Under the pieces are notes generated by a model. That model was not told where the DNA came from. It searched no databases and saw nothing but the letters and a program-made list of their open reading frames with translations. The position numbers and the translations under genes were made by a program. Source: Prevotella sp. DNF00663 (GTDB lineage Bacteria; Bacteroidota; Bacteroidia; Bacteroidales; Bacteroidaceae). From it: DNA of 64,000 bases. This document shows positions 1 through 64,000 of the stretch, piece after piece (positions within the stretch are counted from its first letter, which is position 1; each line of letters opens with the position of its first letter). The stretch is from contig NZ_KQ960588.1 in the NCBI RefSeq assembly GCF_001553265.1, positions 1 to 64,000 of the forward strand, given 5' to 3'.

Positions 1-21
1 CTCTATAAATGAAGGTTTTGC

Positions 22-46
22 AGAGGTCTCAGACCTCTTATTTTCT
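22..46 (+). terminator. Hairpin terminator of the gene upstream of the window
   Basis: AGAGGTC and GACCTCT form a perfect 7-bp stem around a 3-base loop, followed by TATTTTCT. This looks like the intrinsic terminator of a gene lying left of the window. It precedes the gyrA promoter, so gyrA begins its own unit. Confidence 0.6.
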
Positions 47-64
47 CAATAAAGTTTTTAAATG

Positions 65-96
65 TTTGGAATGTGGGGATTTATTTTGTAATTTAG
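65..96 (+). promoter_or_regulatory. Candidate gyrA promoter (Bacteroidetes type)
   Basis: TTTG is followed 20 bases later by TAATTTAG, one mismatch from the TAnnTTTG -7 element of Bacteroidetes promoters. The spacing is typical. It leaves a leader of roughly 95 bases before the gyrA start codon. Confidence 0.45.
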
Positions 97-196
97 CAGC
101 TTGGAAGTGAAGCCCTAAACGGCTTAGAACGAAAATAAACGGCCTTTACGGCGATTTTAGACGAAAAGAATCATTCTAAAAATAATATAAATAATA

Positions 197-2800
197 ATGG
201 ACGAAAATCAGACTATTGATCATGACAGAATCATGAAAATCAACATTGAGGAGGAAATGAAGTCTTCGTACATCGACTATTCAATGTCGGTGATTGTAGC
301 TCGTGCACTCCCTGATGTGCGTGATGGATTTAAACCAGTACACCGTCGTATCCTCTATGGTATGCTGGGTATTGGAAATACAAGCGACAAACCTTATAAG
401 AAATGTGCCCGTATTGTGGGTGAAGTGCTTGGTAAATACCATCCTCATGGTGACTCTTCAGTTTATGGTGCGTTGGTACGTATGGGACAAGAGTGGAACA
501 TGCGTTATAAACTTGTTGATGGTCAAGGTAACTTCGGTAGCGTAGATGGCGACTCTGCTGCCGCCATGCGTTATACCGAGTGTAGACTTTCAAAGATGGG
601 TGAACATATCATGGATGACTTGGAAAAAGAAACCGTGGATATGGACAATAACTTTGATGACACTTTACAGGAACCTTCGGTGATGCCGACAAAGATACCA
701 AACCTACTTGTAAATGGTGGTAATGGTATTGCTGTAGGTATGGCGACCAACATCCCGACACATAATCTTGGTGAAGTTATTGATGGATGCTGTGCTTATA
801 TCGATAATCCGGATATAGACTTAGATGGATTAATGCAGTACATCAAGGCTCCGGATTTCCCAACCGGTGCATATATATATGGTATACAAGGCGTACGTCA
901 AGCATACGAGACAGGACGCGGACGTATTGTTATGCGCGCCAAAGCCGAAATAGAGAGCGATGAGAATCATGACAAGATTGTTATTACCGAAATTCCTTAC
1001 GGTGTAAATAAGGCTATGCTCATTGAGTATATTGCGGAACTGGTAAAGGAAGGCAAACTCGATGGAATCAGTAATGCCAACGACGAGAGCGGTCGTCAAG
1101 GTATGCGTATTGTCATAGATATTAAGCGCGATGCCAATGCCAACGTTATCTTGAATAAACTGTTTAAGATGACAGCTTTGCAAAGTTCATTCTCGGTGAA
1201 CTGTATTGCACTGGTCAAAGGGCGTCCACGCCTGTTAAGTTTAAAAGAATGTGTTAAACACTTCGTAGACCATCGTCATGATGTAACGATTCGCCGTACT
1301 CAATATGATTTGAGAAAGGCTCAAGAACGTGCTCATATTTTGGAAGGACTAATCATAGCATGTGATAATATTGATGAAGTCGTACATATTATTCGTGCTA
1401 GCAAGACTCCAATGGAAGCTCAAAGAAACTTGGAAAAACGTTTCGAACTTGACGAGCTACAGAGCAAAGCTATCGTAGATATGCGATTGAGCCAGTTGAC
1501 TGGCCTGCGTATGGATCAACTGCATGCTGAATATGAAGAATTGGAAAGACAAATAGAATATTACAATCAGATACTGACAGATCCTGAACTTTGTAAGAAA
1601 GTGATGAAGGATGAGTTGTTAGAGGTAAAAGAAAAGTACGGTGATGAGCGTCGTACAGAAATCAAATATTCTAGCGAAGAGTTTAATCCGGAAGATTTTT
1701 ATCCCAATGATCCGGTTGTTATTACTGTAAGTCATATGGGATACATTAAACGTACTCCATTAAGTGAGTTCCGCGAACAAGCTAGAGGTGGTGTCGGTTC
1801 AAAAGGGGCACGTCATCGTGAACAGGACTTTACTGAATTTATCTATCCGGCAACCATGCACCAAACAATGTTGTTCTTTACAAGAAAAGGGCGTTGTTAC
1901 TGGTTAAAGTGCTTTGAAATACCTGAAGGTGATCGTAATTCAAAGGGACGTGCTATCCAAAATATGCTCAACATAGAACCAGACGATGCTATCAATGCAA
2001 TTTTGCGTCTACGTGGTTTGGATGATGAAGAATTCATCAACTCTCACTATGTCGTATTTGCGACGAAGAATGGTACGGTTAAGAAAACCTCTCTTGAGGC
2101 TTATTCACGTCCCCGTGCTAATGGTGTCATCGCAATCAATATTGCTGAGGGTGATGAAGTTATAGATGTTCGTTTGACAAATGGACGAAATGAACTTATC
2201 CTTGCAAACAGAAACGGACGTGCCGTAAGATTCAACGAGGATACAATTCGTACTATGGGACGTACAGCAACCGGTGTACGCGGTATGCGTCTTGACGAGG
2301 ACAAAGAAGATCAAGTTATTGGTATGATTGTTGTTGATGATCCTGAGAAAGAGACTGTTATGGTTGTTTCTGAGCAAGGATACGGTAAACGTTCGGATGT
2401 AGAAGATTATCGTGTGACCAATCGTGGTGGTAAAGGTGTGAAAACACTTGCCATAACAGAAAAGACCGGTAAACTTGTCAGTATCAAGAATGTAACAGAT
2501 GATAATGACTTGATGATTATCAATAAGAGTGGTATCGTTATTCGTCTAGCTGTTTCGGACGTACGTACAATGGGACGTGCTACACAGGGAGTCCGTCTTA
2601 TCAATCTTGCTAAAAAGAATGATGTCATTGCTAGCGTATGTAAAGTAATGAGTTCTGAGCTAGAAGCTACGGTAGAGGAAGAAAGCCGAAGTCAGTGGGC
2701 ACAGAAATCAGAACAGTTTAAACAAGACTCTACAGCAGGAGAGAACACAGACGAAGACACAGCTGTTCATGAAGAGACAGATAACGAAGTAAGTGAATAA
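197..2800 (+). CDS. gyrA: DNA gyrase subunit A
   Basis: Breakage-reunion subunit of DNA gyrase, which introduces negative supercoils with GyrB in the cytoplasm. The 867 residues match the family length (E. coli 875). The winged-helix region holds HPHGDSSVY, and the catalytic tyrosine is Tyr126 in AAMRYTE. The C-terminal beta-pinwheel starts near residue 520 and carries a GyrA-box-like QARGGVG around residues 526-533, so this is gyrase rather than ParC. The tail is acidic. In the quinolone-resistance region, Ser87 (E. coli Ser83) is retained, but Gly91 sits where E. coli has Asp87. The stop overlaps no functional start; a secreted TPR gene begins 28 bases later and may be co-transcribed. Confidence 0.98.
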
Positions 2801-2828
2801 TAATATTAAACTTTTAAACAACTTAAGT

Positions 2829-4052
2829 ATGAAAAAAATGATGATTGCAGCAATGGTGTTACTTGGTACATCAGCTGTATTTGCTGGAGACAGTGAACCT
2901 CTGAAAGCCATCTTGAAAGCTAAGACGTTTGCAGAGGCAGAAAGTCTTCTTAAAACAAATTTGAGCCAATTGGCTAATGCAGCTGAAAAGGCTGCTGCTT
3001 ATAACAAACTGGTGGATTTAGCCATGGATAAAGTTGGAAAAGAGCAAGCTGTCATAAATTCTAACCAAATGGCAGTACAGTTCAAACAAGGTAAGGTGGA
3101 AGCCTATGATACCTTGGGATTCTATAACGCTGTTTACAATGCAATGAATAATGGTATGCTTGGCAATGCCTTTGATCAACAGCCGAACGAAAAAGGAAAG
3201 ATAAAGCCCAAATTCGAAAGCTCGAATAGCAACCGTCTCTACAACATTCGTCCACAGCTGATTAACGGTGGTCAAGAGTTTGGCAAAAAGGAAAATCAAG
3301 CAGAAGCCCTGAAATATTTTGGTTTATATGTTGATAGCTCTGAAGATCCTCTGTTTAAAGGAATTGACAAAACAAAGAATCCTGATCAATATCTTGGCGA
3401 AGTTGCTCGGGTAGCAGCTGTATATGCTTTCCAGAACAAAGATTTGGAGCGTGCCAACAGATATTGCGATGTAGCAATGAAGGATACCGCAGTATATAAA
3501 GAGGCTTTGAATCTAAAGATGTATCTGATGCAACAAGGACTCAAAACAAAGACCGACTCATTGCAAAATGTAGAAACCTTAAAAGGAATTTATGCTAAAG
3601 ATCCTAAAAATGAGCAGATCTTTGCAACTTTGGCTAATATGTATGGTAGCCTAAAAATGGCTAGCGAACAGACTCAGTTCATTAATGACAAGATAGCACA
3701 AGATCCAAAATGCTTCTCGGCTTGGGCACTGAAAGGTCAAAATGCAATGAATGCAAACAAGCTAGATGAAGCAACTTCTAGCTTCAAGAAGGCTTTGGAA
3801 ATAGATGGAGAAAACGTTGTTGTACTTACTTATCTTGGTTTTACAATTAATGCTCAAGCAGGTGCTATCAGTAATGATGCCGCTGGCCAAAAGAAACTCT
3901 ATGAGGAGAGTACTGCAATCTTGGAAAAAGCTCGCAGTTTAGACCCTAACCGCGAAAAAGCCAATTGGAGCTATCCTCTATATCAATGCTACTATTCTCT
4001 TTATGGTGCAAATGATGCACGCACTAAAGAGATGGAGTCTCTAAACAAGTAA
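2829..4052 (+). CDS. Secreted TPR-repeat protein, paralogue 1 of 3
   Basis: Exported protein of 407 residues, function unknown. The start is set at MKKMMIAAMVLL, which gives a clean signal peptide ending near AVFAGD; an upstream in-frame ATG would add a hydrophilic stretch before the signal. The rest is alpha-helical with degenerate TPR units. The best ones are near residues 265-335 (AWALKGQNAMNANKLDEA followed by ALEIDGENVVVLTYLG). The ending (KARSLDPNREKANWSYPL, then YSLYG) recurs in the two following genes, which also share the middle segment (LINGG...KYFGLYVDSSEDPLF). It lies directly behind gyrA and heads a run of three paralogues. TPR proteins of this kind scaffold protein contacts; a periplasmic location is inferred from the signal peptide. 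Confidence 0.85.
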   Translation: MKKMMIAAMVLLGTSAVFAGDSEPLKAILKAKTFAEAESLLKTNLSQLANAAEKAAAYNKLVDLAMDKVGKEQAVINSNQMAVQFKQGKVEAYDTLGFYNAVYNAMNNGMLGNAFDQQPNEKGKIKPKFESSNSNRLYNIRPQLINGGQEFGKKENQAEALKYFGLYVDSSEDPLFKGIDKTKNPDQYLGEVARVAAVYAFQNKDLERANRYCDVAMKDTAVYKEALNLKMYLMQQGLKTKTDSLQNVETLKGIYAKDPKNEQIFATLANMYGSLKMASEQTQFINDKIAQDPKCFSAWALKGQNAMNANKLDEATSSFKKALEIDGENVVVLTYLGFTINAQAGAISNDAAGQKKLYEESTAILEKARSLDPNREKANWSYPLYQCYYSLYGANDARTKEMESLNK

Positions 4053-4062
4053 AGGATATTGA

Positions 4063-5133
4063 ATGAAAAAGAATCTCTATTTGTTTCTACTTTTTTGGAT
4101 CTCTTTATCGATACAAGGTAAAGATGTTTCACCACGTACTACCGCAAAAAAGCTGAATAAACAAATAGAGGTTCTTTTACAAAAAATAGAAGGTAGACAA
4201 TATCAAAAAACAGACTCGGCAACTTATTATAACAATGTATCTGAAATAATAAAAATGGCATTGTTATGTGATTTTTACGATGTACAAGCTTCAAAGAGTC
4301 TGCATGATATACTAACCTATCGTTCAAAGAATGTCAAACGCTTGAGTGGGTATTTAGAGACATTAATAGATGCAGGAAGGTATTATTATCGACATAGGCA
4401 GAATGATTCTGCTATTAATGTCTTTAAGTTCTATCTGGATTGTACAGAAAGTGCTTTATTCCATGAGCAAAAATATATTCAGGGACAAGCTGCTTATTAT
4501 ATAAGCTTACTTACTTATGGAAAAAAGGATTATATTACATCAGAACAATTCGCAGATGTAGCATTAAGGGATATTAATTATGCAAAGGAAGCCGCTAAGA
4601 TAAAAATAAATTGTATGAGGATGGGATTAAAGAACAGTGCTGATTCTATCCAATATTATTCTGTTCTTTCTGCCCTTCATCGAAAGGCTCCTGAAGATGA
4701 ATTATATTTTAAGCTATTGATAGAATATCTATCATCGCCGGGACATAAACGTCAGCTGAAAGAATTTGCGAGCACAGAAGTCCGTATCAGACCACACAAT
4801 AAATTGGTTTGGGCCTTGAAAGGAGAGACAGATATGAAGTCCCAACAATGGGATAATGCTATAGTTTCTTTTAACAAGGCACTTTCTATGGATTCGACTA
4901 TGGTGAAAGCCGTTTATAATATAGGTTTATGCTATTGTTCAAAAGCCATGTATTTAAGGAGGGAGTTTGAAAACGATAGTGGAAAAATAAAGCGAAAAGA
5001 TTTTCAACTGATAAAGAAAGAATTAAATCAAGCTGCTATGTGGCTGCGAAAAGCGGAATCATTAGATCCTAATGAGGAGATTGTTAAATGGAAGTTTCCA
5101 TTACAAAAGGTAATAAAAGTTTTAGGTAATTAG
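4063..5133 (+). CDS. Secreted TPR-repeat protein, paralogue 2 of 3
   Basis: A 356-residue exported protein. A signal peptide (MKKNLYLFLLFWISLSIQG) is followed by helical repeats. It is a divergent paralogue of its left neighbour: both carry a TPR with WALKGETDMKSQQWDNAI, then KALSMDSTMVKAVYNIGLCY, then a closing LRKAESLDPNEEIVKWKFPL. It lacks the conserved middle segment containing LINGG, which is why it is about 50 residues shorter. The gap to the gene before is 10 bases and to the gene after 7 bases, which supports one transcript. Base composition is visibly more AT-rich than gyrA. Function is not known. Confidence 0.8.
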   Translation: MKKNLYLFLLFWISLSIQGKDVSPRTTAKKLNKQIEVLLQKIEGRQYQKTDSATYYNNVSEIIKMALLCDFYDVQASKSLHDILTYRSKNVKRLSGYLETLIDAGRYYYRHRQNDSAINVFKFYLDCTESALFHEQKYIQGQAAYYISLLTYGKKDYITSEQFADVALRDINYAKEAAKIKINCMRMGLKNSADSIQYYSVLSALHRKAPEDELYFKLLIEYLSSPGHKRQLKEFASTEVRIRPHNKLVWALKGETDMKSQQWDNAIVSFNKALSMDSTMVKAVYNIGLCYCSKAMYLRREFENDSGKIKRKDFQLIKKELNQAAMWLRKAESLDPNEEIVKWKFPLQKVIKVLGN

Positions 5134-5140
5134 TTGAATT

Positions 5141-6349
5141 ATGATAGGTAAGATAAAGATTATCATTTGCGTGCTGATATTTTTTTCTTTAGGCACAAAT
5201 GCTCAAAAGAAAGAAATGGCACAAGCAAGGAGCGACATAAAGAGTGGTAAGAATCTAGAAAGAGTTGAACAAAGCATGAAACAGCTTTTAAAAGATTCGG
5301 CAAACAGAACAAATGAAAAGATATGGCTTCTTTTGTTTGAAGCTCAAAAAAAACAATATGAGCAAGGAAATGAGAAGTTATATTTAAAACAAAAGTATGA
5401 TACTGCAAGATTATTTAATTCTTGTCTCAATCTATTTACTACCTTGGAAGGATTGGATTCTTTAGATGCTCGCCCTGACAAGAAAGGAGAAATAAAACTA
5501 AAATATAGAGCAAAACATTCGGAATTACTGAATGTATATCGACCCAACTTATACAATGGAGGTATTTATTTCCTCAACAAACAAGATTTTAAAACTGCAT
5601 ATCACTTCTTAGATACATATATAAATAGCGCAGACCAGCCTTTATTTAGCGCATATAAATATCTAGAAAAAGATAAGACATTACCAGTAGCAGCCTATTG
5701 GGCCGTATATTGCGGATATAAGATGGGGGATACAAAGGCAACCTTGCATCATACCTATTTAGCATTGAAAGATACGGCTCATTATGCCATGATGTTACAA
5801 TATCTTGCAGAAACTTATAAACTTGAGAATGACACTGCTCGTTATGTACAAACCTTGAAGGATGGATTCTCTAAATATCCTAAATTTCCATTTTTCTTTC
5901 CCCGTTTAGTAGACTACTATTCTGACTTACGACAAAACAATAAAGTTTTAGAAGTCTGTAAACAAGCATTAAAAGCTGATAGTACGAATACTATATTTAA
6001 ATTTGCAATGAGTACTACATTGTTGAATATGGGACAATACGAAGAATGTATTAGATTATGTGACGACTTACTGAAACAAGATAGTTCTATGGTTGATGCC
6101 TATTTAAATCTAGGATTGGCATATTTCAATCAAGGTATAGAGATTGATAAGAAAACAGGAGATCAAGTTAAGAAAAAAAAGATGATTATACAATCATATA
6201 AAGCTGCTTTACCTTATCTACAAAAATATAAGACATTAGCACCCAATCAGAAAGATAGATGGGGATTGCCACTCTATACTATCTATTTAAATTTAAATAT
6301 GGGCAAAGAGTTTGATGAAATTGACCACATATTAAAACAAAGAAAATGA
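5141..6349 (+). CDS. Secreted TPR-repeat protein, paralogue 3 of 3
   Basis: A 402-residue exported protein with an N-terminal hydrophobic signal (IIICVLIFFSLGTNAQ). It matches the first paralogue in layout: YRPNLYNGGIYFLNKQDFKTA parallels the LINGG region, YINSADQPLFSAYKYLEKD parallels YVDSSEDPLFKGIDKTKN, then TPRs (CKQALKADSTNTIFKFAMST; DAYLNLGLAYFNQGIEID), and a last motif YLQKYKTLAPNQKDRWGLPL. Its last codon and stop overlap the start of the helicase gene (ATGA), so translational coupling is likely. Its function is unknown; the shared architecture with both neighbours argues for a multi-component TPR assembly or for recent duplication. Confidence 0.8.
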   Translation: MIGKIKIIICVLIFFSLGTNAQKKEMAQARSDIKSGKNLERVEQSMKQLLKDSANRTNEKIWLLLFEAQKKQYEQGNEKLYLKQKYDTARLFNSCLNLFTTLEGLDSLDARPDKKGEIKLKYRAKHSELLNVYRPNLYNGGIYFLNKQDFKTAYHFLDTYINSADQPLFSAYKYLEKDKTLPVAAYWAVYCGYKMGDTKATLHHTYLALKDTAHYAMMLQYLAETYKLENDTARYVQTLKDGFSKYPKFPFFFPRLVDYYSDLRQNNKVLEVCKQALKADSTNTIFKFAMSTTLLNMGQYEECIRLCDDLLKQDSSMVDAYLNLGLAYFNQGIEIDKKTGDQVKKKKMIIQSYKAALPYLQKYKTLAPNQKDRWGLPLYTIYLNLNMGKEFDEIDHILKQRK

Positions 6350-7662
6350 AAGGATTAGATAATATACAACAGAAGCTAGGAATCAAGTTGAATGGTATGC
6401 AAGAGGCTGCCATGAACGCTATATTACATACTAACAAAGATATACTTGTACTTTCGCCAACAGGGTCAGGAAAGACATTAGCTTATTTATTGCCATTAAC
6501 TCAACTTCTGAATCCTGATAATCCACAGATCCAAGCTGTCGTTATAGTTCCGGGGAGAGAACTGGCTCTGCAATCATCAGAAGTATTGAATAATATGGGC
6601 AGTGGTTTGAAAGCTATTGCCTGTTATGGTGGGCGTACTGCTATGGAGGAGCATCGACATACGAAGCAAGTTTGCCCCCATATAATCTTTGCAACTCCCG
6701 GACGACTGAACGACCATCTTGATAAAAACAACTTCAATATAGACAATATTAAGTTTATTATTATTGATGAATTTGATAAGTGTTTGGAGATGGGGTTCCA
6801 AAATGAAATGAGTCGTATATTTGAAAAATTGTCCCATGTAGAACGGCACATTTTATTGTCTGCTACAAATGCAAAATCTATACCTCAATTCGTCCAAATG
6901 GGCAGAACAGAGAAAGTTGATTATCTCTCTACCGAACAAGTGCCGGATAGAGTAACCATATATAAAGTAAAAAGCCCTGTAAAAGATAAATTAGAAACAT
7001 TAAGACAGCTTCTTTGCGATATAGGAAATCAAAGTAGCATTGTTTTTCTAAATTATCGAGATAGTGTAGAAAGAACTGCCTCTTATTTGGAACAAAATCG
7101 TTTTACAGTTAGTGCTTTTCATGGCGGTTTAGAACAAAAGCAACGTGAAGATGCTTTGTATAAATTCACTAATAAAAGTGCCAATATACTTATTAGCACA
7201 GATTTAGCATCTCGTGGACTTGATATTCCGGATATTGCAAATATCATTCATTATCATTTACCGGAAAACGAAGATGGTTATATACATAGAGTAGGAAGAA
7301 CTGCAAGATGGGATAAGATGGGAAAAACGTTCTTTATCCTTGGACCTGACGAAGCCCTTCCAGATTATATAGATGGCAATATGGTGGATTATCAAATTTC
7401 AGAGGAACTACCAGAGCCCCCTAAGCCTCAAATGGCGACATTGTATATAGGAAAGGGAAAGAAAGATAAATTAAGCAAGGGGGATATCGTAGGCTTCTTA
7501 TGTAAGAAAGGAGGACTGCAAATCACGGAGATTGGCCGCATTGATGTGAAAGATAGATATACGTATGTTGCAGTCTCACATCCTCGACTACAACATGTAC
7601 TGCAATTAGTCCAAGGGGAGAAGATTAAAGGGGTACGTACTGTGATAGAAGAAGTTAAATAA
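6346..7662 (+). CDS. dbpA: DEAD-box RNA helicase, DbpA-like
   Basis: ATP-dependent RNA helicase of 438 residues. Motifs in order: Q motif around residues 12-20, Walker A SPTGSGKT (about 37-44), PGRELA (Ia), TPGR (Ib), DEFD as motif II (about 141-144) instead of DEAD, SAT (III, about 172), STDLASRGLDIP (V) and HRVGRTAR (VI). The last ~75 residues (ATLYIGKGKKDKLSKGDIVG, then IGRIDVKDRYTYVAV) match the RRM-like DbpA RNA-binding domain, which in E. coli DbpA recognises hairpin 92 of 23S rRNA. A role in large-subunit assembly is therefore likely. The start overlaps the stop of the preceding TPR gene by four bases. The gene symbol rests on the C-terminal domain. Confidence 0.85.
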   Translation: MKGLDNIQQKLGIKLNGMQEAAMNAILHTNKDILVLSPTGSGKTLAYLLPLTQLLNPDNPQIQAVVIVPGRELALQSSEVLNNMGSGLKAIACYGGRTAMEEHRHTKQVCPHIIFATPGRLNDHLDKNNFNIDNIKFIIIDEFDKCLEMGFQNEMSRIFEKLSHVERHILLSATNAKSIPQFVQMGRTEKVDYLSTEQVPDRVTIYKVKSPVKDKLETLRQLLCDIGNQSSIVFLNYRDSVERTASYLEQNRFTVSAFHGGLEQKQREDALYKFTNKSANILISTDLASRGLDIPDIANIIHYHLPENEDGYIHRVGRTARWDKMGKTFFILGPDEALPDYIDGNMVDYQISEELPEPPKPQMATLYIGKGKKDKLSKGDIVGFLCKKGGLQITEIGRIDVKDRYTYVAVSHPRLQHVLQLVQGEKIKGVRTVIEEVK

Positions 7663-7724
7663 ATAGCTTGTTTATAACATAATGTCATAAAATAATAGGA
7701 AATAATAAAAAGTTGCTATTTTAT

Positions 7725-7755
7725 TTTGAAAAATAAAGGAAAAATAGTAACTTCG
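7725..7755 (+). promoter_or_regulatory. Candidate serC promoter
   Basis: TTTG, 19 bases, then TAACTTCG (one mismatch to TAnnTTTG). It lies about 55 bases before the serC start and after the helicase gene, and would begin the serC-serA-DUF1015-yigZ transcript. Confidence 0.5.
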
Positions 7756-7809
7756 CCACAACAAATTAATTCACTAGAACATTTATTTTATAACTAAAAA
7801 TATTTTCAG

Positions 7810-8877
7810 ATGAAGAAGTATAATTTTAATGCAGGTCCTTCAATGCTTCCTAGAGAAGTGATAGAAAATACTGCCAAGCAGATTTTGGACTTCAATGGGA
7901 GTGGGCTGTCTCTTATGGAGATTAGCCATCGAGCTAAAGACTTCCAACCTGTTGTAGATGAGTCGGTCGCCTTAATCAAGGAACTGCTTAGTATTCCTGA
8001 GGGCTATTCCGTAATATATCTCGGTGGTGGTGCTTCTTTACAGTTTACTCAAATACCTGCTAACTTTCTCATCAAAAAGGCTGCATACCTAAATACTGGT
8101 ACATGGGCTAAGAAGGCTATGAAGGAAGCCAAGCTGTATGGTGAAGTTACTGAAGTTGCTTCTTCTGCTGATGCTAATTATACTTTTATTCCAAAGAGTT
8201 ATACAATACCAACAGACGCAGACTACTTGCATATCACTACCAATAATACAATCTATGGAACAGAAATTCGCAAGGATCTAGATAGTCCTATTCCATTAAT
8301 TGCAGATATGAGTTCTGATATCTTTAGTCGCCCTGTAGATGTCTCTAAATATGATGCAATATATGCTGGAGCTCAAAAAAATCTAGCTATGGCTGGTGTA
8401 ACGGTCATCATTGTTAAAGACGAAAAATTAGGTAAGGTACCTCGCGAATTACCCACCATGTTTGATTATCGTACTCATGTAGATAAAGGTTCCATGTTTA
8501 ATACTCCTCCTGTTGTTCCAATTTATTCAGCATTGGAAACATTACGTTGGATAAAGAAAAATGGTGGTGTTGAAGCTATGAACAAACTAGCTCATCAACA
8601 TGCTGACATTGTGTACAACGAAATAGATCGTAATAAACTCTTTAAAGGGACTGCTGCTGAACAAGATCGTTCTGTCATGAATCTTTGTTTCGTGATGGCC
8701 GATGAATATAAAGAATTGGAAAAATCTTTCTTAGACTTTGCAACAGAACGTGGAATGGTCGGTATCAAGGGACACCGCTCAGTAGGAGGATTCCGTGCTA
8801 GTTGCTATAATGCCCAAACTCTCGAAGGCGTTAATGCACTTGTTCAGGCTATGAGGGATTTCGAGGCTAAGTACTAG
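7810..8877 (+). CDS. serC: Phosphoserine aminotransferase
   Basis: Class-V aminotransferase converting 3-phosphohydroxypyruvate and glutamate to phosphoserine and 2-oxoglutarate, the second step of serine synthesis; homologues also act in the PLP pathway. The N-terminus [14 protein letters not shown] is the SerC signature. The PLP lysine is Lys190 in [19 protein letters not shown] near the C-terminus is the usual phosphate-binding arginine region. The 355-residue length is standard. It is followed by serA after a 123-base spacer holding a hairpin, so the two consecutive pathway steps are adjacent. Confidence 0.97.
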
Positions 8878-8897
8878 TTAAGAATAACATCATAAAA

Positions 8898-8960
8898 TGG
8901 TTGGGTGCTAGCGTATGGTTGTCGATAATAGAATATGACATTCACACTATCACCCAACTA
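8898..8960. other. Hairpin in the serC-serA spacer
   Basis: TGGTTGGGTG pairs with CACCCAACTA (ten pairs including one G-T) around a 43-base loop that itself holds a short TGTC/GACA stem. There is no clear T-tract after it, so it may be an attenuating or mRNA-stabilising structure rather than a terminator. I do not recognise it as a known riboswitch. Confidence 0.4.
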
Positions 8961-9000
8961 TTAGTTTATATTTGTTCAATCATTAAATCGCATAAAAGAC

Positions 9001-9918
9001 ATGAAAGTATTAGTAGCAACAGAGAAACCTTTTGCAGCTACAGCTGTCGAAGGTATTAAAAAAGAAATAGAGAGTGCAGGAAACCAAGTAATTCTCCTCG
9101 AAAAATACACTGATAATTCACAACTTCTTGAGGCTATCAACGACGTAGATGCCATGATTGTTCGTTCGGATAAGGTTACACCAGAAGTACTAGATGCAGC
9201 TAAAGCACTCAAGATTGTTGTTCGTGCAGGTGCTGGATATGATTCTATTGATACAGCTTATGCAAAAGAGAAGAATATTATTGTAGAAAATACTCCGGGG
9301 CAAAATTCCAATGCGGTGGCTGAATTAGTGTTTGGACTATTGGTCTATGCAGTACGTAATTTTTATAATGGAAAAGCCGGAACCGAACTAAAAGATAAAA
9401 AGCTAGGCATTCTTGCTTTTGGAAACGTAGGACGCAATGTAGCCCGGATTGCTAAAGGATTCGGTATGGATATTTATGCTTACGATGCATATTGTCCTGC
9501 TGAAGCAATAGAGGCTGCAGGAGTTCATGCTGTAAAGAGCCAAGACGAACTATTTCGGACCTGTGATATTATCTCTCTACACATCCCTGCTACTCCTGAA
9601 ACTAAGGACAGTATTGATTATCGTACTGTCAATCAGCTTCCAAAGGGTGGCATTCTTATCAATACTGCTCGTAAGGAAGTTATCAACGAACCTGAGCTTA
9701 TTAAATTACTTTCAGAACGTGCCGACCTTAAATATATCACAGATATTAAACCAGATGCAGATACAGATTTCCAGCAATTAGAAGGACGTTATTTTACTAC
9801 TCCTAAGAAGATGGGAGCTCAGACAGCGGAAGCAAATACGAATGCGGGCATTGCCGCGGCTAAGCAAATCAATGCTTTCTTCAAAGATGGATGCACTAAA
9901 TATCAAGTAAATAAATAG
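9001..9918 (+). CDS. serA: D-3-phosphoglycerate dehydrogenase, Bacteroidales type
   Basis: NAD-dependent 2-hydroxyacid dehydrogenase, the first step of serine synthesis (3-phosphoglycerate to 3-phosphohydroxypyruvate), adjacent to serC. The Rossmann motif GNVGRNVA is at residues 141-148 and the active-site Arg lies in NTARK (Arg224). At 305 residues it is the short form, without ACT or intervening domains. Two residues are unusual: the position of the catalytic Glu (family motif DVFPTEP) reads DIKPDAD, giving Ala253, and the catalytic His (TPHIGAS) is replaced by TPKKMGA, Lys269. From memory this TPKKMGA form is shared by Bacteroides SerA proteins, so it is a lineage variant rather than decay. 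The stop is 4 bases before the next gene. Confidence 0.9.
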   Translation: MKVLVATEKPFAATAVEGIKKEIESAGNQVILLEKYTDNSQLLEAINDVDAMIVRSDKVTPEVLDAAKALKIVVRAGAGYDSIDTAYAKEKNIIVENTPGQNSNAVAELVFGLLVYAVRNFYNGKAGTELKDKKLGILAFGNVGRNVARIAKGFGMDIYAYDAYCPAEAIEAAGVHAVKSQDELFRTCDIISLHIPATPETKDSIDYRTVNQLPKGGILINTARKEVINEPELIKLLSERADLKYITDIKPDADTDFQQLEGRYFTTPKKMGAQTAEANTNAGIAAAKQINAFFKDGCTKYQVNK

Positions 9919-9922
9919 TAAC

Positions 9923-11173
9923 ATGGCTATCATCAAACCGTTTCGTGGCATCAGACCACCACGACAATACGTAGAAGATATAGAAAGTCGTCCATACGAT
10001 GTTCTCAATTCCGAAGAAGCGAGCCTTGAAGCTAAGGGGAATGAAAAAAGTCTTTATCATATTATCAAACCTGAAATAAATTTTGAGCAAGGAACATCGG
10101 AATATGATCCTCGTGTGTATGAAAGTGCTGCAAACCATTTTCAGAAATTCCAAGATAATGGATGGTTGAAACAAGATACCAAAGAAAACTATTACATCTA
10201 TGCACAAACTATGAATAACAAGACCCAATATGGTCTTGTTGTGGGTGCATATGTAGAAGACTATCTGAATGGTGTTATTAAGAAACATGAATTAACTCGC
10301 CGGGACAAGGAAGAAGACCGCATGAAACATGTACGTGTATGCGATGCGAATATTGAGCCTGTATTCTTTGCTTATCCTGATAATGCTGTACTCAACCAAT
10401 TAATAGCACAATACACATCTACCAATCCTGAATATGATTTCATTGCACCAATAGATGGTTTTCGGCATCAGTTTTGGATTATATCCAGCGACGATGATAT
10501 CAATACAATTACAAAAGAATTTGCCAAAATGCCTAATCTATATATTGCAGACGGTCATCATCGTTCAGCAGCAGCGGCATTAGTAGGGGCAGAAAAAGCA
10601 AAAAACAACCCAAATCATAAAGGAACTGAAGAATATAATTACTTCATGGCAGTATGCTTTCCGGCTAGTCAATTAACAATACTTGATTACAACCGCGTTG
10701 TGAAAGATCTTAATGGGTTATCATCAGAAGAGTTTTTAAAAGCCTTAGGAACTAATTTCTATATAGAGAAGAAAAGTTGTGAAAATTACAAACCTCAACA
10801 CCTACATGAATTCTCTATGTATCTTGATGGCCAATGGTATAGTTTAAAGGCCAAAGATGGCACATACAATGATCTAGATCCTATAGGAGTTTTAGATGTT
10901 GATATCTCGTCTAGACTCATATTTGATGAAATATTAGGCATAAAGGATTTTCGTTCCGATAAACGTATAGACTTTGTTGGAGGTCTGCGTGGATTGGAAG
11001 AATTAAAGCGCCGGGTAGATAGTGGCGAGATGCGTATGGCAGTAGCATTATATCCAGTTACCATGAAACAGATTATGGATATTGCCGATAGTGGAAATAT
11101 TATGCCACCTAAGGCTACTTGGTTTGAACCAAAGTTACGTTCCGGCCTTGTGATTCATAAACTCTCAGACTAA
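9923..11173 (+). CDS. DUF1015 family protein linked to serine biosynthesis
   Basis: A 416-residue cytoplasmic protein of the DUF1015 family. Family marks are the N-terminal IKPFRGIRPP, the tyrosine-proline-aspartate segment SRPYDVLN, and the signature IADGHHRSAAA near residue 212. There is no signal peptide or membrane segment. It starts four bases after serA and ends three bases before yigZ, so it is very probably co-translated with the serine pathway. The serC-serA-DUF1015 order is common in Bacteroidetes. The biochemical function is not established to my knowledge; the linkage suggests a job in serine or phosphoserine metabolism. Confidence 0.85.
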   Translation: MAIIKPFRGIRPPRQYVEDIESRPYDVLNSEEASLEAKGNEKSLYHIIKPEINFEQGTSEYDPRVYESAANHFQKFQDNGWLKQDTKENYYIYAQTMNNKTQYGLVVGAYVEDYLNGVIKKHELTRRDKEEDRMKHVRVCDANIEPVFFAYPDNAVLNQLIAQYTSTNPEYDFIAPIDGFRHQFWIISSDDDINTITKEFAKMPNLYIADGHHRSAAAALVGAEKAKNNPNHKGTEEYNYFMAVCFPASQLTILDYNRVVKDLNGLSSEEFLKALGTNFYIEKKSCENYKPQHLHEFSMYLDGQWYSLKAKDGTYNDLDPIGVLDVDISSRLIFDEILGIKDFRSDKRIDFVGGLRGLEELKRRVDSGEMRMAVALYPVTMKQIMDIADSGNIMPPKATWFEPKLRSGLVIHKLSD

Positions 11174-11176
11174 TAA

Positions 11177-11758
11177 ATGATAGACGAATTTAAGACTATA
11201 ACATCTAAAATAGGCGAGGGGACTTACTCTGAAAAACGGAGTAAGTTTCTTGCTTTTTCTCACCACGTTTCTTCTGTTGAAGAAATTAAATCCTTATTAA
11301 GTCAATATAAAAAGAAATATTATGATGCACGTCATATCTGTTATGCATATATGCTTGGTGCAGATAGAACTGAATTTAGAGCCAATGATGATGGAGAGCC
11401 TAGTAGTACTGCCGGCAAACCTATTTTAGGGCAAATTAATTCTAACGAACTAACAGATATATTAATAGTTGTTGTTCGCTATTACGGAGGAGTAAATTTA
11501 GGGACTGGGGGATTAATTGTTGCATACCGTACAGCTGCGGCAGAAGCTATTGGTGCTAGTGAAGTTGTATACATGCCTATAGAAGAGACCGTTACTTACA
11601 CTTTCACTTATCCTATGCTCAATAGTGTCATGCGTATTATCAAGGAACTAAATCCACGTATTGTTTCACAAAACTTTGATAACACATGCGAAATAGTCCT
11701 AGCTATTCAAAAGAGTAAAGCTAATTTATTAAGAGATAAACTCAGCAAGCTTATCTAA
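11177..11758 (+). CDS. yigZ: YigZ/IMPACT family protein (UPF0029)
   Basis: A 193-residue protein with the IMPACT N-terminal domain: RHICYAYMLG, then DDGEPSSTAGKPIL, then VVRYYGGVNLGTGGL, the conserved family core. Bacterial YigZ has two ferredoxin-like domains; the second, of DUF1949 type, occupies residues ~135-193. Eukaryotic IMPACT modulates Gcn1/Gcn2 translation control; the bacterial role is not settled. It is the last gene of the serC unit. I see no plus-strand terminator after it; the hairpin that follows carries its T-tract on the other strand. Confidence 0.88.
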   Translation: MIDEFKTITSKIGEGTYSEKRSKFLAFSHHVSSVEEIKSLLSQYKKKYYDARHICYAYMLGADRTEFRANDDGEPSSTAGKPILGQINSNELTDILIVVVRYYGGVNLGTGGLIVAYRTAAAEAIGASEVVYMPIEETVTYTFTYPMLNSVMRIIKELNPRIVSQNFDNTCEIVLAIQKSKANLLRDKLSKLI

Positions 11759-11770
11759 GAAACTTCAAAA

Positions 11771-11809
11771 CAAAAAAGAGAACAACTTTCTATAAAAAGC
11801 TATTCTCTT
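11771..11809 (-). terminator. Terminator of tRNA-Ser
   Basis: On the minus strand, AAGAGAA and TTCTCTT enclose an inner AGCTTT/AAAGTT stem with a TTATAG loop, followed by TTTTTTG. It lies immediately downstream of the tRNA 3' end. Confidence 0.8.
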
Positions 11810-11813
11810 GATG

Positions 11814-11901
11814 CGGAAGATGAGGGATTCAAACCCCCGATACCCGAAAAGGGTATACCGGATTTCGAGTCCAGCGCATTCGGTCACTCTGCCAATCTTC
11901 C
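11814..11901 (-). tRNA. tRNA-Ser (anticodon CGA)
   Basis: Read on the minus strand it starts GGAAGAT and ends ATCTTCC plus discriminator G, a perfect 7-bp acceptor stem. The anticodon loop CTCGAAA gives anticodon CGA, which decodes UCG. A long variable arm (TATACCC TTTT GGGTAT) identifies a class II tRNA. The T-loop reads TTTGAATC. The 88 bases end without an encoded CCA. An efficient terminator follows. Confidence 0.97.
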
Positions 11902-11965
11902 AAAAGCCATGCAAAAATACAATTAATATTTTAGAAAGCAAAGGAAATTAACTAATACTTCAATG

Positions 11966-12190
11966 CTAATTTCCTATTTTTGATACTAATTTATATTTTT
12001 CCTTTCCTTCTATAGAAGTAGAAAGAACACGACAGTTTTTCTTTTTTTTCAACATCTGATCATGGATAGCACAACCACTACATCCATAACACTTATCATT
12101 TGCATGCTTAAAAGTCGTATATAGCCTAAAAAACGCAAATGATAATGCTAGGGTGATGATAAGAAATGTTATAATGTATTGTACTATCAT
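11966..12190 (-). CDS. Small FeoB-associated-type Cys-rich membrane protein
   Basis: A 74-residue protein. One N-terminal membrane segment (IVQYIITFLIITLALSFAFF) is followed by RLYTTF and a cytoplasmic CYGCSGCAIHDQ motif, then a basic tail. This layout matches the FeoB-associated Cys-rich membrane protein family, small peptides often found beside feoB. Here feoAB lies about 25 kb away. A longer start 17 codons upstream is rejected because it falls inside the terminator hairpin downstream of glyA and puts hydrophilic residues before the membrane segment. The cysteine motif suggests metal handling, but function is inferred. Confidence 0.6.
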   Translation of the reverse strand: MIVQYIITFLIITLALSFAFFRLYTTFKHANDKCYGCSGCAIHDQMLKKKKNCRVLSTSIEGKEKYKLVSKIGN

Positions 12191-12213
12191 CCTTAACAGT
12201 TCAGTTAATAGAA

Positions 12214-12257
12214 CAATTGTAGCTATTTCTTCTACAGACAAGAAACTGCTACAATTG
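12214..12257 (-). terminator. Terminator hairpin downstream of glyA
   Basis: CAATTGTAGC and GCTACAATTG form a perfect 10-bp stem, with an inner TTTCTT/AAGAAA stem. It is followed by TTCTATT on the minus strand and by a better T-rich run (TTTTGTTTGTTTT) on the plus strand, so it may work in both directions. It lies just after the glyA stop. Confidence 0.7.
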
Positions 12258-12271
12258 TTTTGTTTGTTTTA

Positions 12272-13552
12272 TTAGAATGCAAACAAAGGATAATCCTTCA
12301 TGGCTGCATTCACTTTCTCACGTACTCGTTGAATAGTCTGACTATCTTCCGGATTATTCAAAACCTCTTCTATGAGTTCTGCAACGAGCTTCATCATATC
12401 CTCTTTGGCGCCACGAGTTGTCATAGCAGCTGTCCCCAAACGGATACCACTTGTCTGGAAAGCACTTCTTGTATCAAATGGCACCATATTCTTATTGACA
12501 GTAATATCAGCAGCAACCAATGCATTCTCTGCAATCTTTCCTGTCAAATCTGGATACTTAGAACGCAAATCCACTAACATAGAATGATTGTCTGTACCAC
12601 CACTAACGATACCAAATCCGCGCTGCATTAATTCGTCAGCAAGCACAGTTGCATTCTTCTGAACTTGAGCTGCATATACTTTCCAAGAATCTTGAAGGTT
12701 CTCACCAAAACCAACAGCCTTTGCAGCAATCACATGTTCTAGTGGTCCACCTTGGATTCCGGGGAATACAGCTGAATTCAAAAGCTGTGACATCATCTTC
12801 ACTTCGCCTTTTTTATTTGTCTCTCCCCACGGATTTGGGAAATCCTTACCCATCAAGATGATGCCGCCACGAGGACCACGCAAAGTCTTATGAGTAGTAC
12901 TTGTTACAATATGTGCATATTTAACAGGGTTATCAAGAAGTCCAGCAGCAATCAATCCTGCAGGGTGAGCCATATCAATCATGAGCAAAGCACCCACCTC
13001 GTCTGCAATCTTACGCATACGCTTATAGTCCCATTCACGACTATATGCACTACCCCCACCAATAATCAGCTTCGGCTTATGTTCGAGTGCCAACTTCTCC
13101 ATCTCATCATAATCAACTCTTCCCGTCTCTCTATCAAGATTATAACCAATAGGGTTATAAAGGATACCAGAGGTATTGACGCTGCTACCATGCGACAAGT
13201 GGCCACCATGAGCAAGGTTTAGCCCTAGGAAAGTATCACCAGGTTTCAATACGGCGAAGAATACAGCTGCATTAGCCTGTGCTCCAGAGTGAGGTTGCAC
13301 GTTTGCAAATTCCGCTCCAAAAAGCTTCTTTACACGTTCGCGTGCCAAATCTTCCACTTCATCAACAACCTGACATCCACCATAATAGCGTTTACCGGGA
13401 AGTCCTTCCGCATATTTGTTTGTAAGGTAAGAACCCATAGCTTGCATCACCTCATCGCTTACGAAGTTTTCAGATGCAATCAGTTCCATACCCTTAAGCT
13501 GACGCTGATGTTCTCTCTCAATAAGGTCAAAAATTTCTTGATCTCTTTTCAT
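12272..13552 (-). CDS. glyA: Serine hydroxymethyltransferase
   Basis: PLP enzyme interconverting serine and glycine with tetrahydrofolate and 5,10-methylene-THF, the main C1 source. The 426-residue length is standard. The PLP lysine is Lys222 in [13 protein letters not shown]-like [14 protein letters not shown]. Other hallmarks are [35 protein letters not shown] and [12 protein letters not shown]. It is transcribed on the minus strand after the pyrBI pair, with a 50-base gap that may hold its own promoter. It lies near the serC-serA unit on the opposite strand, so serine-making and serine-using genes are grouped. Confidence 0.98.
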
Positions 13553-13602
13553 TGTGGCAATAATAATATGTAAAAATTAAACTATACCTATATTTGAAAC
13601 AA

Positions 13603-14073
13603 CTATACCAATTTTACTTGGTCAATAAATTGTTCTTTATCACAATAATGACACTTCAACACTCCATGCTCTTTATCTACCACATGGAATATAGTTTGCA
13701 TGGGCTCATTATTCGTAATACATTTGGGATTGTTGCATTTCACAATGCCCTTCAACTCATCAGGAGTGCGAACCGTCTTCTTTTCTACTACTTCGTAGTC
13801 CTTGATGATATTTAATACGACATTAGGTGATATGACACTCAACTTGGAAATCTCCTCATCGGTAAAAAACTTATTTGAGACTTTGATAATACCTTTGCGT
13901 CCAAACCTTTTTGAAGCATAATTATTACCAACAGTGACGGGCGAATCTAGATTTTCCAACTCCAATAATGCTACCACCTGATAAGTCTTATCGGCCGGAA
14001 TATGATCGATAACAGTGCCGTTCTCAATAGCAGCAACCAATCTTTCTTTCTTGTTGTTCATCTCCATTTTCAT
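13603..14073 (-). CDS. pyrI: Aspartate carbamoyltransferase regulatory subunit
   Basis: The 156-residue regulatory chain of ATCase, which binds CTP/ATP allosterically and joins catalytic trimers. The N-terminal allosteric domain starts near [19 protein letters not shown]. The C-terminal zinc domain has four cysteines in the family pattern: CNNPKC, then CHYC 25-30 residues later. The first A of its start codon is the last base of the pyrB stop (TAATG), so it is translationally coupled to pyrB. Confidence 0.97.
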
Positions 14074-15020
14074 TAATCAATGATAGTTTTATCGGCCTTA
14101 ACATCGTCCAATGTTATTCCCAAACAATAACAGAATATTGCCTCTCTTGCAAACAATCCGTTCTTTGCTTGTTGAATATAATATGCATGCGGATTATTAT
14201 CTACATCGAATGCAATTTCATTCACGCGTGGCAGTGGGTGCATAATCTTCATATTTGGGCGCGCCTTACCCAACATATCATTGCGTAGGATATATACATT
14301 CTTAACACGTTCATATTCCATCAAATCAGAGAAACGTTCCTTTTGTACACGTGTCATATAGAGAATGTCGGCATCGGCTATGACGTCTTCATTGAAATCT
14401 TCGTGTTCTACATAGTGAATATGGTGTTCATTGCAGTAAATCTTATACTCTTTTGGCATGGCTAATTCAGGCGGAGCTATGAAATGGAAAGTTGGATTAA
14501 AGTGGCGCATGGCTGTGATGAGTGAGTGAACCGTACGCCCGTATCGCAAATCACCGACAAGATAGATATTCAAGTTTTCTAATGTTCCTTGGGTCTTATA
14601 GATAGAATACAAATCAAGCAAACATTGTGAAGGATGCATATGGGCACCATCGCCCGCATTGACTACCGGAACAGGAGCTACTTCCGAGGCATATTGAGCA
14701 GCACCCTCGATGTAATGTCTCATCGCAATAACGTCTGCGTAGTTGCTTACCATGAGTATCGTGTCTTTCAACGTCTCTCCTTTGGTAACACTAGATGCTT
14801 TCGCATCGCTGAAACCTATGACTTTAGCTCCTAGTCTGTTTGCTGCTGTTTCAAAACTCAACCTCGTTCTTGTAGAAGGTTCAAAGAACAATGTTGCTAC
14901 TACTTTCCCTTTCAGAATCTCTCTATTGGGATGCTTCTCGAACTCTTGCCCCATCTCTATTAAATAAAGGATTTCCTCCTTCGTCAGATCGGCAATTGTT
15001 ACAAAGTTATGTTTCTCCAT
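14073..15020 (-). CDS. pyrB: Aspartate carbamoyltransferase catalytic subunit
   Basis: Catalyses carbamoyl phosphate plus aspartate to carbamoyl aspartate, the committed step of pyrimidine synthesis. The carbamoyl-phosphate loop [13 protein letters not shown] is present, with [15 protein letters not shown] (His, Pro and Gln ligands) and HPLPRVNEI near the C-terminus. The 315 residues fit a PyrI-associated class B catalytic chain. Start ATG at [12 protein letters not shown]. The region upstream is shared with the divergent PBP gene. Confidence 0.98.
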
Positions 15021-15104
15021 CTAAAATGCGATTGATAGTTCCGTTTTCGTTTGCTAAATTACTCATATTTTTTAATTCAAGCCACTTAATTGTGAGAAAA
15101 GTTG

Positions 15105-15112
15105 TACTTTTG
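15105..15112 (+). promoter_or_regulatory. Candidate promoter of the class A PBP gene
   Basis: TACTTTTG is an exact TAnnTTTG -7 element, 52 bases before the start codon. No good TTTG lies at the -33 distance. Confidence 0.5.
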
Positions 15113-15163
15113 CCAAAAATAAAAAGATATACTGTCAAGTTATCTATAGACATTTTGACTATA

Positions 15164-17473
15164 ATGAGAAAGACTTTCATACATCTCTTATGGGGACTAT
15201 TGGCTACAGGTATAATAGCATGTGTTTTAGCTTTTACCGCCATTTGGAATGGTTGGATAGGCTATATGCCGCCAATAGACGATTTGCAAAACCCTATCAA
15301 TCGCTTTGCCACACAAGTTTTTTCATCTGATGGTAAAGTCATTGGCACATGGAATATCAACAAAGAGAACCGTATTGTCGTTCCCTATTCAAAAATATCT
15401 CCAAACTTGGTCAAAGCCTTGGTTGCTACGGAGGATGTTCGTTTCTACAACCATTCAGGCATAGACTTCATCGCATTAGGGCGCGCTGTCATTAAACGTG
15501 GACTATTCGGACAGACTTCTGCAGGCGGTGGTTCTACCATAACTCAGCAGTTAGCCAAACAATTATTTTCTGATGTAGCCCACAGCACGCTAGAGCGTGT
15601 ACTCCAAAAACCGATAGAGTGGGTGATAGCCGTCAAATTGGAGCGTAATTATACCAAAGAAGAAATCATTGCGCTCTATCTCAATTATTTCGACTTTTTA
15701 CATAATGCTGTTGGTATCAAGACCGCTTCTAACACCTATTTTGATAAAGAACCCAGCGACCTTACCATTTGTGAGGCCGCCACACTCATTGGATTATGTA
15801 AAAATCCCTCATTGTTCAATCCGGTCAGATACCCCGAACGCTGTGTAGAACGTAGAAATGTGGTATTGTCACAAATGCAGAAAGCCGGTTATTTATCTAC
15901 TGCCGAGTACAATCAATATAGCGATGAGCCATTGGCATTAAATTTCCATCGCATGGATCATAAGGATGGAACTGCCACTTATTTCCGCGATTTCCTACGC
16001 AGATATATGATGGCTTCTCAACCCAACATCAACGATTATCCTTCTTGGAATAAAGTGCAATATACGATAGACTCCATAGCATGGGCTAATGATCCCTTAT
16101 ACGGATGGTGTAACAAGAATTACAAGAAAGATGGAACACCCTATAATGTCTACTCAGACGGGCTGAAAGTATACACGACTATCGACAGTCGAATGCAGCG
16201 ATATGCAGAAGAAGCCATGTATGGACATGTAGCTCAATACCTGCAAAAGGAGTTCGATAAAAGTAATCTGAACAATCCTGATGCACCGTTTTCCGGCGAT
16301 TTAACCAAACAGCAAGTAAAAGATATTATGCGACGAGCCGTTCGTCAGAGTGAGCGCTATCGCATATTGAAGGCTCATGGTGCTTCCGATGCAGAGATAG
16401 ATGAATCTTTTCGTACCAAGACCGAGATGACTGTATTCACCTATCATGGCGATATTGATACGCTCATGAGTCCGATAGACTCAATCCGCTATAATAAATC
16501 ATTCTTACGTGCAGGCTTTATGAGTATGGATCCAAAGAATGGTTATGTGAAAGCTTATGTGGGTGGGATGGACTTTACCCACTTCATGTACGACATGGTA
16601 ACCGGTGGTAGAAGACAAGTTGGTTCTACCATCAAGCCTTTCCTCTATGCCCTTGGAATGGAAAATGGTTTCTCTCCTTGCGACCAAGCACCCAATGTGC
16701 AACATACATACATGGTAGCCGGCCGCCCGTGGACACCAAGAAATGCTAGCAGAAGTCGATATGGACAAATGGTAACACTGAAATGGGGACTCTCACAGTC
16801 CAACAACTGGATATCAGCTTACTTGATGTCTAAGCTTAATCCTCAACAATTTGTTTCCACACTTCATGATTTTGGCATCAACAATCCGGATATCCATCCA
16901 TCCATGTCGCTATGCCTTGGTCCGTGCGATGTAAGTGTTGCCGAAATGGTAAGTGCTTATACCACATTTGCCAACCACGGTATTAGAACCTCACCTTTAT
17001 TTGTTACACGCATAGAAGACAATGAAGGAAATATCGTTGCACGTTTCCAGCCTCGAATGAACGAGGTGATTAGTGCCGAGAGCGCCAACAAAATGCTGGT
17101 TCTCATGCAAGCGGTCGTAGATGGAGGTACTGCCGGTCGCCTGCGTTATAAATACAATCTAGAGGGCGAGATAGGTGGTAAGACCGGTACTACCAATAAC
17201 AATAGCGATGCATGGTTTGTAGGATTTACTCCCCAACTGGTTAGTGGTGTATGGGTAGGAGGTGAAGACCGCGACATCCATTTCAAAAACATGCAGATGG
17301 GGCAGGGTGCTACAATGGCTCTTCCTATATGGGCTTACTATATGAAAAAGGTTTATAGAGACCGTAGTCTAGGCTATGATACCCAAGCAAAATTCGGTTT
17401 ACCAGAAGGATATAACCCTTGCGCCAATATTCCGGAAGACGATTTCAACGGCATAGACGAAGTTTTTGAATAG
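15164..17473 (+). CDS. mrcA: Class A penicillin-binding protein (PBP1A type)
   Basis: Bifunctional peptidoglycan synthase of 769 residues. There is an N-terminal membrane anchor (HLLWGLLATGIIACVLAFTA), then a GT51 glycosyltransferase domain with EDVRFYNHSGID and GGSTITQQLAKQ. The transpeptidase domain carries GSTIKPFLY (Ser-x-x-Lys), SQSNN (SxN) and KTGTT (KTG box). The start at MRKTFIHLL puts the anchor at the N-terminus; a frame open further upstream runs antisense to pyrB and is not credible. It acts on lipid II at the periplasmic face of the inner membrane. A second GT51 protein, MtgA, lies at the right edge of the window. Confidence 0.96.
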   Translation: MRKTFIHLLWGLLATGIIACVLAFTAIWNGWIGYMPPIDDLQNPINRFATQVFSSDGKVIGTWNINKENRIVVPYSKISPNLVKALVATEDVRFYNHSGIDFIALGRAVIKRGLFGQTSAGGGSTITQQLAKQLFSDVAHSTLERVLQKPIEWVIAVKLERNYTKEEIIALYLNYFDFLHNAVGIKTASNTYFDKEPSDLTICEAATLIGLCKNPSLFNPVRYPERCVERRNVVLSQMQKAGYLSTAEYNQYSDEPLALNFHRMDHKDGTATYFRDFLRRYMMASQPNINDYPSWNKVQYTIDSIAWANDPLYGWCNKNYKKDGTPYNVYSDGLKVYTTIDSRMQRYAEEAMYGHVAQYLQKEFDKSNLNNPDAPFSGDLTKQQVKDIMRRAVRQSERYRILKAHGASDAEIDESFRTKTEMTVFTYHGDIDTLMSPIDSIRYNKSFLRAGFMSMDPKNGYVKAYVGGMDFTHFMYDMVTGGRRQVGSTIKPFLYALGMENGFSPCDQAPNVQHTYMVAGRPWTPRNASRSRYGQMVTLKWGLSQSNNWISAYLMSKLNPQQFVSTLHDFGINNPDIHPSMSLCLGPCDVSVAEMVSAYTTFANHGIRTSPLFVTRIEDNEGNIVARFQPRMNEVISAESANKMLVLMQAVVDGGTAGRLRYKYNLEGEIGGKTGTTNNNSDAWFVGFTPQLVSGVWVGGEDRDIHFKNMQMGQGATMALPIWAYYMKKVYRDRSLGYDTQAKFGLPEGYNPCANIPEDDFNGIDEVFE

Positions 17474-17580
17474 GGTAGAGGCCTACCCACCTTTGGCTGC
17501 AAAGCCAAGGCAGCAATATTGCAAAGTCTTAACAGCACTGCTGATACATTTGAACAGCAATTCTGTTGAGACTTTGCATT
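17474..17580. repeat. Intergenic inverted-repeat cluster C
   Basis: Three structures follow the PBP stop: GGGTAG/CTACCC, TTGGCT/AGCCAA, and a longer pair, GCAAAGTCTTAACAG with CTGTTGAGACTTTGC (one mismatch, loop of about 27 bases). The segment TGCAAAG-N5-GCAGCA is the reverse complement of a core found in two other spacers (near 41950 and 58259). The rest of this spacer, up to the next stop codon at 17709, shows nothing further. Confidence 0.5.
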
Positions 17581-17708
17581 GAATCAAGAAAATATAAATG
17601 AAATAATATTCCTATCTTCCCCAAAAGGAATAAAGTATTACCTATCATCAGCAACAAACATTTTCCTTTTATCGAGGCAAATAGATTGAGGCTGGAACAG
17701 CTTCATTG

Positions 17709-18905
17709 CTATAAGGCATATTTCTCTATGAACTGATTGAACTCTGCCGTATAACCATTGAACACATTGATATCGACTTCGCCCTTAATCCCGTTGACCC
17801 GACCATCAGGGCTCAATTGCCAATAAATCAATCTCACATCTGGCTTGTATTCACCATAACGGGCTATCCACACTTGGTAATCGCGCTTGATGTCGGGAGC
17901 TTCTTTCAAATACCTATTTACAAAAGACTGGCTAATGTAAAGAATCGGTTTTTGGTGTGTATGAGCTGCAACGATACGCAACCAAGTACGAACATGATTA
18001 AATAGTACCGTTGTTCCACCCATTTTTTGTATTTGCGCATGCGATGGTTCTACATCCAAAACAGGTGGAAAATCACCGTTGCGAAAGAGTGTATGCTTCA
18101 AAAAGAAAAGAGCTTGTGCCCGTGCGTCAGACGTTGTAGAGAAGAAATGGTATGCCCCGACATGATAACCATGCCGATGAGCCTCTATATAATCAGATTT
18201 ATAAAACTTATTACGCACGGTTGTTCCTTCGGTACTCTTGATGTATATATACGATATAGGATAGTCAACATATCCCTGTATTCGCTTTTTACTAAGACTT
18301 CCTAAATGAGTAATACGTAGATTATTCCAGTTAATACCATATCGCTTTTTGCCAATGATATGCTGGTGCTTGGATATATCAATTCCATATATACGCTCAG
18401 AAGTATATGTCATTCGTTCGCCTCTGAATACTCCTTGTCTCCATTCTCCTGATTTTAATGCGTGGCGAGCTGTCATTCCCACGCCAAATCCATCTTGTCG
18501 ATCATTCATCCAATGTCCCTCATAATATGAACCATCGTTACCGCGATACACGCCATGGCCACAAGCTTGTCCGAATTGATTGAATTGTCCCGTATATATA
18601 CCTATAGAATCTTTCCGACTTCCCTCTACAAGCGTATCATTTTCCCATGTTGCAATATAGTGTCTCCCTATAGAATCTGTAAATTCTCCATATCCTTGGC
18701 GTTTATTAGCTCTCCATTCGCCTCTGTATATGATGCTGTCATGCCACAACAACATTCCATATCCGGAATATGCTCCATCAACGATACCACCTATATAGGT
18801 TGTATCCCCTTTTTCAACGGTTGTCGTATTACCAGTAGATAGTCCTTTACATCCCCAAAAAGAAAATATAGTAAGAAAGCCAATTGCTATTGCTGAATTC
18901 TTCAT
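17709..18905 (-). CDS. MORN-repeat GH25 muramidase lipoprotein
   Basis: A 398-residue envelope protein. The signal ends in a lipobox with Cys19 (FSFWGC), so it is probably lipidated. Residues ~40-170 hold MORN repeats (YSGYGMLLW, YRGEWRANKRQGYGEF, YTGQFNQFGQACGHGVY, YEGHWMNDRQDGFGVG). Residues ~174-395 form a glycoside hydrolase 25 domain: GIDISKHQ with the first Asp, STEGTT, GAYHFF, LDVEP-type DVEPS and DINVFNG. GH25 enzymes cleave the MurNAc-GlcNAc bond of peptidoglycan. Its ATG overlaps the stop of the upstream gene (ATGA), indicating coupling with the trypsin-like protein. A second GH25 gene lies near 50 kb. Confidence 0.88.
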   Translation of the reverse strand: MKNSAIAIGFLTIFSFWGCKGLSTGNTTTVEKGDTTYIGGIVDGAYSGYGMLLWHDSIIYRGEWRANKRQGYGEFTDSIGRHYIATWENDTLVEGSRKDSIGIYTGQFNQFGQACGHGVYRGNDGSYYEGHWMNDRQDGFGVGMTARHALKSGEWRQGVFRGERMTYTSERIYGIDISKHQHIIGKKRYGINWNNLRITHLGSLSKKRIQGYVDYPISYIYIKSTEGTTVRNKFYKSDYIEAHRHGYHVGAYHFFSTTSDARAQALFFLKHTLFRNGDFPPVLDVEPSHAQIQKMGGTTVLFNHVRTWLRIVAAHTHQKPILYISQSFVNRYLKEAPDIKRDYQVWIARYGEYKPDVRLIYWQLSPDGRVNGIKGEVDINVFNGYTAEFNQFIEKYAL

Positions 18906-19807
18906 TTCAAAATATCTTTAGAGTCAACGCCACCTTTGTTTAACTTCATACCAACCATGTTACCATACTTAGTAAAGATAGGAGCACCACATTCTCCCAA
19001 TGCAGTCGGCACAGGAAGAGAATCCCGACTGCTTAGCGAGAGAACTCCTTGCCAGAACATGCTTGCATACGGTATAATGCTAATAGCAAAAACATCTTTT
19101 GGTGTCTTCTTATCAATAGTTTGCATCAATGCGATTTGTCCTTTTGTCCCATATCTTACTAAAGAGCATTCTATAGAAGCTGATTTCTGCGAATGGCGTA
19201 TATAGGCATGGTATTGATCAATTCTGTTGATTTTTAATTTCTTATTGGAAACATGAGCTGATAGTAAACGCAAAACGTGTTGAATCGTATCCATTCGTGA
19301 ATGATTTATAGTTGCATGTTTCGCAACCAATTCATATCCTTCGTCTTTCACGCTGTGAACCTTCAAATAATATCTGTATTCATCTCTCTGTGCATCAAGA
19401 TCCCTCAGTTTTTTCTGCAAACGGTTGATTTCCTTTTTCACAATAAGCACAGTTTCTTGCTCATTATAGACCGTTTTTACAGAATCTATGGCAGCCACCA
19501 TTCTCCCTTTACAAACAGGAAAGAGCCATGAAGGCTTTATCCAAAATCCATGATACATTTGCGTACTCGTAATAATGGAATCCTTATTCCATGCAGGATG
19601 CTCCATTAGAGAATCATCACGAAGAGAGGAGAAGTAAAGAATGGGAGAATGATTTGATAACAATGTGAAATAAGAGACTCTTTTCATTGTAACCAATGAA
19701 GAAGTTAATTGCCGTTCATTTCCCGGCCAACACCGAACAACAATAAAAATCACCCATACTAAAATGATTGATATGGGGATGCCAATAAGCCATAATAAGC
19801 GCTTCAT
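18902..19807 (-). CDS. Membrane-anchored trypsin-like protein with GECGAP motif
   Basis: A 302-residue protein. It has an N-terminal membrane anchor (LLWLIGIPISIILVWVIFIVV), a coiled-coil-like segment (KKEINRLQKKLRDLDAQRDEY), and a C-terminal ALGECGAPIFTKYGNMVGMKL that resembles the nucleophile loop of chymotrypsin-fold proteases (GDSGGP), with Cys273 where Ser is usual. The region GFWIKPSWLFPVCKGRM resembles the strand-loop that normally carries the catalytic His, but I see no His in that place. It may therefore be an inactive or altered protease-like domain. The start is chosen at MKRLLWLIG behind a good promoter; a longer frame would run into the galE promoter. It is coupled to the MORN-GH25 gene. 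Function unknown. Confidence 0.6.
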   Translation of the reverse strand: MKRLLWLIGIPISIILVWVIFIVVRCWPGNERQLTSSLVTMKRVSYFTLLSNHSPILYFSSLRDDSLMEHPAWNKDSIITSTQMYHGFWIKPSWLFPVCKGRMVAAIDSVKTVYNEQETVLIVKKEINRLQKKLRDLDAQRDEYRYYLKVHSVKDEGYELVAKHATINHSRMDTIQHVLRLLSAHVSNKKLKINRIDQYHAYIRHSQKSASIECSLVRYGTKGQIALMQTIDKKTPKDVFAISIIPYASMFWQGVLSLSSRDSLPVPTALGECGAPIFTKYGNMVGMKLNKGGVDSKDILK

Positions 19808-19849
19808 CTTTCTCTTAGTAGACAGATAATAATAATTTCCAATTTTATG

Positions 19850-19857
19850 CAAAGTTA
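19850..19857 (-). promoter_or_regulatory. Candidate promoter of the trypsin-like/MORN-GH25 pair
   Basis: On the minus strand TAACTTTG matches TAnnTTTG exactly, 43 bases before the start codon. It supports the shorter start chosen for the gene. Confidence 0.5.
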
Positions 19858-19928
19858 GTCTAAAAATAAGACATACGTTCGTATAGATGAGAAAAGTTCT
19901 GTCATACAAAGTATTTTGGCATGTAATA

Positions 19929-19960
19929 TTTGCAACAAAGCGTATTTTTGCGTATTTTTG
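19929..19960 (+). promoter_or_regulatory. galE promoter with tandem -7 elements
   Basis: TATTTTTG occurs twice, ten bases apart (19943-19950 and 19953-19960). TTTG at 19929-19932 is 20 bases from the second copy, the ideal spacing, so the second copy is the likely -7 element. The start codon follows 34 bases later. Confidence 0.65.
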
Positions 19961-19993
19961 CCACTCAATCAATTTACTTAAATAATCAATAAG

Positions 19994-21031
19994 ATGAAAC
20001 AGACAATATTGGTAACAGGCGGCACAGGATTTATCGGTTCTCATACTACTGTAGAATTACAGCAAGCAGGCTATGAAGTTGTCATTGTAGACAATCTGTC
20101 AAACTCTAAAATCGAAGTTCTTGATGGTATTGAGAAGATTACAGGCATCCGTCCCCAGTTCGAAAATGTAGACTTGAAAGACTATGAGGCAACAGAGAAA
20201 GTATTTCAAAAATATCCTAAGATAGAAGGTATTATTCACTTTGCAGCATCAAAAGCAGTTGGGGAAAGTGTAGAAAAGCCGTTGATGTATTATCGAAATA
20301 ATGTCATTTCACTAGTCAATTTGCTTGAACTAATGCCAAAATACAATGTGAAAGGTATTATATTCTCATCAAGTTGTACGGTATATGGGCAGCCAACTGC
20401 TGAGAATCTACCGGTATCAGAATCTGCACCTATCCAGAAAGCATTGTCCCCCTATGGTAATACCAAGCAGATAAACGAAGAGATTATTCAAGACTATATT
20501 CATAGTGGAGCTAATGTAAAGAGCATTATCTTGCGTTATTTCAATCCTATTGGTGCTCACCCATCTGCCCTAATTGGCGAATTGCCCAATGGCACTCCTA
20601 ACAATTTGATTCCATTTGTAACACAAACGGCAATTGGTGTTAGAAAAGAAATCACTATTTTTGGAAACGATTATTCTACACCGGATGGTACATGTATCCG
20701 CGACTATATCTATGTTGTTGATTTGGCTAAAGCCCATGTGAAAGCCATGGAACGTGTACTTGAAAAAGAAACAGAACCTTTGGAATACTTTAATGTTGGC
20801 ACCGGCAAGGGAGAATCGACATTAGAGATTGTACAAGGTTTTGAGAAAGCTACAGGTGTCAAATTGAATTGGAAGTTCGGCCCACGTCGTGAAGGAGACA
20901 TTGAAAAGGTTTGGGGAGATGTACGCAAAGCCAATGAAGTTCTTGGTTGGAAAGCAGATACTCCATTGGAAGATGTACTTGCCAGTGCATGGAAGTGGCA
21001 ATTAAAACTGCGTGAAGACGGAGTTATGTAA
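19994..21031 (+). CDS. galE: UDP-glucose 4-epimerase
   Basis: NAD-dependent short-chain dehydrogenase interconverting UDP-glucose and UDP-galactose (family members may also act on the N-acetyl sugars). The N-terminal TGGTGFIGSHT binds NAD. SSSCTVYG holds the catalytic Ser and YGNTK the Tyr-x-x-x-Lys. The 345 residues are typical. It supplies activated galactose for surface polysaccharide and galactose catabolism. It is monocistronic as far as the sequence shows, with its own promoter and rpsP following under a separate one. Confidence 0.97.
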   Translation: MKQTILVTGGTGFIGSHTTVELQQAGYEVVIVDNLSNSKIEVLDGIEKITGIRPQFENVDLKDYEATEKVFQKYPKIEGIIHFAASKAVGESVEKPLMYYRNNVISLVNLLELMPKYNVKGIIFSSSCTVYGQPTAENLPVSESAPIQKALSPYGNTKQINEEIIQDYIHSGANVKSIILRYFNPIGAHPSALIGELPNGTPNNLIPFVTQTAIGVRKEITIFGNDYSTPDGTCIRDYIYVVDLAKAHVKAMERVLEKETEPLEYFNVGTGKGESTLEIVQGFEKATGVKLNWKFGPRREGDIEKVWGDVRKANEVLGWKADTPLEDVLASAWKWQLKLREDGVM

Positions 21032-21050
21032 GGTTTTGATAGTGTTATTT

Positions 21051-21066
21051 GTTAATAATAATTAAC
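21051..21066. other. AT-rich palindrome between galE and rpsP
   Basis: GTTAAT-AATA-ATTAAC is a perfect inverted repeat 20 bases after the galE stop. With no T-tract it is a weak candidate terminator; it could equally be a chance AT-rich palindrome. Confidence 0.25.
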
Positions 21067-21114
21067 ATCATGTTTCTAATCAATACAAAGTAGTTCTTAG
21101 AACATAAAAAGAAT

Positions 21115-21122
21115 TACCTTTG
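21115..21122 (+). promoter_or_regulatory. Candidate rpsP promoter
   Basis: TACCTTTG matches TAnnTTTG exactly, 56 bases before the rpsP start codon. Confidence 0.55.
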
Positions 21123-21177
21123 CACCGCTATTACGAGTTGATAGCATAAAATTCAAACCTTATAATAAATAAATTAA

Positions 21178-21720
21178 ATGGCAACAAAAATCAGATTACA
21201 GCGCGGCGGTCGTAAAGGCTACGCTTTCTACGGTATTGTTATCGCTGACGCTCGTGCACCACGTGATGGTAAATTTACTGAGAAGATTGGTACTTACAAT
21301 CCTAATACCAATCCGGCTACTGTAGATTTGAATTTCGAACGTGCTCTCTATTGGGTAGAGACTGGTGCTCAACCTACAGACACTGTACGTACAATTTTGA
21401 AGAATGAGGGTGTATACCTCATGAAGCATCTTCGTGGTGGTGTAAAGAAAGGCGCTTTCGATGAAGCTACCGCTCAGCAGAAGTTCGACGCTTGGAAGAA
21501 CGAAAAGACTCAAGGCGTAGACGCTGTACGCGCAAAGGTTGCAGACACAAAGAAAAGTCTAGCTGCCGCTGCATTGGAAGCAGAGAAGAAGATGAACGAA
21601 GCTATTGCAAAGAAAGTTGCAGACAAGAAAGCAGCATTAGCTGCTGAGACACAGGCTGCTGAAGCTACAGAGGAAGCTACAGAAGCACCTGCTGAAGAAG
21701 CTGCTCCTGCAGAAGCTTAA
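21178..21720 (+). CDS. rpsP: 30S ribosomal protein S16
   Basis: Small-subunit protein binding 16S rRNA. The first ~80 residues are the S16 domain ([20 protein letters not shown], then KIGTYNPNT). The total of 180 residues is about twice the usual bacterial length because of a Lys/Ala/Glu-rich tail (residues ~110-180) ending in repeated EAxEEATEAP-like words; such tails are usual in Bacteroidetes S16. Codon use is strongly biased, as for a highly expressed gene. It stands alone, without the rimM-trmD-rplS neighbours known from proteobacteria, between its own promoter and terminator. Confidence 0.98.
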
Positions 21721-21743
21721 TTACTTCTTTCAAAGTAATAACA

Positions 21744-21786
21744 AAAAGAGAGTAGAAGGATATATCTTTCTACTCTCTTTCTTTTT
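21744..21786 (+). terminator. rpsP terminator
   Basis: AAAGAGAGTAGAAGG pairs with CTTTCTACTCTCTTT around a short AT loop, followed by CTTTTT. A strong intrinsic terminator directly after rpsP. Confidence 0.85.
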
Positions 21787-21871
21787 ATAGCTGTTTTCTT
21801 ATTTTAATAGAGACGATTTTGTTTTTATACTTTTTTAGTCTCTCACTTTCGCCTCTCTTCTATTATTATTG

Positions 21872-21879
21872 TAATTTTG
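21872..21879 (+). promoter_or_regulatory. Candidate promoter of the bat operon
   Basis: TAATTTTG matches TAnnTTTG, with TTTC about 21 bases upstream as a near -33 element. The moxR start codon is 28 bases downstream. Confidence 0.55.
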
Positions 21880-21906
21880 CGTAACATAATATATCAAAAT
21901 TACAAT

Positions 21907-22902
21907 ATGGCAGAATCTATTGACATTCGGGAATTAAATATAAGAATTGAACAACAGAGTGGCTTTATTACCAACCTTGTACAAGGTATGGATAAAGTAA
22001 TAGTAGGGCAAAAACACCTCGTAGACTGTTTGCTGATTTCATTACTTAGCGATGGACACATTCTATTGGAGGGTGTCCCCGGACTAGCTAAGACTTTGGC
22101 TATCAAAACACTTTCTCAATTGATAGCCGCAGATTTTAGCAGAATACAGTTCACTCCAGACTTACTTCCGGCTGACGTTATCGGAACAATGATATATTCT
22201 CAAAAAGATGAGAAGTTTCAAGTAAAAAAAGGCCCGGTCTTTGCAAACTTTATTCTTGCAGACGAAATTAATCGTGCTCCAGCCAAAGTACAGAGTGCTT
22301 TATTGGAAGCTATGCAAGAGCATCAAGTAACAATTGGTGACAACACTTTCAAATTGCCAAATCCATTCTTGGTTATGGCTACCCAGAATCCAATTGAACA
22401 GGAAGGTACTTATCAATTGCCAGAAGCACAAGTTGACCGTTTTATGTTGAAAGTGGTTATTGACTATCCAACTTTAGAAGAAGAGAAGCTCATTATCCGT
22501 AAGAATCTGTTGTCGGATTGGGGGACAATAGCGCCTGTTACTTCTTTGGACGACATTGTTAGGGCTCGTTCTATCGTCAATCAAGTATACATTGATGATA
22601 AAATCACCCAATATATCGCAGATATTGTATTTACTACCAGATTCCCAGAGAGATACCAACTACCGGAATTAAAGGATTTGATTACATTCGGTGGTAGTCC
22701 TAGAGCTAGTATTAATCTTGCAAAGGCTGCACGGGCTTATGCTTTCATCAAACATCGTGGATATGTTGTTCCTGAAGACGTGAGAGCTATCGTGCATGAT
22801 GTTATGAGGCACCGTATCGGTCTAAGCTACGAAGCAGAAGCCAATAATGTATCTACAGAGGAAATTGTATCAAAGATTATCAATAAGGTAGAAGTTCCAT
22901 AA
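21907..22902 (+). CDS. moxR: MoxR-family AAA+ ATPase
   Basis: A 331-residue AAA+ ATPase of the MoxR family, which acts as a chaperone with VWA-domain proteins. Walker A is GVPGLAKT, Walker B ILADEINRAP (Asp-Glu), then a Sensor 1 region MATQNPIEQEGTYQLPEAQ and arginine-rich FGGSPRASINLA. The start is placed at MAESIDIREL; a 10-codon longer reading begins inside the promoter. It opens the Bat operon, where MoxR is the standard partner of the DUF58 and BatA/BatB proteins encoded downstream. Confidence 0.93.
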   Translation: MAESIDIRELNIRIEQQSGFITNLVQGMDKVIVGQKHLVDCLLISLLSDGHILLEGVPGLAKTLAIKTLSQLIAADFSRIQFTPDLLPADVIGTMIYSQKDEKFQVKKGPVFANFILADEINRAPAKVQSALLEAMQEHQVTIGDNTFKLPNPFLVMATQNPIEQEGTYQLPEAQVDRFMLKVVIDYPTLEEEKLIIRKNLLSDWGTIAPVTSLDDIVRARSIVNQVYIDDKITQYIADIVFTTRFPERYQLPELKDLITFGGSPRASINLAKAARAYAFIKHRGYVVPEDVRAIVHDVMRHRIGLSYEAEANNVSTEEIVSKIINKVEVP

Positions 22903-22952
22903 TTGAATTTCATTGTAGTTATATTTAAGATTTATCAATCATAGAATTCATT

Positions 22953-23822
22953 TTGGAAACTCGCGATATTCTAAAAAAAGTAAGACGGATTGAGATAAAG
23001 ACCAAAGGTTTGAGTCAAAACATCTTTGCCGGACAGTATCATTCAGCCTTTAAAGGTAGGGGAATGGCTTTCTCTGAAGTCAGAGAATACCAGTTTGGTG
23101 ATGATGTTCGTGACATCGATTGGAATGTCACGGCACGTTTTCACCATCCATATATTAAGGTATTCGAAGAAGAACGGGAAATGACAGCCATGCTGCTGAT
23201 AGATGTTTCCGGTAGCCTTGAGTTTGGGACACAAATCCAGATGAAACGAGATTTGGCTACAGAGATTGCTGCAACATTGGCATTTAGTGCGATCCAAAAC
23301 AATGACAAAATAGGGGCAATCTTTTTCTCAGATAGAATAGAAAAGTATATTCCGCCTCAGAAAGGCAGGAAACATATTCTCTTCATTATCAGAGAGATGT
23401 TGGATTTCCAGCCTCAGAGTCGTAAGACAGATATATCATTCGCTCTCTCTTACTTTTCACGGATGATGAAACATAGAACTACTGCATTTGTCATAAGCGA
23501 CTTCTATGATAAAAAATCATTCGAAAAAGAACTTCTTATTGCAAGTAGACGGCACGATGTAGTGGCTATTCAAGTTTATGACCAATGTGCAAAAGCATTA
23601 CCAAATGTAGGTTTGGTAAATATCGTGGATGCGGAAACAGGTCATGAGATGATAATAGACACCAATTCCAAACTCGTTAGGAATGCCCATACCCAATATT
23701 GGAATCAAAGACAAAGAGTCTTGAAACAATTATTTGCAAAGGGACAAGTTGATTGGATTTCTGTAGCAACAAATGAAGATTATGTAAAGTCTCTCATGTA
23801 TTTGTTTAAGCAAAGGAATTGA
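22953..23822 (+). CDS. DUF58 domain protein of the bat operon (TTG start)
   Basis: A 289-residue cytoplasmic protein with the DUF58 core (GQYHSAFKGRGMAFSEVREYQFGDDVRDIDWNVTAR-type region, residues ~28-63) followed by a VWA-like fold with LLIDVSGSLEFG. The family works with MoxR ATPases. The most likely start is TTG, giving (M)ETRDILKKVRRIEIKTKGLS; the conserved family N-terminus begins exactly there and no ATG lies before it in frame without a stop. No membrane segment. It is followed closely by an exported membrane protein gene. Confidence 0.9.
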   Translation: METRDILKKVRRIEIKTKGLSQNIFAGQYHSAFKGRGMAFSEVREYQFGDDVRDIDWNVTARFHHPYIKVFEEEREMTAMLLIDVSGSLEFGTQIQMKRDLATEIAATLAFSAIQNNDKIGAIFFSDRIEKYIPPQKGRKHILFIIREMLDFQPQSRKTDISFALSYFSRMMKHRTTAFVISDFYDKKSFEKELLIASRRHDVVAIQVYDQCAKALPNVGLVNIVDAETGHEMIIDTNSKLVRNAHTQYWNQRQRVLKQLFAKGQVDWISVATNEDYVKSLMYLFKQRN

Positions 23823-23824
23823 TT

Positions 23825-24910
23825 ATGCACGTTTGGATTAAAAGTTTCTTATTAAGTATTGCTCTTATTGGGCTCTTTCCTGTCTCTACTTTTGGACAAG
23901 TACAAGTTGTTCAAAAGATAGATTCTATATCTATTTTAATAGGTGAACAAGCTCATCTCACTATTGACATAACAGCTCCAAGGGGAAGTAAGGTCACCTT
24001 TCCAAAGCTAATGTCTGCCAAGCAAATTGTTCCCGGACTTGAGATCATTGAATCAAGTCCTGTCGTGCTTACTGATGCTGATGACAACCAAAGCAAATAT
24101 TCCAAAACTATTACGCTGACAGCTTTCTCAGAAAAGCTATATGCCATCCCTGCTATCAAGGTTTTAATCAATGGAAAGAACTTTCAAGGTAATCCTCTTG
24201 CACTAAAAGTATTGACAATTGATGTGGATACTCTTCATCCTAACAAGTTTTATCCACCAAAAGATGTTCAGTCCAATCCATTCTTATGGAGTGAATGGGC
24301 TCCTTTATTTTTCTTGAGCATATTATTGCTTTTACTTTGTATATCAGCCATATACCTATATGTAAGACTAAAACAAAACAAACCTATTATCACAAAGATA
24401 AGGATAATTAAACATATACCACCTCATCAGAAAGCTCTTCACGAGATAGAGAAGATTAAATCTGACAAGATGGATATATCAGAAAATACGAAGGAGTATT
24501 ATACAAAATTGACCGACACATTGAGATTGTATATCCAAGAGCGTTTCGGATTCAGTGCAATGGAAATGACAAGTAGTGAAATTATTTCTAAATTGCGCGA
24601 TAATGGAGATCAAGTAATGCTAAACGAACTTCATAACTTATTTGAGACTGCAGACTTAGTAAAATTTGCCAAATACTCGACATTAATCAATGAAAATGAT
24701 TTGAACTTAGTCAATGCTGTCAATTTTATAGACAGCACCAAACAGAATATTGAACCGAAAGAAGAACGTATAGTTCCACAACTGACAGAGAACGAATTGG
24801 AATCTAAGAAACAGCGCGTCATTATTAAAACAACAATTAGTGTTGTTATAGGATTTGCTGCGATTCTCTTCGGATATATCATGTATGCTATTTATCAATT
24901 AATTGGCTGA
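23825..24910 (+). CDS. Bat operon membrane protein, BatD-like short form
   Basis: A 361-residue protein with a signal peptide (SFLLSIALIGLFPVSTFGQ), a beta-rich periplasmic part of about 130 residues (ISILIGEQAHLTIDI), a central membrane segment (LFFLSILLLLLCISAIYLYV), a cytoplasmic helical region, and a C-terminal membrane segment (TTISVVIGFAAILFGYIMYA). Bat operons commonly carry such a protein between the DUF58 gene and batA. The start ATG is two bases after the DUF58 stop. A role in the Bat membrane complex is inferred from position. Confidence 0.75.
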   Translation: MHVWIKSFLLSIALIGLFPVSTFGQVQVVQKIDSISILIGEQAHLTIDITAPRGSKVTFPKLMSAKQIVPGLEIIESSPVVLTDADDNQSKYSKTITLTAFSEKLYAIPAIKVLINGKNFQGNPLALKVLTIDVDTLHPNKFYPPKDVQSNPFLWSEWAPLFFLSILLLLLCISAIYLYVRLKQNKPIITKIRIIKHIPPHQKALHEIEKIKSDKMDISENTKEYYTKLTDTLRLYIQERFGFSAMEMTSSEIISKLRDNGDQVMLNELHNLFETADLVKFAKYSTLINENDLNLVNAVNFIDSTKQNIEPKEERIVPQLTENELESKKQRVIIKTTISVVIGFAAILFGYIMYAIYQLIG

Positions 24911-24911
24911 T

Positions 24912-25910
24912 ATGGAATTTGCAAATAAGGAATATTTTATATTATTGATATTATTGATACCATATATCTTGTGGTATTTCTTATACAGGAAAGATTCTGA
25001 GCCAACTTTAAGGATGAGCGATACATTCGCTTATAAATATGTTCATAAGAGTTGGAGAATGCGACTTATCCATGCCCCTATGATATTAAGGTGTATAACA
25101 TTTACATTGATTGTAGTAGCTATGGCGAGACCTCAAACTCGTCATTCATGGAATAACAAATTGGTAGAAGGTATTGATATAATGATGGCTATGGATGTAT
25201 CAACCTCTATGCTTGCTGAAGATCTGAAGCCCAATCGTATAGAAGCTGCAAAAAATGTTGCTGCGGAATTTATTGCCGATCGTCCTAATGATAATATAGG
25301 CTTGACAATCTTTGCTGGTGAAGCTTTTACACAATGCCCTATGACGACCGATCATGCATCTTTAGCCAATCTCTTACATAATGTAAGAACAGATATTGCT
25401 GCGAGAGGCTTAATTTCTGATGGAACAGCTGTCGGTATGGGACTGGCAAATGCAGTTTCACGCTTGAAGAACTCCAAAGCAAAAAGTAAAGTTGTGATTC
25501 TGTTAACTGATGGTAGTAATAATATGGGTGATTTGTCGCCAATGACTTCAGCACAGATTGCTAAGAGCTTAGGAATAAGGGTATATACAATCGGAGTAGG
25601 CACCAATAAAGTTGCTCCCTATCCCATGAATGTTGCCGGTAGAGTACAATATGTAAATATGCCGGTAGAAATAGATACAAAAACATTACGTGATATAGCA
25701 ATGACGACGGATGGGAACTTTTATAGAGCTACCAATAATAATGAATTAAAGCAGATATATAAAGATATTGATAAATTGGAGAAAACGAAGATGGATGTCA
25801 AGCAATTCTCTAAAAGATACGAGGCATTCCAACCATTCGTCCTTTTTGCATTCATATTCCTATTATTGGAAATACTCACACAATATATAGTATTGAGGAG
25901 ACTTCCTTAA
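24912..25910 (+). CDS. batA: BatA, VWA-domain membrane protein
   Basis: A 332-residue aerotolerance protein. Two N-terminal membrane segments (YFILLILLIPYILWYFL and ILRCITFTLIVVAMA) precede a VWA domain with the MIDAS motif DVSTSMLAEDL (about residue 94), a downstream Thr in MTTDHASL and Asp in LLTDGSNNMG, and a C-terminal membrane segment ends the protein. ARPQ just before the VWA domain is the family signature. The Bat operon was linked to aerotolerance in B. fragilis; the molecular job of the complex is still poorly defined. The start is 1 base after the preceding stop. Confidence 0.93.
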   Translation: MEFANKEYFILLILLIPYILWYFLYRKDSEPTLRMSDTFAYKYVHKSWRMRLIHAPMILRCITFTLIVVAMARPQTRHSWNNKLVEGIDIMMAMDVSTSMLAEDLKPNRIEAAKNVAAEFIADRPNDNIGLTIFAGEAFTQCPMTTDHASLANLLHNVRTDIAARGLISDGTAVGMGLANAVSRLKNSKAKSKVVILLTDGSNNMGDLSPMTSAQIAKSLGIRVYTIGVGTNKVAPYPMNVAGRVQYVNMPVEIDTKTLRDIAMTTDGNFYRATNNNELKQIYKDIDKLEKTKMDVKQFSKRYEAFQPFVLFAFIFLLLEILTQYIVLRRLP

Positions 25911-25940
25911 AGATAATAAAAAAATACTGATTGATTTTTT

Positions 25941-26969
25941 ATGATTAGATTTGAAGATCCCACATATTTATGGTTTTTATGTATTATTCCGGCTTTACTT
26001 TTATGGCAAGGAATTGCATGGAAACAACGTAAAACCAAACTTAAACGGCTCGGCGATATAGCTCTTATTAAACAATTATCGCCAAACTATTCTAAATTGC
26101 GCCCTAATTTAAAGTTTTGGTTATTGTGTGCGGCCTTATTTATATTAATACTTATGTTAGCCCGTCCGCAGATGGGCACCAAAATTAGTCACGAGAAGCG
26201 GCAAGGGATAGAGACAATTATAGCATTGGATATAAGTAACTCTATGATTGCAGAAGACGTAGTTCCCTCTCGTTTGGCCAAAAGTAAACTTCTTATAGAA
26301 AATCTTGTCGACCATTTTAACAATGATAAGATAGGATTAGTTGTCTTTGCTGGAGACGCATTTGTGCAATTACCTATAACAAGCGATTATGTCTCTGCCA
26401 AAATGTTTTTGCAGAATATAGATCCATCACTGATAGCCACACAAGGTACTGACATAGCAGAAGCTATTAAAATATCTACTAATAGTTTCTCCCAACAATC
26501 AAATATTGGAAAAGCTATCATAGTTATTACAGATGGTGAAGACCATGAGGGAGGTGCTACCGAGGCAGCTAAAGCAGCCCATCAAAAAGGAATCAATGTA
26601 TTTATCCTTGGCATTGGAGATCCCAAAGGGGCACCAATACCGTTGAGAGAGGGTGGCTATCTGAAAGATAATGCTGGTAATACAGTTATGACAGCATTGA
26701 ATGAAACTATGTGTCGACAAATAGCCGAGGCAGGAAGCGGTACATATATACATGTCGACAATACCAGCGATGCACAAGAGAAATTGAATTCAGAACTTAC
26801 TAAATTACAAACAGGGGAAACGGACTCTGTGATATACAGCCAGTATGCCGAACAATTTCAGGCTTTTGGTATTATTTTGTTGATTCTATTAATTATAGAC
26901 GTTTGTATACTCAATGCAAAAAATCGACATTTGAAGTCTTACCATTTGTTTAAAAGAGAACATAAATGA
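25941..26969 (+). CDS. batB: BatB, VWA-domain membrane protein
   Basis: A 342-residue paralogue of BatA. It has the same layout: two N-terminal membrane segments (FLCIIPALLLWQGIAW; FWLLCAALFILILMLARPQMG), a VWA domain with MIDAS DISNSMIAEDV and VITDGEDHEGG, and a C-terminal membrane segment (AFGIILLILLIIDVCIL). It probably pairs with BatA in the inner membrane with the VWA domain in the periplasm, as proposed for the family. Its stop overlaps the batC start by four bases. Confidence 0.93.
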   Translation: MIRFEDPTYLWFLCIIPALLLWQGIAWKQRKTKLKRLGDIALIKQLSPNYSKLRPNLKFWLLCAALFILILMLARPQMGTKISHEKRQGIETIIALDISNSMIAEDVVPSRLAKSKLLIENLVDHFNNDKIGLVVFAGDAFVQLPITSDYVSAKMFLQNIDPSLIATQGTDIAEAIKISTNSFSQQSNIGKAIIVITDGEDHEGGATEAAKAAHQKGINVFILGIGDPKGAPIPLREGGYLKDNAGNTVMTALNETMCRQIAEAGSGTYIHVDNTSDAQEKLNSELTKLQTGETDSVIYSQYAEQFQAFGIILLILLIIDVCILNAKNRHLKSYHLFKREHK

Positions 26970-27646
26970 ATATAAATAAATTGATATTGTGCTGTTTGCT
27001 TAGTATCATAGGAAGCAATTCCATATATGCACAAGCTGATAGACGAAATATTCGTAAAGGGAATAAGGAATTTCATACAGATCAATATGTTCAAGCTGAA
27101 GTTTCTTATAGGAAAGCAATATCTCAAAATCCCCGTAATGCGCAAGCGGTATATAACCTAGGAAATGCACTATTTGCTCAACAAAAAGACTCTGCTGCGA
27201 TTGTACAGTTTGAAAATGCGGGAAAGATGGAAACAAATAAAATCCGCAAATCTAAATCATATCACAATATAGGGGTTATATGTCAGAAACGTCAATTATA
27301 TGCGGAAGCAATTGAAGCATACAAAGAGAGTTTAAGGAACAATTCTTCTGATAATGAAACTAGATATAATTTAGCTCTTTGTCAGAAGTTATTAAAGAAT
27401 CAACCGCCCAAGAACAACCAGCAGAACAAAGATAAAAAAGATAAGGATAAACAAAATAAAAATAATAAGCAAGATAAAGATAAGCAAGACAAATCTAAAA
27501 AAGAGAGTCCAGACAAACAGAGTATGAGTAAAAGTAATGCAGAACAATTATTAAATGCTGCGATGCAACAGGAAGAGAATACTCAACAACGTTTAAAAAA
27601 AGCCATGCAACAGCCAAAATCTAAACAGTTGCAGAAGAATTGGTAA
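26966..27646 (+). CDS. batC: BatC, TPR protein
   Basis: A 226-residue exported protein: signal peptide (LILCCLLSIIGSNSIYAQ), three TPR units over residues ~28-140 (QAVYNLGNALFAQQKDSAAI; KSYHNIGVICQKRQLYAEAI), then a low-complexity Lys/Asp/Gln/Asn linker (residues ~145-190) and a basic Gln-rich end (MQQEENTQQRLKKAMQQ). This TPR-plus-charged-linker design is the BatC hallmark. It starts inside the batB stop (ATGA overlap). Confidence 0.88.
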   Translation: MNINKLILCCLLSIIGSNSIYAQADRRNIRKGNKEFHTDQYVQAEVSYRKAISQNPRNAQAVYNLGNALFAQQKDSAAIVQFENAGKMETNKIRKSKSYHNIGVICQKRQLYAEAIEAYKESLRNNSSDNETRYNLALCQKLLKNQPPKNNQQNKDKKDKDKQNKNNKQDKDKQDKSKKESPDKQSMSKSNAEQLLNAAMQQEENTQQRLKKAMQQPKSKQLQKNW

Positions 27647-27688
27647 CAGAAATAGTTGCCTATAAAAACATTATAATAAAGATATTTA

Positions 27689-30253
27689 ATGACTAAGAGA
27701 GCATCTTTTTTTATAAGCGTATTATATATGATATTGTGGAACATGCAAAGTGTTGCACAAACAATTTCCGTCTCTGTTCCACATCAAGTAGCTGTTGGAG
27801 AGAACTTTAGACTCTCCTATACTATTCCAACACAAGACGTTAATGACTTTAGAGCTGGTAACATACCATCTGCTCTTGAGGTCTTGGCAGGGCCATATAC
27901 ATCTTCACAATCTAGTTATCAAATCATTAATGGACGAGCAAGTAGTTCATCATCCATCACATATACGTATACCTTATATGCAGCTAAAAATGGTATATAT
28001 ACAATTCCTTCTGCTGTTGCTATCGTTAATGGGAAGAAAATAGTATCACATGCTGTTAAAGTAGAAGTATCCGGACATGCCCGAAATACAACCAGTCCTC
28101 AGATGCATGAAGACAATAATGCACAGATGCGTAGTGCTGGTTCCCAAATATCGGGTAATGATTTGTTTATCAAAGTGAGCGCAAATAAAAGGGTGGTACA
28201 TGAACAAGAACCAATACTATTAACTTATAAGGTATATACGTTACTTGATCTTACACAATTAGAAGGAAAAATGCCCGACCTAACAGGCTTCCATACACAA
28301 GAAATAAAATTACCACAACAAAAAAACTTCCATGTAGAAAAAGTTAATGGTAGGAATTATAGGTGTGTAACATGGAGTCAATATGTCATGTATCCCCAAA
28401 TTACAGGGAAATTAACGATTCCTAGTATTACTTTCAAGGGCATTGTTGTTCAACAAAATAGAAATGTAGACCCATTAGAAGCATTCTTTAATGGAGGTTC
28501 TGGATATGTGGAGGTTAAGAGGAACATCGTTGCGCCAAGTATTGATGTACAAGTATTGCCACTTCCTACACGTCCCATGGATTTTTCCGGTGGTGTTGGA
28601 ACTTTCAAAATATCAGCCCAATTAAATAAAAGCCAAATAAAGACAGGCGAACCAGTTCAGTTGCGTGTAGCTGTTAGTGGAGTCGGTAATCTAAAGTTGA
28701 TAAAACAGCCTGAAATAAAATTACCAAAAGACTTTGATAAATATGCTCCTAAGATAACTGATAAAACTCAATTGACATCTCAAGGTGTGGAAGGCAGTAT
28801 GGTATACGATTATATCATAGTACCAAGGAATGTTGGGCAATATAAAATTCTAGCTATAGAGTTTATTTATTATGATATTTCCTCAAATTCATACAAGACA
28901 ATATCAACTCAATCATTCAACTTAGAGGTTTCAAAAGGTAATGGTACTAATAGTACGATTTCAGACTTCAGTATGAAGGAAAATGATATTCGAGATATTA
29001 AACGTGGGAATGTAGATTCCTACGATATACATCAAAGTTTCTTTGATTCTCTTAGTTATTGGCTATTCTTGATATTGCCTATTGTCACATTTGGCATATT
29101 ATCAGTTGCTTTCAGGAAACAAGCAAAAGAAAATGCTGACATCATTGCTTCTAAAGGGAGAAAAGCTAATAAAGTTGCCAATAAGAGATTAAAGAAAGCC
29201 AAGAATTTAATGGAAGCCAATAGGGATAATGAATTCTATGACGAAGTTCTAAGGGCTTTATGGGGATATGTAGGTGACAAAATAAATATTCCTGTAGAAA
29301 AACTTTCTCGTGAGAATATATCAGAAAAGTTACAAAGCTATAATGTAGATGATGCTACCATCTCTATGTTCATTACAGCAATAGATGAATGTGAATATGA
29401 ACGATATGCCCCAGGAGATGTAACAGGTAATATGAATAAGACTTTTAATGCAGCTATGACAGCCATTACAAATATAGAGAATGTCATGAATAAGAAGAGA
29501 TATAATACTCATTTTATTATTCTGTTAATACTTCTTGGTTCATTACTTCCTGGTACTACTATAGCTGCAAATAAAGATACGGCAGATAAGGCATATATAA
29601 CAGGTGACTATCAATTAGCAATCAAAGAATACACCCAGTTATTAAAGGGTCACAAAAATGCTTTGCTCTATTATAATCTTGGAAATGCTTACTATCGTAC
29701 GAATGATATTACACATGCTGTACTATCATACGAACGTGCTTTACAATTAGAACCGGGAAATAAGGATATACGCTTCAATTTACAATTTGCCAGAAGTAAG
29801 ACTATTGATAAAATTGCTGAAGACAATGAAATGTTCTTTATAACGTGGTACAAATCATGTGTGAATTTTACGAGTGTTGACAATTGGGCTTATATATCCA
29901 TCATAGCGTTAATAGGATTTTTAGCATTCTTATTGCTATACCTATTCTCTAATAAATTATTATTCCGAAAAGGCGGCTTCTATGCTTCGATTTGCTTTTT
30001 ATGTCTTTTTATCGTTAGTATGGTCTTCTCGTACCAGCAAAAATATAACCTGCAAAACTCTACAGGGGCAATAGTTATAAGTCCTTCGGTATCAGTTTAT
30101 AAAACCCCTACACAAAATAATGCAAGTCAATTTATTATCCATGAGGGAACTAGAGTAGATATTATTGACCAAGGCATGAAAAATTGGTGGAATATTAAAT
30201 TAGCTGATGGTCGTGAGGGGTGGATACCATCAAGTTCTATCGAAAAGATATAA
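27689..30253 (+). CDS. batD: BatD-BatE fusion protein
   Basis: A single frame of 854 residues joining two Bat proteins. Residues 1-599 are BatD: signal peptide (SVLYMILWNMQSVAQ), repeated Ig-like periplasmic modules (ISVSVPHQVAVGENFRLSY; GVGTFKISAQLNKSQIKTGEPV), a membrane segment near 457-476 (LFLILPIVTFGILSVAF) and a cytoplasmic helical part. Residues 600-854 are BatE-like: Met600 starts a signal-like stretch (HFIILLILLGSLLPGTTIAA), then TPRs (ALLYYNLGNAYYRTNDITHA), two membrane segments and a C-terminal SH3-like domain (VYKTPTQN, GREGWIPSSSIEKI). In B. fragilis batD and batE are separate genes. Internal initiation at Met600 is possible. Confidence 0.88.
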   Translation: MTKRASFFISVLYMILWNMQSVAQTISVSVPHQVAVGENFRLSYTIPTQDVNDFRAGNIPSALEVLAGPYTSSQSSYQIINGRASSSSSITYTYTLYAAKNGIYTIPSAVAIVNGKKIVSHAVKVEVSGHARNTTSPQMHEDNNAQMRSAGSQISGNDLFIKVSANKRVVHEQEPILLTYKVYTLLDLTQLEGKMPDLTGFHTQEIKLPQQKNFHVEKVNGRNYRCVTWSQYVMYPQITGKLTIPSITFKGIVVQQNRNVDPLEAFFNGGSGYVEVKRNIVAPSIDVQVLPLPTRPMDFSGGVGTFKISAQLNKSQIKTGEPVQLRVAVSGVGNLKLIKQPEIKLPKDFDKYAPKITDKTQLTSQGVEGSMVYDYIIVPRNVGQYKILAIEFIYYDISSNSYKTISTQSFNLEVSKGNGTNSTISDFSMKENDIRDIKRGNVDSYDIHQSFFDSLSYWLFLILPIVTFGILSVAFRKQAKENADIIASKGRKANKVANKRLKKAKNLMEANRDNEFYDEVLRALWGYVGDKINIPVEKLSRENISEKLQSYNVDDATISMFITAIDECEYERYAPGDVTGNMNKTFNAAMTAITNIENVMNKKRYNTHFIILLILLGSLLPGTTIAANKDTADKAYITGDYQLAIKEYTQLLKGHKNALLYYNLGNAYYRTNDITHAVLSYERALQLEPGNKDIRFNLQFARSKTIDKIAEDNEMFFITWYKSCVNFTSVDNWAYISIIALIGFLAFLLLYLFSNKLLFRKGGFYASICFLCLFIVSMVFSYQQKYNLQNSTGAIVISPSVSVYKTPTQNNASQFIIHEGTRVDIIDQGMKNWWNIKLADGREGWIPSSSIEKI

Positions 30254-30263
30254 TTCTTATATA

Positions 30264-30953
30264 ATGGATTACAGTAATATCAATCAGATTGATATAAATA
30301 TATTACATAGCTTTAATAGCAGTAACAATCTGTTATTAGACCATCTCATGCAATATTCTACATTAGGGTATACATGGATTCCATTATACTTTGCAATATT
30401 CTTTCTCGTTGTCAAAAACAATGAGACTATGTTACAGATTTGTATAACAGTATTGGGAATTCTCTTTGGAGTTCTCTTAGCTAGTGGAACCGATAATTTG
30501 CTAGTTAAGCCATTGGTAGAGCGTCTACGTCCTATCAATGATCCATATATTAAATACACATTGGATATTCTAAAAGGGGTAGGCGAAAAAGACTTTAGCT
30601 TTTTCTCTGCACATGCAGCAAACACTTTTGCTATAGCCACTTTCATTTGTTGCCTGACGCGAAGCCTCTCCTTGAGTATTATCATGTACATATGGGCTAT
30701 AATAAATTCCATTACGCGATTATATCTAGGACTTCATTATCCCAGCGATGTATGCATGGGCATGTTGTGGGGGAGTCTCGTTGGAATAATTAGTTATAAA
30801 GTGTACCATTATATATATTATAAATATTCACCCAAAATAAATTATATATCATCTCAATATACATCTACTGGATATAGCCATGAGGATATTGATGTCGTAA
30901 TATCTATTTTCGTCATGTTACTAATCCTTTCATTAATTATTTCTGTTATATAA
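30264..30953 (+). CDS. PAP2-family membrane phosphatase
   Basis: A 229-residue integral membrane protein of the type 2 phosphatidic acid phosphatase superfamily. The three motifs are visible: KPLVERLRP (K-x6-RP), SFFSAHAANT (a variant of PSGH, with the active-site His) and TRLYLGLHYPSDV (S/T-R-x5-H-x3-D). Several hydrophobic segments separate them. Likely substrates are undecaprenyl diphosphate or another lipid phosphate at the periplasmic face; the substrate cannot be told from sequence. It starts 10 bases after the bat genes and ends 2 bases before queA, so it belongs to the same run. The start chosen is MDYSNINQ; an upstream reading overlaps batD-batE. Confidence 0.85.
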   Translation: MDYSNINQIDINILHSFNSSNNLLLDHLMQYSTLGYTWIPLYFAIFFLVVKNNETMLQICITVLGILFGVLLASGTDNLLVKPLVERLRPINDPYIKYTLDILKGVGEKDFSFFSAHAANTFAIATFICCLTRSLSLSIIMYIWAIINSITRLYLGLHYPSDVCMGMLWGSLVGIISYKVYHYIYYKYSPKINYISSQYTSTGYSHEDIDVVISIFVMLLILSLIISVI

Positions 30954-30955
30954 AA

Positions 30956-32227
30956 ATGAATACAAAGAACATTCAAATAAGTGATTATACATACGATTTA
31001 CCCGATGAAAGAATTGCAAAATTCCCTGTTAGTCCACGTGACCATAGTAAGTTACTAGTATATAACCATGGCACAATAGAACAAGACCATTTTTATAATA
31101 TTTCTCATTGGCTGCCCCAAGGGGCTCTCATGGTATATAATAATACGAAAGTGATTCAGGCACGAATACATTTTCGTAAATCAACAGGAGCATTAATAGA
31201 AGTCTTTCTACTAGAACCTGCAAAACCGGCAGACTATGAACAGATGTTCCAGTCTGTAGGCAAATGTTCGTGGATCTGTATGGTCGGCAATCTGAAGAAA
31301 TGGAAGAATGGAACTTTAGAACGAGATTTTGAAATTCGTGGATGTAAAATCACTTTAAAAGCTAATCGAAAAGAATTTGACGCAAACCACTTCTTACATT
31401 CTTCATTCAAAACTCCTAGTGCTGGATATTGGATTGATTTTGAATGGGACACAACGGGAGGTATAAGTTTTGCCGAGATACTACAAACTGTTGGAGAATT
31501 ACCAATCCCGCCATATTTAAATCGTGAGACAGAAGAAAGTGATAAAACCACCTACCAAACTGTATATAGTAAAATTATGGGAAGTGTGGCTGCACCAACA
31601 GCAGGCTTACATTTCACAGATTCGGTATTAGATTCTATCAAAAAGTTAGGTATTGAAACCGAAGAATTAACATTGCATGTAGGAGCTGGGACATTTAAGC
31701 CTGTCAAGCATCCTGAAATAAAAGAACATGAAATGCACACAGAATTCATCTGCGTACACAAACAGACGCTCGTTAAATTATTAAATCATCAATGCGAAGC
31801 TATTGCTGTTGGAACAACGAGTGTTAGAACACTTGAAAGCCTTTATTACATGGGTGTGAAACTGGAACATGACAAAAACCTTACTGAAGAGCAACTGCAC
31901 GTTTTCCAATGGGAGCCATATGAAAATGAGGTAGAAGGTGGGCTTATCAATCAGATTACCCCACAGAAGGCCATTCAAAATATCTTAGACTATCTAAATG
32001 AAAATGAACTGAATGCTCTTCATAGCAGTACACAAATTATTATTGCACCCGGCTATGAATATAAGTATGTAAAGATGCTCATTACCAATTTCCACCAACC
32101 ACAAAGTACATTACTTCTATTGGTAAGTGCTTTTGTCAAGGGAAACTGGAAAACCATCTATGACTATGCCCTATCACATGATTTTCGCTTCTTAAGCTAT
32201 GGTGATAGTAGTTTATTAATTCCATAA
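30956..32227 (+). CDS. queA: S-adenosylmethionine:tRNA ribosyltransferase-isomerase
   Basis: Transfers and isomerises the ribosyl part of AdoMet onto preQ1 at tRNA position 34, giving epoxyqueuosine. Family marks: YDLPDERIAKFPVSPRDHSKL-type start, NNTKVIQAR, GELPIPPYLNRE, TAGLHFT, LHVGAGTFKPV and TSVRTLES. The 423 residues exceed the ~350 of E. coli QueA because of an insertion in the middle, which is common in Bacteroidetes. It is followed by the DUF2027-Smr gene after 20 bases. Confidence 0.95.
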   Translation: MNTKNIQISDYTYDLPDERIAKFPVSPRDHSKLLVYNHGTIEQDHFYNISHWLPQGALMVYNNTKVIQARIHFRKSTGALIEVFLLEPAKPADYEQMFQSVGKCSWICMVGNLKKWKNGTLERDFEIRGCKITLKANRKEFDANHFLHSSFKTPSAGYWIDFEWDTTGGISFAEILQTVGELPIPPYLNRETEESDKTTYQTVYSKIMGSVAAPTAGLHFTDSVLDSIKKLGIETEELTLHVGAGTFKPVKHPEIKEHEMHTEFICVHKQTLVKLLNHQCEAIAVGTTSVRTLESLYYMGVKLEHDKNLTEEQLHVFQWEPYENEVEGGLINQITPQKAIQNILDYLNENELNALHSSTQIIIAPGYEYKYVKMLITNFHQPQSTLLLLVSAFVKGNWKTIYDYALSHDFRFLSYGDSSLLIP

Positions 32228-32247
32228 TTCACATAGAACACATCATT

Positions 32248-33384
32248 ATGAAAATAGGAGATAGAGTACGCTTTTTAAATGAAATTGGCGGTGGAACCAT
32301 TGCGGGATTTCAAAGTCATCAGATAGTATTGGTTGAAGACGAAGATGGCTTCCAAATACCAGTTTCCAGATCTGATGTTGTTGTCACAAACATGGATGAC
32401 TATAGCACATCAAGAGCCATCAAATCAAAAACAAATGCTTTAGAGAAGAAACAAAATCAAGAGCAAGAACATAAAAACCATAGTATCAAAGCATTACTTC
32501 ATGAAGAAATAGCTGATGATGATTCTGATGACAGTAGCTTCTTCGAAGAACCGGAAATTACTTTCAAGAAACCTATTGAGGAGAGAAAGGGTGGGGATTT
32601 ACTTAATCTATATCTAGCCTTTGTTCCCCAAAATCCGCTAAATATCACACAATCATCTTTCAAGGCGTACATCATTAATGATTGTAATTACTATGTGCAA
32701 TGCGCCTATGCCTCTTTGCAAGAAAGCAATCACAATTTACGCTTTCAAGGAGAAATAGCACCCAATACTCAATTAGCTATTGAAGATGTTGATTTAGAAA
32801 TGCTAAATGACCTTTCGCGCATATCACTCCAAGCTTTCTTTTATAAGAAAGAAAAGGTATTCATCGGAAAACCAGCTTTTAATATACGGCTAAAATTAGA
32901 TCCTGTTAAATTCTATAAATCTCATGTATTTGTAGAGAATGACTTTTTTGAATCTCCGGCATTACTGTATCATTTAATTATAGATGATGAACCACTTGCT
33001 AGTTCTTCAATGAAAATAGCTAGTACTCTGGACTTTGCCACAGATAAGGATACTAAAAATGTTCAATCTCAAGATAAACGATTTATCAGACAGAAAGACT
33101 CCGATATCCTTGTTGTAGATTTACATGCTCATGAATTATTGGATACTACAGCCGGAATGAGACCAGAAGATATACGAGACTATCAAATGGAGAAATTCAA
33201 TGAAATTATGGAGCACTATAAGAATCGACGAGGACAAAAAATAGTCTTTATCCATGGTAAAGGAAATGGTGTATTAAGGCAATCCATCATTCACGAACTA
33301 AATTACAAATATAAGAAAGTTCAATATCAAGATGCTTCATTTCTAGAATATGGTTATGGAGCCACCCAAGTAGTCATCAAATAA
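32248..33384 (+). CDS. DUF2027-Smr domain protein
   Basis: A 378-residue cytoplasmic protein. The N-terminus (MKIGDRVRFLNEIGGGTIAG) has an SH3-like appearance typical of DUF2027. An acidic linker (DDDSDDSSFFEEPE, near residue 92) follows, then a beta-rich middle domain, and a C-terminal Smr domain with VVDLHAHEL and IVFIHGKGNGVLRQ. Smr domains of MutS2-like proteins act as nucleases; MutS ATPase parts are absent here. In Bacteroidetes this is a stand-alone family of unknown role. It starts 20 bases after queA. Confidence 0.85.
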   Translation: MKIGDRVRFLNEIGGGTIAGFQSHQIVLVEDEDGFQIPVSRSDVVVTNMDDYSTSRAIKSKTNALEKKQNQEQEHKNHSIKALLHEEIADDDSDDSSFFEEPEITFKKPIEERKGGDLLNLYLAFVPQNPLNITQSSFKAYIINDCNYYVQCAYASLQESNHNLRFQGEIAPNTQLAIEDVDLEMLNDLSRISLQAFFYKKEKVFIGKPAFNIRLKLDPVKFYKSHVFVENDFFESPALLYHLIIDDEPLASSSMKIASTLDFATDKDTKNVQSQDKRFIRQKDSDILVVDLHAHELLDTTAGMRPEDIRDYQMEKFNEIMEHYKNRRGQKIVFIHGKGNGVLRQSIIHELNYKYKKVQYQDASFLEYGYGATQVVIK

Positions 33385-33392
33385 TATTTATC

Positions 33393-35333
33393 ATGAATTA
33401 CGGTTTTATCAAAGTAGCCACAGCAATACCAAATGTACTTGTTGGCGATGCCAAATACAACACCGATAATCTTATATCAACTATTCAGCAAGCTGAAAAT
33501 GAAGATGTTGAGATTATTGTGTTTCCAGAATTATCTGTAACAGGATATACTTGTCAAGATCTATTTCGCCAACAACTGTTACTAGATGCCGCTGAAGAAA
33601 ATATCTCTCGACTTGTGAGTTCTACAAGCAATTTTGATATTATCAGTATTATAGGGGCTCCCATCTGTGTCGGCGACTTATTACTCAACTGTGCCATTGT
33701 TATCCAACGTGGACATATATTGGGAATCATACCGAAGACATATCTACCAAATTATAATGAATTTTATGAGAAGCGATGGTTTGCTTCTTCACAAGATTTA
33801 CACGATACCACGATTCGATATGCCGGACAAAATGTATCTGTGACATCAACCCCTCAACTATTCCAAACAGCAGGTGGTGTCAAATTTGGCGTTGAAATAT
33901 GCGAAGATGTATGGGCGCCCATCCCACCTAGTAACCAATTAGCCGTATGCGGAGCCGATTTGATTTTCAATTTATCAGCAAGCAATGATTTACTAGGTAA
34001 GCATCAATATCTGATGGCTTTGCTAAGACAGCAGAGCGCCAGAACTATATCTGGATATATATATAGCAGTAGCGGCTATGGTGAAAGTACACAAGATTTA
34101 GTCTATGGTGGAAATGCTATTATTTTTGAGAATGGGAGTCTCCTTGCAGAAGCAGATAGATTTGTGTTATCGCCCCAAATGGAGATGGCTCAAATCGATG
34201 TAGAACGTCTACGTACAGAGCGTCGCAATAATTCCACATTTGTCAATGCCCAGCGTCCAACTACCAACAACACTGATTCTAATAAGATTATCATCAATTG
34301 CAAAGAGATTACCCCTCGCCCATTTACATTAACTAGACAAGTGGATCCACAACCTTTTATTCCACACGAAGAGAATTTGAGTGCTGCCTGTGAGGAGATT
34401 CTGAATATACAGGTAATGGGGTTAGCCAAACGTTTACAACATACACATAGCAAACGAGTAGTTATAGGTATCAGTGGAGGATTAGATTCAACATTGGCAC
34501 TCCTTGTATGTATCAAGACTTTTGATAAGTTAGGATTAGATAGAGCAGGTATCCTTGGTGTCACCATGCCGGGATTTGGTACGTCCGACCGTACCTATCA
34601 CAATGCAATCCATCTCATGCAAAAACTTGGGATTGAAATTCGTGAAATCAATATCGCCAATGCTGTAATACAACACTTCAATGATATAGGCCATGATATC
34701 AAGGTACACGATGTAACCTATGAGAATTCTCAGGCTCGCGAGCGTACCCAGATTCTGATGGATCTGAGTAATCAGGTTGGTGGACTAGTCATTGGTACCG
34801 GTGATTTGTCTGAATTAGCATTAGGATGGGCTACTTATAATGGAGACCATATGAGCATGTATGGAGTTAACGCCAGTGTTCCCAAGACTATTATCAAGTA
34901 CTTGGTAGAATATGTTGCAACAACATTAGACCAAACTGTACACGACATCTTATTAGATATCATTGATACACCGATTAGTCCGGAACTTACCCCGGCCGCT
35001 GAATCTGGGAACATCCAACAAAAGACGGAAGACTTAGTTGGTCCATACGAGCTACACGATTTCTTTCTTTACTATCTCTTGAGATTTGGCTTTAGTCCTA
35101 AAAAGATTTATCTGCTTGCATGTAAAGCTTTCAAGCCTGAACAATATTCTCAGGAAACCATCAAGCATTGGCTCAGAACTTTCCATTACAGATTCTTTAC
35201 ACAACAGTTCAAACGCAGTTGTCTGCCGGATGGTCCAAAGGTTGGAAGTGTAAGCCTCAGTCCAAGGGGAGATTGGCGTATGCCTAGCGATGCTATGAAT
35301 CGTTTATGGCTAGAAGAATGTGATGAACTTTGA
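33393..35333 (+). CDS. nadE: Glutamine-dependent NAD+ synthetase
   Basis: Last step of NAD synthesis, amidating nicotinate adenine dinucleotide with ammonia from glutamine. The N-terminal nitrilase-type glutaminase domain has the catalytic triad: Glu in FPELSVTGY, Lys in IPKTYLPNYNEFYE and Cys in GVEICEDVWAP. The C-terminal synthetase has the PP-loop GISGGLDSTLALL and GTGDLSELALGWATYNGDHM. The 646 residues fit the glutamine-using long form. It ends the long plus-strand run begun at moxR, just before a 21-bp hairpin. Confidence 0.97.
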   Translation: MNYGFIKVATAIPNVLVGDAKYNTDNLISTIQQAENEDVEIIVFPELSVTGYTCQDLFRQQLLLDAAEENISRLVSSTSNFDIISIIGAPICVGDLLLNCAIVIQRGHILGIIPKTYLPNYNEFYEKRWFASSQDLHDTTIRYAGQNVSVTSTPQLFQTAGGVKFGVEICEDVWAPIPPSNQLAVCGADLIFNLSASNDLLGKHQYLMALLRQQSARTISGYIYSSSGYGESTQDLVYGGNAIIFENGSLLAEADRFVLSPQMEMAQIDVERLRTERRNNSTFVNAQRPTTNNTDSNKIIINCKEITPRPFTLTRQVDPQPFIPHEENLSAACEEILNIQVMGLAKRLQHTHSKRVVIGISGGLDSTLALLVCIKTFDKLGLDRAGILGVTMPGFGTSDRTYHNAIHLMQKLGIEIREINIANAVIQHFNDIGHDIKVHDVTYENSQARERTQILMDLSNQVGGLVIGTGDLSELALGWATYNGDHMSMYGVNASVPKTIIKYLVEYVATTLDQTVHDILLDIIDTPISPELTPAAESGNIQQKTEDLVGPYELHDFFLYYLLRFGFSPKKIYLLACKAFKPEQYSQETIKHWLRTFHYRFFTQQFKRSCLPDGPKVGSVSLSPRGDWRMPSDAMNRLWLEECDEL

Positions 35334-35344
35334 CTTAGGAAAAC

Positions 35345-35395
35345 TATATAAAGAAGGCTTCTTGCTATTATTCTGCAAGAAGCTTTCTTTATATA
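35345..35395 (+). terminator. Long bidirectional terminator between nadE and a convergent gene
   Basis: Two 21-base arms (35345-35365 and 35375-35395) are complementary except for one G-T pair, with a 9-base loop. The arms contain GGCTTCTTGC and GCAAGAAGC. It sits between convergent stop codons 68 bases apart and has T/A-rich flanks on both strands, so it probably ends both transcripts. Confidence 0.75.
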
Positions 35396-35401
35396 TGAAT
35401 A

Positions 35402-35653
35402 TCATCTAGGAAATTTCTGTTTTAATCTTTTCCATCCTTCTACTCCCAGAATGGTAAAACCACCATATTGACATGTTTTTGCCAAGCCAAAAAACACCAC
35501 CCATAGAACACCTTTCAAAGACGTGGATATAGGTAATGCCATCTGCCCAAAAGAGATGATATAAAAAGGTATACACATCAACAACACACATACACCTGTT
35601 TTAAAAGAAAGCTTTTGAAGCCAACTCTTAATTCGTGTCAGAACTTTTCTCAT
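35402..35653 (-). CDS. Small two-segment membrane protein
   Basis: An 83-residue hypothetical protein with a basic N-terminus (MRKVLTRIKSWLQKL), then two hydrophobic segments (TGVCVLLMCIPFYIISFGQM; LKGVLWVVFFGLAKTCQYGGFTIL) and a basic tail. The start at MRKVLTRI is preferred because a longer reading starts inside the upstream terminator region. I do not recognise a functional family. Confidence 0.6.
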   Translation of the reverse strand: MRKVLTRIKSWLQKLSFKTGVCVLLMCIPFYIISFGQMALPISTSLKGVLWVVFFGLAKTCQYGGFTILGVEGWKRLKQKFPR

Positions 35654-35666
35654 AAATAGAATAAAA

Positions 35667-35700
35667 TAGGGCACAAACATAAGACTATATTTGTGCCCTA
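35667..35700 (-). terminator. Terminator after the small His-rich membrane protein
   Basis: On the minus strand TAGGGCACAAA and TTTGTGCCCTA form a perfect 11-bp stem with a 12-base loop, followed by TTTTATTCTATTT. It separates the porin-small protein unit from the next gene. Confidence 0.85.
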
Positions 35701-35718
35701 GATAACAATGTCTCTAAA

Positions 35719-35931
35719 TTATGCGGTATATAACCATACTACGAAACAAATTATTATAAGTGCCAAAATCACTAGACAAGCGAAAAGTACATTGGCCAAG
35801 AACTTTCTTCTTCTCTTTGCTCTTGCAGCCCCTGTCGTCATATTGTAATGGCTATGACGATGTTTTCCGTTGCTGTGATGACGGTGATGCACATAATTCT
35901 TTTCTGTCGAATTTCTATAGTTATCTTCCAT
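35719..35931 (-). CDS. Small His-rich single-pass membrane protein
   Basis: A 70-residue protein. The N-terminal half is rich in His and Arg (VHHRHHSNGKHRHSHYN), then a basic stretch (RAKRRRKFL) precedes one membrane segment (LFACLVILALIIICFVVWLY). The basic residues on the N-terminal side predict an N-in, C-out topology. It starts 29 bases after the porin stop and shares its transcript. The His cluster could bind metal ions; this is inference. No family recognised. Confidence 0.6.
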   Translation of the reverse strand: MEDNYRNSTEKNYVHHRHHSNGKHRHSHYNMTTGAARAKRRRKFLANVLFACLVILALIIICFVVWLYTA

Positions 35932-35960
35932 AATTATTTATTCCTTTTCTTTTGATATTA

Positions 35961-37091
35961 CTAAAATCTGAAACTAACCTGCACATCTACCATATCATAA
36001 TCATGCTTTGCTAGCGTTCTATCGTTTACTCTTGCGTACTCGGCCGAGATTTCTAAATTCTTAGTAAATTCATAATCTGCACCTATTTCATAAAAAGTCT
36101 TTGCAGAAGCCCATTCTCCTGTCTTTCTATAAAGGTCATAACGAGCTTTTACATGCATCTGCTTTTTAATGATGGGAGCTATTGCTAAAACGTAAAACCC
36201 GTCAGCTTTATTGCCATTACTGCTCAGAGTGCAATCTGAAGCAGTCTTGGAGTCTTGATAAGTCTTAGCAAAAGCATTACCAGTAGAATGGATATACTCC
36301 GAACGGAATGTCCAATCATTCACCACATATTCCCCACTGATAGCATAACGGTGTTGTGACAAACTTCTAATAGCTCCCTTATGTTCTACGGTATTGCCAA
36401 CAGCATCTGTCTCAGACCAATCGCCTTTTCGGGCATAAGAGCCTTCCCAGCCGAATACACCTAGTCTCATACCAGCTACTGGCATTACCCATATACCACC
36501 AATGATATCCTTACGTTGGTCTACATCTTTTACATTGATACCCTGTCCATTAAAGATACCAACCTGATAATGTAGCAAATTACGGCCATTTGAGTTCTTC
36601 AAGAAATCACCTTGCAGCTGAAGACCTATATCCCTACCATTAGAACTATGTGCTCCAACTCGATCATTAAAGCCAGCTAAACTTGTAACATTCTGTGCAT
36701 AGCCCATAAAGCCTTGGTCAACCGGATGCATAGGGTTCTCAAAGGTAAATGGTCGTTTAAATTGTCCCAACTTCACTTTAAAGTAACCATATTTTTGCCA
36801 TTCTGCAAACAAATCTACAATACGAGGACTACTGCCCAGTGTAGAAGTGTTACCATTCAACTGAATTTGCGCTTTCCATGCTACATCATTAAGAATTCTA
36901 CCGTCAAGAGAAACCCTGACCAATCGAATATTAAAGGAGTTAGCTTTCGCACCACTCTGTCCACTATACTGGTATTGCGTGATACCATACCCAGACAACT
37001 TTAAATTGTTGACCCAAGTTGCTTTACTTTCTTGCGCTGATGCACCATAAGATGCCAATACAAGTAATGATGCAAGGATTTCCTTTTTCAT
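35961..37091 (-). CDS. OprO/OprP-type outer-membrane porin
   Basis: A 376-residue outer-membrane beta-barrel protein. A signal peptide (ILASLLVLASYGASAQ) is followed by alternating strands and a C-terminal aromatic residue (VQVSFRF) typical of barrels. The segment FNIRLVRVSLDGRI, then VKLGQFKRPFTFENPM, fits the phosphate-selective porin O/P family. True phosphate selectivity is not shown; in Bacteroidetes these proteins are general anion or oxyanion porin candidates. It lies downstream of feoAB on the same strand but has its own promoter. Confidence 0.82.
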   Translation of the reverse strand: MKKEILASLLVLASYGASAQESKATWVNNLKLSGYGITQYQYSGQSGAKANSFNIRLVRVSLDGRILNDVAWKAQIQLNGNTSTLGSSPRIVDLFAEWQKYGYFKVKLGQFKRPFTFENPMHPVDQGFMGYAQNVTSLAGFNDRVGAHSSNGRDIGLQLQGDFLKNSNGRNLLHYQVGIFNGQGINVKDVDQRKDIIGGIWVMPVAGMRLGVFGWEGSYARKGDWSETDAVGNTVEHKGAIRSLSQHRYAISGEYVVNDWTFRSEYIHSTGNAFAKTYQDSKTASDCTLSSNGNKADGFYVLAIAPIIKKQMHVKARYDLYRKTGEWASAKTFYEIGADYEFTKNLEISAEYARVNDRTLAKHDYDMVDVQVSFRF

Positions 37092-37135
37092 AAATAAATG
37101 ATTAACGATTTTCTATTTTCGTTTAGTGATTAGTG

Positions 37136-37143
37136 CAAAAGTA
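37136..37143 (-). promoter_or_regulatory. Candidate porin promoter
   Basis: TACTTTTG on the minus strand, an exact TAnnTTTG element 45 bases before the porin start codon, in the spacer after feoAB. Confidence 0.5.
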
Positions 37144-37226
37144 ACCATTTTTTTTAATTCATGCTATTTTTTGCAGGAAATTCCTTGTTCTAATTAATGT
37201 TGCAAAATTGCACTTCCATCCCTGAA

Positions 37227-39647
37227 TTACGAGAATCCCAAAAGAGTTCCTAGCTGATATGTGAGTGCAGAGACTACCCATGCCAATCCTGTTGTATATA
37301 CCGCTGTGAAAATAGCCCATTTCCAATTACCAGTCTCTCCTTTGATTGCAGCTATCGTTGCAATGCAAGGGAAATAGAGTAACACAAACAACAAAAAACT
37401 ATAAGCGGCTAAGGGGGTAATCCCATCTGCTACCATCATTCTTCTCAAACGCGTATATTTTGCTGCATCAGAGTTATATGAATCATCATCAGCAAAACTA
37501 CTGTCATCACTATAAAGCACTCCCATGGTGCTGGCCACGATTTCCTTTGCCCCAACACCTGCTAGCAAACCAACATCTAATTTCCAATCAAAACCTTGAG
37601 GACGGAATATAGGTTCTATAGCTTTACCTATCCTGCCAATATAGCTCTGTTCTTGTTGCTGACTAGCAGACAATTCATCATGATGCGGAAAATATCCTAA
37701 AGCCCATACTATAATGCTTGCCACCAAGATGATACCACCCATTTTTTTTAGATATTGTTTACCTTTTTCCCATGTATGTCGACCAATTGCTTTCCACGTA
37801 GGGAAACGATAGGGGGGAAGCTCCATCACAAAGGGGGTGTCTTCTCCTTTCACTAGTACTTGAGAATATAGCCGACCGATAATTATTGCCATCAAAATTC
37901 CAATAAAATAAAGTGACATCATAACGGTAGAGCGGTATTCGGCTGCAAAGAATGTCCCTATAATCATAATATAAATAGGCAGTCTGGCCGAGCAACTCAT
38001 CATCGGAAGAACGAGCATGGTAATAAGCCTAGAACGTCTACTCTCAATGGTTCGCGTAGCCATGACAGCAGGAACATTACACCCAAATCCCATTATCAAT
38101 GGAATAAACGACTTTCCATGCAATCCCATCTTGTGCATAAGTTTATCCATTATGAAAGCAGCTCTGGCCATATATCCCGAATCTTCCATGTATGAGATAA
38201 AAAAGTAGAGAATCAATATCTGCGGTAGAAAGACTATCACAGCGCCAACACCACCAATGATTCCATCGGAAATCATGGCTTTCAGAGGCCCGGCTGGTAA
38301 CACCTCACTTACAGTTTGACCAAGCCAAGTAACTCCCGCCTCAATCAAATCCATCGGATACTGTCCAAGGGTGAATGTTACTTCAAACATCAACCATAAG
38401 AACAATATGAATATAGGAAATCCTAAATATCGATTGGTTATGATACGATCGAGCAGGTGAGTAGTCTGGTAAGTGTCTTTCTTATTACCTGTTGAATAGA
38501 GGGCTTCTTGCAATGCACCATGGATAAAACCATATTTAGCATCCATAATAGCCGTTTCACTGTCTACTCCAGTTTCTTCTCTCACTCTATCTTCAGCCTT
38601 TTTGCGTTCTGCAAAGATTTCCTCATCTTTATCTAGTGTTTTAATATACGATTCTACATCCTGATCATGTTCTAATAGTTTGATAGCCAAATAACGAGTA
38701 GAATACTTCTGACGAAGATCTATATTGCTTTTTAGATAATGCTGAATATGCAATATACCTGCCTCTATCTCGTGTCCATGATTGATATGGATATGGCGAA
38801 AATGTAGATTATCTCCTTCATTTCCCTCATACATATCAACTACCGCATCTAGGAGCTGATTGAGTCCACGACCATTCGTAAACGATGTCGGTATCATAGG
38901 TATCCCGAAGAGAGTGCCCAATTTGTCTTCATCAACATGGTCGCCCCGCTTCTCTACCTCATCATACATATTGAGTGCACATACCATACGTAAGTGCATA
39001 TCTATCAATTGGGTTGTAAGATAAAGATTGCGTTCTAAATTACTGGTATCTATGACATTGATAATAACATCTGGCATCTGCTCTATAATCTGCTTCCTTA
39101 CATACAATTCTTCCGGACTATAAGCAGATAGACTATAAGTTCCCGGTAAATCTACCAAATTGAAATGGTATCCTCGATGTTCGGTATGGCCCACTTTAGC
39201 ATCAACAGTTACACCGCTATAATTACCGACACGTTCATGTGCGCCCGAAGCAAAATTGAATAGAGAAGTCTTACCACAATTCGGATTGCCCACCAAAGCC
39301 ACATTGATAACTCGCCTTTTGGCTATTGCTGCCAACTCTAATTCGTCATCAGAAACATGTAATTCGTTTTCCGGAACAATAGAAGTTGTATAATCTTTAT
39401 CAGAACTAAAAACTTTAGCCTCCTTCTCACTCATCACTTCTATCATGGAGGCTTCACTCCTACGCAATGAAACTTCATATCCCATGACCTTATATTTGAC
39501 GGGATCTTGTAGGGGAGCATTGAGTAAGACCTCTACTTTTTGCCCTTTGATAAAGCCCATCTCTACGATGCGTTTTCGGAAACCGCCGTGTCCTGTTACT
39601 TTTATAATGATACCGTATTCGCCGGTCTTCAGATCTGATAACTTCAT
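37227..39647 (-). CDS. feoB: FeoA-FeoB fusion, ferrous iron transporter
   Basis: An 806-residue inner-membrane Fe(II) importer. Residues ~1-75 are a FeoA SH3-like domain (MKLSDLKTGEYGIIIKVTG; RIVEMGFIKGQKVEVL). The G domain follows with G1 GNPNCGKTSLFN (about residue 121), G3 DLPGTYSL and G4 NMYDE (NxxD type). The membrane part has paired gates (FLPQILILYFFISYMEDSGYMARAAF; FGCNVPAVMATR) and ends in several helices. FeoA-FeoB fusions are usual in Bacteroidetes. The start is at MKLSDLKTG; an 11-codon longer reading enters the promoter. The divergent neighbour is an exported protease fusion. Confidence 0.96.
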   Translation of the reverse strand: MKLSDLKTGEYGIIIKVTGHGGFRKRIVEMGFIKGQKVEVLLNAPLQDPVKYKVMGYEVSLRRSEASMIEVMSEKEAKVFSSDKDYTTSIVPENELHVSDDELELAAIAKRRVINVALVGNPNCGKTSLFNFASGAHERVGNYSGVTVDAKVGHTEHRGYHFNLVDLPGTYSLSAYSPEELYVRKQIIEQMPDVIINVIDTSNLERNLYLTTQLIDMHLRMVCALNMYDEVEKRGDHVDEDKLGTLFGIPMIPTSFTNGRGLNQLLDAVVDMYEGNEGDNLHFRHIHINHGHEIEAGILHIQHYLKSNIDLRQKYSTRYLAIKLLEHDQDVESYIKTLDKDEEIFAERKKAEDRVREETGVDSETAIMDAKYGFIHGALQEALYSTGNKKDTYQTTHLLDRIITNRYLGFPIFILFLWLMFEVTFTLGQYPMDLIEAGVTWLGQTVSEVLPAGPLKAMISDGIIGGVGAVIVFLPQILILYFFISYMEDSGYMARAAFIMDKLMHKMGLHGKSFIPLIMGFGCNVPAVMATRTIESRRSRLITMLVLPMMSCSARLPIYIMIIGTFFAAEYRSTVMMSLYFIGILMAIIIGRLYSQVLVKGEDTPFVMELPPYRFPTWKAIGRHTWEKGKQYLKKMGGIILVASIIVWALGYFPHHDELSASQQQEQSYIGRIGKAIEPIFRPQGFDWKLDVGLLAGVGAKEIVASTMGVLYSDDSSFADDDSYNSDAAKYTRLRRMMVADGITPLAAYSFLLFVLLYFPCIATIAAIKGETGNWKWAIFTAVYTTGLAWVVSALTYQLGTLLGFS

Positions 39648-39667
39648 ATTCCAATATCTATAACATG

Positions 39668-39675
39668 CAAAAGTA
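39668..39675 (-). promoter_or_regulatory. Candidate feoAB promoter
   Basis: TACTTTTG on the minus strand, an exact TAnnTTTG element only ~20 bases before the start codon, implying a very short leader. Confidence 0.5.
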
Positions 39676-39725
39676 AACAATAAACTTTGCTTTTGTTTTC
39701 TTATAATTCCATTTTTTATATAAAA

Positions 39726-39741
39726 TACCTATTTATAGGTA
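39726..39741. promoter_or_regulatory. Palindrome between feoAB and the divergent protease gene
   Basis: TACCTAT-TT-ATAGGTA is a perfect inverted repeat with 7-base arms. It lies 22 bases upstream of the plus-strand -7 element and about 50 bases upstream of the feoAB -7 element, so a dimeric regulator bound there could act on both. The identity of any regulator is unknown. Confidence 0.4.
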
Positions 39742-39763
39742 TAGACATCTAGCTGCAATTGCG

Positions 39764-39771
39764 TATATTTG
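39764..39771 (+). promoter_or_regulatory. Candidate promoter of the protease-PDZ-phytase-like gene
   Basis: TATATTTG, an exact TAnnTTTG element, 33 bases before the start codon. Confidence 0.5.
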
Positions 39772-39804
39772 CAATATCTATTATTACGTAAATTTAAAAG
39801 AAAC

Positions 39805-41883
39805 ATGAAACTAAAGCTACAATATATATGGTTTTTCCTCCTGATCGTGGCATTCCCAAATGAGATTACAGCCGACGACAGTATTCCATTTAAGTACTAT
39901 GGGCATATATATTTTCAATCCGCTATCAACGACACCATTCCCTGTCAACTCATTTTCGACACAGGTGGTAACAATCTTTGTTGCATAGACTCAGTGTTCT
40001 TCGCACACTCCAAGTGGCATACTCGTAATATTCAAAAAGCAAATATTGGGGGAGGAGCCGGAAGGCTAACCGTTCCTCTCATTTACGAAGACACCCAAAT
40101 AAAACAAGGAGCATCCAATGTGCCATATCCTTATATTCCGGTAATACGGTTAAGAGATATTCTTGACTGCCATGCAGATGGTCTTGTTGGTATTCAAGGG
40201 CTTCATCATCGTCCCTATGAAATCAATTTTGAGCATCAATATTTTAAATTCAACACTGAATTACCAAAAGACTTATCCTCGTGGCAACGCGTTTTGGTGC
40301 GCTGCCATAAACAGAGAATATTTCTCTATCTTTCCGTTAAAATAGGAGATAAGACGATTAAAGGATGGTACTTGATGGATACTGGAAGCGGTGGTACCAT
40401 TGATTTTACAGCCCATACAACTTCCACTTATCATTTAGATTCCATCCCACGAAAGAAACGTATAACCGATATTACTAATTTTGGTGTGGGCAGCAAGGAA
40501 CAGGAATACTTTGTTGATATAAAAGCAGATCAAATTCTTTTATTAGGAAACGACACCATCAAGAATTGTACAGTGTCTTATCTCCCCGAAGGAGTAGGGG
40601 CTTTTAGCAAACAGGAATGGCTAGGAGTAGTAGGCAATGGGATATGGAGCGACTATAATATCATAGTAGATGAAGAAAGAGGATACCTTTATTTAAAACG
40701 ATTCAATAAAGAAGAGAACAGTGATGTCAAAGGCTATGATTACGGATTTCGAAATCGTACAGACATTTGCGATGGCTGGATAGTTTCCTCATTGGTAAGA
40801 GATGGGGATGCACGTAAGAGTGGTATAGAAATCGGAGATACCATCGTTGCCATTAATCACAAACCAGTAAAACGCCTCACATGGGACGAGGAATGGGAGA
40901 TAGACGACACACCAACTCAAGAAATTGAACTAAGAGGAAAGAATGGACACGCTAAACGCATCTTCCTAAAAGCGAAAAATTATTGGAAAGACGAGGAAGC
41001 GAATCACCCAACATACACGAAAATCAAAGTCAAAGAAAACTCTCAACAAGTATTTTCCAAGCAAATACCCGCAGGAGATTACAGTGGAATCAGCTATTTA
41101 GGCAATAATAGATATGCCGTCGTAGACGATAAGGCAAGCCCCGATGGTTTCAGTATCTTTCATATAAATATTGATTCTATCTCCGGAACCATTCAAAACA
41201 TAGAATTAGAAGCTATCAAAACAAGTGGGCGACCGAATAGAGATGGAGAGGGCATAGCCTACTGTAAAATTCGTAACTCGATTTTTATATCCGGTGAAAA
41301 AGATAATGTCATTAAAGAATATGATTTAAATGGACAACTCTCTGGTAATAATGTATTTATACCAGATTCTATAAAGCAAAGATTAGATAGCAATAGAGGG
41401 CTGGAATCTCTATCATGGAATGAAAATACACAACGCCTTTGGACTGCAACTGAAGCTGAAGATTGCCGAATGATAGAATATGATAGCAACTTAAGGCTTA
41501 TCAATGTATGGAAGTACAAAGTTGATCAAGCCACATCAGCAAAGAACTATGTAAATGGTGTTAGCGAAATATGTGCTTTAAACGATGGCCGTTTGCTAGT
41601 GTTAGAACGAGAAGTCATGATTCCGGAAAAGAAGATCGGAGCATGGGCAGAATGTAAACTCTATGAGGCACGCCCCATCAATAGACAGTTGGAAAAGCAT
41701 CTACTAACTAAGTGGAAGACTAAAATGAACATTACAAACCATTCTTTTGCCAACTACGAAGGAATGTGCCTAGGCCCTAAACTAGTTGATGGGGGACAGG
41801 TATTGCTATTGGTCACCGACTCCCAACATCGCTATAAAGGCATGCTCAAAGATTGGTTCAAAACCATCATAGTATATATATGA
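39805..41883 (+). CDS. Secreted aspartyl protease-PDZ-phytase-like fusion
   Basis: A 692-residue exported protein with three parts. After the signal peptide (YIWFFLLIVAFPNEITA) come two pepsin/retropepsin-like lobes, each with an active-site triplet: Asp52 in IFDTGGNN and Asp192 in LMDTGSGG, so one chain can supply both catalytic aspartates. Residues ~323-395 form a PDZ domain (SSLVRDGDARKSGIEIGD). Residues ~425-692 resemble the esterase-like/phytase-like beta-propeller family (SGISYLGNNRYAVVDDKASP, RDGEGIAYC, SRG-type GLESLSW, ANYEGMCLG). The frame is unbroken through all junctions. It is single-gene, divergent from feoAB. Likely periplasmic or surface; substrate unknown. Confidence 0.75.
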   Translation: MKLKLQYIWFFLLIVAFPNEITADDSIPFKYYGHIYFQSAINDTIPCQLIFDTGGNNLCCIDSVFFAHSKWHTRNIQKANIGGGAGRLTVPLIYEDTQIKQGASNVPYPYIPVIRLRDILDCHADGLVGIQGLHHRPYEINFEHQYFKFNTELPKDLSSWQRVLVRCHKQRIFLYLSVKIGDKTIKGWYLMDTGSGGTIDFTAHTTSTYHLDSIPRKKRITDITNFGVGSKEQEYFVDIKADQILLLGNDTIKNCTVSYLPEGVGAFSKQEWLGVVGNGIWSDYNIIVDEERGYLYLKRFNKEENSDVKGYDYGFRNRTDICDGWIVSSLVRDGDARKSGIEIGDTIVAINHKPVKRLTWDEEWEIDDTPTQEIELRGKNGHAKRIFLKAKNYWKDEEANHPTYTKIKVKENSQQVFSKQIPAGDYSGISYLGNNRYAVVDDKASPDGFSIFHINIDSISGTIQNIELEAIKTSGRPNRDGEGIAYCKIRNSIFISGEKDNVIKEYDLNGQLSGNNVFIPDSIKQRLDSNRGLESLSWNENTQRLWTATEAEDCRMIEYDSNLRLINVWKYKVDQATSAKNYVNGVSEICALNDGRLLVLEREVMIPEKKIGAWAECKLYEARPINRQLEKHLLTKWKTKMNITNHSFANYEGMCLGPKLVDGGQVLLLVTDSQHRYKGMLKDWFKTIIVYI

Positions 41884-41896
41884 TATATTTGCAAAA

Positions 41897-41970
41897 ACTC
41901 CGCAACATTACTGCATGGAAATAACAGTATTACTGCGGAGCCTGTTCAACGATGCTGCCTATCCTTTGCA
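41897..41970. repeat. Intergenic hairpin and repeat core A
   Basis: CTCCGCA-N4-TACTG pairs with CAGTA-N4-TGCGGAG, a 12-bp interrupted stem. It is followed by CGATGCTGC, four bases, CCTTTGCA, a core present with the same spacing near 58259 and in reverse near 17498. It fills most of the spacer between convergent genes and may help end transcription. Confidence 0.5.
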
Positions 41971-41988
41971 GCAAAGTCATAGTAAAGA

Positions 41989-44043
41989 TTAACGATGCCG
42001 CCTGCCTGTTTTTGGTTTCCAAGCTTGCGGAATATCACCTCTCTTTATATGTTCTGTAGGATAAGAAGATTTCTTCTTTCGTCCAGTGGCTTTATCTACC
42101 GCACGTTCCTCATAGCTACTACCACCCGGTCGGTCGCTATATCTTACATTCTTTTTATAACCGCTATTCGATGCAGAACTACCGTTGGGATACAGTCGCT
42201 TGATTAATTCCGGACGCCCAATACGTACCAATTCTTTCTCGATATTCCGCCTCTCTTCCGGTTTATACCAGAAGAAGAATTGGCGTTGAGCCAACTTTTC
42301 CTTAGGAGTCTTGGCGCTAAAGACCGGTTCGAGTGTATATGGATCATATCCAGTATACCAAGTTTCGGTAGAAATAGTCATTGGGGTAGGGGTGAAGTCT
42401 TGCACTTGCTCTAAGTGAAAATCCAAATCTTTCGTCTTAATAGCAAGATCAGCCATATCTTCTTCCTCGCATCTGGGATGGCTACTGATAAAGTATGGTA
42501 TAATCTGTTGTCGCAGATTTTCTTCTCGATTAATACGATCAAATATCTTCTTAAACTCATAAAATTGAGTAAAGGAAGGCTTTCGCATCAACTTAAGCAC
42601 ATTATCACTTGTATGCTCCGGGGCTACTTTCAATCGGCCACTGACATGTTTCGTTATCAGCTCACGCGTATATTCCTTGGCCGTCTCATTGATTTGTTCA
42701 TCTTTACTACGATGCAGAAGAAGATCGTAGCGTACTCCGCTACCAATGAAACTCTTTTTGATGCCGGGCAAAGCATCTACAGCTCGATAGATTTCTAGTA
42801 CTTTACCATGGTCTGTATTCAGATTAGGGCAGACCTGAGGATGGATACACGAGGGACGGGCGCAATGCTCGCAAGCCTTCTTATTGCGTCCTCTCATACC
42901 ATACATATTAGCCGAAGGACCGCCCAAATCGGACAAATACCCTTTGAAATCGGGCATTTGCGTGATGTGTTTCACTTCATTGATGATACTTTCCTTCGAT
43001 CGACATACAACAAATTTACCTTGATGGGCAGAGATTGTACAGAACGAGCAACCGCCAAAACATCCCTGATGCATATTCACAGAGAATTTTATCATCTCAT
43101 ATGCAGGAATCTTCTTGCCTTTATATTTGGGATGTGGAAGTCGCGTGTACGGCAAATCAAATGTAGCATCAAGTTCCTCTGTCGTCAATGTGGGATACGG
43201 AGGATTCACAACTACATATTGATTGTCAACCCCTTGTAATAGTCGTTTGGCATGAATACGATTAGACTCTTCTTCTATGTGTCTATAATTCTCGGCTTCA
43301 GCCTTCTTATTGCTCAAACATTCTTCATGGGAATGCAACACAATATCGTCCTCGGAGATACCATCGGGAATATCTTTTTCTTTAGTTAAATATACAGTTT
43401 GAGGTATAGAGCGGATTTGTTTGATAGCCAATCCGTTATTCAAATTCTCACTAAGTTGCAGAATAGACTTGACACCAGCACCATACAACAACAAATCTGC
43501 ACCACTATCGCAGAGAATACACTTACGCAATCGGTCTTGCCAATAATCATAATGTGTGAGCCTTCGCATGGAAGCCTCAATCCCACCCAACACTACCGGC
43601 ACGTCAGGGAATAACTGTTTTAGTATCTGTGTATAGACTATTGTCGGGTATTCGGGCCTACAATCATGACGGCCATCAGGACTATATTCATCAACGGAGC
43701 GTAAACGCCTATTGGCAGTATACTTATTAACCATCGAATCCATACATCCCGGGGAGACTCCAAAGAAGAGGCGAGGGCGTCCTAACTTCTTAAAATCTCG
43801 ATAATCCCCATGCCAGTCAGGTTGAGGAACGACAGCCACACGATATCCCGCAGCTTCTAAACTCCGGCCAATCACTGCAACACCAAACGAGGGATGGTCT
43901 ACATAGGCATCTCCGGAGAATAAGATAACGTCTAATTCGTCCCATCCACGTAGAAGACACTCTTTCTTTGTCGTGGGTAGAAAGTCGGTTAAATTTGGCT
44001 GTGTATAGCCCTGTTTACTAAAAATAGTACTCTTATCTATCAA
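41989..44043 (-). CDS. ygiQ: YgiQ-family radical SAM protein (TTG start)
   Basis: A 684-residue radical SAM enzyme of the YgiQ family (UPF0313), function not established. Order: N-terminal domain (ELDVILFSGDAYVDHPSFGV), a cobalamin-binding-like region, a radical SAM core with CFGGCSFC (Cys-x3-Cys-x2-Cys, about residues 326-333), and a basic C-terminal tail (SGYKKNVRYSDRPGG, GRKKKSSY). The start is TTG: a stop lies seven codons upstream in frame with no ATG or GTG between, and the first internal Met is far inside the conserved region. It is the last gene of a five-gene minus-strand run, 11 bases after its upstream neighbour. Confidence 0.9.
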   Translation of the reverse strand: MIDKSTIFSKQGYTQPNLTDFLPTTKKECLLRGWDELDVILFSGDAYVDHPSFGVAVIGRSLEAAGYRVAVVPQPDWHGDYRDFKKLGRPRLFFGVSPGCMDSMVNKYTANRRLRSVDEYSPDGRHDCRPEYPTIVYTQILKQLFPDVPVVLGGIEASMRRLTHYDYWQDRLRKCILCDSGADLLLYGAGVKSILQLSENLNNGLAIKQIRSIPQTVYLTKEKDIPDGISEDDIVLHSHEECLSNKKAEAENYRHIEEESNRIHAKRLLQGVDNQYVVVNPPYPTLTTEELDATFDLPYTRLPHPKYKGKKIPAYEMIKFSVNMHQGCFGGCSFCTISAHQGKFVVCRSKESIINEVKHITQMPDFKGYLSDLGGPSANMYGMRGRNKKACEHCARPSCIHPQVCPNLNTDHGKVLEIYRAVDALPGIKKSFIGSGVRYDLLLHRSKDEQINETAKEYTRELITKHVSGRLKVAPEHTSDNVLKLMRKPSFTQFYEFKKIFDRINREENLRQQIIPYFISSHPRCEEEDMADLAIKTKDLDFHLEQVQDFTPTPMTISTETWYTGYDPYTLEPVFSAKTPKEKLAQRQFFFWYKPEERRNIEKELVRIGRPELIKRLYPNGSSASNSGYKKNVRYSDRPGGSSYEERAVDKATGRKKKSSYPTEHIKRGDIPQAWKPKTGRRHR

Positions 44044-44054
44044 GGTATTTACTA

Positions 44055-44393
44055 TTAATCAGTTACTGTCAGAGGATCTACATCGAGCTCTGATTCACTC
44101 TTCTTGTCTTTCCAATCTACATACAACAAGACCAAATTATGCAGTCCGATAGCTTTCATATTGCTATTATAAATGACATCAAGACACAAATCGAGTAACA
44201 GTTTGTCTTGTCCGGCCTCTGTTTCTAAAATTGCTCTGGTATTAAACTTTAGTTTATCTAGCACGGTTTCATCTATAATTCCATTGCTATCTACTAAATT
44301 GCGAAGGAGCTGATACTTATCAAGCGTCTCTAAATGAGCTTCGCTAATCTCAATACTCCTTGTACCTGATTGATTTGCTTGAATCTTATACAT
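44055..44393 (-). CDS. Hypothetical protein
   Basis: A 112-residue soluble protein. No signal, no membrane segment, no cysteine motif apart from one Cys in LLDLCLDVIY. It is predicted mostly helical with an acidic tail (KKSESELDVDPLTV). It sits 3 bases after the large amidase gene and 11 before ygiQ, so it is probably real and co-translated. Family not recognised. Confidence 0.6.
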   Translation of the reverse strand: MYKIQANQSGTRSIEISEAHLETLDKYQLLRNLVDSNGIIDETVLDKLKFNTRAILETEAGQDKLLLDLCLDVIYNSNMKAIGLHNLVLLYVDWKDKKSESELDVDPLTVTD

Positions 44394-44396
44394 ATA

Positions 44397-47312
44397 CTAT
44401 TTATTTTCGGTTTTATCAACAAATTGGAGAAGTCCCTGCATGATGAGTCCTTGTTGTGATTTAGACTTAATGCATTCAAATGGGAATCCTAACGTTATAC
44501 AATTGTAATCTTGTCCATTATATGCAACACTTGCACTACTTCCATCGCCATATAGCATTGCGGAAAAAGCATCGGTAGATGCAGGTTGCAATACATCGGT
44601 AGATGTTGCAGCATAATGTATAGGATTAAGTGTTCTATAAATCTCCATGCGATTGTTAAGTCCCGATACGATTGAATCATTTGTTTCCGTATTGGAACGT
44701 GCGTATTGGAGCTTTAATACACGTGCCAAAAATGCACTATCGGCTAGAGATTGACTGTCACTACCATTATAACTGCCACTGACAATCAAGCCCACATGCG
44801 GTTTTTGAGTAAATACTGTTAACAATTGTTGCCACTTAGAAGAGAACACCTTATAATTCTTCAAGGCATGAGGTACATATTTCTGCAGGCCATTTACCAA
44901 GTCTACAATATCATATTCTGCTAGATTTACCATGCCAGTTTCTACAGCAGAAGCCGTAGTACTCACGACATTATATTGATGCGCTGTAGATATAGCTGCA
45001 ACATGGGCTGATACATTGTCAAAGTTGTTACCAGCAATAAGGTGCCCTGCAAGTTCATCACTGCCATACCCAAGTCCTCCCGGCCCCTCTTTTCCCATCT
45101 TTGAACGGTCAAAATCTTGTTGTAATCCATTCCAACCGGCATATAGTCCTCTTTGGGTTCCGGGGTCTTCTTGCAAATCAAATCCTTGTCGAACACCATC
45201 GTCAATAACTGCCGGAGCCGATAACCGATCGAAATGATCAACAACCAAAACTGTCTTCTTATCCGAACCAACTGATATGCTAGACAAGACCGGTGTCGGA
45301 AAACTTTCTCCACCGCTATTGACAGCAGTTACTTTAAAACGATATTGCCTGCCGGGCACAACGTTTATTACACAAGAATTCGTCTTAATATTCATACCAT
45401 TATCGAATCCATGCTTCCCGATAGCTTGATAAATATTAAAAGATGTAGGCGCAGCAGTAGGTTCTAATGGATCGAAAGTTGGCAACCATGATAGCTTGAC
45501 ATGAGTTGCATCTAATATCTGAATACTAAAATTCTGCGGAGATAGGGGCTGCACAATGCTTGGGCGCCCATGATTAGTATTAATAAACCGAAGTATTGTC
45601 TTGTATACAGAACGCGCTAAAGTAAACTTAAAATTAGGGTCTTGCGCCAATACCATATCGGGAAAATTTTGATGAGATAGCATCTCTAGGATGGCAGAGG
45701 GCATCTCCGGATTACGGGTCTCGGAATAATTACGATCCCATAAATAACGAATAGCCCACTGTTTTCCAATCGTAGCAGACAAATCTCTATTTAATCCATC
45801 AAGTAAGGACTTTGCAAAATCTCTAGAAAGCAGTCTACTGACACCCGACGAGAGTTTCCCATCATTAAAATTGGTAGTGTAAATTGCAAGCGAACCAGTA
45901 AGAGATTTGCCATCAGATTCAAAACCTGCATCGCTGTGAACTGCCAAACTTAATTCCATTGGAACCTTCAGCCCTTCTTTTGTTGGTACAAAACAAGAGC
46001 CTCCAGCCAACCAATTGGTCATATATGAACGGGCATTAATATCATCACTATAGTCGTCTTGTCCGTTCTTGCTACTATAAATAGAGTAGGGGGCACCTGC
46101 CCATTGTGCATAATACCTAGCCCCTTCTAAAGCTCTCGGAAGTCCACTGACAGTAGTTCCTCGGCGAATGTTTCCCATACCGCCGCCAAATCGGACTGCA
46201 TCGGACGTTACTACCCCACGTTTTCCGGATTGATTGGTAAGCACAACACGATTTTCTTCACTACATCCAGCATCGAAATTAAACGTACCTAAATATACCC
46301 AAGTACCTCCACCCATCGTTTGGTTGACGCGGAACACAGTCTTCTCACCTTGGTGATACACAGTGTAATGAGCATCAGGAACGCTATTCGGTAATGTCTG
46401 GTAAGAAACATATACAGCATATTTGCCCGCTTCTTGAATCTGAGGTTGATATGACAATAGAGAGAAGTGTTTATTACTTTTTGTAGACTTAGCCATTTTG
46501 GCAGTTCCGGCTACAAACGGATTCTCACCATCAGCATAAGAACCGGCATGCCATGCAAATCCTTTTTCTTTGCTAGTCTTCCAGTCATGCTTAACATTCA
46601 CTTCAAGATAACGGACACCGGGATTTACATCATCATTATCTACAATATATTCTTGCTTTTGCCAATCACGCTCCCTAGGAGTAAATATCACAGCACCAGC
46701 ATTTTGCAACATAGGAATAAGATAAGGAACTACGATTGTTTGAGTAAACAAATCCTCTGTAGTTCCAAACAAATTAGGGCGTTGCCATTCCCATATTTGC
46801 TTGTTGTTATTGAAATACCTACCATGACTGGCCCAAACAGAGATGTGCTTATTATAAAGTCCATGATATGGTTCACAGGGCTTCGTCACTTCCGACACCC
46901 ATGGAGTACCATCATATTCGATGCTTCCCCAAAGGTTTCTAGACTCCACACTCGAAATCTTGCTGTCTTTTGGTAAATATTCTATAGGTAAATTATTAAC
47001 AAGAACCTTGAGGGTATAATCTTTAAATGTACGTGGAAGCTCCTTCCTAATAATTTTATAGGTCTTGCCAACTTGCTTCGGAGTAACATTTAGTTGGGCA
47101 TAGATATTCCTCAAGGAAACTATTACCGACTTTGCCCGGTTATCCACAGATATATTCGACACGTAATTCTTATTATTGTCGAGAGTTGGTATATCTCCAA
47201 AATATCCATACAATCTATTATTGATAGACGCATTTAACTTAATTGTCTCTTGAGAGAATCCCTCAAAAGACAATATACAAGAAGCTATCAATAATATAAT
47301 CTTTTTATTCAT
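44397..47312 (-). CDS. Exported Amidase_3-like protein with inserted golvesin-like domain and FnIII
   Basis: A 971-residue exported protein (signal LLIASCILSFEGFSQ). Proteins like this are often labelled xanthan lyase, but I read zinc amidase features. A first half has WASHGRY (His near 163) and GTTEDLFTQ (Glu near 188) leading to FTPRERD. A second half has LAVHSDAG (His near 459) and the closing PSAILEMLSHQNFPDM (Glu near 543). This is the order of N-acetylmuramoyl-L-alanine amidase type 3. Between them, residues ~290-385 form a golvesin C-terminal-like domain (YVSYQTLP, DAVRFGGGMG). An FnIII domain (~590-685) and an unassigned C-terminal domain follow. It is coupled to the acyltransferase gene (TGATG overlap). 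Confidence 0.75.
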   Translation of the reverse strand: MNKKIILLIASCILSFEGFSQETIKLNASINNRLYGYFGDIPTLDNNKNYVSNISVDNRAKSVIVSLRNIYAQLNVTPKQVGKTYKIIRKELPRTFKDYTLKVLVNNLPIEYLPKDSKISSVESRNLWGSIEYDGTPWVSEVTKPCEPYHGLYNKHISVWASHGRYFNNNKQIWEWQRPNLFGTTEDLFTQTIVVPYLIPMLQNAGAVIFTPRERDWQKQEYIVDNDDVNPGVRYLEVNVKHDWKTSKEKGFAWHAGSYADGENPFVAGTAKMAKSTKSNKHFSLLSYQPQIQEAGKYAVYVSYQTLPNSVPDAHYTVYHQGEKTVFRVNQTMGGGTWVYLGTFNFDAGCSEENRVVLTNQSGKRGVVTSDAVRFGGGMGNIRRGTTVSGLPRALEGARYYAQWAGAPYSIYSSKNGQDDYSDDINARSYMTNWLAGGSCFVPTKEGLKVPMELSLAVHSDAGFESDGKSLTGSLAIYTTNFNDGKLSSGVSRLLSRDFAKSLLDGLNRDLSATIGKQWAIRYLWDRNYSETRNPEMPSAILEMLSHQNFPDMVLAQDPNFKFTLARSVYKTILRFINTNHGRPSIVQPLSPQNFSIQILDATHVKLSWLPTFDPLEPTAAPTSFNIYQAIGKHGFDNGMNIKTNSCVINVVPGRQYRFKVTAVNSGGESFPTPVLSSISVGSDKKTVLVVDHFDRLSAPAVIDDGVRQGFDLQEDPGTQRGLYAGWNGLQQDFDRSKMGKEGPGGLGYGSDELAGHLIAGNNFDNVSAHVAAISTAHQYNVVSTTASAVETGMVNLAEYDIVDLVNGLQKYVPHALKNYKVFSSKWQQLLTVFTQKPHVGLIVSGSYNGSDSQSLADSAFLARVLKLQYARSNTETNDSIVSGLNNRMEIYRTLNPIHYAATSTDVLQPASTDAFSAMLYGDGSSASVAYNGQDYNCITLGFPFECIKSKSQQGLIMQGLLQFVDKTENK

Positions 47313-47857
47313 CAATAACCAAACTTCTGCGGGTATTTCCCTACAAAAGAAGAGTAATATTGCTTAATTTCAACAATATCCTTGTCAAAATCTCCCGTAG
47401 GAATAAATACTTTCGTACACTCTATTATTTTCTTCTGATAATCCACACCATAAAGCAATATAGGAATACCGGCTTTCAAGGCTATGAAATAGAACCCCTT
47501 TTTCCAATCCGGATTGTAAGAGCGCGTACCTTCCGGTGTGATGCAGAGTTTGAATTGACTGGATTTGATTGCCGTATTGGCAAGATTATCCGTCATACTG
47601 GAATGCTTATCGCGCCATACTGGAATACCTCCCATTGCTTTAAACAGATTACCCAATGGCCAAAAGAACCACTCTTTCTTCATTAAGAAATTGATTTTGA
47701 AGCCTTCTGCACGAGAATATATTTGCCCTAAAAAGAAATCCCAGTTACTTGTATGGGGAGCTAAACAGAGTATATACTTATCAGGATGCGCAATAGTTAT
47801 GTTCTTCTTCCATCCCAGATATGAGTATAAATACCAATTACAAAATTTTCTAAGCAT
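47312..47857 (-). CDS. PlsC-like acyltransferase
   Basis: A 181-residue lysophospholipid acyltransferase-like protein. The catalytic block is PHTSNWDFFLG (a variant of N/HHx4D: His followed four residues later by Asp) and the glycerol-phosphate-binding block is CITPEGTRSYNPDWKKG. It is short for the family and resembles the group often annotated 1-acyl-sn-glycerol-3-phosphate acyltransferase in Bacteroidetes. No strong signal peptide; a hydrophobic N-terminal patch could lie on the membrane. Its stop shares a base with the start codon of the amidase gene. Confidence 0.8.
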   Translation of the reverse strand: MLRKFCNWYLYSYLGWKKNITIAHPDKYILCLAPHTSNWDFFLGQIYSRAEGFKINFLMKKEWFFWPLGNLFKAMGGIPVWRDKHSSMTDNLANTAIKSSQFKLCITPEGTRSYNPDWKKGFYFIALKAGIPILLYGVDYQKKIIECTKVFIPTGDFDKDIVEIKQYYSSFVGKYPQKFGY

Positions 47858-47877
47858 TTGAAATGTTGCAGAGTAAA

Positions 47878-48153
47878 TTAAGCGAGATTATTAATTTGGT
47901 CTATTACCTCATCAATTTGTTGATTGAAATCTTTAATTAAAGACTTGAAGTAAACCTTACTCTTCATTCCGGGCTCTACATGGGAAACTCTTCGAATATA
48001 GTTACTATGAATGACTATAATCGACGATAGCAAAGCATCCATATTGTCACGATTGACATGATGCCCATTATACAAAGAAGCAGCAATGCACTCTGAGAAT
48101 AATTCACTGCAAATGTAGTTGATTGTACGCTTAAGAACTCGTTTGTTTGCCAT
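47878..48153 (-). CDS. Conserved hypothetical helical protein
   Basis: A 91-residue soluble protein starting MANKRVLKRTINYICSELF. It looks all-helical with a basic N-terminus and an acidic, coiled-coil-like end (DFNQQIDEVIDQINNLA). I do not recognise a named family. It has an exact TAnnTTTG promoter 43 bases upstream and heads the run leading to the acyltransferase, amidase and ygiQ. Confidence 0.65.
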   Translation of the reverse strand: MANKRVLKRTINYICSELFSECIAASLYNGHHVNRDNMDALLSSIIVIHSNYIRRVSHVEPGMKSKVYFKSLIKDFNQQIDEVIDQINNLA

Positions 48154-48195
48154 AATTTTTCTTGTTAGAAATCCGTATCATGTTTTGTTATATGC

Positions 48196-48203
48196 CAAAG
48201 GTA
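48196..48203 (-). promoter_or_regulatory. Candidate promoter of the minus-strand five-gene run
   Basis: TACCTTTG on the minus strand, an exact TAnnTTTG element 43 bases before the start codon of the 91-residue protein. Confidence 0.5.
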
Positions 48204-48275
48204 GGAAAAAAAATGGAAACGTCAAGTTATATAGTCCACAAAATATTCTAAATGTATGATTTGTCTATAAAATCC

Positions 48276-48306
48276 TTTATCATCTCAATTAAAAACGCTA
48301 TTTTTG
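48276..48306 (+). promoter_or_regulatory. pfp promoter
   Basis: TATTTTTG is an exact -7 element; TTTA, one base off TTTG, lies 19 bases upstream. The start codon is 52 bases downstream. Confidence 0.55.
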
Positions 48307-48357
48307 CACTGATAAACGATATATCATATCACTTAAATAATTATTTTATTGTTAACT

Positions 48358-49998
48358 ATGGAAATTAGTGCATTGCAGAAAGAAAGAGCTGGTTACCAGC
48401 CAAAGTTGCCTAAAGCTCTTCAAGGTGCAGTTAAAATTAAGGAAGGAGAACCTACACAAAGTGTAGACAATCAGGAAGAAATCAAGAAATTATTCCCTAA
48501 CACTTACGGAATGCCTCTCGTAGAGTTTATTCCGGGTGATGAGAAGAATTCTTTGGAAATGAATGTTGGTATTATTCTTAGTGGTGGTCAGGCTCCCGGT
48601 GGTCACAATGTGATTAGTGGCTTGTTTGATGCTGTAAAGAATTTGAATCCAAATAATCGCTTATATGGTTTCTTGATGGGCCCCGGTGGCTTGGTTGACC
48701 ATAATTATATTGAGATTACTCCGGAATTCCTTGATGAATATAGAAATACGGGTGGATTTGATATGATTGGTTCCGGCCGTACAAAGCTTGAAAAAGAAGA
48801 ACAATTTGAAAAAGGACTTGAGATCATTCGTGAGTTGAATATCAAAGCTATCGTAATCATCGGTGGTGATGACTCTAACACAAACGCATGCGTTCTCGCA
48901 GAATATTACGCAGCAAAGAAGTATGGTGTTCAAGTGATTGGCTGCCCCAAAACAATTGACGGTGACTTAAAAAATGACCAAATTGAAACTTCTTTCGGTT
49001 TCGATACAGCAACAAAGACCTACAGCGAGCTGATTGGCAATATCGAACGCGATTGCAATTCTGCACGTAAATATTGGCACTTCATCAAATTAATGGGTCG
49101 CTCTGCATCTCATATTGCTCTTGAATGCGCTTTACAGACACAACCAAACATTTGCTTAATTTCTGAAGAAGTGGAAGCAAAAGATCAGACTCTAAACGAC
49201 ATCGTTGAGCAAATTGCTTCTGCTGTTGCCTCTAGAGCTGCTCAAGGTCAGAACTTTGGTGTTGTTCTTATACCAGAAGGTCTTATTGAGTTTATCCCTG
49301 CAATTGGACGTTTGATCCAAGAATTAAACGATCTCTTAGCTGCTCACGGTGATGATTATAAAGACTTAGACAAAGCTGCTCAAAGAGAATATATCCTGTC
49401 TCATTTGAGTGAAGCTAACAAAGCAACATTTGGGACCCTACCAGAAGGCGTTGCAAGACAATTGAGTTTGGATCGTGACCCGCACGGAAATGTACAGGTA
49501 TCATTGATTGAAACAGAGAAATTGATTTCTGAAATGGTTGGTGATAAACTAAATCAATGGAAGAAAGAAGGCAAGTATGAAGGCAAGTTCTCTCCATTGC
49601 ACCATTTCTTTGGATACGAAGGACGTTGCGCAGCTCCTTCTAATTTCGATGCAGACTATTGCTATGCATTGGGTACAAGTGCAGCTCTCTTGATTGCAAA
49701 TGGTAAGACTGGTTACATGGCAATTGTGAAGAACACCACAGATAAGACTGATAACTGGAAAGCTGGTGGCGTTCCTATTACCATGATGATGAATATGGAA
49801 AGACGTAATGGCGAGATGAAGCCTGTTATTCGTAAAGCTTTGGTAGAGTTGGAGGGCGAGCCTTTCAAATTCTTTACAGCTAGACGCGACAAATGGGCTA
49901 AGGAAACTTGCTATATCTATCCCGGCCCTATCCAGTATTGGGGTCCATCTGATGTATGTGATCAAACGACTAAGACACTTGCCTTAGAACAGAAATAA
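48358..49998 (+). CDS. pfp: PPi-dependent 6-phosphofructokinase
   Basis: Diphosphate:fructose-6-phosphate 1-phosphotransferase, the reversible PPi-using form of the glycolytic step. The 546 residues are the long class. [16 protein letters not shown] is the nucleotide-loop equivalent, [11 protein letters not shown] has the Asp typical of PPi users where ATP enzymes have Gly, and [11 protein letters not shown] has the Lys of the PPi form. [20 protein letters not shown] and [11 protein letters not shown] are further signatures. The start is at MEISALQKE. It has its own promoter and terminator. Confidence 0.97.
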
Positions 49999-50015
49999 AA
50001 ATTATATATGAAATC

Positions 50016-50051
50016 ATTGGGTAGAGCAGTGTGTCTCTACCCAATCTTTTT
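50016..50051 (+). terminator. pfp terminator abutting the GH25 start codon
   Basis: ATTGGGTAGAG and CTCTACCCAAT form a perfect 11-bp stem with an 8-base loop, followed by CTTTTT. The last T is the base before the ATG of the next gene, so the hairpin also occupies that gene's ribosome-entry region. Confidence 0.8.
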
Positions 50052-50924
50052 ATGAACAAGAGAGTCTCTACACAAAGGAAACCATCTGCTATACGCCCAA
50101 ATCGTAAACGAAATAAGGGAATAAAGAGAAAAAAGAAACACATCTTTTCTTTTCTTCATAATTTACCTAAACGTGCTTATTGGTTTGGTGGAATAGGGAT
50201 TGTACTTGTTTATGTATGGATTTTCTATTACTTCTTCGTAGGACCAACAGGCTTTAGATGGAGGGCATTATATGGAGATACACGTTATCCCTCTGGCTAT
50301 GAAATACATGGAATAGATATTTCTCATTATCAAGGATATATTAATTGGGACAAACTCCAAAATGCAATGATTGAAGGATGTCCACTTCGATTTATCATAA
50401 TTAAATCGACAGAAGGCGCTTCTGAAATCGATGAAAACTTTGAAGAAAATTTCAGTCGAGCTCGTGAGTATGGCTTCTTGCGTGGGGCATATCATTTTTG
50501 GAGTGTCAAATCTACAGCTCGCGAACAAGCAAACTTTTTCCTTAAAAAAGTGAACTTACTGGATGGTGATTTACCGCCAGTACTAGATGTTGAGAAGAAA
50601 CCCAAGAATCAAAGCACTGAAGATTTCCAACAGGACATCCTTACATGGTTACATATTGTTGAAGACAGATACCATGTAAAACCCATCATATATACATATT
50701 ATAAGTTCAAAGAGGCTTATCTGAATGCTCCGGTGTTTGAGGATTATCCATATTGGATTGCACATTATTATGTAGATAAGGTAGAATATAAAGGAGCATG
50801 GAAATTCTGGCAGCATACAGATGCTGGTAGATTACCGGGAATTAAAGGGTATGTAGACTTTAATATTTATAATGGCTCATTCTATGATCTTAAAAAACTA
50901 ACCATTGGTAATGATGAGTGGTAG
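50052..50924 (+). CDS. Membrane-anchored GH25 muramidase
   Basis: A 290-residue protein. A very basic N-terminal tail (KPSAIRPNRKRNKGIKRKKK) precedes one membrane segment (YWFGGIGIVLVYVWIFYYFFV), and residues ~87-285 form a GH25 domain: GIDISHYQGYINWDKL, IIKSTEGASE, GAYHFWS, LDVEKKP and VDFNIYNG. The acidic residues of the GH25 site (Asp in GIDIS, Asp and Glu in LDVE) are kept. It would sit in the inner membrane with the enzyme domain outside. It starts directly after the pfp terminator, with no Shine-Dalgarno. Paralogue of the MORN-GH25 protein near 18 kb. Confidence 0.9.
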   Translation: MNKRVSTQRKPSAIRPNRKRNKGIKRKKKHIFSFLHNLPKRAYWFGGIGIVLVYVWIFYYFFVGPTGFRWRALYGDTRYPSGYEIHGIDISHYQGYINWDKLQNAMIEGCPLRFIIIKSTEGASEIDENFEENFSRAREYGFLRGAYHFWSVKSTAREQANFFLKKVNLLDGDLPPVLDVEKKPKNQSTEDFQQDILTWLHIVEDRYHVKPIIYTYYKFKEAYLNAPVFEDYPYWIAHYYVDKVEYKGAWKFWQHTDAGRLPGIKGYVDFNIYNGSFYDLKKLTIGNDEW

Positions 50925-51037
50925 AGCATTAGTCATCTATATTAATTTATCATAATACAGATTATATTACAAAAAGGGCTTTACCGGAAAATAGAATATT
51001 ATTCTTATTTTACTTAAAAATATTAATTGAATATATG

Positions 51038-52456
51038 CTATCGGCGTTCCAAAAGAACAACGTTCTCTACATGTGGCGTATGTGGGAACATATCAACAGG
51101 TTGAACGGATTTTACACGATAATCTACATCCAATAAAGCTAAATCACGAGCTTGCGTTGCTGGATTACAACTCACATATACTATCCGATTTGGAGCGGTA
51201 TCTAAAATAACCTTAACTACATCTTCATGCATACCGGCTCTTGGTGGATCTGTAATAATCACATCAGGTTTACCATTTTCACTCACAAAATCAGTCGTTA
51301 ACAGGTTCTTCATATCTCCTGCATAAAATACAGTATTATGTATTTGATTGATATGACTATTGTTCTTAGCGTCCTCAATTGCCTCTGGAACATATTCTAT
51401 ACCAACCACTTTTCTCGCCTTTCTTGCAACAAAATTAGCTATAGTTCCCGTCCCCGTATACAAGTCATATACAAGTTCATTGCCTGTCAGGCCTGCAAAA
51501 TTACGAGCTACCGTATACAGATGAAGGGCTTGTTCCGTATTAGTCTGATAGAAACTCTTGGGACCTACTTTAAATTTTAAGTCTTCCATCTGTTCGTAAA
51601 TATAGTCTCTCCCACTATACAATGTCAAATCCAAATCACCAAAAGTATCATTACCCTTCTGATTATCAACGTATAATAAAGACGTGATTTCCGGGAAGCG
51701 TAGTTTTATATGCTCTATCAAATCCAAAGCAATAGCTTCATCCCCTTCATTATCAAAGTGGAATTGAACCAATACCATCCATTCCTGAAGATTAGAATTT
51801 CTAATCATAATATCACGCAAAAGCCCTGTCTGTGCCTTGATATCATAAAAGGAAATATGATGATCGATACTATAAGAATAAATCTCATTTCTTATAGTGT
51901 TGTGGAAATCATCCATCAATACGCATCTTTCTATAGGATAAATCTTATCAAACGCACCGTTTACATGAAAGCCTATCGCATTCATGTTATCATACACAGT
52001 ACCACAAGCAATCTCTTCCCTAGTCAAATAGCGCTTATTAGAACATCCAAATTCCAATTTATTACGATATTCGAATATCTCTACGGATCCCAAAATTGGA
52101 TTAAATTCAGGCAATTCAACTTTGCCAATACGTGACAACTGGTCATAAACCTGCTGTTGTTTTGCTTCCAATTGCTTTTCGTATGGTAATATCTGCCACT
52201 TACATCCTCCGCAAATGCCAAAATGAGGACATTTGGGTGAAGTTCTAACCTCACTCAATTCAACAAAACGCTCTACCCTACCTTCACAGTAATGATGTTT
52301 CTTCTTAACAATCTGTATGTCCACAACGTCACCCGGCACACAGAAAGGAACAAATACAACCATATCATCTATATGGGCAATACATTTCCCTTCTGCTGCA
52401 ACAGATTCTATTTTAATCTTCTCAAACTTTGGTAAGGGTTTTGATCTTCTACTCAT
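51038..52456 (-). CDS. rlmD: 23S rRNA (uracil-5-)-methyltransferase, RlmD/TrmA family
   Basis: AdoMet-dependent RNA m5U methyltransferase of 472 residues. An N-terminal TRAM domain (IKIESVAAEGKCIAHIDDMV) is followed by an iron-sulfur motif CPHFGICGGCKWQ, an AdoMet site DLYTGTGTIANFVARKA, TDPPRAGMH, and the catalytic cysteine in YVSCNPATQARDL. The Fe-S motif favours RlmD (U1939 in E. coli) over TrmA; exact target is inferred. It has its own promoter. It lies where ftsY would be expected after DUF4295. Confidence 0.92.
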   Translation of the reverse strand: MSRRSKPLPKFEKIKIESVAAEGKCIAHIDDMVVFVPFCVPGDVVDIQIVKKKHHYCEGRVERFVELSEVRTSPKCPHFGICGGCKWQILPYEKQLEAKQQQVYDQLSRIGKVELPEFNPILGSVEIFEYRNKLEFGCSNKRYLTREEIACGTVYDNMNAIGFHVNGAFDKIYPIERCVLMDDFHNTIRNEIYSYSIDHHISFYDIKAQTGLLRDIMIRNSNLQEWMVLVQFHFDNEGDEAIALDLIEHIKLRFPEITSLLYVDNQKGNDTFGDLDLTLYSGRDYIYEQMEDLKFKVGPKSFYQTNTEQALHLYTVARNFAGLTGNELVYDLYTGTGTIANFVARKARKVVGIEYVPEAIEDAKNNSHINQIHNTVFYAGDMKNLLTTDFVSENGKPDVIITDPPRAGMHEDVVKVILDTAPNRIVYVSCNPATQARDLALLDVDYRVKSVQPVDMFPHTPHVENVVLLERR

Positions 52457-52476
52457 AATGCTTTTTTGGATAGATG

Positions 52477-52484
52477 CAAAGGTA
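52477..52484 (-). promoter_or_regulatory. Candidate rlmD promoter
   Basis: TACCTTTG on the minus strand, an exact TAnnTTTG element about 20 bases before the rlmD start. Confidence 0.5.
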
Positions 52485-52540
52485 CAAAGAAATAGATGAA
52501 TTACGCGTTAAGAGTACAATAATTCCAAAATAACTTTCAA

Positions 52541-52576
52541 AAAAATAGAGGTTGCCATCTTCATGACAACCTCTAT
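52541..52576 (-). terminator. Terminator of the rpmB-rpmG-DUF4295 unit
   Basis: On the minus strand ATAGAGGTTG and CAACCTCTAT form a 10-bp stem (extended by three further pairs past one mismatch) followed by seven T. It comes directly after DUF4295. Confidence 0.85.
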
Positions 52577-52600
52577 ATGTCTTATAGAAATTCTATTTAA

Positions 52601-52759
52601 TTATTTCTTAAAGAAGTCTTTAACGGCCTCATTAGGAACCATACGTTCATCAAACATGTAAGCACCAGTCTTCGGGCTTCTTACCATTTTGATAACTTTA
52701 GAATATGCACGACCATCCGTAGAACCTTCATGGAGGGTAGCGACCGCTTTCTTTGCCAT
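52601..52759 (-). CDS. DUF4295 family protein
   Basis: A 52-residue basic protein read directly from the sequence: starts MAKKAVATLHEGSTDGRAYS, then KVIKMVRSPKTGAYMFDERM, and ends in KDFFKK. This is DUF4295, a Bacteroidetes-specific small protein that sits behind rpmB and rpmG. Its role is unknown; a ribosome-associated function is often supposed from the linkage. It begins 21 bases after rpmG and is followed by a terminator. Confidence 0.9.
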   Translation of the reverse strand: MAKKAVATLHEGSTDGRAYSKVIKMVRSPKTGAYMFDERMVPNEAVKDFFKK

Positions 52760-52780
52760 ATTATCTTAGCTGATTAAATG

Positions 52781-52969
52781 TTACTTAATTTCCTTATGAA
52801 GAGTCATCTTCTTCATGATAGGATTATACTTCATCAATTCAAGACGCTCAGGGGTATTCTTGCGATTCTTGGTTGTTACATAACGGCTTGTTCCGGGAAG
52901 GCCGCTATTTTTCATTTCAGTGCATTCAAGAACTACCTGAACTCTATTGCCTTTAGCTTTCTTTGCCAT
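52781..52969 (-). CDS. rpmG: 50S ribosomal protein L33
   Basis: A 62-residue large-subunit protein: [20 protein letters not shown], then [20 protein letters not shown] and [15 protein letters not shown]. The zinc-binding CxxC pairs of the C+ form are absent, so this is the zinc-independent type. It starts 5 bases after the rpmB stop. Confidence 0.97.
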
Positions 52970-52974
52970 GATAA

Positions 52975-53238
52975 TTATTCTCCTATAACTTTAATGTCTT
53001 TCCAGTCGCAGTATCCTTTAGATACAGCCATTTTCAAAGCAGAGTCCAAACCTACTTTATTAATGAGGCGAAGACCTGCAGCACTGATTTTAAGACTAAT
53101 CCAACAATCCTCTTCTACATAGTAGAATTTTTTGCTGAAAAGGTTAACATCAAAGCTTCTCTTTGTACGATGCTTTGAGTGAGACACATTACAACCTAAC
53201 TGTGCCTTCTTTCCTGTAATCTGACAAATCTTAGACAT
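52975..53238 (-). CDS. rpmB: 50S ribosomal protein L28
   Basis: An 87-residue large-subunit protein: [39 protein letters not shown], and a C-terminal [20 protein letters not shown] that is the family ending. It heads rpmB-rpmG-DUF4295 behind a well-spaced promoter. Confidence 0.97.
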
Positions 53239-53290
53239 TGCTATCTTTTAATTTTGATTTCGTTTTTTGATACTTATTCCAAACAGGGTG

Positions 53291-53321
53291 CAAAATTACA
53301 AATATTTCGCGAATATCCAAA
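53291..53321 (-). promoter_or_regulatory. rpmB operon promoter
   Basis: On the minus strand TTTG, 19 bases, TAATTTTG: both elements match the Bacteroidetes consensus exactly. The start codon is 53 bases downstream. Confidence 0.7.
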
Positions 53322-53407
53322 GTATTCGAGTAAAGAATCTATCCATTTAAGCTTTTTTATTTAATTTAGCTTTATTATCATAGTTTCCAACTCGCTCTCT
53401 GAGCAGT

Positions 53408-53920
53408 TTAATCTCTCGAAAACTCTTTATCAATATGTTCTTTACAGTAATCTAAGAAAAGGTGTAATGCCTTATTAGTTGCAATCGCTAAATTGATGTC
53501 TCTACCAAAATCATCTTCCAATTTGAATGTGCGTACATCATCCTTAGCACCATAACCAATCCAAATAGTACCTACAGGGATTTCCGGTGTACCACCACTA
53601 GGCCCCGCAATACCTGTTGCTGAAATTGCATAATTGCAGTCCAAGGCCTCACATGCACCTTTAACCATTTGAATGGCAACCTCTTCACAGACAGCAGTCT
53701 TTTCTTCCAACACATTAGAATCTACATGTAGAAGATTTATTTTAACCTCGTTGGTATAACTAATAATACCACCTTTAAAATAATTGCTTGCACCGGGTAC
53801 GGCAATAATAGCCTCTGCAATTCGCCCTCCGGTACAACTTTCTGCCGTACAAAGGGTTTTGCCATTATCATATAAATACTGCTGTATCTCTTTACTTAAA
53901 ACTTTGCTTTCTAATTCCAT
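53408..53920 (-). CDS. pncC: CinA C-terminal-type nicotinamide-nucleotide amidase
   Basis: A 170-residue stand-alone CinA C-terminal domain. It carries TAESCTGGRIAE near the N-terminus, ASNYFKGGIISYTNEVK, and ATGIAGPSGGTPEIPVGTIW. The family deamidates NMN to nicotinate mononucleotide, salvaging pyridine nucleotides. It is the last gene of the map-tsaD-pncC run, 25 bases after tsaD. Confidence 0.93.
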   Translation of the reverse strand: MELESKVLSKEIQQYLYDNGKTLCTAESCTGGRIAEAIIAVPGASNYFKGGIISYTNEVKINLLHVDSNVLEEKTAVCEEVAIQMVKGACEALDCNYAISATGIAGPSGGTPEIPVGTIWIGYGAKDDVRTFKLEDDFGRDINLAIATNKALHLFLDYCKEHIDKEFSRD

Positions 53921-53945
53921 GGGATAAATTCTATTTTACCTTTAT

Positions 53946-54980
53946 TTATTTAAATGTTACTTTGGAGAAGGCAGGCTTGTCTATAGAGCAGAATTCCTTA
54001 TCAAGATACTTGTAATAGCCTGTAATACCTATCATCGCAGCATTATCGGTCGTATAACTGAATTTAGGAATATAAATCGTCCAACCATATTTTTCAGCAT
54101 GCTCACGGAATGCATTCCGCAATCCATTATTAGCACTTACACCACCTGCAACGGCAACATGTGTAATATGGGTTTCTTTAACTGCCATTCTCAGCTTCTT
54201 CATCAGAATATCTACAATTGTATATTCTAGACTGGCTGCAATATCTTCCTTGTGATTCTCAACGAAGTTAGGTTCTTCCTCAACCCATTTTCTCAAATTA
54301 TACAAGAACGAAGTCTTTAAGCCGGAAAAGCTATAATCCATTCCCGGAATGTTAGGTTCAGCAAAACGATATGCATGAGGATTACCCTGCCTAGCCAACC
54401 TATCTATAATCGGTCCACCGGGATAACCTAATCCCATCACTTTAGAACACTTATCAATCGCCTCACCGGCAGCATCATCAATAGTCTGTCCCAATACTTC
54501 CATATCATTATAGGCATTTACTCTCACAATCTGTGAATTTCCGCCTGATACCAACAAGCACAAATATGGGTAAGGTGGCTGATTATGGTCATTCTCATCT
54601 TCACGAATAAAATGAGCCAATACATGTCCTTGCAAGTGGTTTACATCAACCAATGGAATATTCAAGGAACGAGCGAGCCCCTTGGCGAAGCTCACTCCTA
54701 CCAATAATGAGCCCATCAACCCCGGTCCTCTGGTAAACGCTATCGCATTCAACTGTTCTTTTTTGATACCAGCTCTGGCTATAGCTTGTTGAATAACAGG
54801 CACTACATTCTGCAAGTGTGCCCTAGAAGCCAGTTCCGGTACTACCCCACCGTATGCCTTATGCACCTCTTGCGATGCCGTGACATTACTAAGTAGAATA
54901 TCATTTCGTAGAACAGCAGCCGACGTATCATCACAACTGCTTTCTATACCTAATATATATATATCCTTATCTGTCTCCAT
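53946..54980 (-). CDS. tsaD: tRNA N6-adenosine threonylcarbamoyltransferase
   Basis: Transfers threonylcarbamoyl from TC-AMP to A37 of ANN-decoding tRNAs, with TsaB and TsaE. ASKHA-fold marks: GIESSCDDTSAAV, GGVVPELASRAHL, the metal pair in NHLQGHVLAHF (His-x3-His), LLVSGGNSQIV, GGPIIDRLA, VAGGVSANNGLR and YTTDNAAMIG. The 344 residues are standard. It follows map after 10 bases. Confidence 0.97.
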   Translation of the reverse strand: METDKDIYILGIESSCDDTSAAVLRNDILLSNVTASQEVHKAYGGVVPELASRAHLQNVVPVIQQAIARAGIKKEQLNAIAFTRGPGLMGSLLVGVSFAKGLARSLNIPLVDVNHLQGHVLAHFIREDENDHNQPPYPYLCLLVSGGNSQIVRVNAYNDMEVLGQTIDDAAGEAIDKCSKVMGLGYPGGPIIDRLARQGNPHAYRFAEPNIPGMDYSFSGLKTSFLYNLRKWVEEEPNFVENHKEDIAASLEYTIVDILMKKLRMAVKETHITHVAVAGGVSANNGLRNAFREHAEKYGWTIYIPKFSYTTDNAAMIGITGYYKYLDKEFCSIDKPAFSKVTFK

Positions 54981-54990
54981 CTTTTTACCC

Positions 54991-55857
54991 TTAGTAAGTT
55001 AAGATCTCAACTCCATGCTCCGTCATTACGAAAGTATGCTCCCATTGAGCTGATGGCAACTCATCTCCTGTGATAACTTCCCAACCATATTCATCCTCAG
55101 CATCTATGAAAACTTTCCACGTTCCCATGTTAATCATTGGTTCAATCGTGAAGACCATACCGGGTACTAATAGCATTCCGGTTCCTTTATGCCCATAATG
55201 TACCACATCAGGTTGCTCATGAAAGTCAAGTCCAACTCCATGACCGCAAAGATCTCTCACTACTCCATAATGATATTTCTCTGCATGTTTCTGGATAGCA
55301 TGACCTATATCTCCGACAAAGCTATACGGTTTAGCTGCTTCAGCACCAATTTCCAAACATTCCTTGGCAACTCTTACCAATTGCTCTTTCTCCGGCGTTG
55401 TCTTACCTATGATAAACATTCGAGATGCATCTGCATAATAGCCATCCAAGATAGTTGTCATATCCACATTGATAATATCGCCCTCTTGCAACACATCTGT
55501 CGTCTTCGGGATACCATGACAAACCACCTCATTGATACTTGTACAAACACTTTTGGGGTAGCCCTCATAATTCAGGCATGCAGGAATGGCATTGTGCTCT
55601 TTGCAATATGCCATACATATATCATCGATTTCTTGCGTATTCATTCCTGCATGAATCTGCTTTGCAACTTCATCCAGCACACCGGTATTGACAACACCGC
55701 TCTTACGAATACCTTCTATCTGTTCAGGAGTCTTTATCAACTCACGAGTTGGCACTTCCTTTCCTTTGTTTTCCCAATACATCACTTGCTTATCCAGTTC
55801 GGTAACAGGCTCACCGGGTATGCAATGCCATCGCTTTTTCCTTTTAAGCATCATCAT
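54991..55857 (-). CDS. map: Methionine aminopeptidase type I
   Basis: Removes initiator Met from nascent proteins. The five metal ligands are visible: Asp in INVDMTTILDG, Asp in YYADASRMF, His in CGHGVGLDFHEQP, Glu in FTIEPMIN and Glu in QWEHTFVMTE. The 288 residues include a ~30-residue basic N-terminal extension (KRKKRWHCIPGEP) seen in Bacteroides-type Map in place of a zinc-binding N-terminus. The first three codons are all Met, so the exact start is uncertain by one or two residues. It heads the map-tsaD-pncC run. Confidence 0.95.
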   Translation of the reverse strand: MMMLKRKKRWHCIPGEPVTELDKQVMYWENKGKEVPTRELIKTPEQIEGIRKSGVVNTGVLDEVAKQIHAGMNTQEIDDICMAYCKEHNAIPACLNYEGYPKSVCTSINEVVCHGIPKTTDVLQEGDIINVDMTTILDGYYADASRMFIIGKTTPEKEQLVRVAKECLEIGAEAAKPYSFVGDIGHAIQKHAEKYHYGVVRDLCGHGVGLDFHEQPDVVHYGHKGTGMLLVPGMVFTIEPMINMGTWKVFIDAEDEYGWEVITGDELPSAQWEHTFVMTEHGVEILTY

Positions 55858-55877
55858 TTCTAAATTTAAATCAGAGA

Positions 55878-55885
55878 CAAAGGTA
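55878..55885 (-). promoter_or_regulatory. Candidate map promoter
   Basis: TACCTTTG on the minus strand, an exact TAnnTTTG element 20 bases before the map start. Confidence 0.5.
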
Positions 55886-55969
55886 ATAAAAAACTATCAA
55901 TACCCTTTTATTAGTCCTCGTTATTTCATCCAAAATGTGATATATTTTTAATTTTGCAACGCATCGTAT

Positions 55970-56941
55970 TTATATCCTCAGAGGCACATGCGGCACTTTA
56001 CCTAATGAAGCATTGGTAAATGCAAGGATATGCTTATCACTAGTTCCACAGCATCCTCCAACGATGTTAACCAGTCTTTTGTCCATGAAATCCACTAGTT
56101 GTGAAGTTATCGTTTCTACTGCCTCTTCAAATATTCCTTGTCTATTAGGAGTTCCCGCACTAGGACACACACTGATATAGTAAGAAGTTTTTGTTGCTAA
56201 TTCGTATAAAAACGGTGTCATACTTTGGGCTCGAAAACAATTCAAGCCGACAGAAAATATATTATACGAAGCCACCCCTTGCAAAAACTCTTGTAATGAT
56301 TGGCCAGCCAAAATGCGCCCAGTACCCTCATCCAACGTAACACTTAACATCAATGGGATGCACTTACCAAAATTCTTCATCTCCACTTCTGCCGCCTCAA
56401 TGGCTACTTTCACATTTTCTAAGTCTGTAATCGTCTCTATGAGAAGCAAGTCTACCCCGCCCTCCAATAATGCTCCTATCTGCTCTTGATAGGCATCTTG
56501 TAATTCATTAACAGAAATATGGTTGGACAAACCATAGCAAGAACTTCTTTTATTTGTAGGCCCTATACTCCCGGCAACAAACCTTGGGCTATCAGGTGCA
56601 GAAAAACGATCCGCACATTTACGTGCGATTCTAGCACCTGCTAAAGTCATATCACGACTTTTATCAGCTATCTGATAATCACTCTGTGAGATACATTGCG
56701 AATTAAATGTGTTCGTTGTTATTATATCGGTACCCACTTTCAGATATCGACAGTGAATATCTTCTATAATATCCGGACGCACTAAATTCAACACATCATA
56801 GTTACCTAACAACGAACACGACGTATCTGGCAATTCATGGTTTCTAAAATTACCCTCTTTGAGATTGTAGCTTTGAATCATGGTGCCCATAGCCCCATCC
56901 ATTATTAAGACTCGTTGCTTTACAATCTCATGTATATCCAT
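55970..56941 (-). CDS. metH: Homocysteine S-methyltransferase domain protein (truncated MetH)
   Basis: A 323-residue protein corresponding only to the first module of cobalamin-dependent methionine synthase, which is about 1,200 residues in full. It has VLIMDGAMGTMIQ, NTFNSQ, FVAGSIGPTNK, and zinc-binding cysteines in GLNCF and VGGCCGTSDKHI. It stops just past the module border (KVPHVPLRI); folate-, cobalamin- and activation-domains are absent, and the 112 bases beyond show no remnant of them. It may be one half of a split MetH, an S-methylmethionine-type enzyme, or a remnant. It starts one base after the smpB stop, the usual place of metH in Bacteroidales. Confidence 0.88.
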   Translation of the reverse strand: MDIHEIVKQRVLIMDGAMGTMIQSYNLKEGNFRNHELPDTSCSLLGNYDVLNLVRPDIIEDIHCRYLKVGTDIITTNTFNSQCISQSDYQIADKSRDMTLAGARIARKCADRFSAPDSPRFVAGSIGPTNKRSSCYGLSNHISVNELQDAYQEQIGALLEGGVDLLLIETITDLENVKVAIEAAEVEMKNFGKCIPLMLSVTLDEGTGRILAGQSLQEFLQGVASYNIFSVGLNCFRAQSMTPFLYELATKTSYYISVCPSAGTPNRQGIFEEAVETITSQLVDFMDKRLVNIVGGCCGTSDKHILAFTNASLGKVPHVPLRI

Positions 56942-56942
56942 T

Positions 56943-57422
56943 TTAGAAACGTTTGATGGCTCTATCCATTTCTCGTCGGTCTTCCTTCTCTTTCAAAGTC
57001 TGCCGCTTGTCAAACTCCTTCTTTCCTTTAGCCAAAGCTATATTGACTTTCGCTCTGCCATGTTCATCTATGAACATCAAAGTAGGTACAATGGTATATC
57101 CCACTTGTTTTGTAGCCTCGGTCAATCTATATATTTCTCTTTTGTTGAGCAACAGCTTACGGTCGCGCTTGGCCTCATGGTTGCTATACGAGCCATAGAA
57201 ATAAGTGCTTATATTCATTCCTTTGACCCACATTTCTCCATTATGAATATAGCAGAAAGCATCAACAAGCGATGCCTTGCCCAATCGTATTGACTTGATT
57301 TCTGTTCCTGTCAGTACGATTCCTGCCGTATAGGTCTCCATGAAAAAATATTCAAAGGAAGCCTTCTTATTTCGTATTTGTATGGAATTCTTTTTCTTAG
57401 AATCCTTATTATCGTTCCCCAT
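56943..57422 (-). CDS. smpB: SsrA-binding protein SmpB
   Basis: A 159-residue tmRNA partner for trans-translation. Family marks: [14 protein letters not shown] (family: NRKARHDY), [38 protein letters not shown] and a basic helical tail [20 protein letters not shown]. The tmRNA gene is not in the window. It lies between DUF4375 (9 bases upstream) and the metH module (1 base downstream). Confidence 0.96.
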
Positions 57423-57431
57423 TCTTTCGAA

Positions 57432-57941
57432 TTATTCTTGTACTATCGTGGCAAAATTATCTATATGGTCATCTATATAAGCTGCTACCATGGCCGTAAA
57501 TTGCTCTTCGTTTTCCACGAAAGCATCATCGAACTGGTCAAACTCATCAAATTGCTCAAACAAAGCCATAAATTCATCGTCTGTACAATCGGCTTCTAAC
57601 TTCTCATGATACTTCTGATACAGTTTATGACTCTTATTTAAGATCCTATATAGGTCTACAATTCCCCATTCGCGAAATGCTTTAGCAGTCGGATTATGAT
57701 ACATGAAATTTCCATATCCATTATGAATCAATTGCACAAAACCGCCATCCATCACTTCCTCGTGTAAATAATGGTAAGCAAGCAATGTGATTTGATCGCT
57801 ATTCAGCTCCCCAGTATTCTCTGCAGTTAACTCTCCTCCAATAACTTCACTGATCGCATTGACAAAAACAGATACAAATGTATCCATGCCGTTCTCGGCA
57901 GCTTCACGCAGCTTACTATCTTGTATTGTGACCTTTTTCAT
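57432..57941 (-). CDS. DUF4375 (DMP19-like) protein
   Basis: A 169-residue acidic soluble protein. The core LLAYHYLHEEVMDGGFVQLI, then HNGYG, is typical of DUF4375/DMP19-like proteins. The C-terminal third is strongly acidic (FEQFDEFDQFDDAFVENEEQ). The family includes DNA-mimic proteins, but the acidic-tail resemblance is only suggestive. It starts the DUF4375-smpB-metH run behind a TAnnTTTG promoter. Confidence 0.8.
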   Translation of the reverse strand: MKKVTIQDSKLREAAENGMDTFVSVFVNAISEVIGGELTAENTGELNSDQITLLAYHYLHEEVMDGGFVQLIHNGYGNFMYHNPTAKAFREWGIVDLYRILNKSHKLYQKYHEKLEADCTDDEFMALFEQFDEFDQFDDAFVENEEQFTAMVAAYIDDHIDNFATIVQE

Positions 57942-57963
57942 TCTTTATTATATGATTGATTTG

Positions 57964-57971
57964 CAAAGTTA
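57964..57971 (-). promoter_or_regulatory. Candidate promoter of DUF4375-smpB-metH
   Basis: TAACTTTG on the minus strand, an exact TAnnTTTG element about 23 bases before the start codon. Confidence 0.5.
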
Positions 57972-57995
57972 AATAAAACTTCCGGTTTAGCATCC

Positions 57996-58066
57996 GCAAT
58001 AACCATAGAATTTCATCACTGCTTGTTGGCAATAGCAGCTAGATTCCCATAAGCAAATGTTATTGC
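57996..58066. repeat. Nested inverted repeat in the 470-base spacer before clpC
   Basis: GCAATAAC at the left pairs with GTTATTGC at the right, and CTGCT/AGCAG forms an inner stem. No coding potential is visible. This spacer is the longest non-coding stretch of the window; apart from this element it holds the repeat copy near 58195-58280, a possible sigma-54 site and a leader hairpin. Confidence 0.4.
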
Positions 58067-58194
58067 AAAGAATAGTGATTGACACTATAAAACATGTACG
58101 ATTCTTTATTTCTATCAATATTGTTTATTTTACAAAGATACGATATATTGCAGGAAAAAGACATCTATTACGGTCAATTTGTCATATAAGCCAA

Positions 58195-58280
58195 TTGCTG
58201 CAAGGGCGGAACAACACTACTGAAAAGGCTTGGCAGGCTTGCTGAAAGGTGGTGGCAGCGATGCTGCGGAGCCTTTGCAA
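58195..58280. repeat. Intergenic repeat core B
   Basis: Contains CGATGCTGC, four bases, CCTTTGCA, with the same spacing as copy A near 41950, and CTGCGGAGCCT, also found in A. The left end (ATTGCTGCAAGGGC) is an imperfect reverse complement of the right end (GCCTTTGCAAT), so the element may fold as a unit. Confidence 0.5.
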
Positions 58281-58299
58281 TAAATCATTATCATCATTT

Positions 58300-58315
58300 T
58301 GGCATAACATTTGTA
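58300..58315 (+). promoter_or_regulatory. Possible sigma-54 promoter for clpC
   Basis: TGGCATAACATTTGTA fits the -24/-12 pattern TGGYAYRNNNNTTGCW in all but one position. It lies about 96 bases before the clpC start. No ordinary TAnnTTTG element with a correct -33 is visible in this spacer. One match in a long spacer can arise by chance. Confidence 0.3.
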
Positions 58316-58326
58316 ATAAAAATAAA

Positions 58327-58363
58327 GACAGGAAGAGTGCACTATGTACAAAAGAATCCTGTC
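58327..58363 (+). other. Leader hairpin upstream of clpC
   Basis: GACAGGA and TCCTGTC are perfect 7-base arms with a 23-base loop, between the possible promoter and the ribosome-binding site. No T-tract follows, so it is not a terminator; a structural or regulatory leader role is possible. Confidence 0.35.
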
Positions 58364-58396
58364 CATAAAGATTTCACTATATAGACTTTAAGGTAA

Positions 58397-58402
58397 AAGG
58401 AG
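58397..58402 (+). promoter_or_regulatory. Strong Shine-Dalgarno of clpC
   Basis: AAGGAG, 8 bases before the ATG. Nearly all other genes of this window lack such a site, as is usual in Bacteroidetes, so this one is unusual and fixes the clpC start. Confidence 0.6.
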
Positions 58403-58410
58403 ACAATTAT

Positions 58411-60945
58411 ATGACTAGTCAGTTTACACCAAGGGTATCAGAAATACTGGCATTCAGCCGCGAGGAAGCTTCTCGTTTGGCCAGTAGGTCAGTAGGACCT
58501 GAACACCTATTGCTAGGCATGTTGCGCGAAAAAGATAGTCCACTCATCAATATATTCCAACGCTTGCAAATCAACATTCAGTCTATCAAGATTGAATTAG
58601 AGCAAAGGGTACGTGAAGAAGAGGTTGGAACGCCTATTATTACAAGCGAGTTGGTATTGAACGAGAAAGCCAGTAACATTCTTAAACTTGCTGTTTTAGA
58701 GGCACGTCTGCAACATACGCAAAATGTAGATGTACAGCATCTGCTGTTAGCAATTCTGCACGACCAAGTAAACAACGGTGCCAAAGAAGTATTGGAATTC
58801 TACAATATGAACTATGCCGAAACCTTGGAACTTCTTCAAACACAAAAGACCGGTACACCAAATGTAAGAAATGGAATCGGCCTTTCGGAGGATGAGGAAG
58901 AAGATGAAAGCGAGCGTACTTTATCATCTCATCATAAGCAGAATACCTCTACCATACAGCAAAAGGCTTCGGGCGCAAAGACTCCCGTCTTGGATAATTT
59001 TTCCACCGACCTCACCCTAGCTGCAGCCGAAGGAAAGTTAGATCCGGTAGTCGGTAGAGAGACAGAAATTCAACGTGTCACAGAGATATTGTGCCGTCGT
59101 AAGAAGAACAATCCTATTCTTATCGGAGAACCCGGTGTGGGTAAGAGTGCTATCGTTGAGGGGCTAGCCCAACTCATCACGAACCGTCGCACAAGTCCGA
59201 TGCTGTTTAATCGTCGTGTTGTCAGTCTTGATATGACAGCCATCGTAGCAGGCACGAAGTACAGAGGACAATTTGAAGAGCGCATACGTGCGCTGCTCAA
59301 AGAATTGGAGCAGAATCCCGACATCATCGTGTTTATTGACGAAATACACACACTCATTGGCGCAGGAAGTACTCCGGGAAGTATGGATGCCGCCAATATC
59401 ATGAAACCGGCATTGGCTCGTGGTGTCATCCAATGTATCGGTGCGACTACTCTTGACGAGTATCGTAACAGCATAGAGAAGGACGGTGCGCTCGAAAGAC
59501 GTTTCCAAAAAATACTTGTAGAGCCTACAAACGAAGAACAAACACTGCAGATTCTACAAAATATCAAGGATCGTTACGAACAGCATCATCAAGTAAACTA
59601 TACAGAAGATGCGCTACAAGCGTGTGTCAAATTGACAGAACGATATATTACTGACAGATTTTTCCCAGACAAAGCCATTGATGCTCTCGACGAAGCAGGG
59701 GCTCGTATCCATCTGCAACATGCTGTAGTGCCACCTGAGATTACTGCCAAAGAAAAGGAAATTGCACTTATCAAGCAAAAGAAACAGAATGCAGTCAAGA
59801 ATCAAAATTTCGAACTTGCTGCCAGCTATCGCGACAAACAGACCGAATTAGAGGCAGAGCTAGACAAACTAAATAACCAATGGGCTAGCGGAGAAAATGC
59901 CGATAGACAAACCGTTACGGAAACAGAGATTGCCGGAGTGGTGTCATTGATGACCGGCATCCCCGTTCAGAAGATGGCAGAAGCAGAAGGTATCAGGCTC
60001 AAGAATATGGGCGAAGAACTCAGAACAGCTGTCGTAGCTCAAGATTCTGCCATCAATAAGATGGTGAAAGCTATTCAACGAAACCGTGTGGGACTCAAAG
60101 AACCCAATCATCCGATTGGTGTTTTCATGTTCTTAGGTCCTACCGGAGTTGGCAAAACCTATCTAGCCAAGAAGTTAGCTGAATATATGTTCGGTTCTAC
60201 CGATGCCCTTATCCGCATTGACATGAGCGAATACACTGAGAGTTTCAACGTTTCCAGACTCGTCGGTGCACCTCCGGGATATGTTGGCTATGAAGAAGGC
60301 GGCCAACTGACAGAGCAAGTTCGGCGTCATCCCTACTCCATCGTATTGCTTGACGAGATAGAGAAAGCACACGGCAATGTCTTCAATCTACTGCTTCAGG
60401 TACTAGACGAAGGACGATTGACCGATGGAAACGGTCGATTGGTAGATTTCCGTAATACGGTCATCATCATGACATCAAATGCCGGAACAAGGCAACTGAA
60501 AGAGTTTGGACGGGGTGTAGGTTTCAATGCCATGGGCACCAACAACCTGAGTGTTGACGAAAAGGATAAAGAGTATGCACGCTCTATCATCCAAAAGAGC
60601 TTAAGCAAGCAATTTGCCCCGGAATTCTTGAATCGTCTAGATGAGATTATCACCTTCGACCAGCTGGATCTTGATGCCATCAAAAAGATTATCAATATTG
60701 AGTTGAAAGGCTTGTATAGCAGAATAGAAGCTCTTGGCTATCATTTACAAATCACTGATAAAGCCAAAGAATTTGTTGCTACAAAAGGTTACGATGTACA
60801 GTTTGGAGCCCGCCCACTAAAAAGAGCTATACAAAACTACATTGAAGATGGTGTGTGCGAACGCATACTGAGCGGAGAACTACAACATGGTGATACGATA
60901 AGCGTAGGTAAAAATCCGAATAAAGAGGAACTTACATTTAAATAA
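58411..60945 (+). CDS. clpC: ClpC-type AAA+ protease ATPase
   Basis: An 844-residue Hsp100 unfoldase that feeds ClpP. The N-domain (two repeats, residues ~1-145: SREEASRLASRSVGPEHLLL; KLAVLEARLQHTQNVDVQHL) is followed by AAA+ module 1 with GEPGVGKSA (~239-246) and Walker B VFIDEIHTLIGAG. A UVR-type middle segment (LIKQKKQNAVKNQNFELAAS, residues ~451-486) distinguishes ClpC from ClpA and ClpB. Module 2 has GPTGVGKT (~576-583) and LLDEIEKAH. ClpP and McsB-type partners are not in the window. Preceded by a long leader with a strong ribosome-binding site. Confidence 0.95.
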   Translation: MTSQFTPRVSEILAFSREEASRLASRSVGPEHLLLGMLREKDSPLINIFQRLQINIQSIKIELEQRVREEEVGTPIITSELVLNEKASNILKLAVLEARLQHTQNVDVQHLLLAILHDQVNNGAKEVLEFYNMNYAETLELLQTQKTGTPNVRNGIGLSEDEEEDESERTLSSHHKQNTSTIQQKASGAKTPVLDNFSTDLTLAAAEGKLDPVVGRETEIQRVTEILCRRKKNNPILIGEPGVGKSAIVEGLAQLITNRRTSPMLFNRRVVSLDMTAIVAGTKYRGQFEERIRALLKELEQNPDIIVFIDEIHTLIGAGSTPGSMDAANIMKPALARGVIQCIGATTLDEYRNSIEKDGALERRFQKILVEPTNEEQTLQILQNIKDRYEQHHQVNYTEDALQACVKLTERYITDRFFPDKAIDALDEAGARIHLQHAVVPPEITAKEKEIALIKQKKQNAVKNQNFELAASYRDKQTELEAELDKLNNQWASGENADRQTVTETEIAGVVSLMTGIPVQKMAEAEGIRLKNMGEELRTAVVAQDSAINKMVKAIQRNRVGLKEPNHPIGVFMFLGPTGVGKTYLAKKLAEYMFGSTDALIRIDMSEYTESFNVSRLVGAPPGYVGYEEGGQLTEQVRRHPYSIVLLDEIEKAHGNVFNLLLQVLDEGRLTDGNGRLVDFRNTVIIMTSNAGTRQLKEFGRGVGFNAMGTNNLSVDEKDKEYARSIIQKSLSKQFAPEFLNRLDEIITFDQLDLDAIKKIINIELKGLYSRIEALGYHLQITDKAKEFVATKGYDVQFGARPLKRAIQNYIEDGVCERILSGELQHGDTISVGKNPNKEELTFK

Positions 60946-60955
60946 TACAAAATAA

Positions 60956-60995
60956 AAAACGAGGATATAGTAAACCGCTATATCCTCGTTTTTGC
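60956..60995 (+). terminator. Bidirectional terminator between clpC and pcrA
   Basis: AAACGAGGATATAG and CTATATCCTCGTTT pair around a 7-base loop, with T-runs following on both strands. It lies between convergent genes and can serve both. Confidence 0.9.
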
Positions 60996-61026
60996 TTTTA
61001 GTTACACCAATAAAAAGGTTACCTGC

Positions 61027-61068
61027 ATTACAAGACTTTATATCTGGATTACAAGACTTTATATCTGG
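61027..61068 (-). repeat. 21-bp tandem duplication across the pcrA stop codon
   Basis: Two identical 21-base units stand side by side (61027-61047 and 61048-61068). Read in the pcrA frame each encodes ARYKVL-like RYKVL and a TAA stop, so the gene ends at the first copy and a second RYKVL-stop follows it in frame. Confidence 0.9.
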
Positions 61069-63325
61069 CAAACTTCAATAGCAGTAGTTTCGTGCCAGTA
61101 TTGGCAAATTCAACTGTAGCCTTGGTATTTTCACCTTCTCCTTCAATTTTTTGGACGACACCGACACCAAATCTCTGATGCTCGATTCGGCTTCCGACTT
61201 GCAAATTATGCGCCATAGGCTGAGTGTGTTCTACAGGCTGTTGCACCGTACGAACAGGACGAAACGAAGGAGTATAAGCCGAGCGTGGCTTCTCTATTGG
61301 TTCGATTTGTCTTTGAGGAACCACCCGACGAGGTGCTTCAGAAATACGTCCCATTCCCTCATCTATAACGATGAAACGGGGATCTATGTCACGCAAGAAT
61401 CTGCTAGGAACATCTGTCTCCAACTTACCGTAACGCCATCGATTCTTGGCACATGTGAGAATGCAACGCTTCTCGGCACGAGTGATAGCAACATATAGTA
61501 ATCGACGCTCTTCCTCCAGTTCTCTCAGACTGTTTGTAGACATCGGACTTGGAAAGATGTTTTCTTCTAATCCAACGATAAACACCGTAGGAAATTCCAA
61601 TCCTTTAGCCGCATGCACCGTCATCAAGTTAACCTTACTTCCATCTTCAGTTTCTTTATCCTGATAGAGAGCCACCGTCTGTAAGAAGTCAGGCAGATAT
61701 ACTCGTTCCTCAAGCCCCTCTTCACGATTGCCTTCAACAAACTCCTGAAGTCCATTGAAGAATTCTGTTAGGTTCTCTTGTTTAGATAAATTTTCAGTAT
61801 CTTTACTAGCATAAATATCTGCACTGATACCACTTTCCTTGACGATTTCCTCACCAAGCATCATTGCATCAACTGTATTTAATTTGGAAGTAAAACGTTC
61901 TATCATCTGTGAAAAGGCTTCCAACTTGGTAAATACAGACCGACTCAATTCCAAACCACACGCATTTGGTTGGGTAATAGCCGTCCACAAGCTCACTCCT
62001 GATTGCTGCGAAGCTGCGATAACTTTCTGTAATGTAATGTTACCAATGCCCCTTGTTGGGTAGTTGATAATACGTTTAAAAGCCTCTTCATCATCATGAT
62101 TGACTATCAACCGGAAATAAGCAATAATATCTTTAATTTCCTTCCGCTGATAGAAACTCATGCCTCCATAGATACGATAAGGTATATTGTATTTCAACAG
62201 TTCCTCTTCAAAACTTCGACTTTGTGAATTGGTACGATAAAGTATAGCAAAATCACTATACGCACATCTATCTTGCCGACGAATACGCATAATATCTTTA
62301 CAGACTACAGCAGCCTCTTCCTTGTCGCTATATAGAGGTTTTAACAACAATTTCTCACCCGTATCATTTTCGCTAAATACATCTTTAGGAATTTGACGTT
62401 CATTGTGTTTAATCAAGCTATTGGCCGCTTGGACTATTCGTTGAGTAGATCTATAATTCTGTTCCAATTTGAAGAGTTTAGAATCAGGGTATATCTTATT
62501 GTATTCTAAGATGTTATCGATATTGGCTCCACGAAATCCATAAATGCTCTGCGCATCGTCTCCGACAACACAAACTCGCCTATTAGCTTGGGTCAACTGG
62601 AAGACAATACACTGTTGAACATAGTTGGTATCTTGATACTCATCGACTAAGACATACTGAAAACGGGTCGCGTATTTGGTACAGATATCGGGATGTTCAG
62701 CGAATAACCGATAGGTGATGACCAATAAATCGTCAAAATCCATGGCATTAGCCTGCAAACATCGCTGCTCGTAGATACTGAATATTCGACTAATTTCAGG
62801 CATACGTGCATCGCGGTCGCGCTCTATTAAAGTGCGATTTGCTGCATACTGTTGTGCCAATATCAGTTTATTCTTCGCCATGCTGATTCTAGCATGCACC
62901 GAACCCGGCTTATAGATTTTATCATCCAATCCTAATTCCTTGATAATCGCTTTGAGTAAAGAACGCGAGTCGGTTTCATCATAGATTGTAAAATTGGAAT
63001 GATAGCCTATAATATCAGATTCTATGCGCAGAATACGGGAAAATACGCTGTGAAAAGTACCCATATTGAGCCGCGAAGCCTGCTCTCTACCCACGATTTT
63101 AGCAATACGCTCCTTCATCTCATCGGCCGCCCTATTGGTAAACGTGAGTGCCAAAATACTCCAAGGCTGGTAGCCTTGGCTAAGTAAGTATGCTATTTTA
63201 TATGTCAGCACGCGTGTCTTACCAGAGCCGGCACCGGCAATGACAAGTTCTGGACCATCACAATATTCTACAGCATCACGCTGAGAAGGGTTTAATGCCG
63301 TTAAAAATTCATTTTCTATCATCAT
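61049..63325 (-). CDS. pcrA: UvrD/PcrA-type DNA helicase
   Basis: A 758-residue SF1A 3'-5' helicase for repair and replication-fork upkeep. Motifs: Q motif NPSQRDAV, Walker A AGAGSGKT (~29-36), motif II DEYQDTN, GDDAQSIYGFRGA (III), EQNYRS (IV), VNLMTVHAAKGLEFPTVFIV (V) and LLYVAITRAEKR (VI). The C-terminus (residues ~650-758) is a linker plus a Tudor-like end (VGSRIEHQRFGVGVVQKIEG), usual in PcrA. The start is at MMIENEFLTAL, one or two bases past the mtgA stop; a longer reading would overlap mtgA. Confidence 0.95.
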   Translation of the reverse strand: MMIENEFLTALNPSQRDAVEYCDGPELVIAGAGSGKTRVLTYKIAYLLSQGYQPWSILALTFTNRAADEMKERIAKIVGREQASRLNMGTFHSVFSRILRIESDIIGYHSNFTIYDETDSRSLLKAIIKELGLDDKIYKPGSVHARISMAKNKLILAQQYAANRTLIERDRDARMPEISRIFSIYEQRCLQANAMDFDDLLVITYRLFAEHPDICTKYATRFQYVLVDEYQDTNYVQQCIVFQLTQANRRVCVVGDDAQSIYGFRGANIDNILEYNKIYPDSKLFKLEQNYRSTQRIVQAANSLIKHNERQIPKDVFSENDTGEKLLLKPLYSDKEEAAVVCKDIMRIRRQDRCAYSDFAILYRTNSQSRSFEEELLKYNIPYRIYGGMSFYQRKEIKDIIAYFRLIVNHDDEEAFKRIINYPTRGIGNITLQKVIAASQQSGVSLWTAITQPNACGLELSRSVFTKLEAFSQMIERFTSKLNTVDAMMLGEEIVKESGISADIYASKDTENLSKQENLTEFFNGLQEFVEGNREEGLEERVYLPDFLQTVALYQDKETEDGSKVNLMTVHAAKGLEFPTVFIVGLEENIFPSPMSTNSLRELEEERRLLYVAITRAEKRCILTCAKNRWRYGKLETDVPSRFLRDIDPRFIVIDEGMGRISEAPRRVVPQRQIEPIEKPRSAYTPSFRPVRTVQQPVEHTQPMAHNLQVGSRIEHQRFGVGVVQKIEGEGENTKATVEFANTGTKLLLLKFARYKVL

Positions 63326-63326
63326 A

Positions 63327-64000
63327 TTATCGAGAATACACACCACCGACTACAGTGCGTGGATTATAATCTTTACCCTCGGAAGGGAATGCCGGAATGA
63401 AACGCATGTTGTTCTCTATCTGTCGCTGACGCTTCCTCATATATTCACTAGGAGACTTACTGCTGAACTTACGGGGATTGGGTAATGTGGCAGCAATCAA
63501 TGCACACTCGCCACGACTAAGGCCTATAGCAGTCTTTCCAAAATGATATTCCGCTACCGCATCGGCTCCATAGATACCATTGCCCATCTCTATAGAGTTC
63601 AAATAAACCTCCATAATTCTCTGTTTACTCCACATTAACTCAATGAGAGCGGTGAAATAAACTTCAAATCCTTTGCGAACCCAAGAGCGACCGGGCCATA
63701 GAAATACATTTTTAGCGGTTTGCTGACTGATTGTGCTAGCTCCCAACTTCCGCTTACCACCTTGTAGATTACGCCTTGCAGCCTTTTCTATAGCATCGTA
63801 ATCAAAGCCATGGTGCAGCAAGAATCGCTGATCTTCACTAGCCATTACGGCAACAGGAAGATGCGGAGAAATCTTATCTAATGAAACCCAATGGTGGTGT
63901 AACTCTATGGAATCGCCATTCCCAACTTGTTGGAAACAGCGAATGAACATGAGAGGGGTAAAATATATTGGCAAGAAACGATAGACGACAACTGCCAATA
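63327..64000 (-). CDS. mtgA: Monofunctional peptidoglycan transglycosylase (5' end outside window)
   Basis: GT51 glycosyltransferase polymerising lipid II without a transpeptidase domain. Visible are [19 protein letters not shown] (the catalytic Glu in EDQRF), [33 protein letters not shown] and [18 protein letters not shown]. The N-terminal membrane anchor is only partly inside ([18 protein letters not shown]); the true start lies beyond the right edge. It is followed by pcrA with a one-base gap, suggesting one transcript. Confidence 0.93.

Follow-up and report, generated by a model that had tools for sequence, protein, structure and literature searches.

One gene of the window, the analysed stretch of 64,000 nucleotides from Prevotella sp. 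DNF00663, combines a bilobed aspartic protease, a PDZ domain and a beta-propeller of the PF13449/YjiK type in a single chain. This gene is most likely a clean, lineage-specific fusion of two genes that related Prevotella-type genomes carry separately, and the probability of this reading, taken jointly with the mechanism proposed below, is put at about 0.7. Only the combination, seen so far in one genome, appears new within what was searched; both parts belong to known and common families.

The fused gene is one uninterrupted frame on the + strand (39805-41883), which encodes 692 amino acids followed by a stop codon. The domain reading made earlier from the letters, with two DTG lobes, a PDZ domain and a PF13449 domain in a single frame, was borne out together with its coordinates (Table 1). 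The AlphaFold2 model of the whole chain has a mean pLDDT of 90.5, with high values in all domains and the lowest in the linker. The hydrophobic stretch after the ATG at 39805 finishes near ITA/DD and is a plausible signal peptide; the model shows a helix at residues 2-15, and an N-terminal signal peptide is a feature shared by the stand-alone relatives. Export of the product through this peptide is predicted, and the fused protein is probably located in the periplasm, since a sorting tail is not evident. The upstream element TATATTTG is separated from the start codon by 33 bases, and its pattern fits the -7 promoter consensus of Bacteroidota, which makes it a suggestive match only. A conserved operon with the protease was considered and rejected: the neighbours are FeoA-FeoB on the opposite strand and a convergent YgiQ. 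The former gene (37227-39680, - strand) carries FeoA and FeoB domains within a single chain and is divergent to the fused gene. The search for plasmid carriage gave no match.

Table 1. Features of the fused gene and its upstream region (positions in the window)
Feature	Positions	Strand	Remarks
TATATTTG, match to the Bacteroidota -7 promoter consensus TAnnTTTG	39764..39771	+	Pattern check; suggestive only
Fused gene, entire	39805..41883	+	ATG at 39805, stop at 41881-41883; no internal stops
N-terminal signal peptide (putative), residues 1-23	39805..39873	+	Called by eye; lipobox Cys absent
Aspartic protease lobe 1, residues 24-157	39874..40275	+	D52-T-G, LVG129
Aspartic protease lobe 2, residues 158-302	40276..40710	+	D192-T-G, VVG277
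PDZ domain, residues about 312-394	40738..40986	+	W394 equivalent is the end of stand-alone relatives
Fusion-joint linker, residues 395-408	40987..41028	+	Model confidence minimal at 398-404
PF13449/YjiK-like beta-propeller, residues 409-692	41029..41880	+	Invariant acidic residues

The protease part carries sequence and fold features of the bilobed peptidases of clan AA: the chain has two DxG aspartates, each lobe has a hydrophobic-hydrophobic-Gly motif, and the lobes pack in a pepsin-like manner in the model. In aspartic peptidases, the DxG motif and the hydrophobic-hydrophobic-Gly motif together form the psi-loop of each lobe (PMC2761423). D52 of the window protein lies within LIFDTGGN (codon 39958-39960), and D192 within YLMDTGSG (codon 40378-40380). 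In an alignment of 22 sequences, the window protein and 21 relatives, D52-T53-G54 and D192-x-G194 are invariant, as are G129 (LVG) and G277 (VVG), so these motifs, placed on invariant residues, are not chance occurrences. Modelled alone, the bilobe reaches a pLDDT of 90.4 and a pTM of 0.87, and residues 1-279 of the model align as a single unit with pepsins and with the Bacteroides fragilis chain 9IY9 (Z 17-20). The best structural match is 9IY9 (Z 20.2 over 253 residues, 3.5 A); plasmepsins, renin and penicillopepsin give Z 17-18 over about 250 residues. For the whole chain, 9IY9 falls outside the best 50 Foldseek matches, and it was recovered by VIA-align and by the bilobe search. The pepsin-like arrangement anticipated by the sequence-only reading thus agrees with the predicted model, and because both lobes superpose simultaneously on pepsins, D52 and D192 should form a single active site. 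A dimer of one-lobe retropepsin units was rejected, as both lobes lie within one chain and are confidently packed. The lobes of the window protein are not recognised by Pfam, with no match to PF13650 (Asp_protease_2) at E up to 1; the same family is matched by 8 of the 40 aligned members (best 8.9e-07). In the PDB, the lobe profile finds Ddi1 at 7e-04 and 9IY9 at 0.03.

Such bilobed DTG/DTG proteases, often with a PDZ domain, are common in Bacteroidota. A profile search across the phylum, in 148 genomes, gave relatives in 46 of them, a few of the matches being to the PDZ domain only (e.g., G941, G949, G916). Of the 24 loci inspected in this set, 15 have two D[TS]G motifs within one frame, so that a bilobed chain is ordinary for the phylum. 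The contrast drawn earlier between this arrangement and the one-lobe units usual in bacteria does not hold here, as 9IY9 of B. fragilis is also already in the PDB. The protease-PDZ paralogues at L049:160-1362 (+) and L051:1444-2643 (-) have lost the DTG motifs, and the former adjoins an intact copy, which suggests inactive partners. At L079:1422-10738 (+), about eight similar exported proteins of ~270 amino acids flank two bilobed proteases, and the two members of this run that were scanned both match Porph_ging / PNGase_F-II_N.

The PDZ domain of the window protein scores 22.7 bits against PF00595, for which the Pfam cut-off is 23.2. The same family is matched by 17 of the 40 aligned members (best 5.3e-08), and the family profile finds the PDZ domain of DegP at 1.8e-09.

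The C-terminal part belongs to PF13449 (7.3e-36, 125 bits against a cut-off of 27.6, residues 422-672) and also matches PF06977, the SdiA-regulated (YjiK) family, with 44 bits against a cut-off of 21. A profile built from 24 propeller relatives has one convincing match in the PDB, YjiK (3QQZ, 7.2e-06), and residues 406-690 of the whole-chain model superpose on 3QQZ with Z 21.3, so that the propeller fold expected of this part is found in the model. By fold, glutaminyl cyclases score only slightly below YjiK (Z 19.3-20.8); by sequence, the profile matched none of them in the PDB at E up to 5. The invariant acidic residues of the propeller (E482, E498, E534, E550, E601 and E652) may form a central metal site. 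The earlier description of this part as phytase-like stands as regards family membership and propeller fold; "phytase" is merely a database name, and the closest solved relative is YjiK. At E up to 1, the window protein matches none of the classical phytase families of Pfam, and a true phytase in the C-terminal part is, the family name aside, unsupported. With YjiK as the closest solved relative and these families unmatched, the phosphoesterase or lactonase activity proposed for this part is unproven.

The two halves of the fused protein exist as separate genes in related genomes. Stand-alone protease-PDZ proteins, found in a dozen related genomes, are exported chains of ~390-400 amino acids that end at the equivalent of W394, and those of the genus are 40-51% identical to the protease-PDZ part of the window protein. 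Stand-alone propellers of ~300-350 amino acids each begin with a signal peptide and are homologous to the window protein from near residue 404-414 onward. Two genomes (G012, G333) contain both the protease-PDZ and the propeller as separate genes on different contigs. In the genome of the window, the fused gene is the single match, and a second copy of either half is absent. The joint is in frame and lies exactly between the domain ends; only the stop codon of the protease and the signal peptide of the propeller are missing. No second fusion was found in about 800 distinct Bacteroidales genomes, covered by partly overlapping draws of 100 genomes, 399 of the family and 388 of the genus for the full-length protein and 398 of the genus for the protease half. 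These searches agree with the earlier remark that the combination is not known as a described system, and the literature terms used returned no work on a protease-PDZ-propeller architecture. A search with a mixed alignment also gave no further fusion, a weak result, as the alignment collapsed to a model of 321 positions, mainly of the propeller.

The gene order around the propeller suggests how the fusion may have arisen. Five genomes have a stand-alone propeller adjoining ygiQ, the arrangement of the window, and the ygiQ side of the locus in G052 is collinear with that of the window. These neighbours suggest that a resident propeller gene received the protease-PDZ at its 5′ side and lost its own signal peptide. 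Since the tree did not recover the YgiQ-adjacent propellers and the propeller of the window as one clade, this direction is only suggestive. In G052, a weakly PP2C-like gene (L069:8461-9261, - strand), absent from the window, is placed between the propeller and ygiQ, and a gene with a similar start is present in G004.

The propeller was also observed with other partners. In the same genus, a PAP2 phosphatase precedes the propeller at L121, L122 and L125 and follows it at L011, L027, L123 and L126. At L127:2843-4999 (-), GDSL-type hydrolase domains are followed by the propeller in one frame of 873 codons, and at L083:1079-3442 (-) the propeller is followed by a GH43-like domain, below the Pfam cut-off, in a protein of 788 amino acids. 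With such varied partners, PAP2 on either side, GDSL and GH43-like, the propeller looks like a mobile accessory module. A homologue of the bilobed protease at L088:2300-4450 (-) is located behind a TraB/PrgY/GumN domain, and its second lobe carries DMG (QMDMGSG), not DTG. Together, the propeller fusions and this TraB/GumN-protease fusion indicate that both halves are readily recombined modules.

In the proposed mechanism, residues 24-302 would act as a bilobed aspartic endopeptidase formed by one chain, with water activated by D52 and D192. By analogy with other exported bacterial proteases, the PDZ domain probably serves to select or present peptide segments that are unfolded or C-terminal. 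A flexible linker of 14 residues would tether the YjiK-like propeller, which is most likely an independent accessory module whose invariant acidic residues may bind a ligand or calcium. The propeller would bring the protease close to the propeller's ligand and would be unnecessary for building the protease site.

With a single assembly, of 93 contigs, showing the fusion among about 800 genomes, a joining error, in which two loci of the same genome were connected in silico, is possible. It is very unlikely, however, given the precision of the in-frame joint between the domain ends, the lack of any remaining copy of the protease-PDZ or the propeller in other parts of the assembly, the collinearity of the flanking ygiQ side with a relative, and a base composition that is uniform over the joint, where the halves agree in GC/GC3 (0.397/0.357 in one and 0.384/0.351 in the other). 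Somewhat less improbable, and still unlikely, is a coupled pair of enzymes in which the products of cleavage by the protease become substrates of the propeller, for example in a glutaminyl-cyclase-like or phosphoester-cleaving reaction. The fold similarity of glutaminyl cyclases to YjiK, the recurrence of PAP2 phosphatase as a fusion partner, and a metal site that the invariant acidic residues could make are all consistent with such coupling; the sequence profile, in contrast, convincingly finds only YjiK and no glutaminyl cyclase, classical phytase families are unmatched, and the partners in other propeller fusions have unrelated substrates. Because the propeller is repeatedly fused to hydrolases of unrelated substrates, an accessory role fits better than a dedicated protease-phosphatase pathway, although catalysis by the propeller is compatible with the same pattern.

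The protease part could also be a non-catalytic binding remnant and the whole protein a scaffold, a reading favoured by the loss of DTG motifs in some paralogues of the genus (L051 and the first copy of L049). For the window protein this is very improbable, since it retains the two DTG and the two hydrophobic-hydrophobic-Gly motifs, which do not vary among the aligned relatives. The boldest idea, that the fused protein works as a periplasmic cut-and-process enzyme whose protease frees peptides and whose propeller catalytically modifies the new ends, is the least probable and highly speculative; if it were true, the poorly understood PF13449/YjiK propellers would gain an enzymatic role on peptides. 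The fused protein naturally connects two exported Bacteroidota families whose role is poorly understood. The wider pattern outweighs the single gene: fusions of the propeller with unrelated hydrolases have arisen several times, with the partner on one side or the other, and they make its function, as a binding module or an enzyme, directly testable.

Among known systems, pepsins of family A1 share with the window protein the same overall fold and two lobes per chain, each with DTG and a hydrophobic-hydrophobic-Gly motif, but a sequence-level match is absent, and the profile reaches Ddi1 and retropepsin-like chains first. The bacterial pepsins reported in PMC2761423 are predicted there to be intracellular, whereas the window protein is predicted to be exported. 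The secreted retropepsin-like RloA proteases of Pseudomonas are likewise exported bacterial aspartic proteases with DTG; they differ in having one lobe per chain and form dimers in the crystal and in solution, with DTG at the dimer interface (PMC12239564). On the propeller side, the profile alignment shows that E. coli YjiK (3QQZ; SdiA-regulated family) and PF13449 proteins have D-x-E, S-x-E-x-D and G-x-E motifs in common, but the PDB chain of YjiK consists of just the propeller, without a protease. The stand-alone protease-PDZ proteins of the genus (G012, G333) have the same lobes, motifs and PDZ domain, but end at W394 with the propeller absent. The "Exported protein" or putative endopeptidase of Bacteroides fragilis (9IY9; PDB, 2025) differs in its 13% identity, in the N-terminal region ahead of the bilobe (residues 159-437) and in its 420-residue chain without the propeller; it resembles the window protein in the bilobed fold within one exported chain and, according to the profile alignment, in a DTG in each half.
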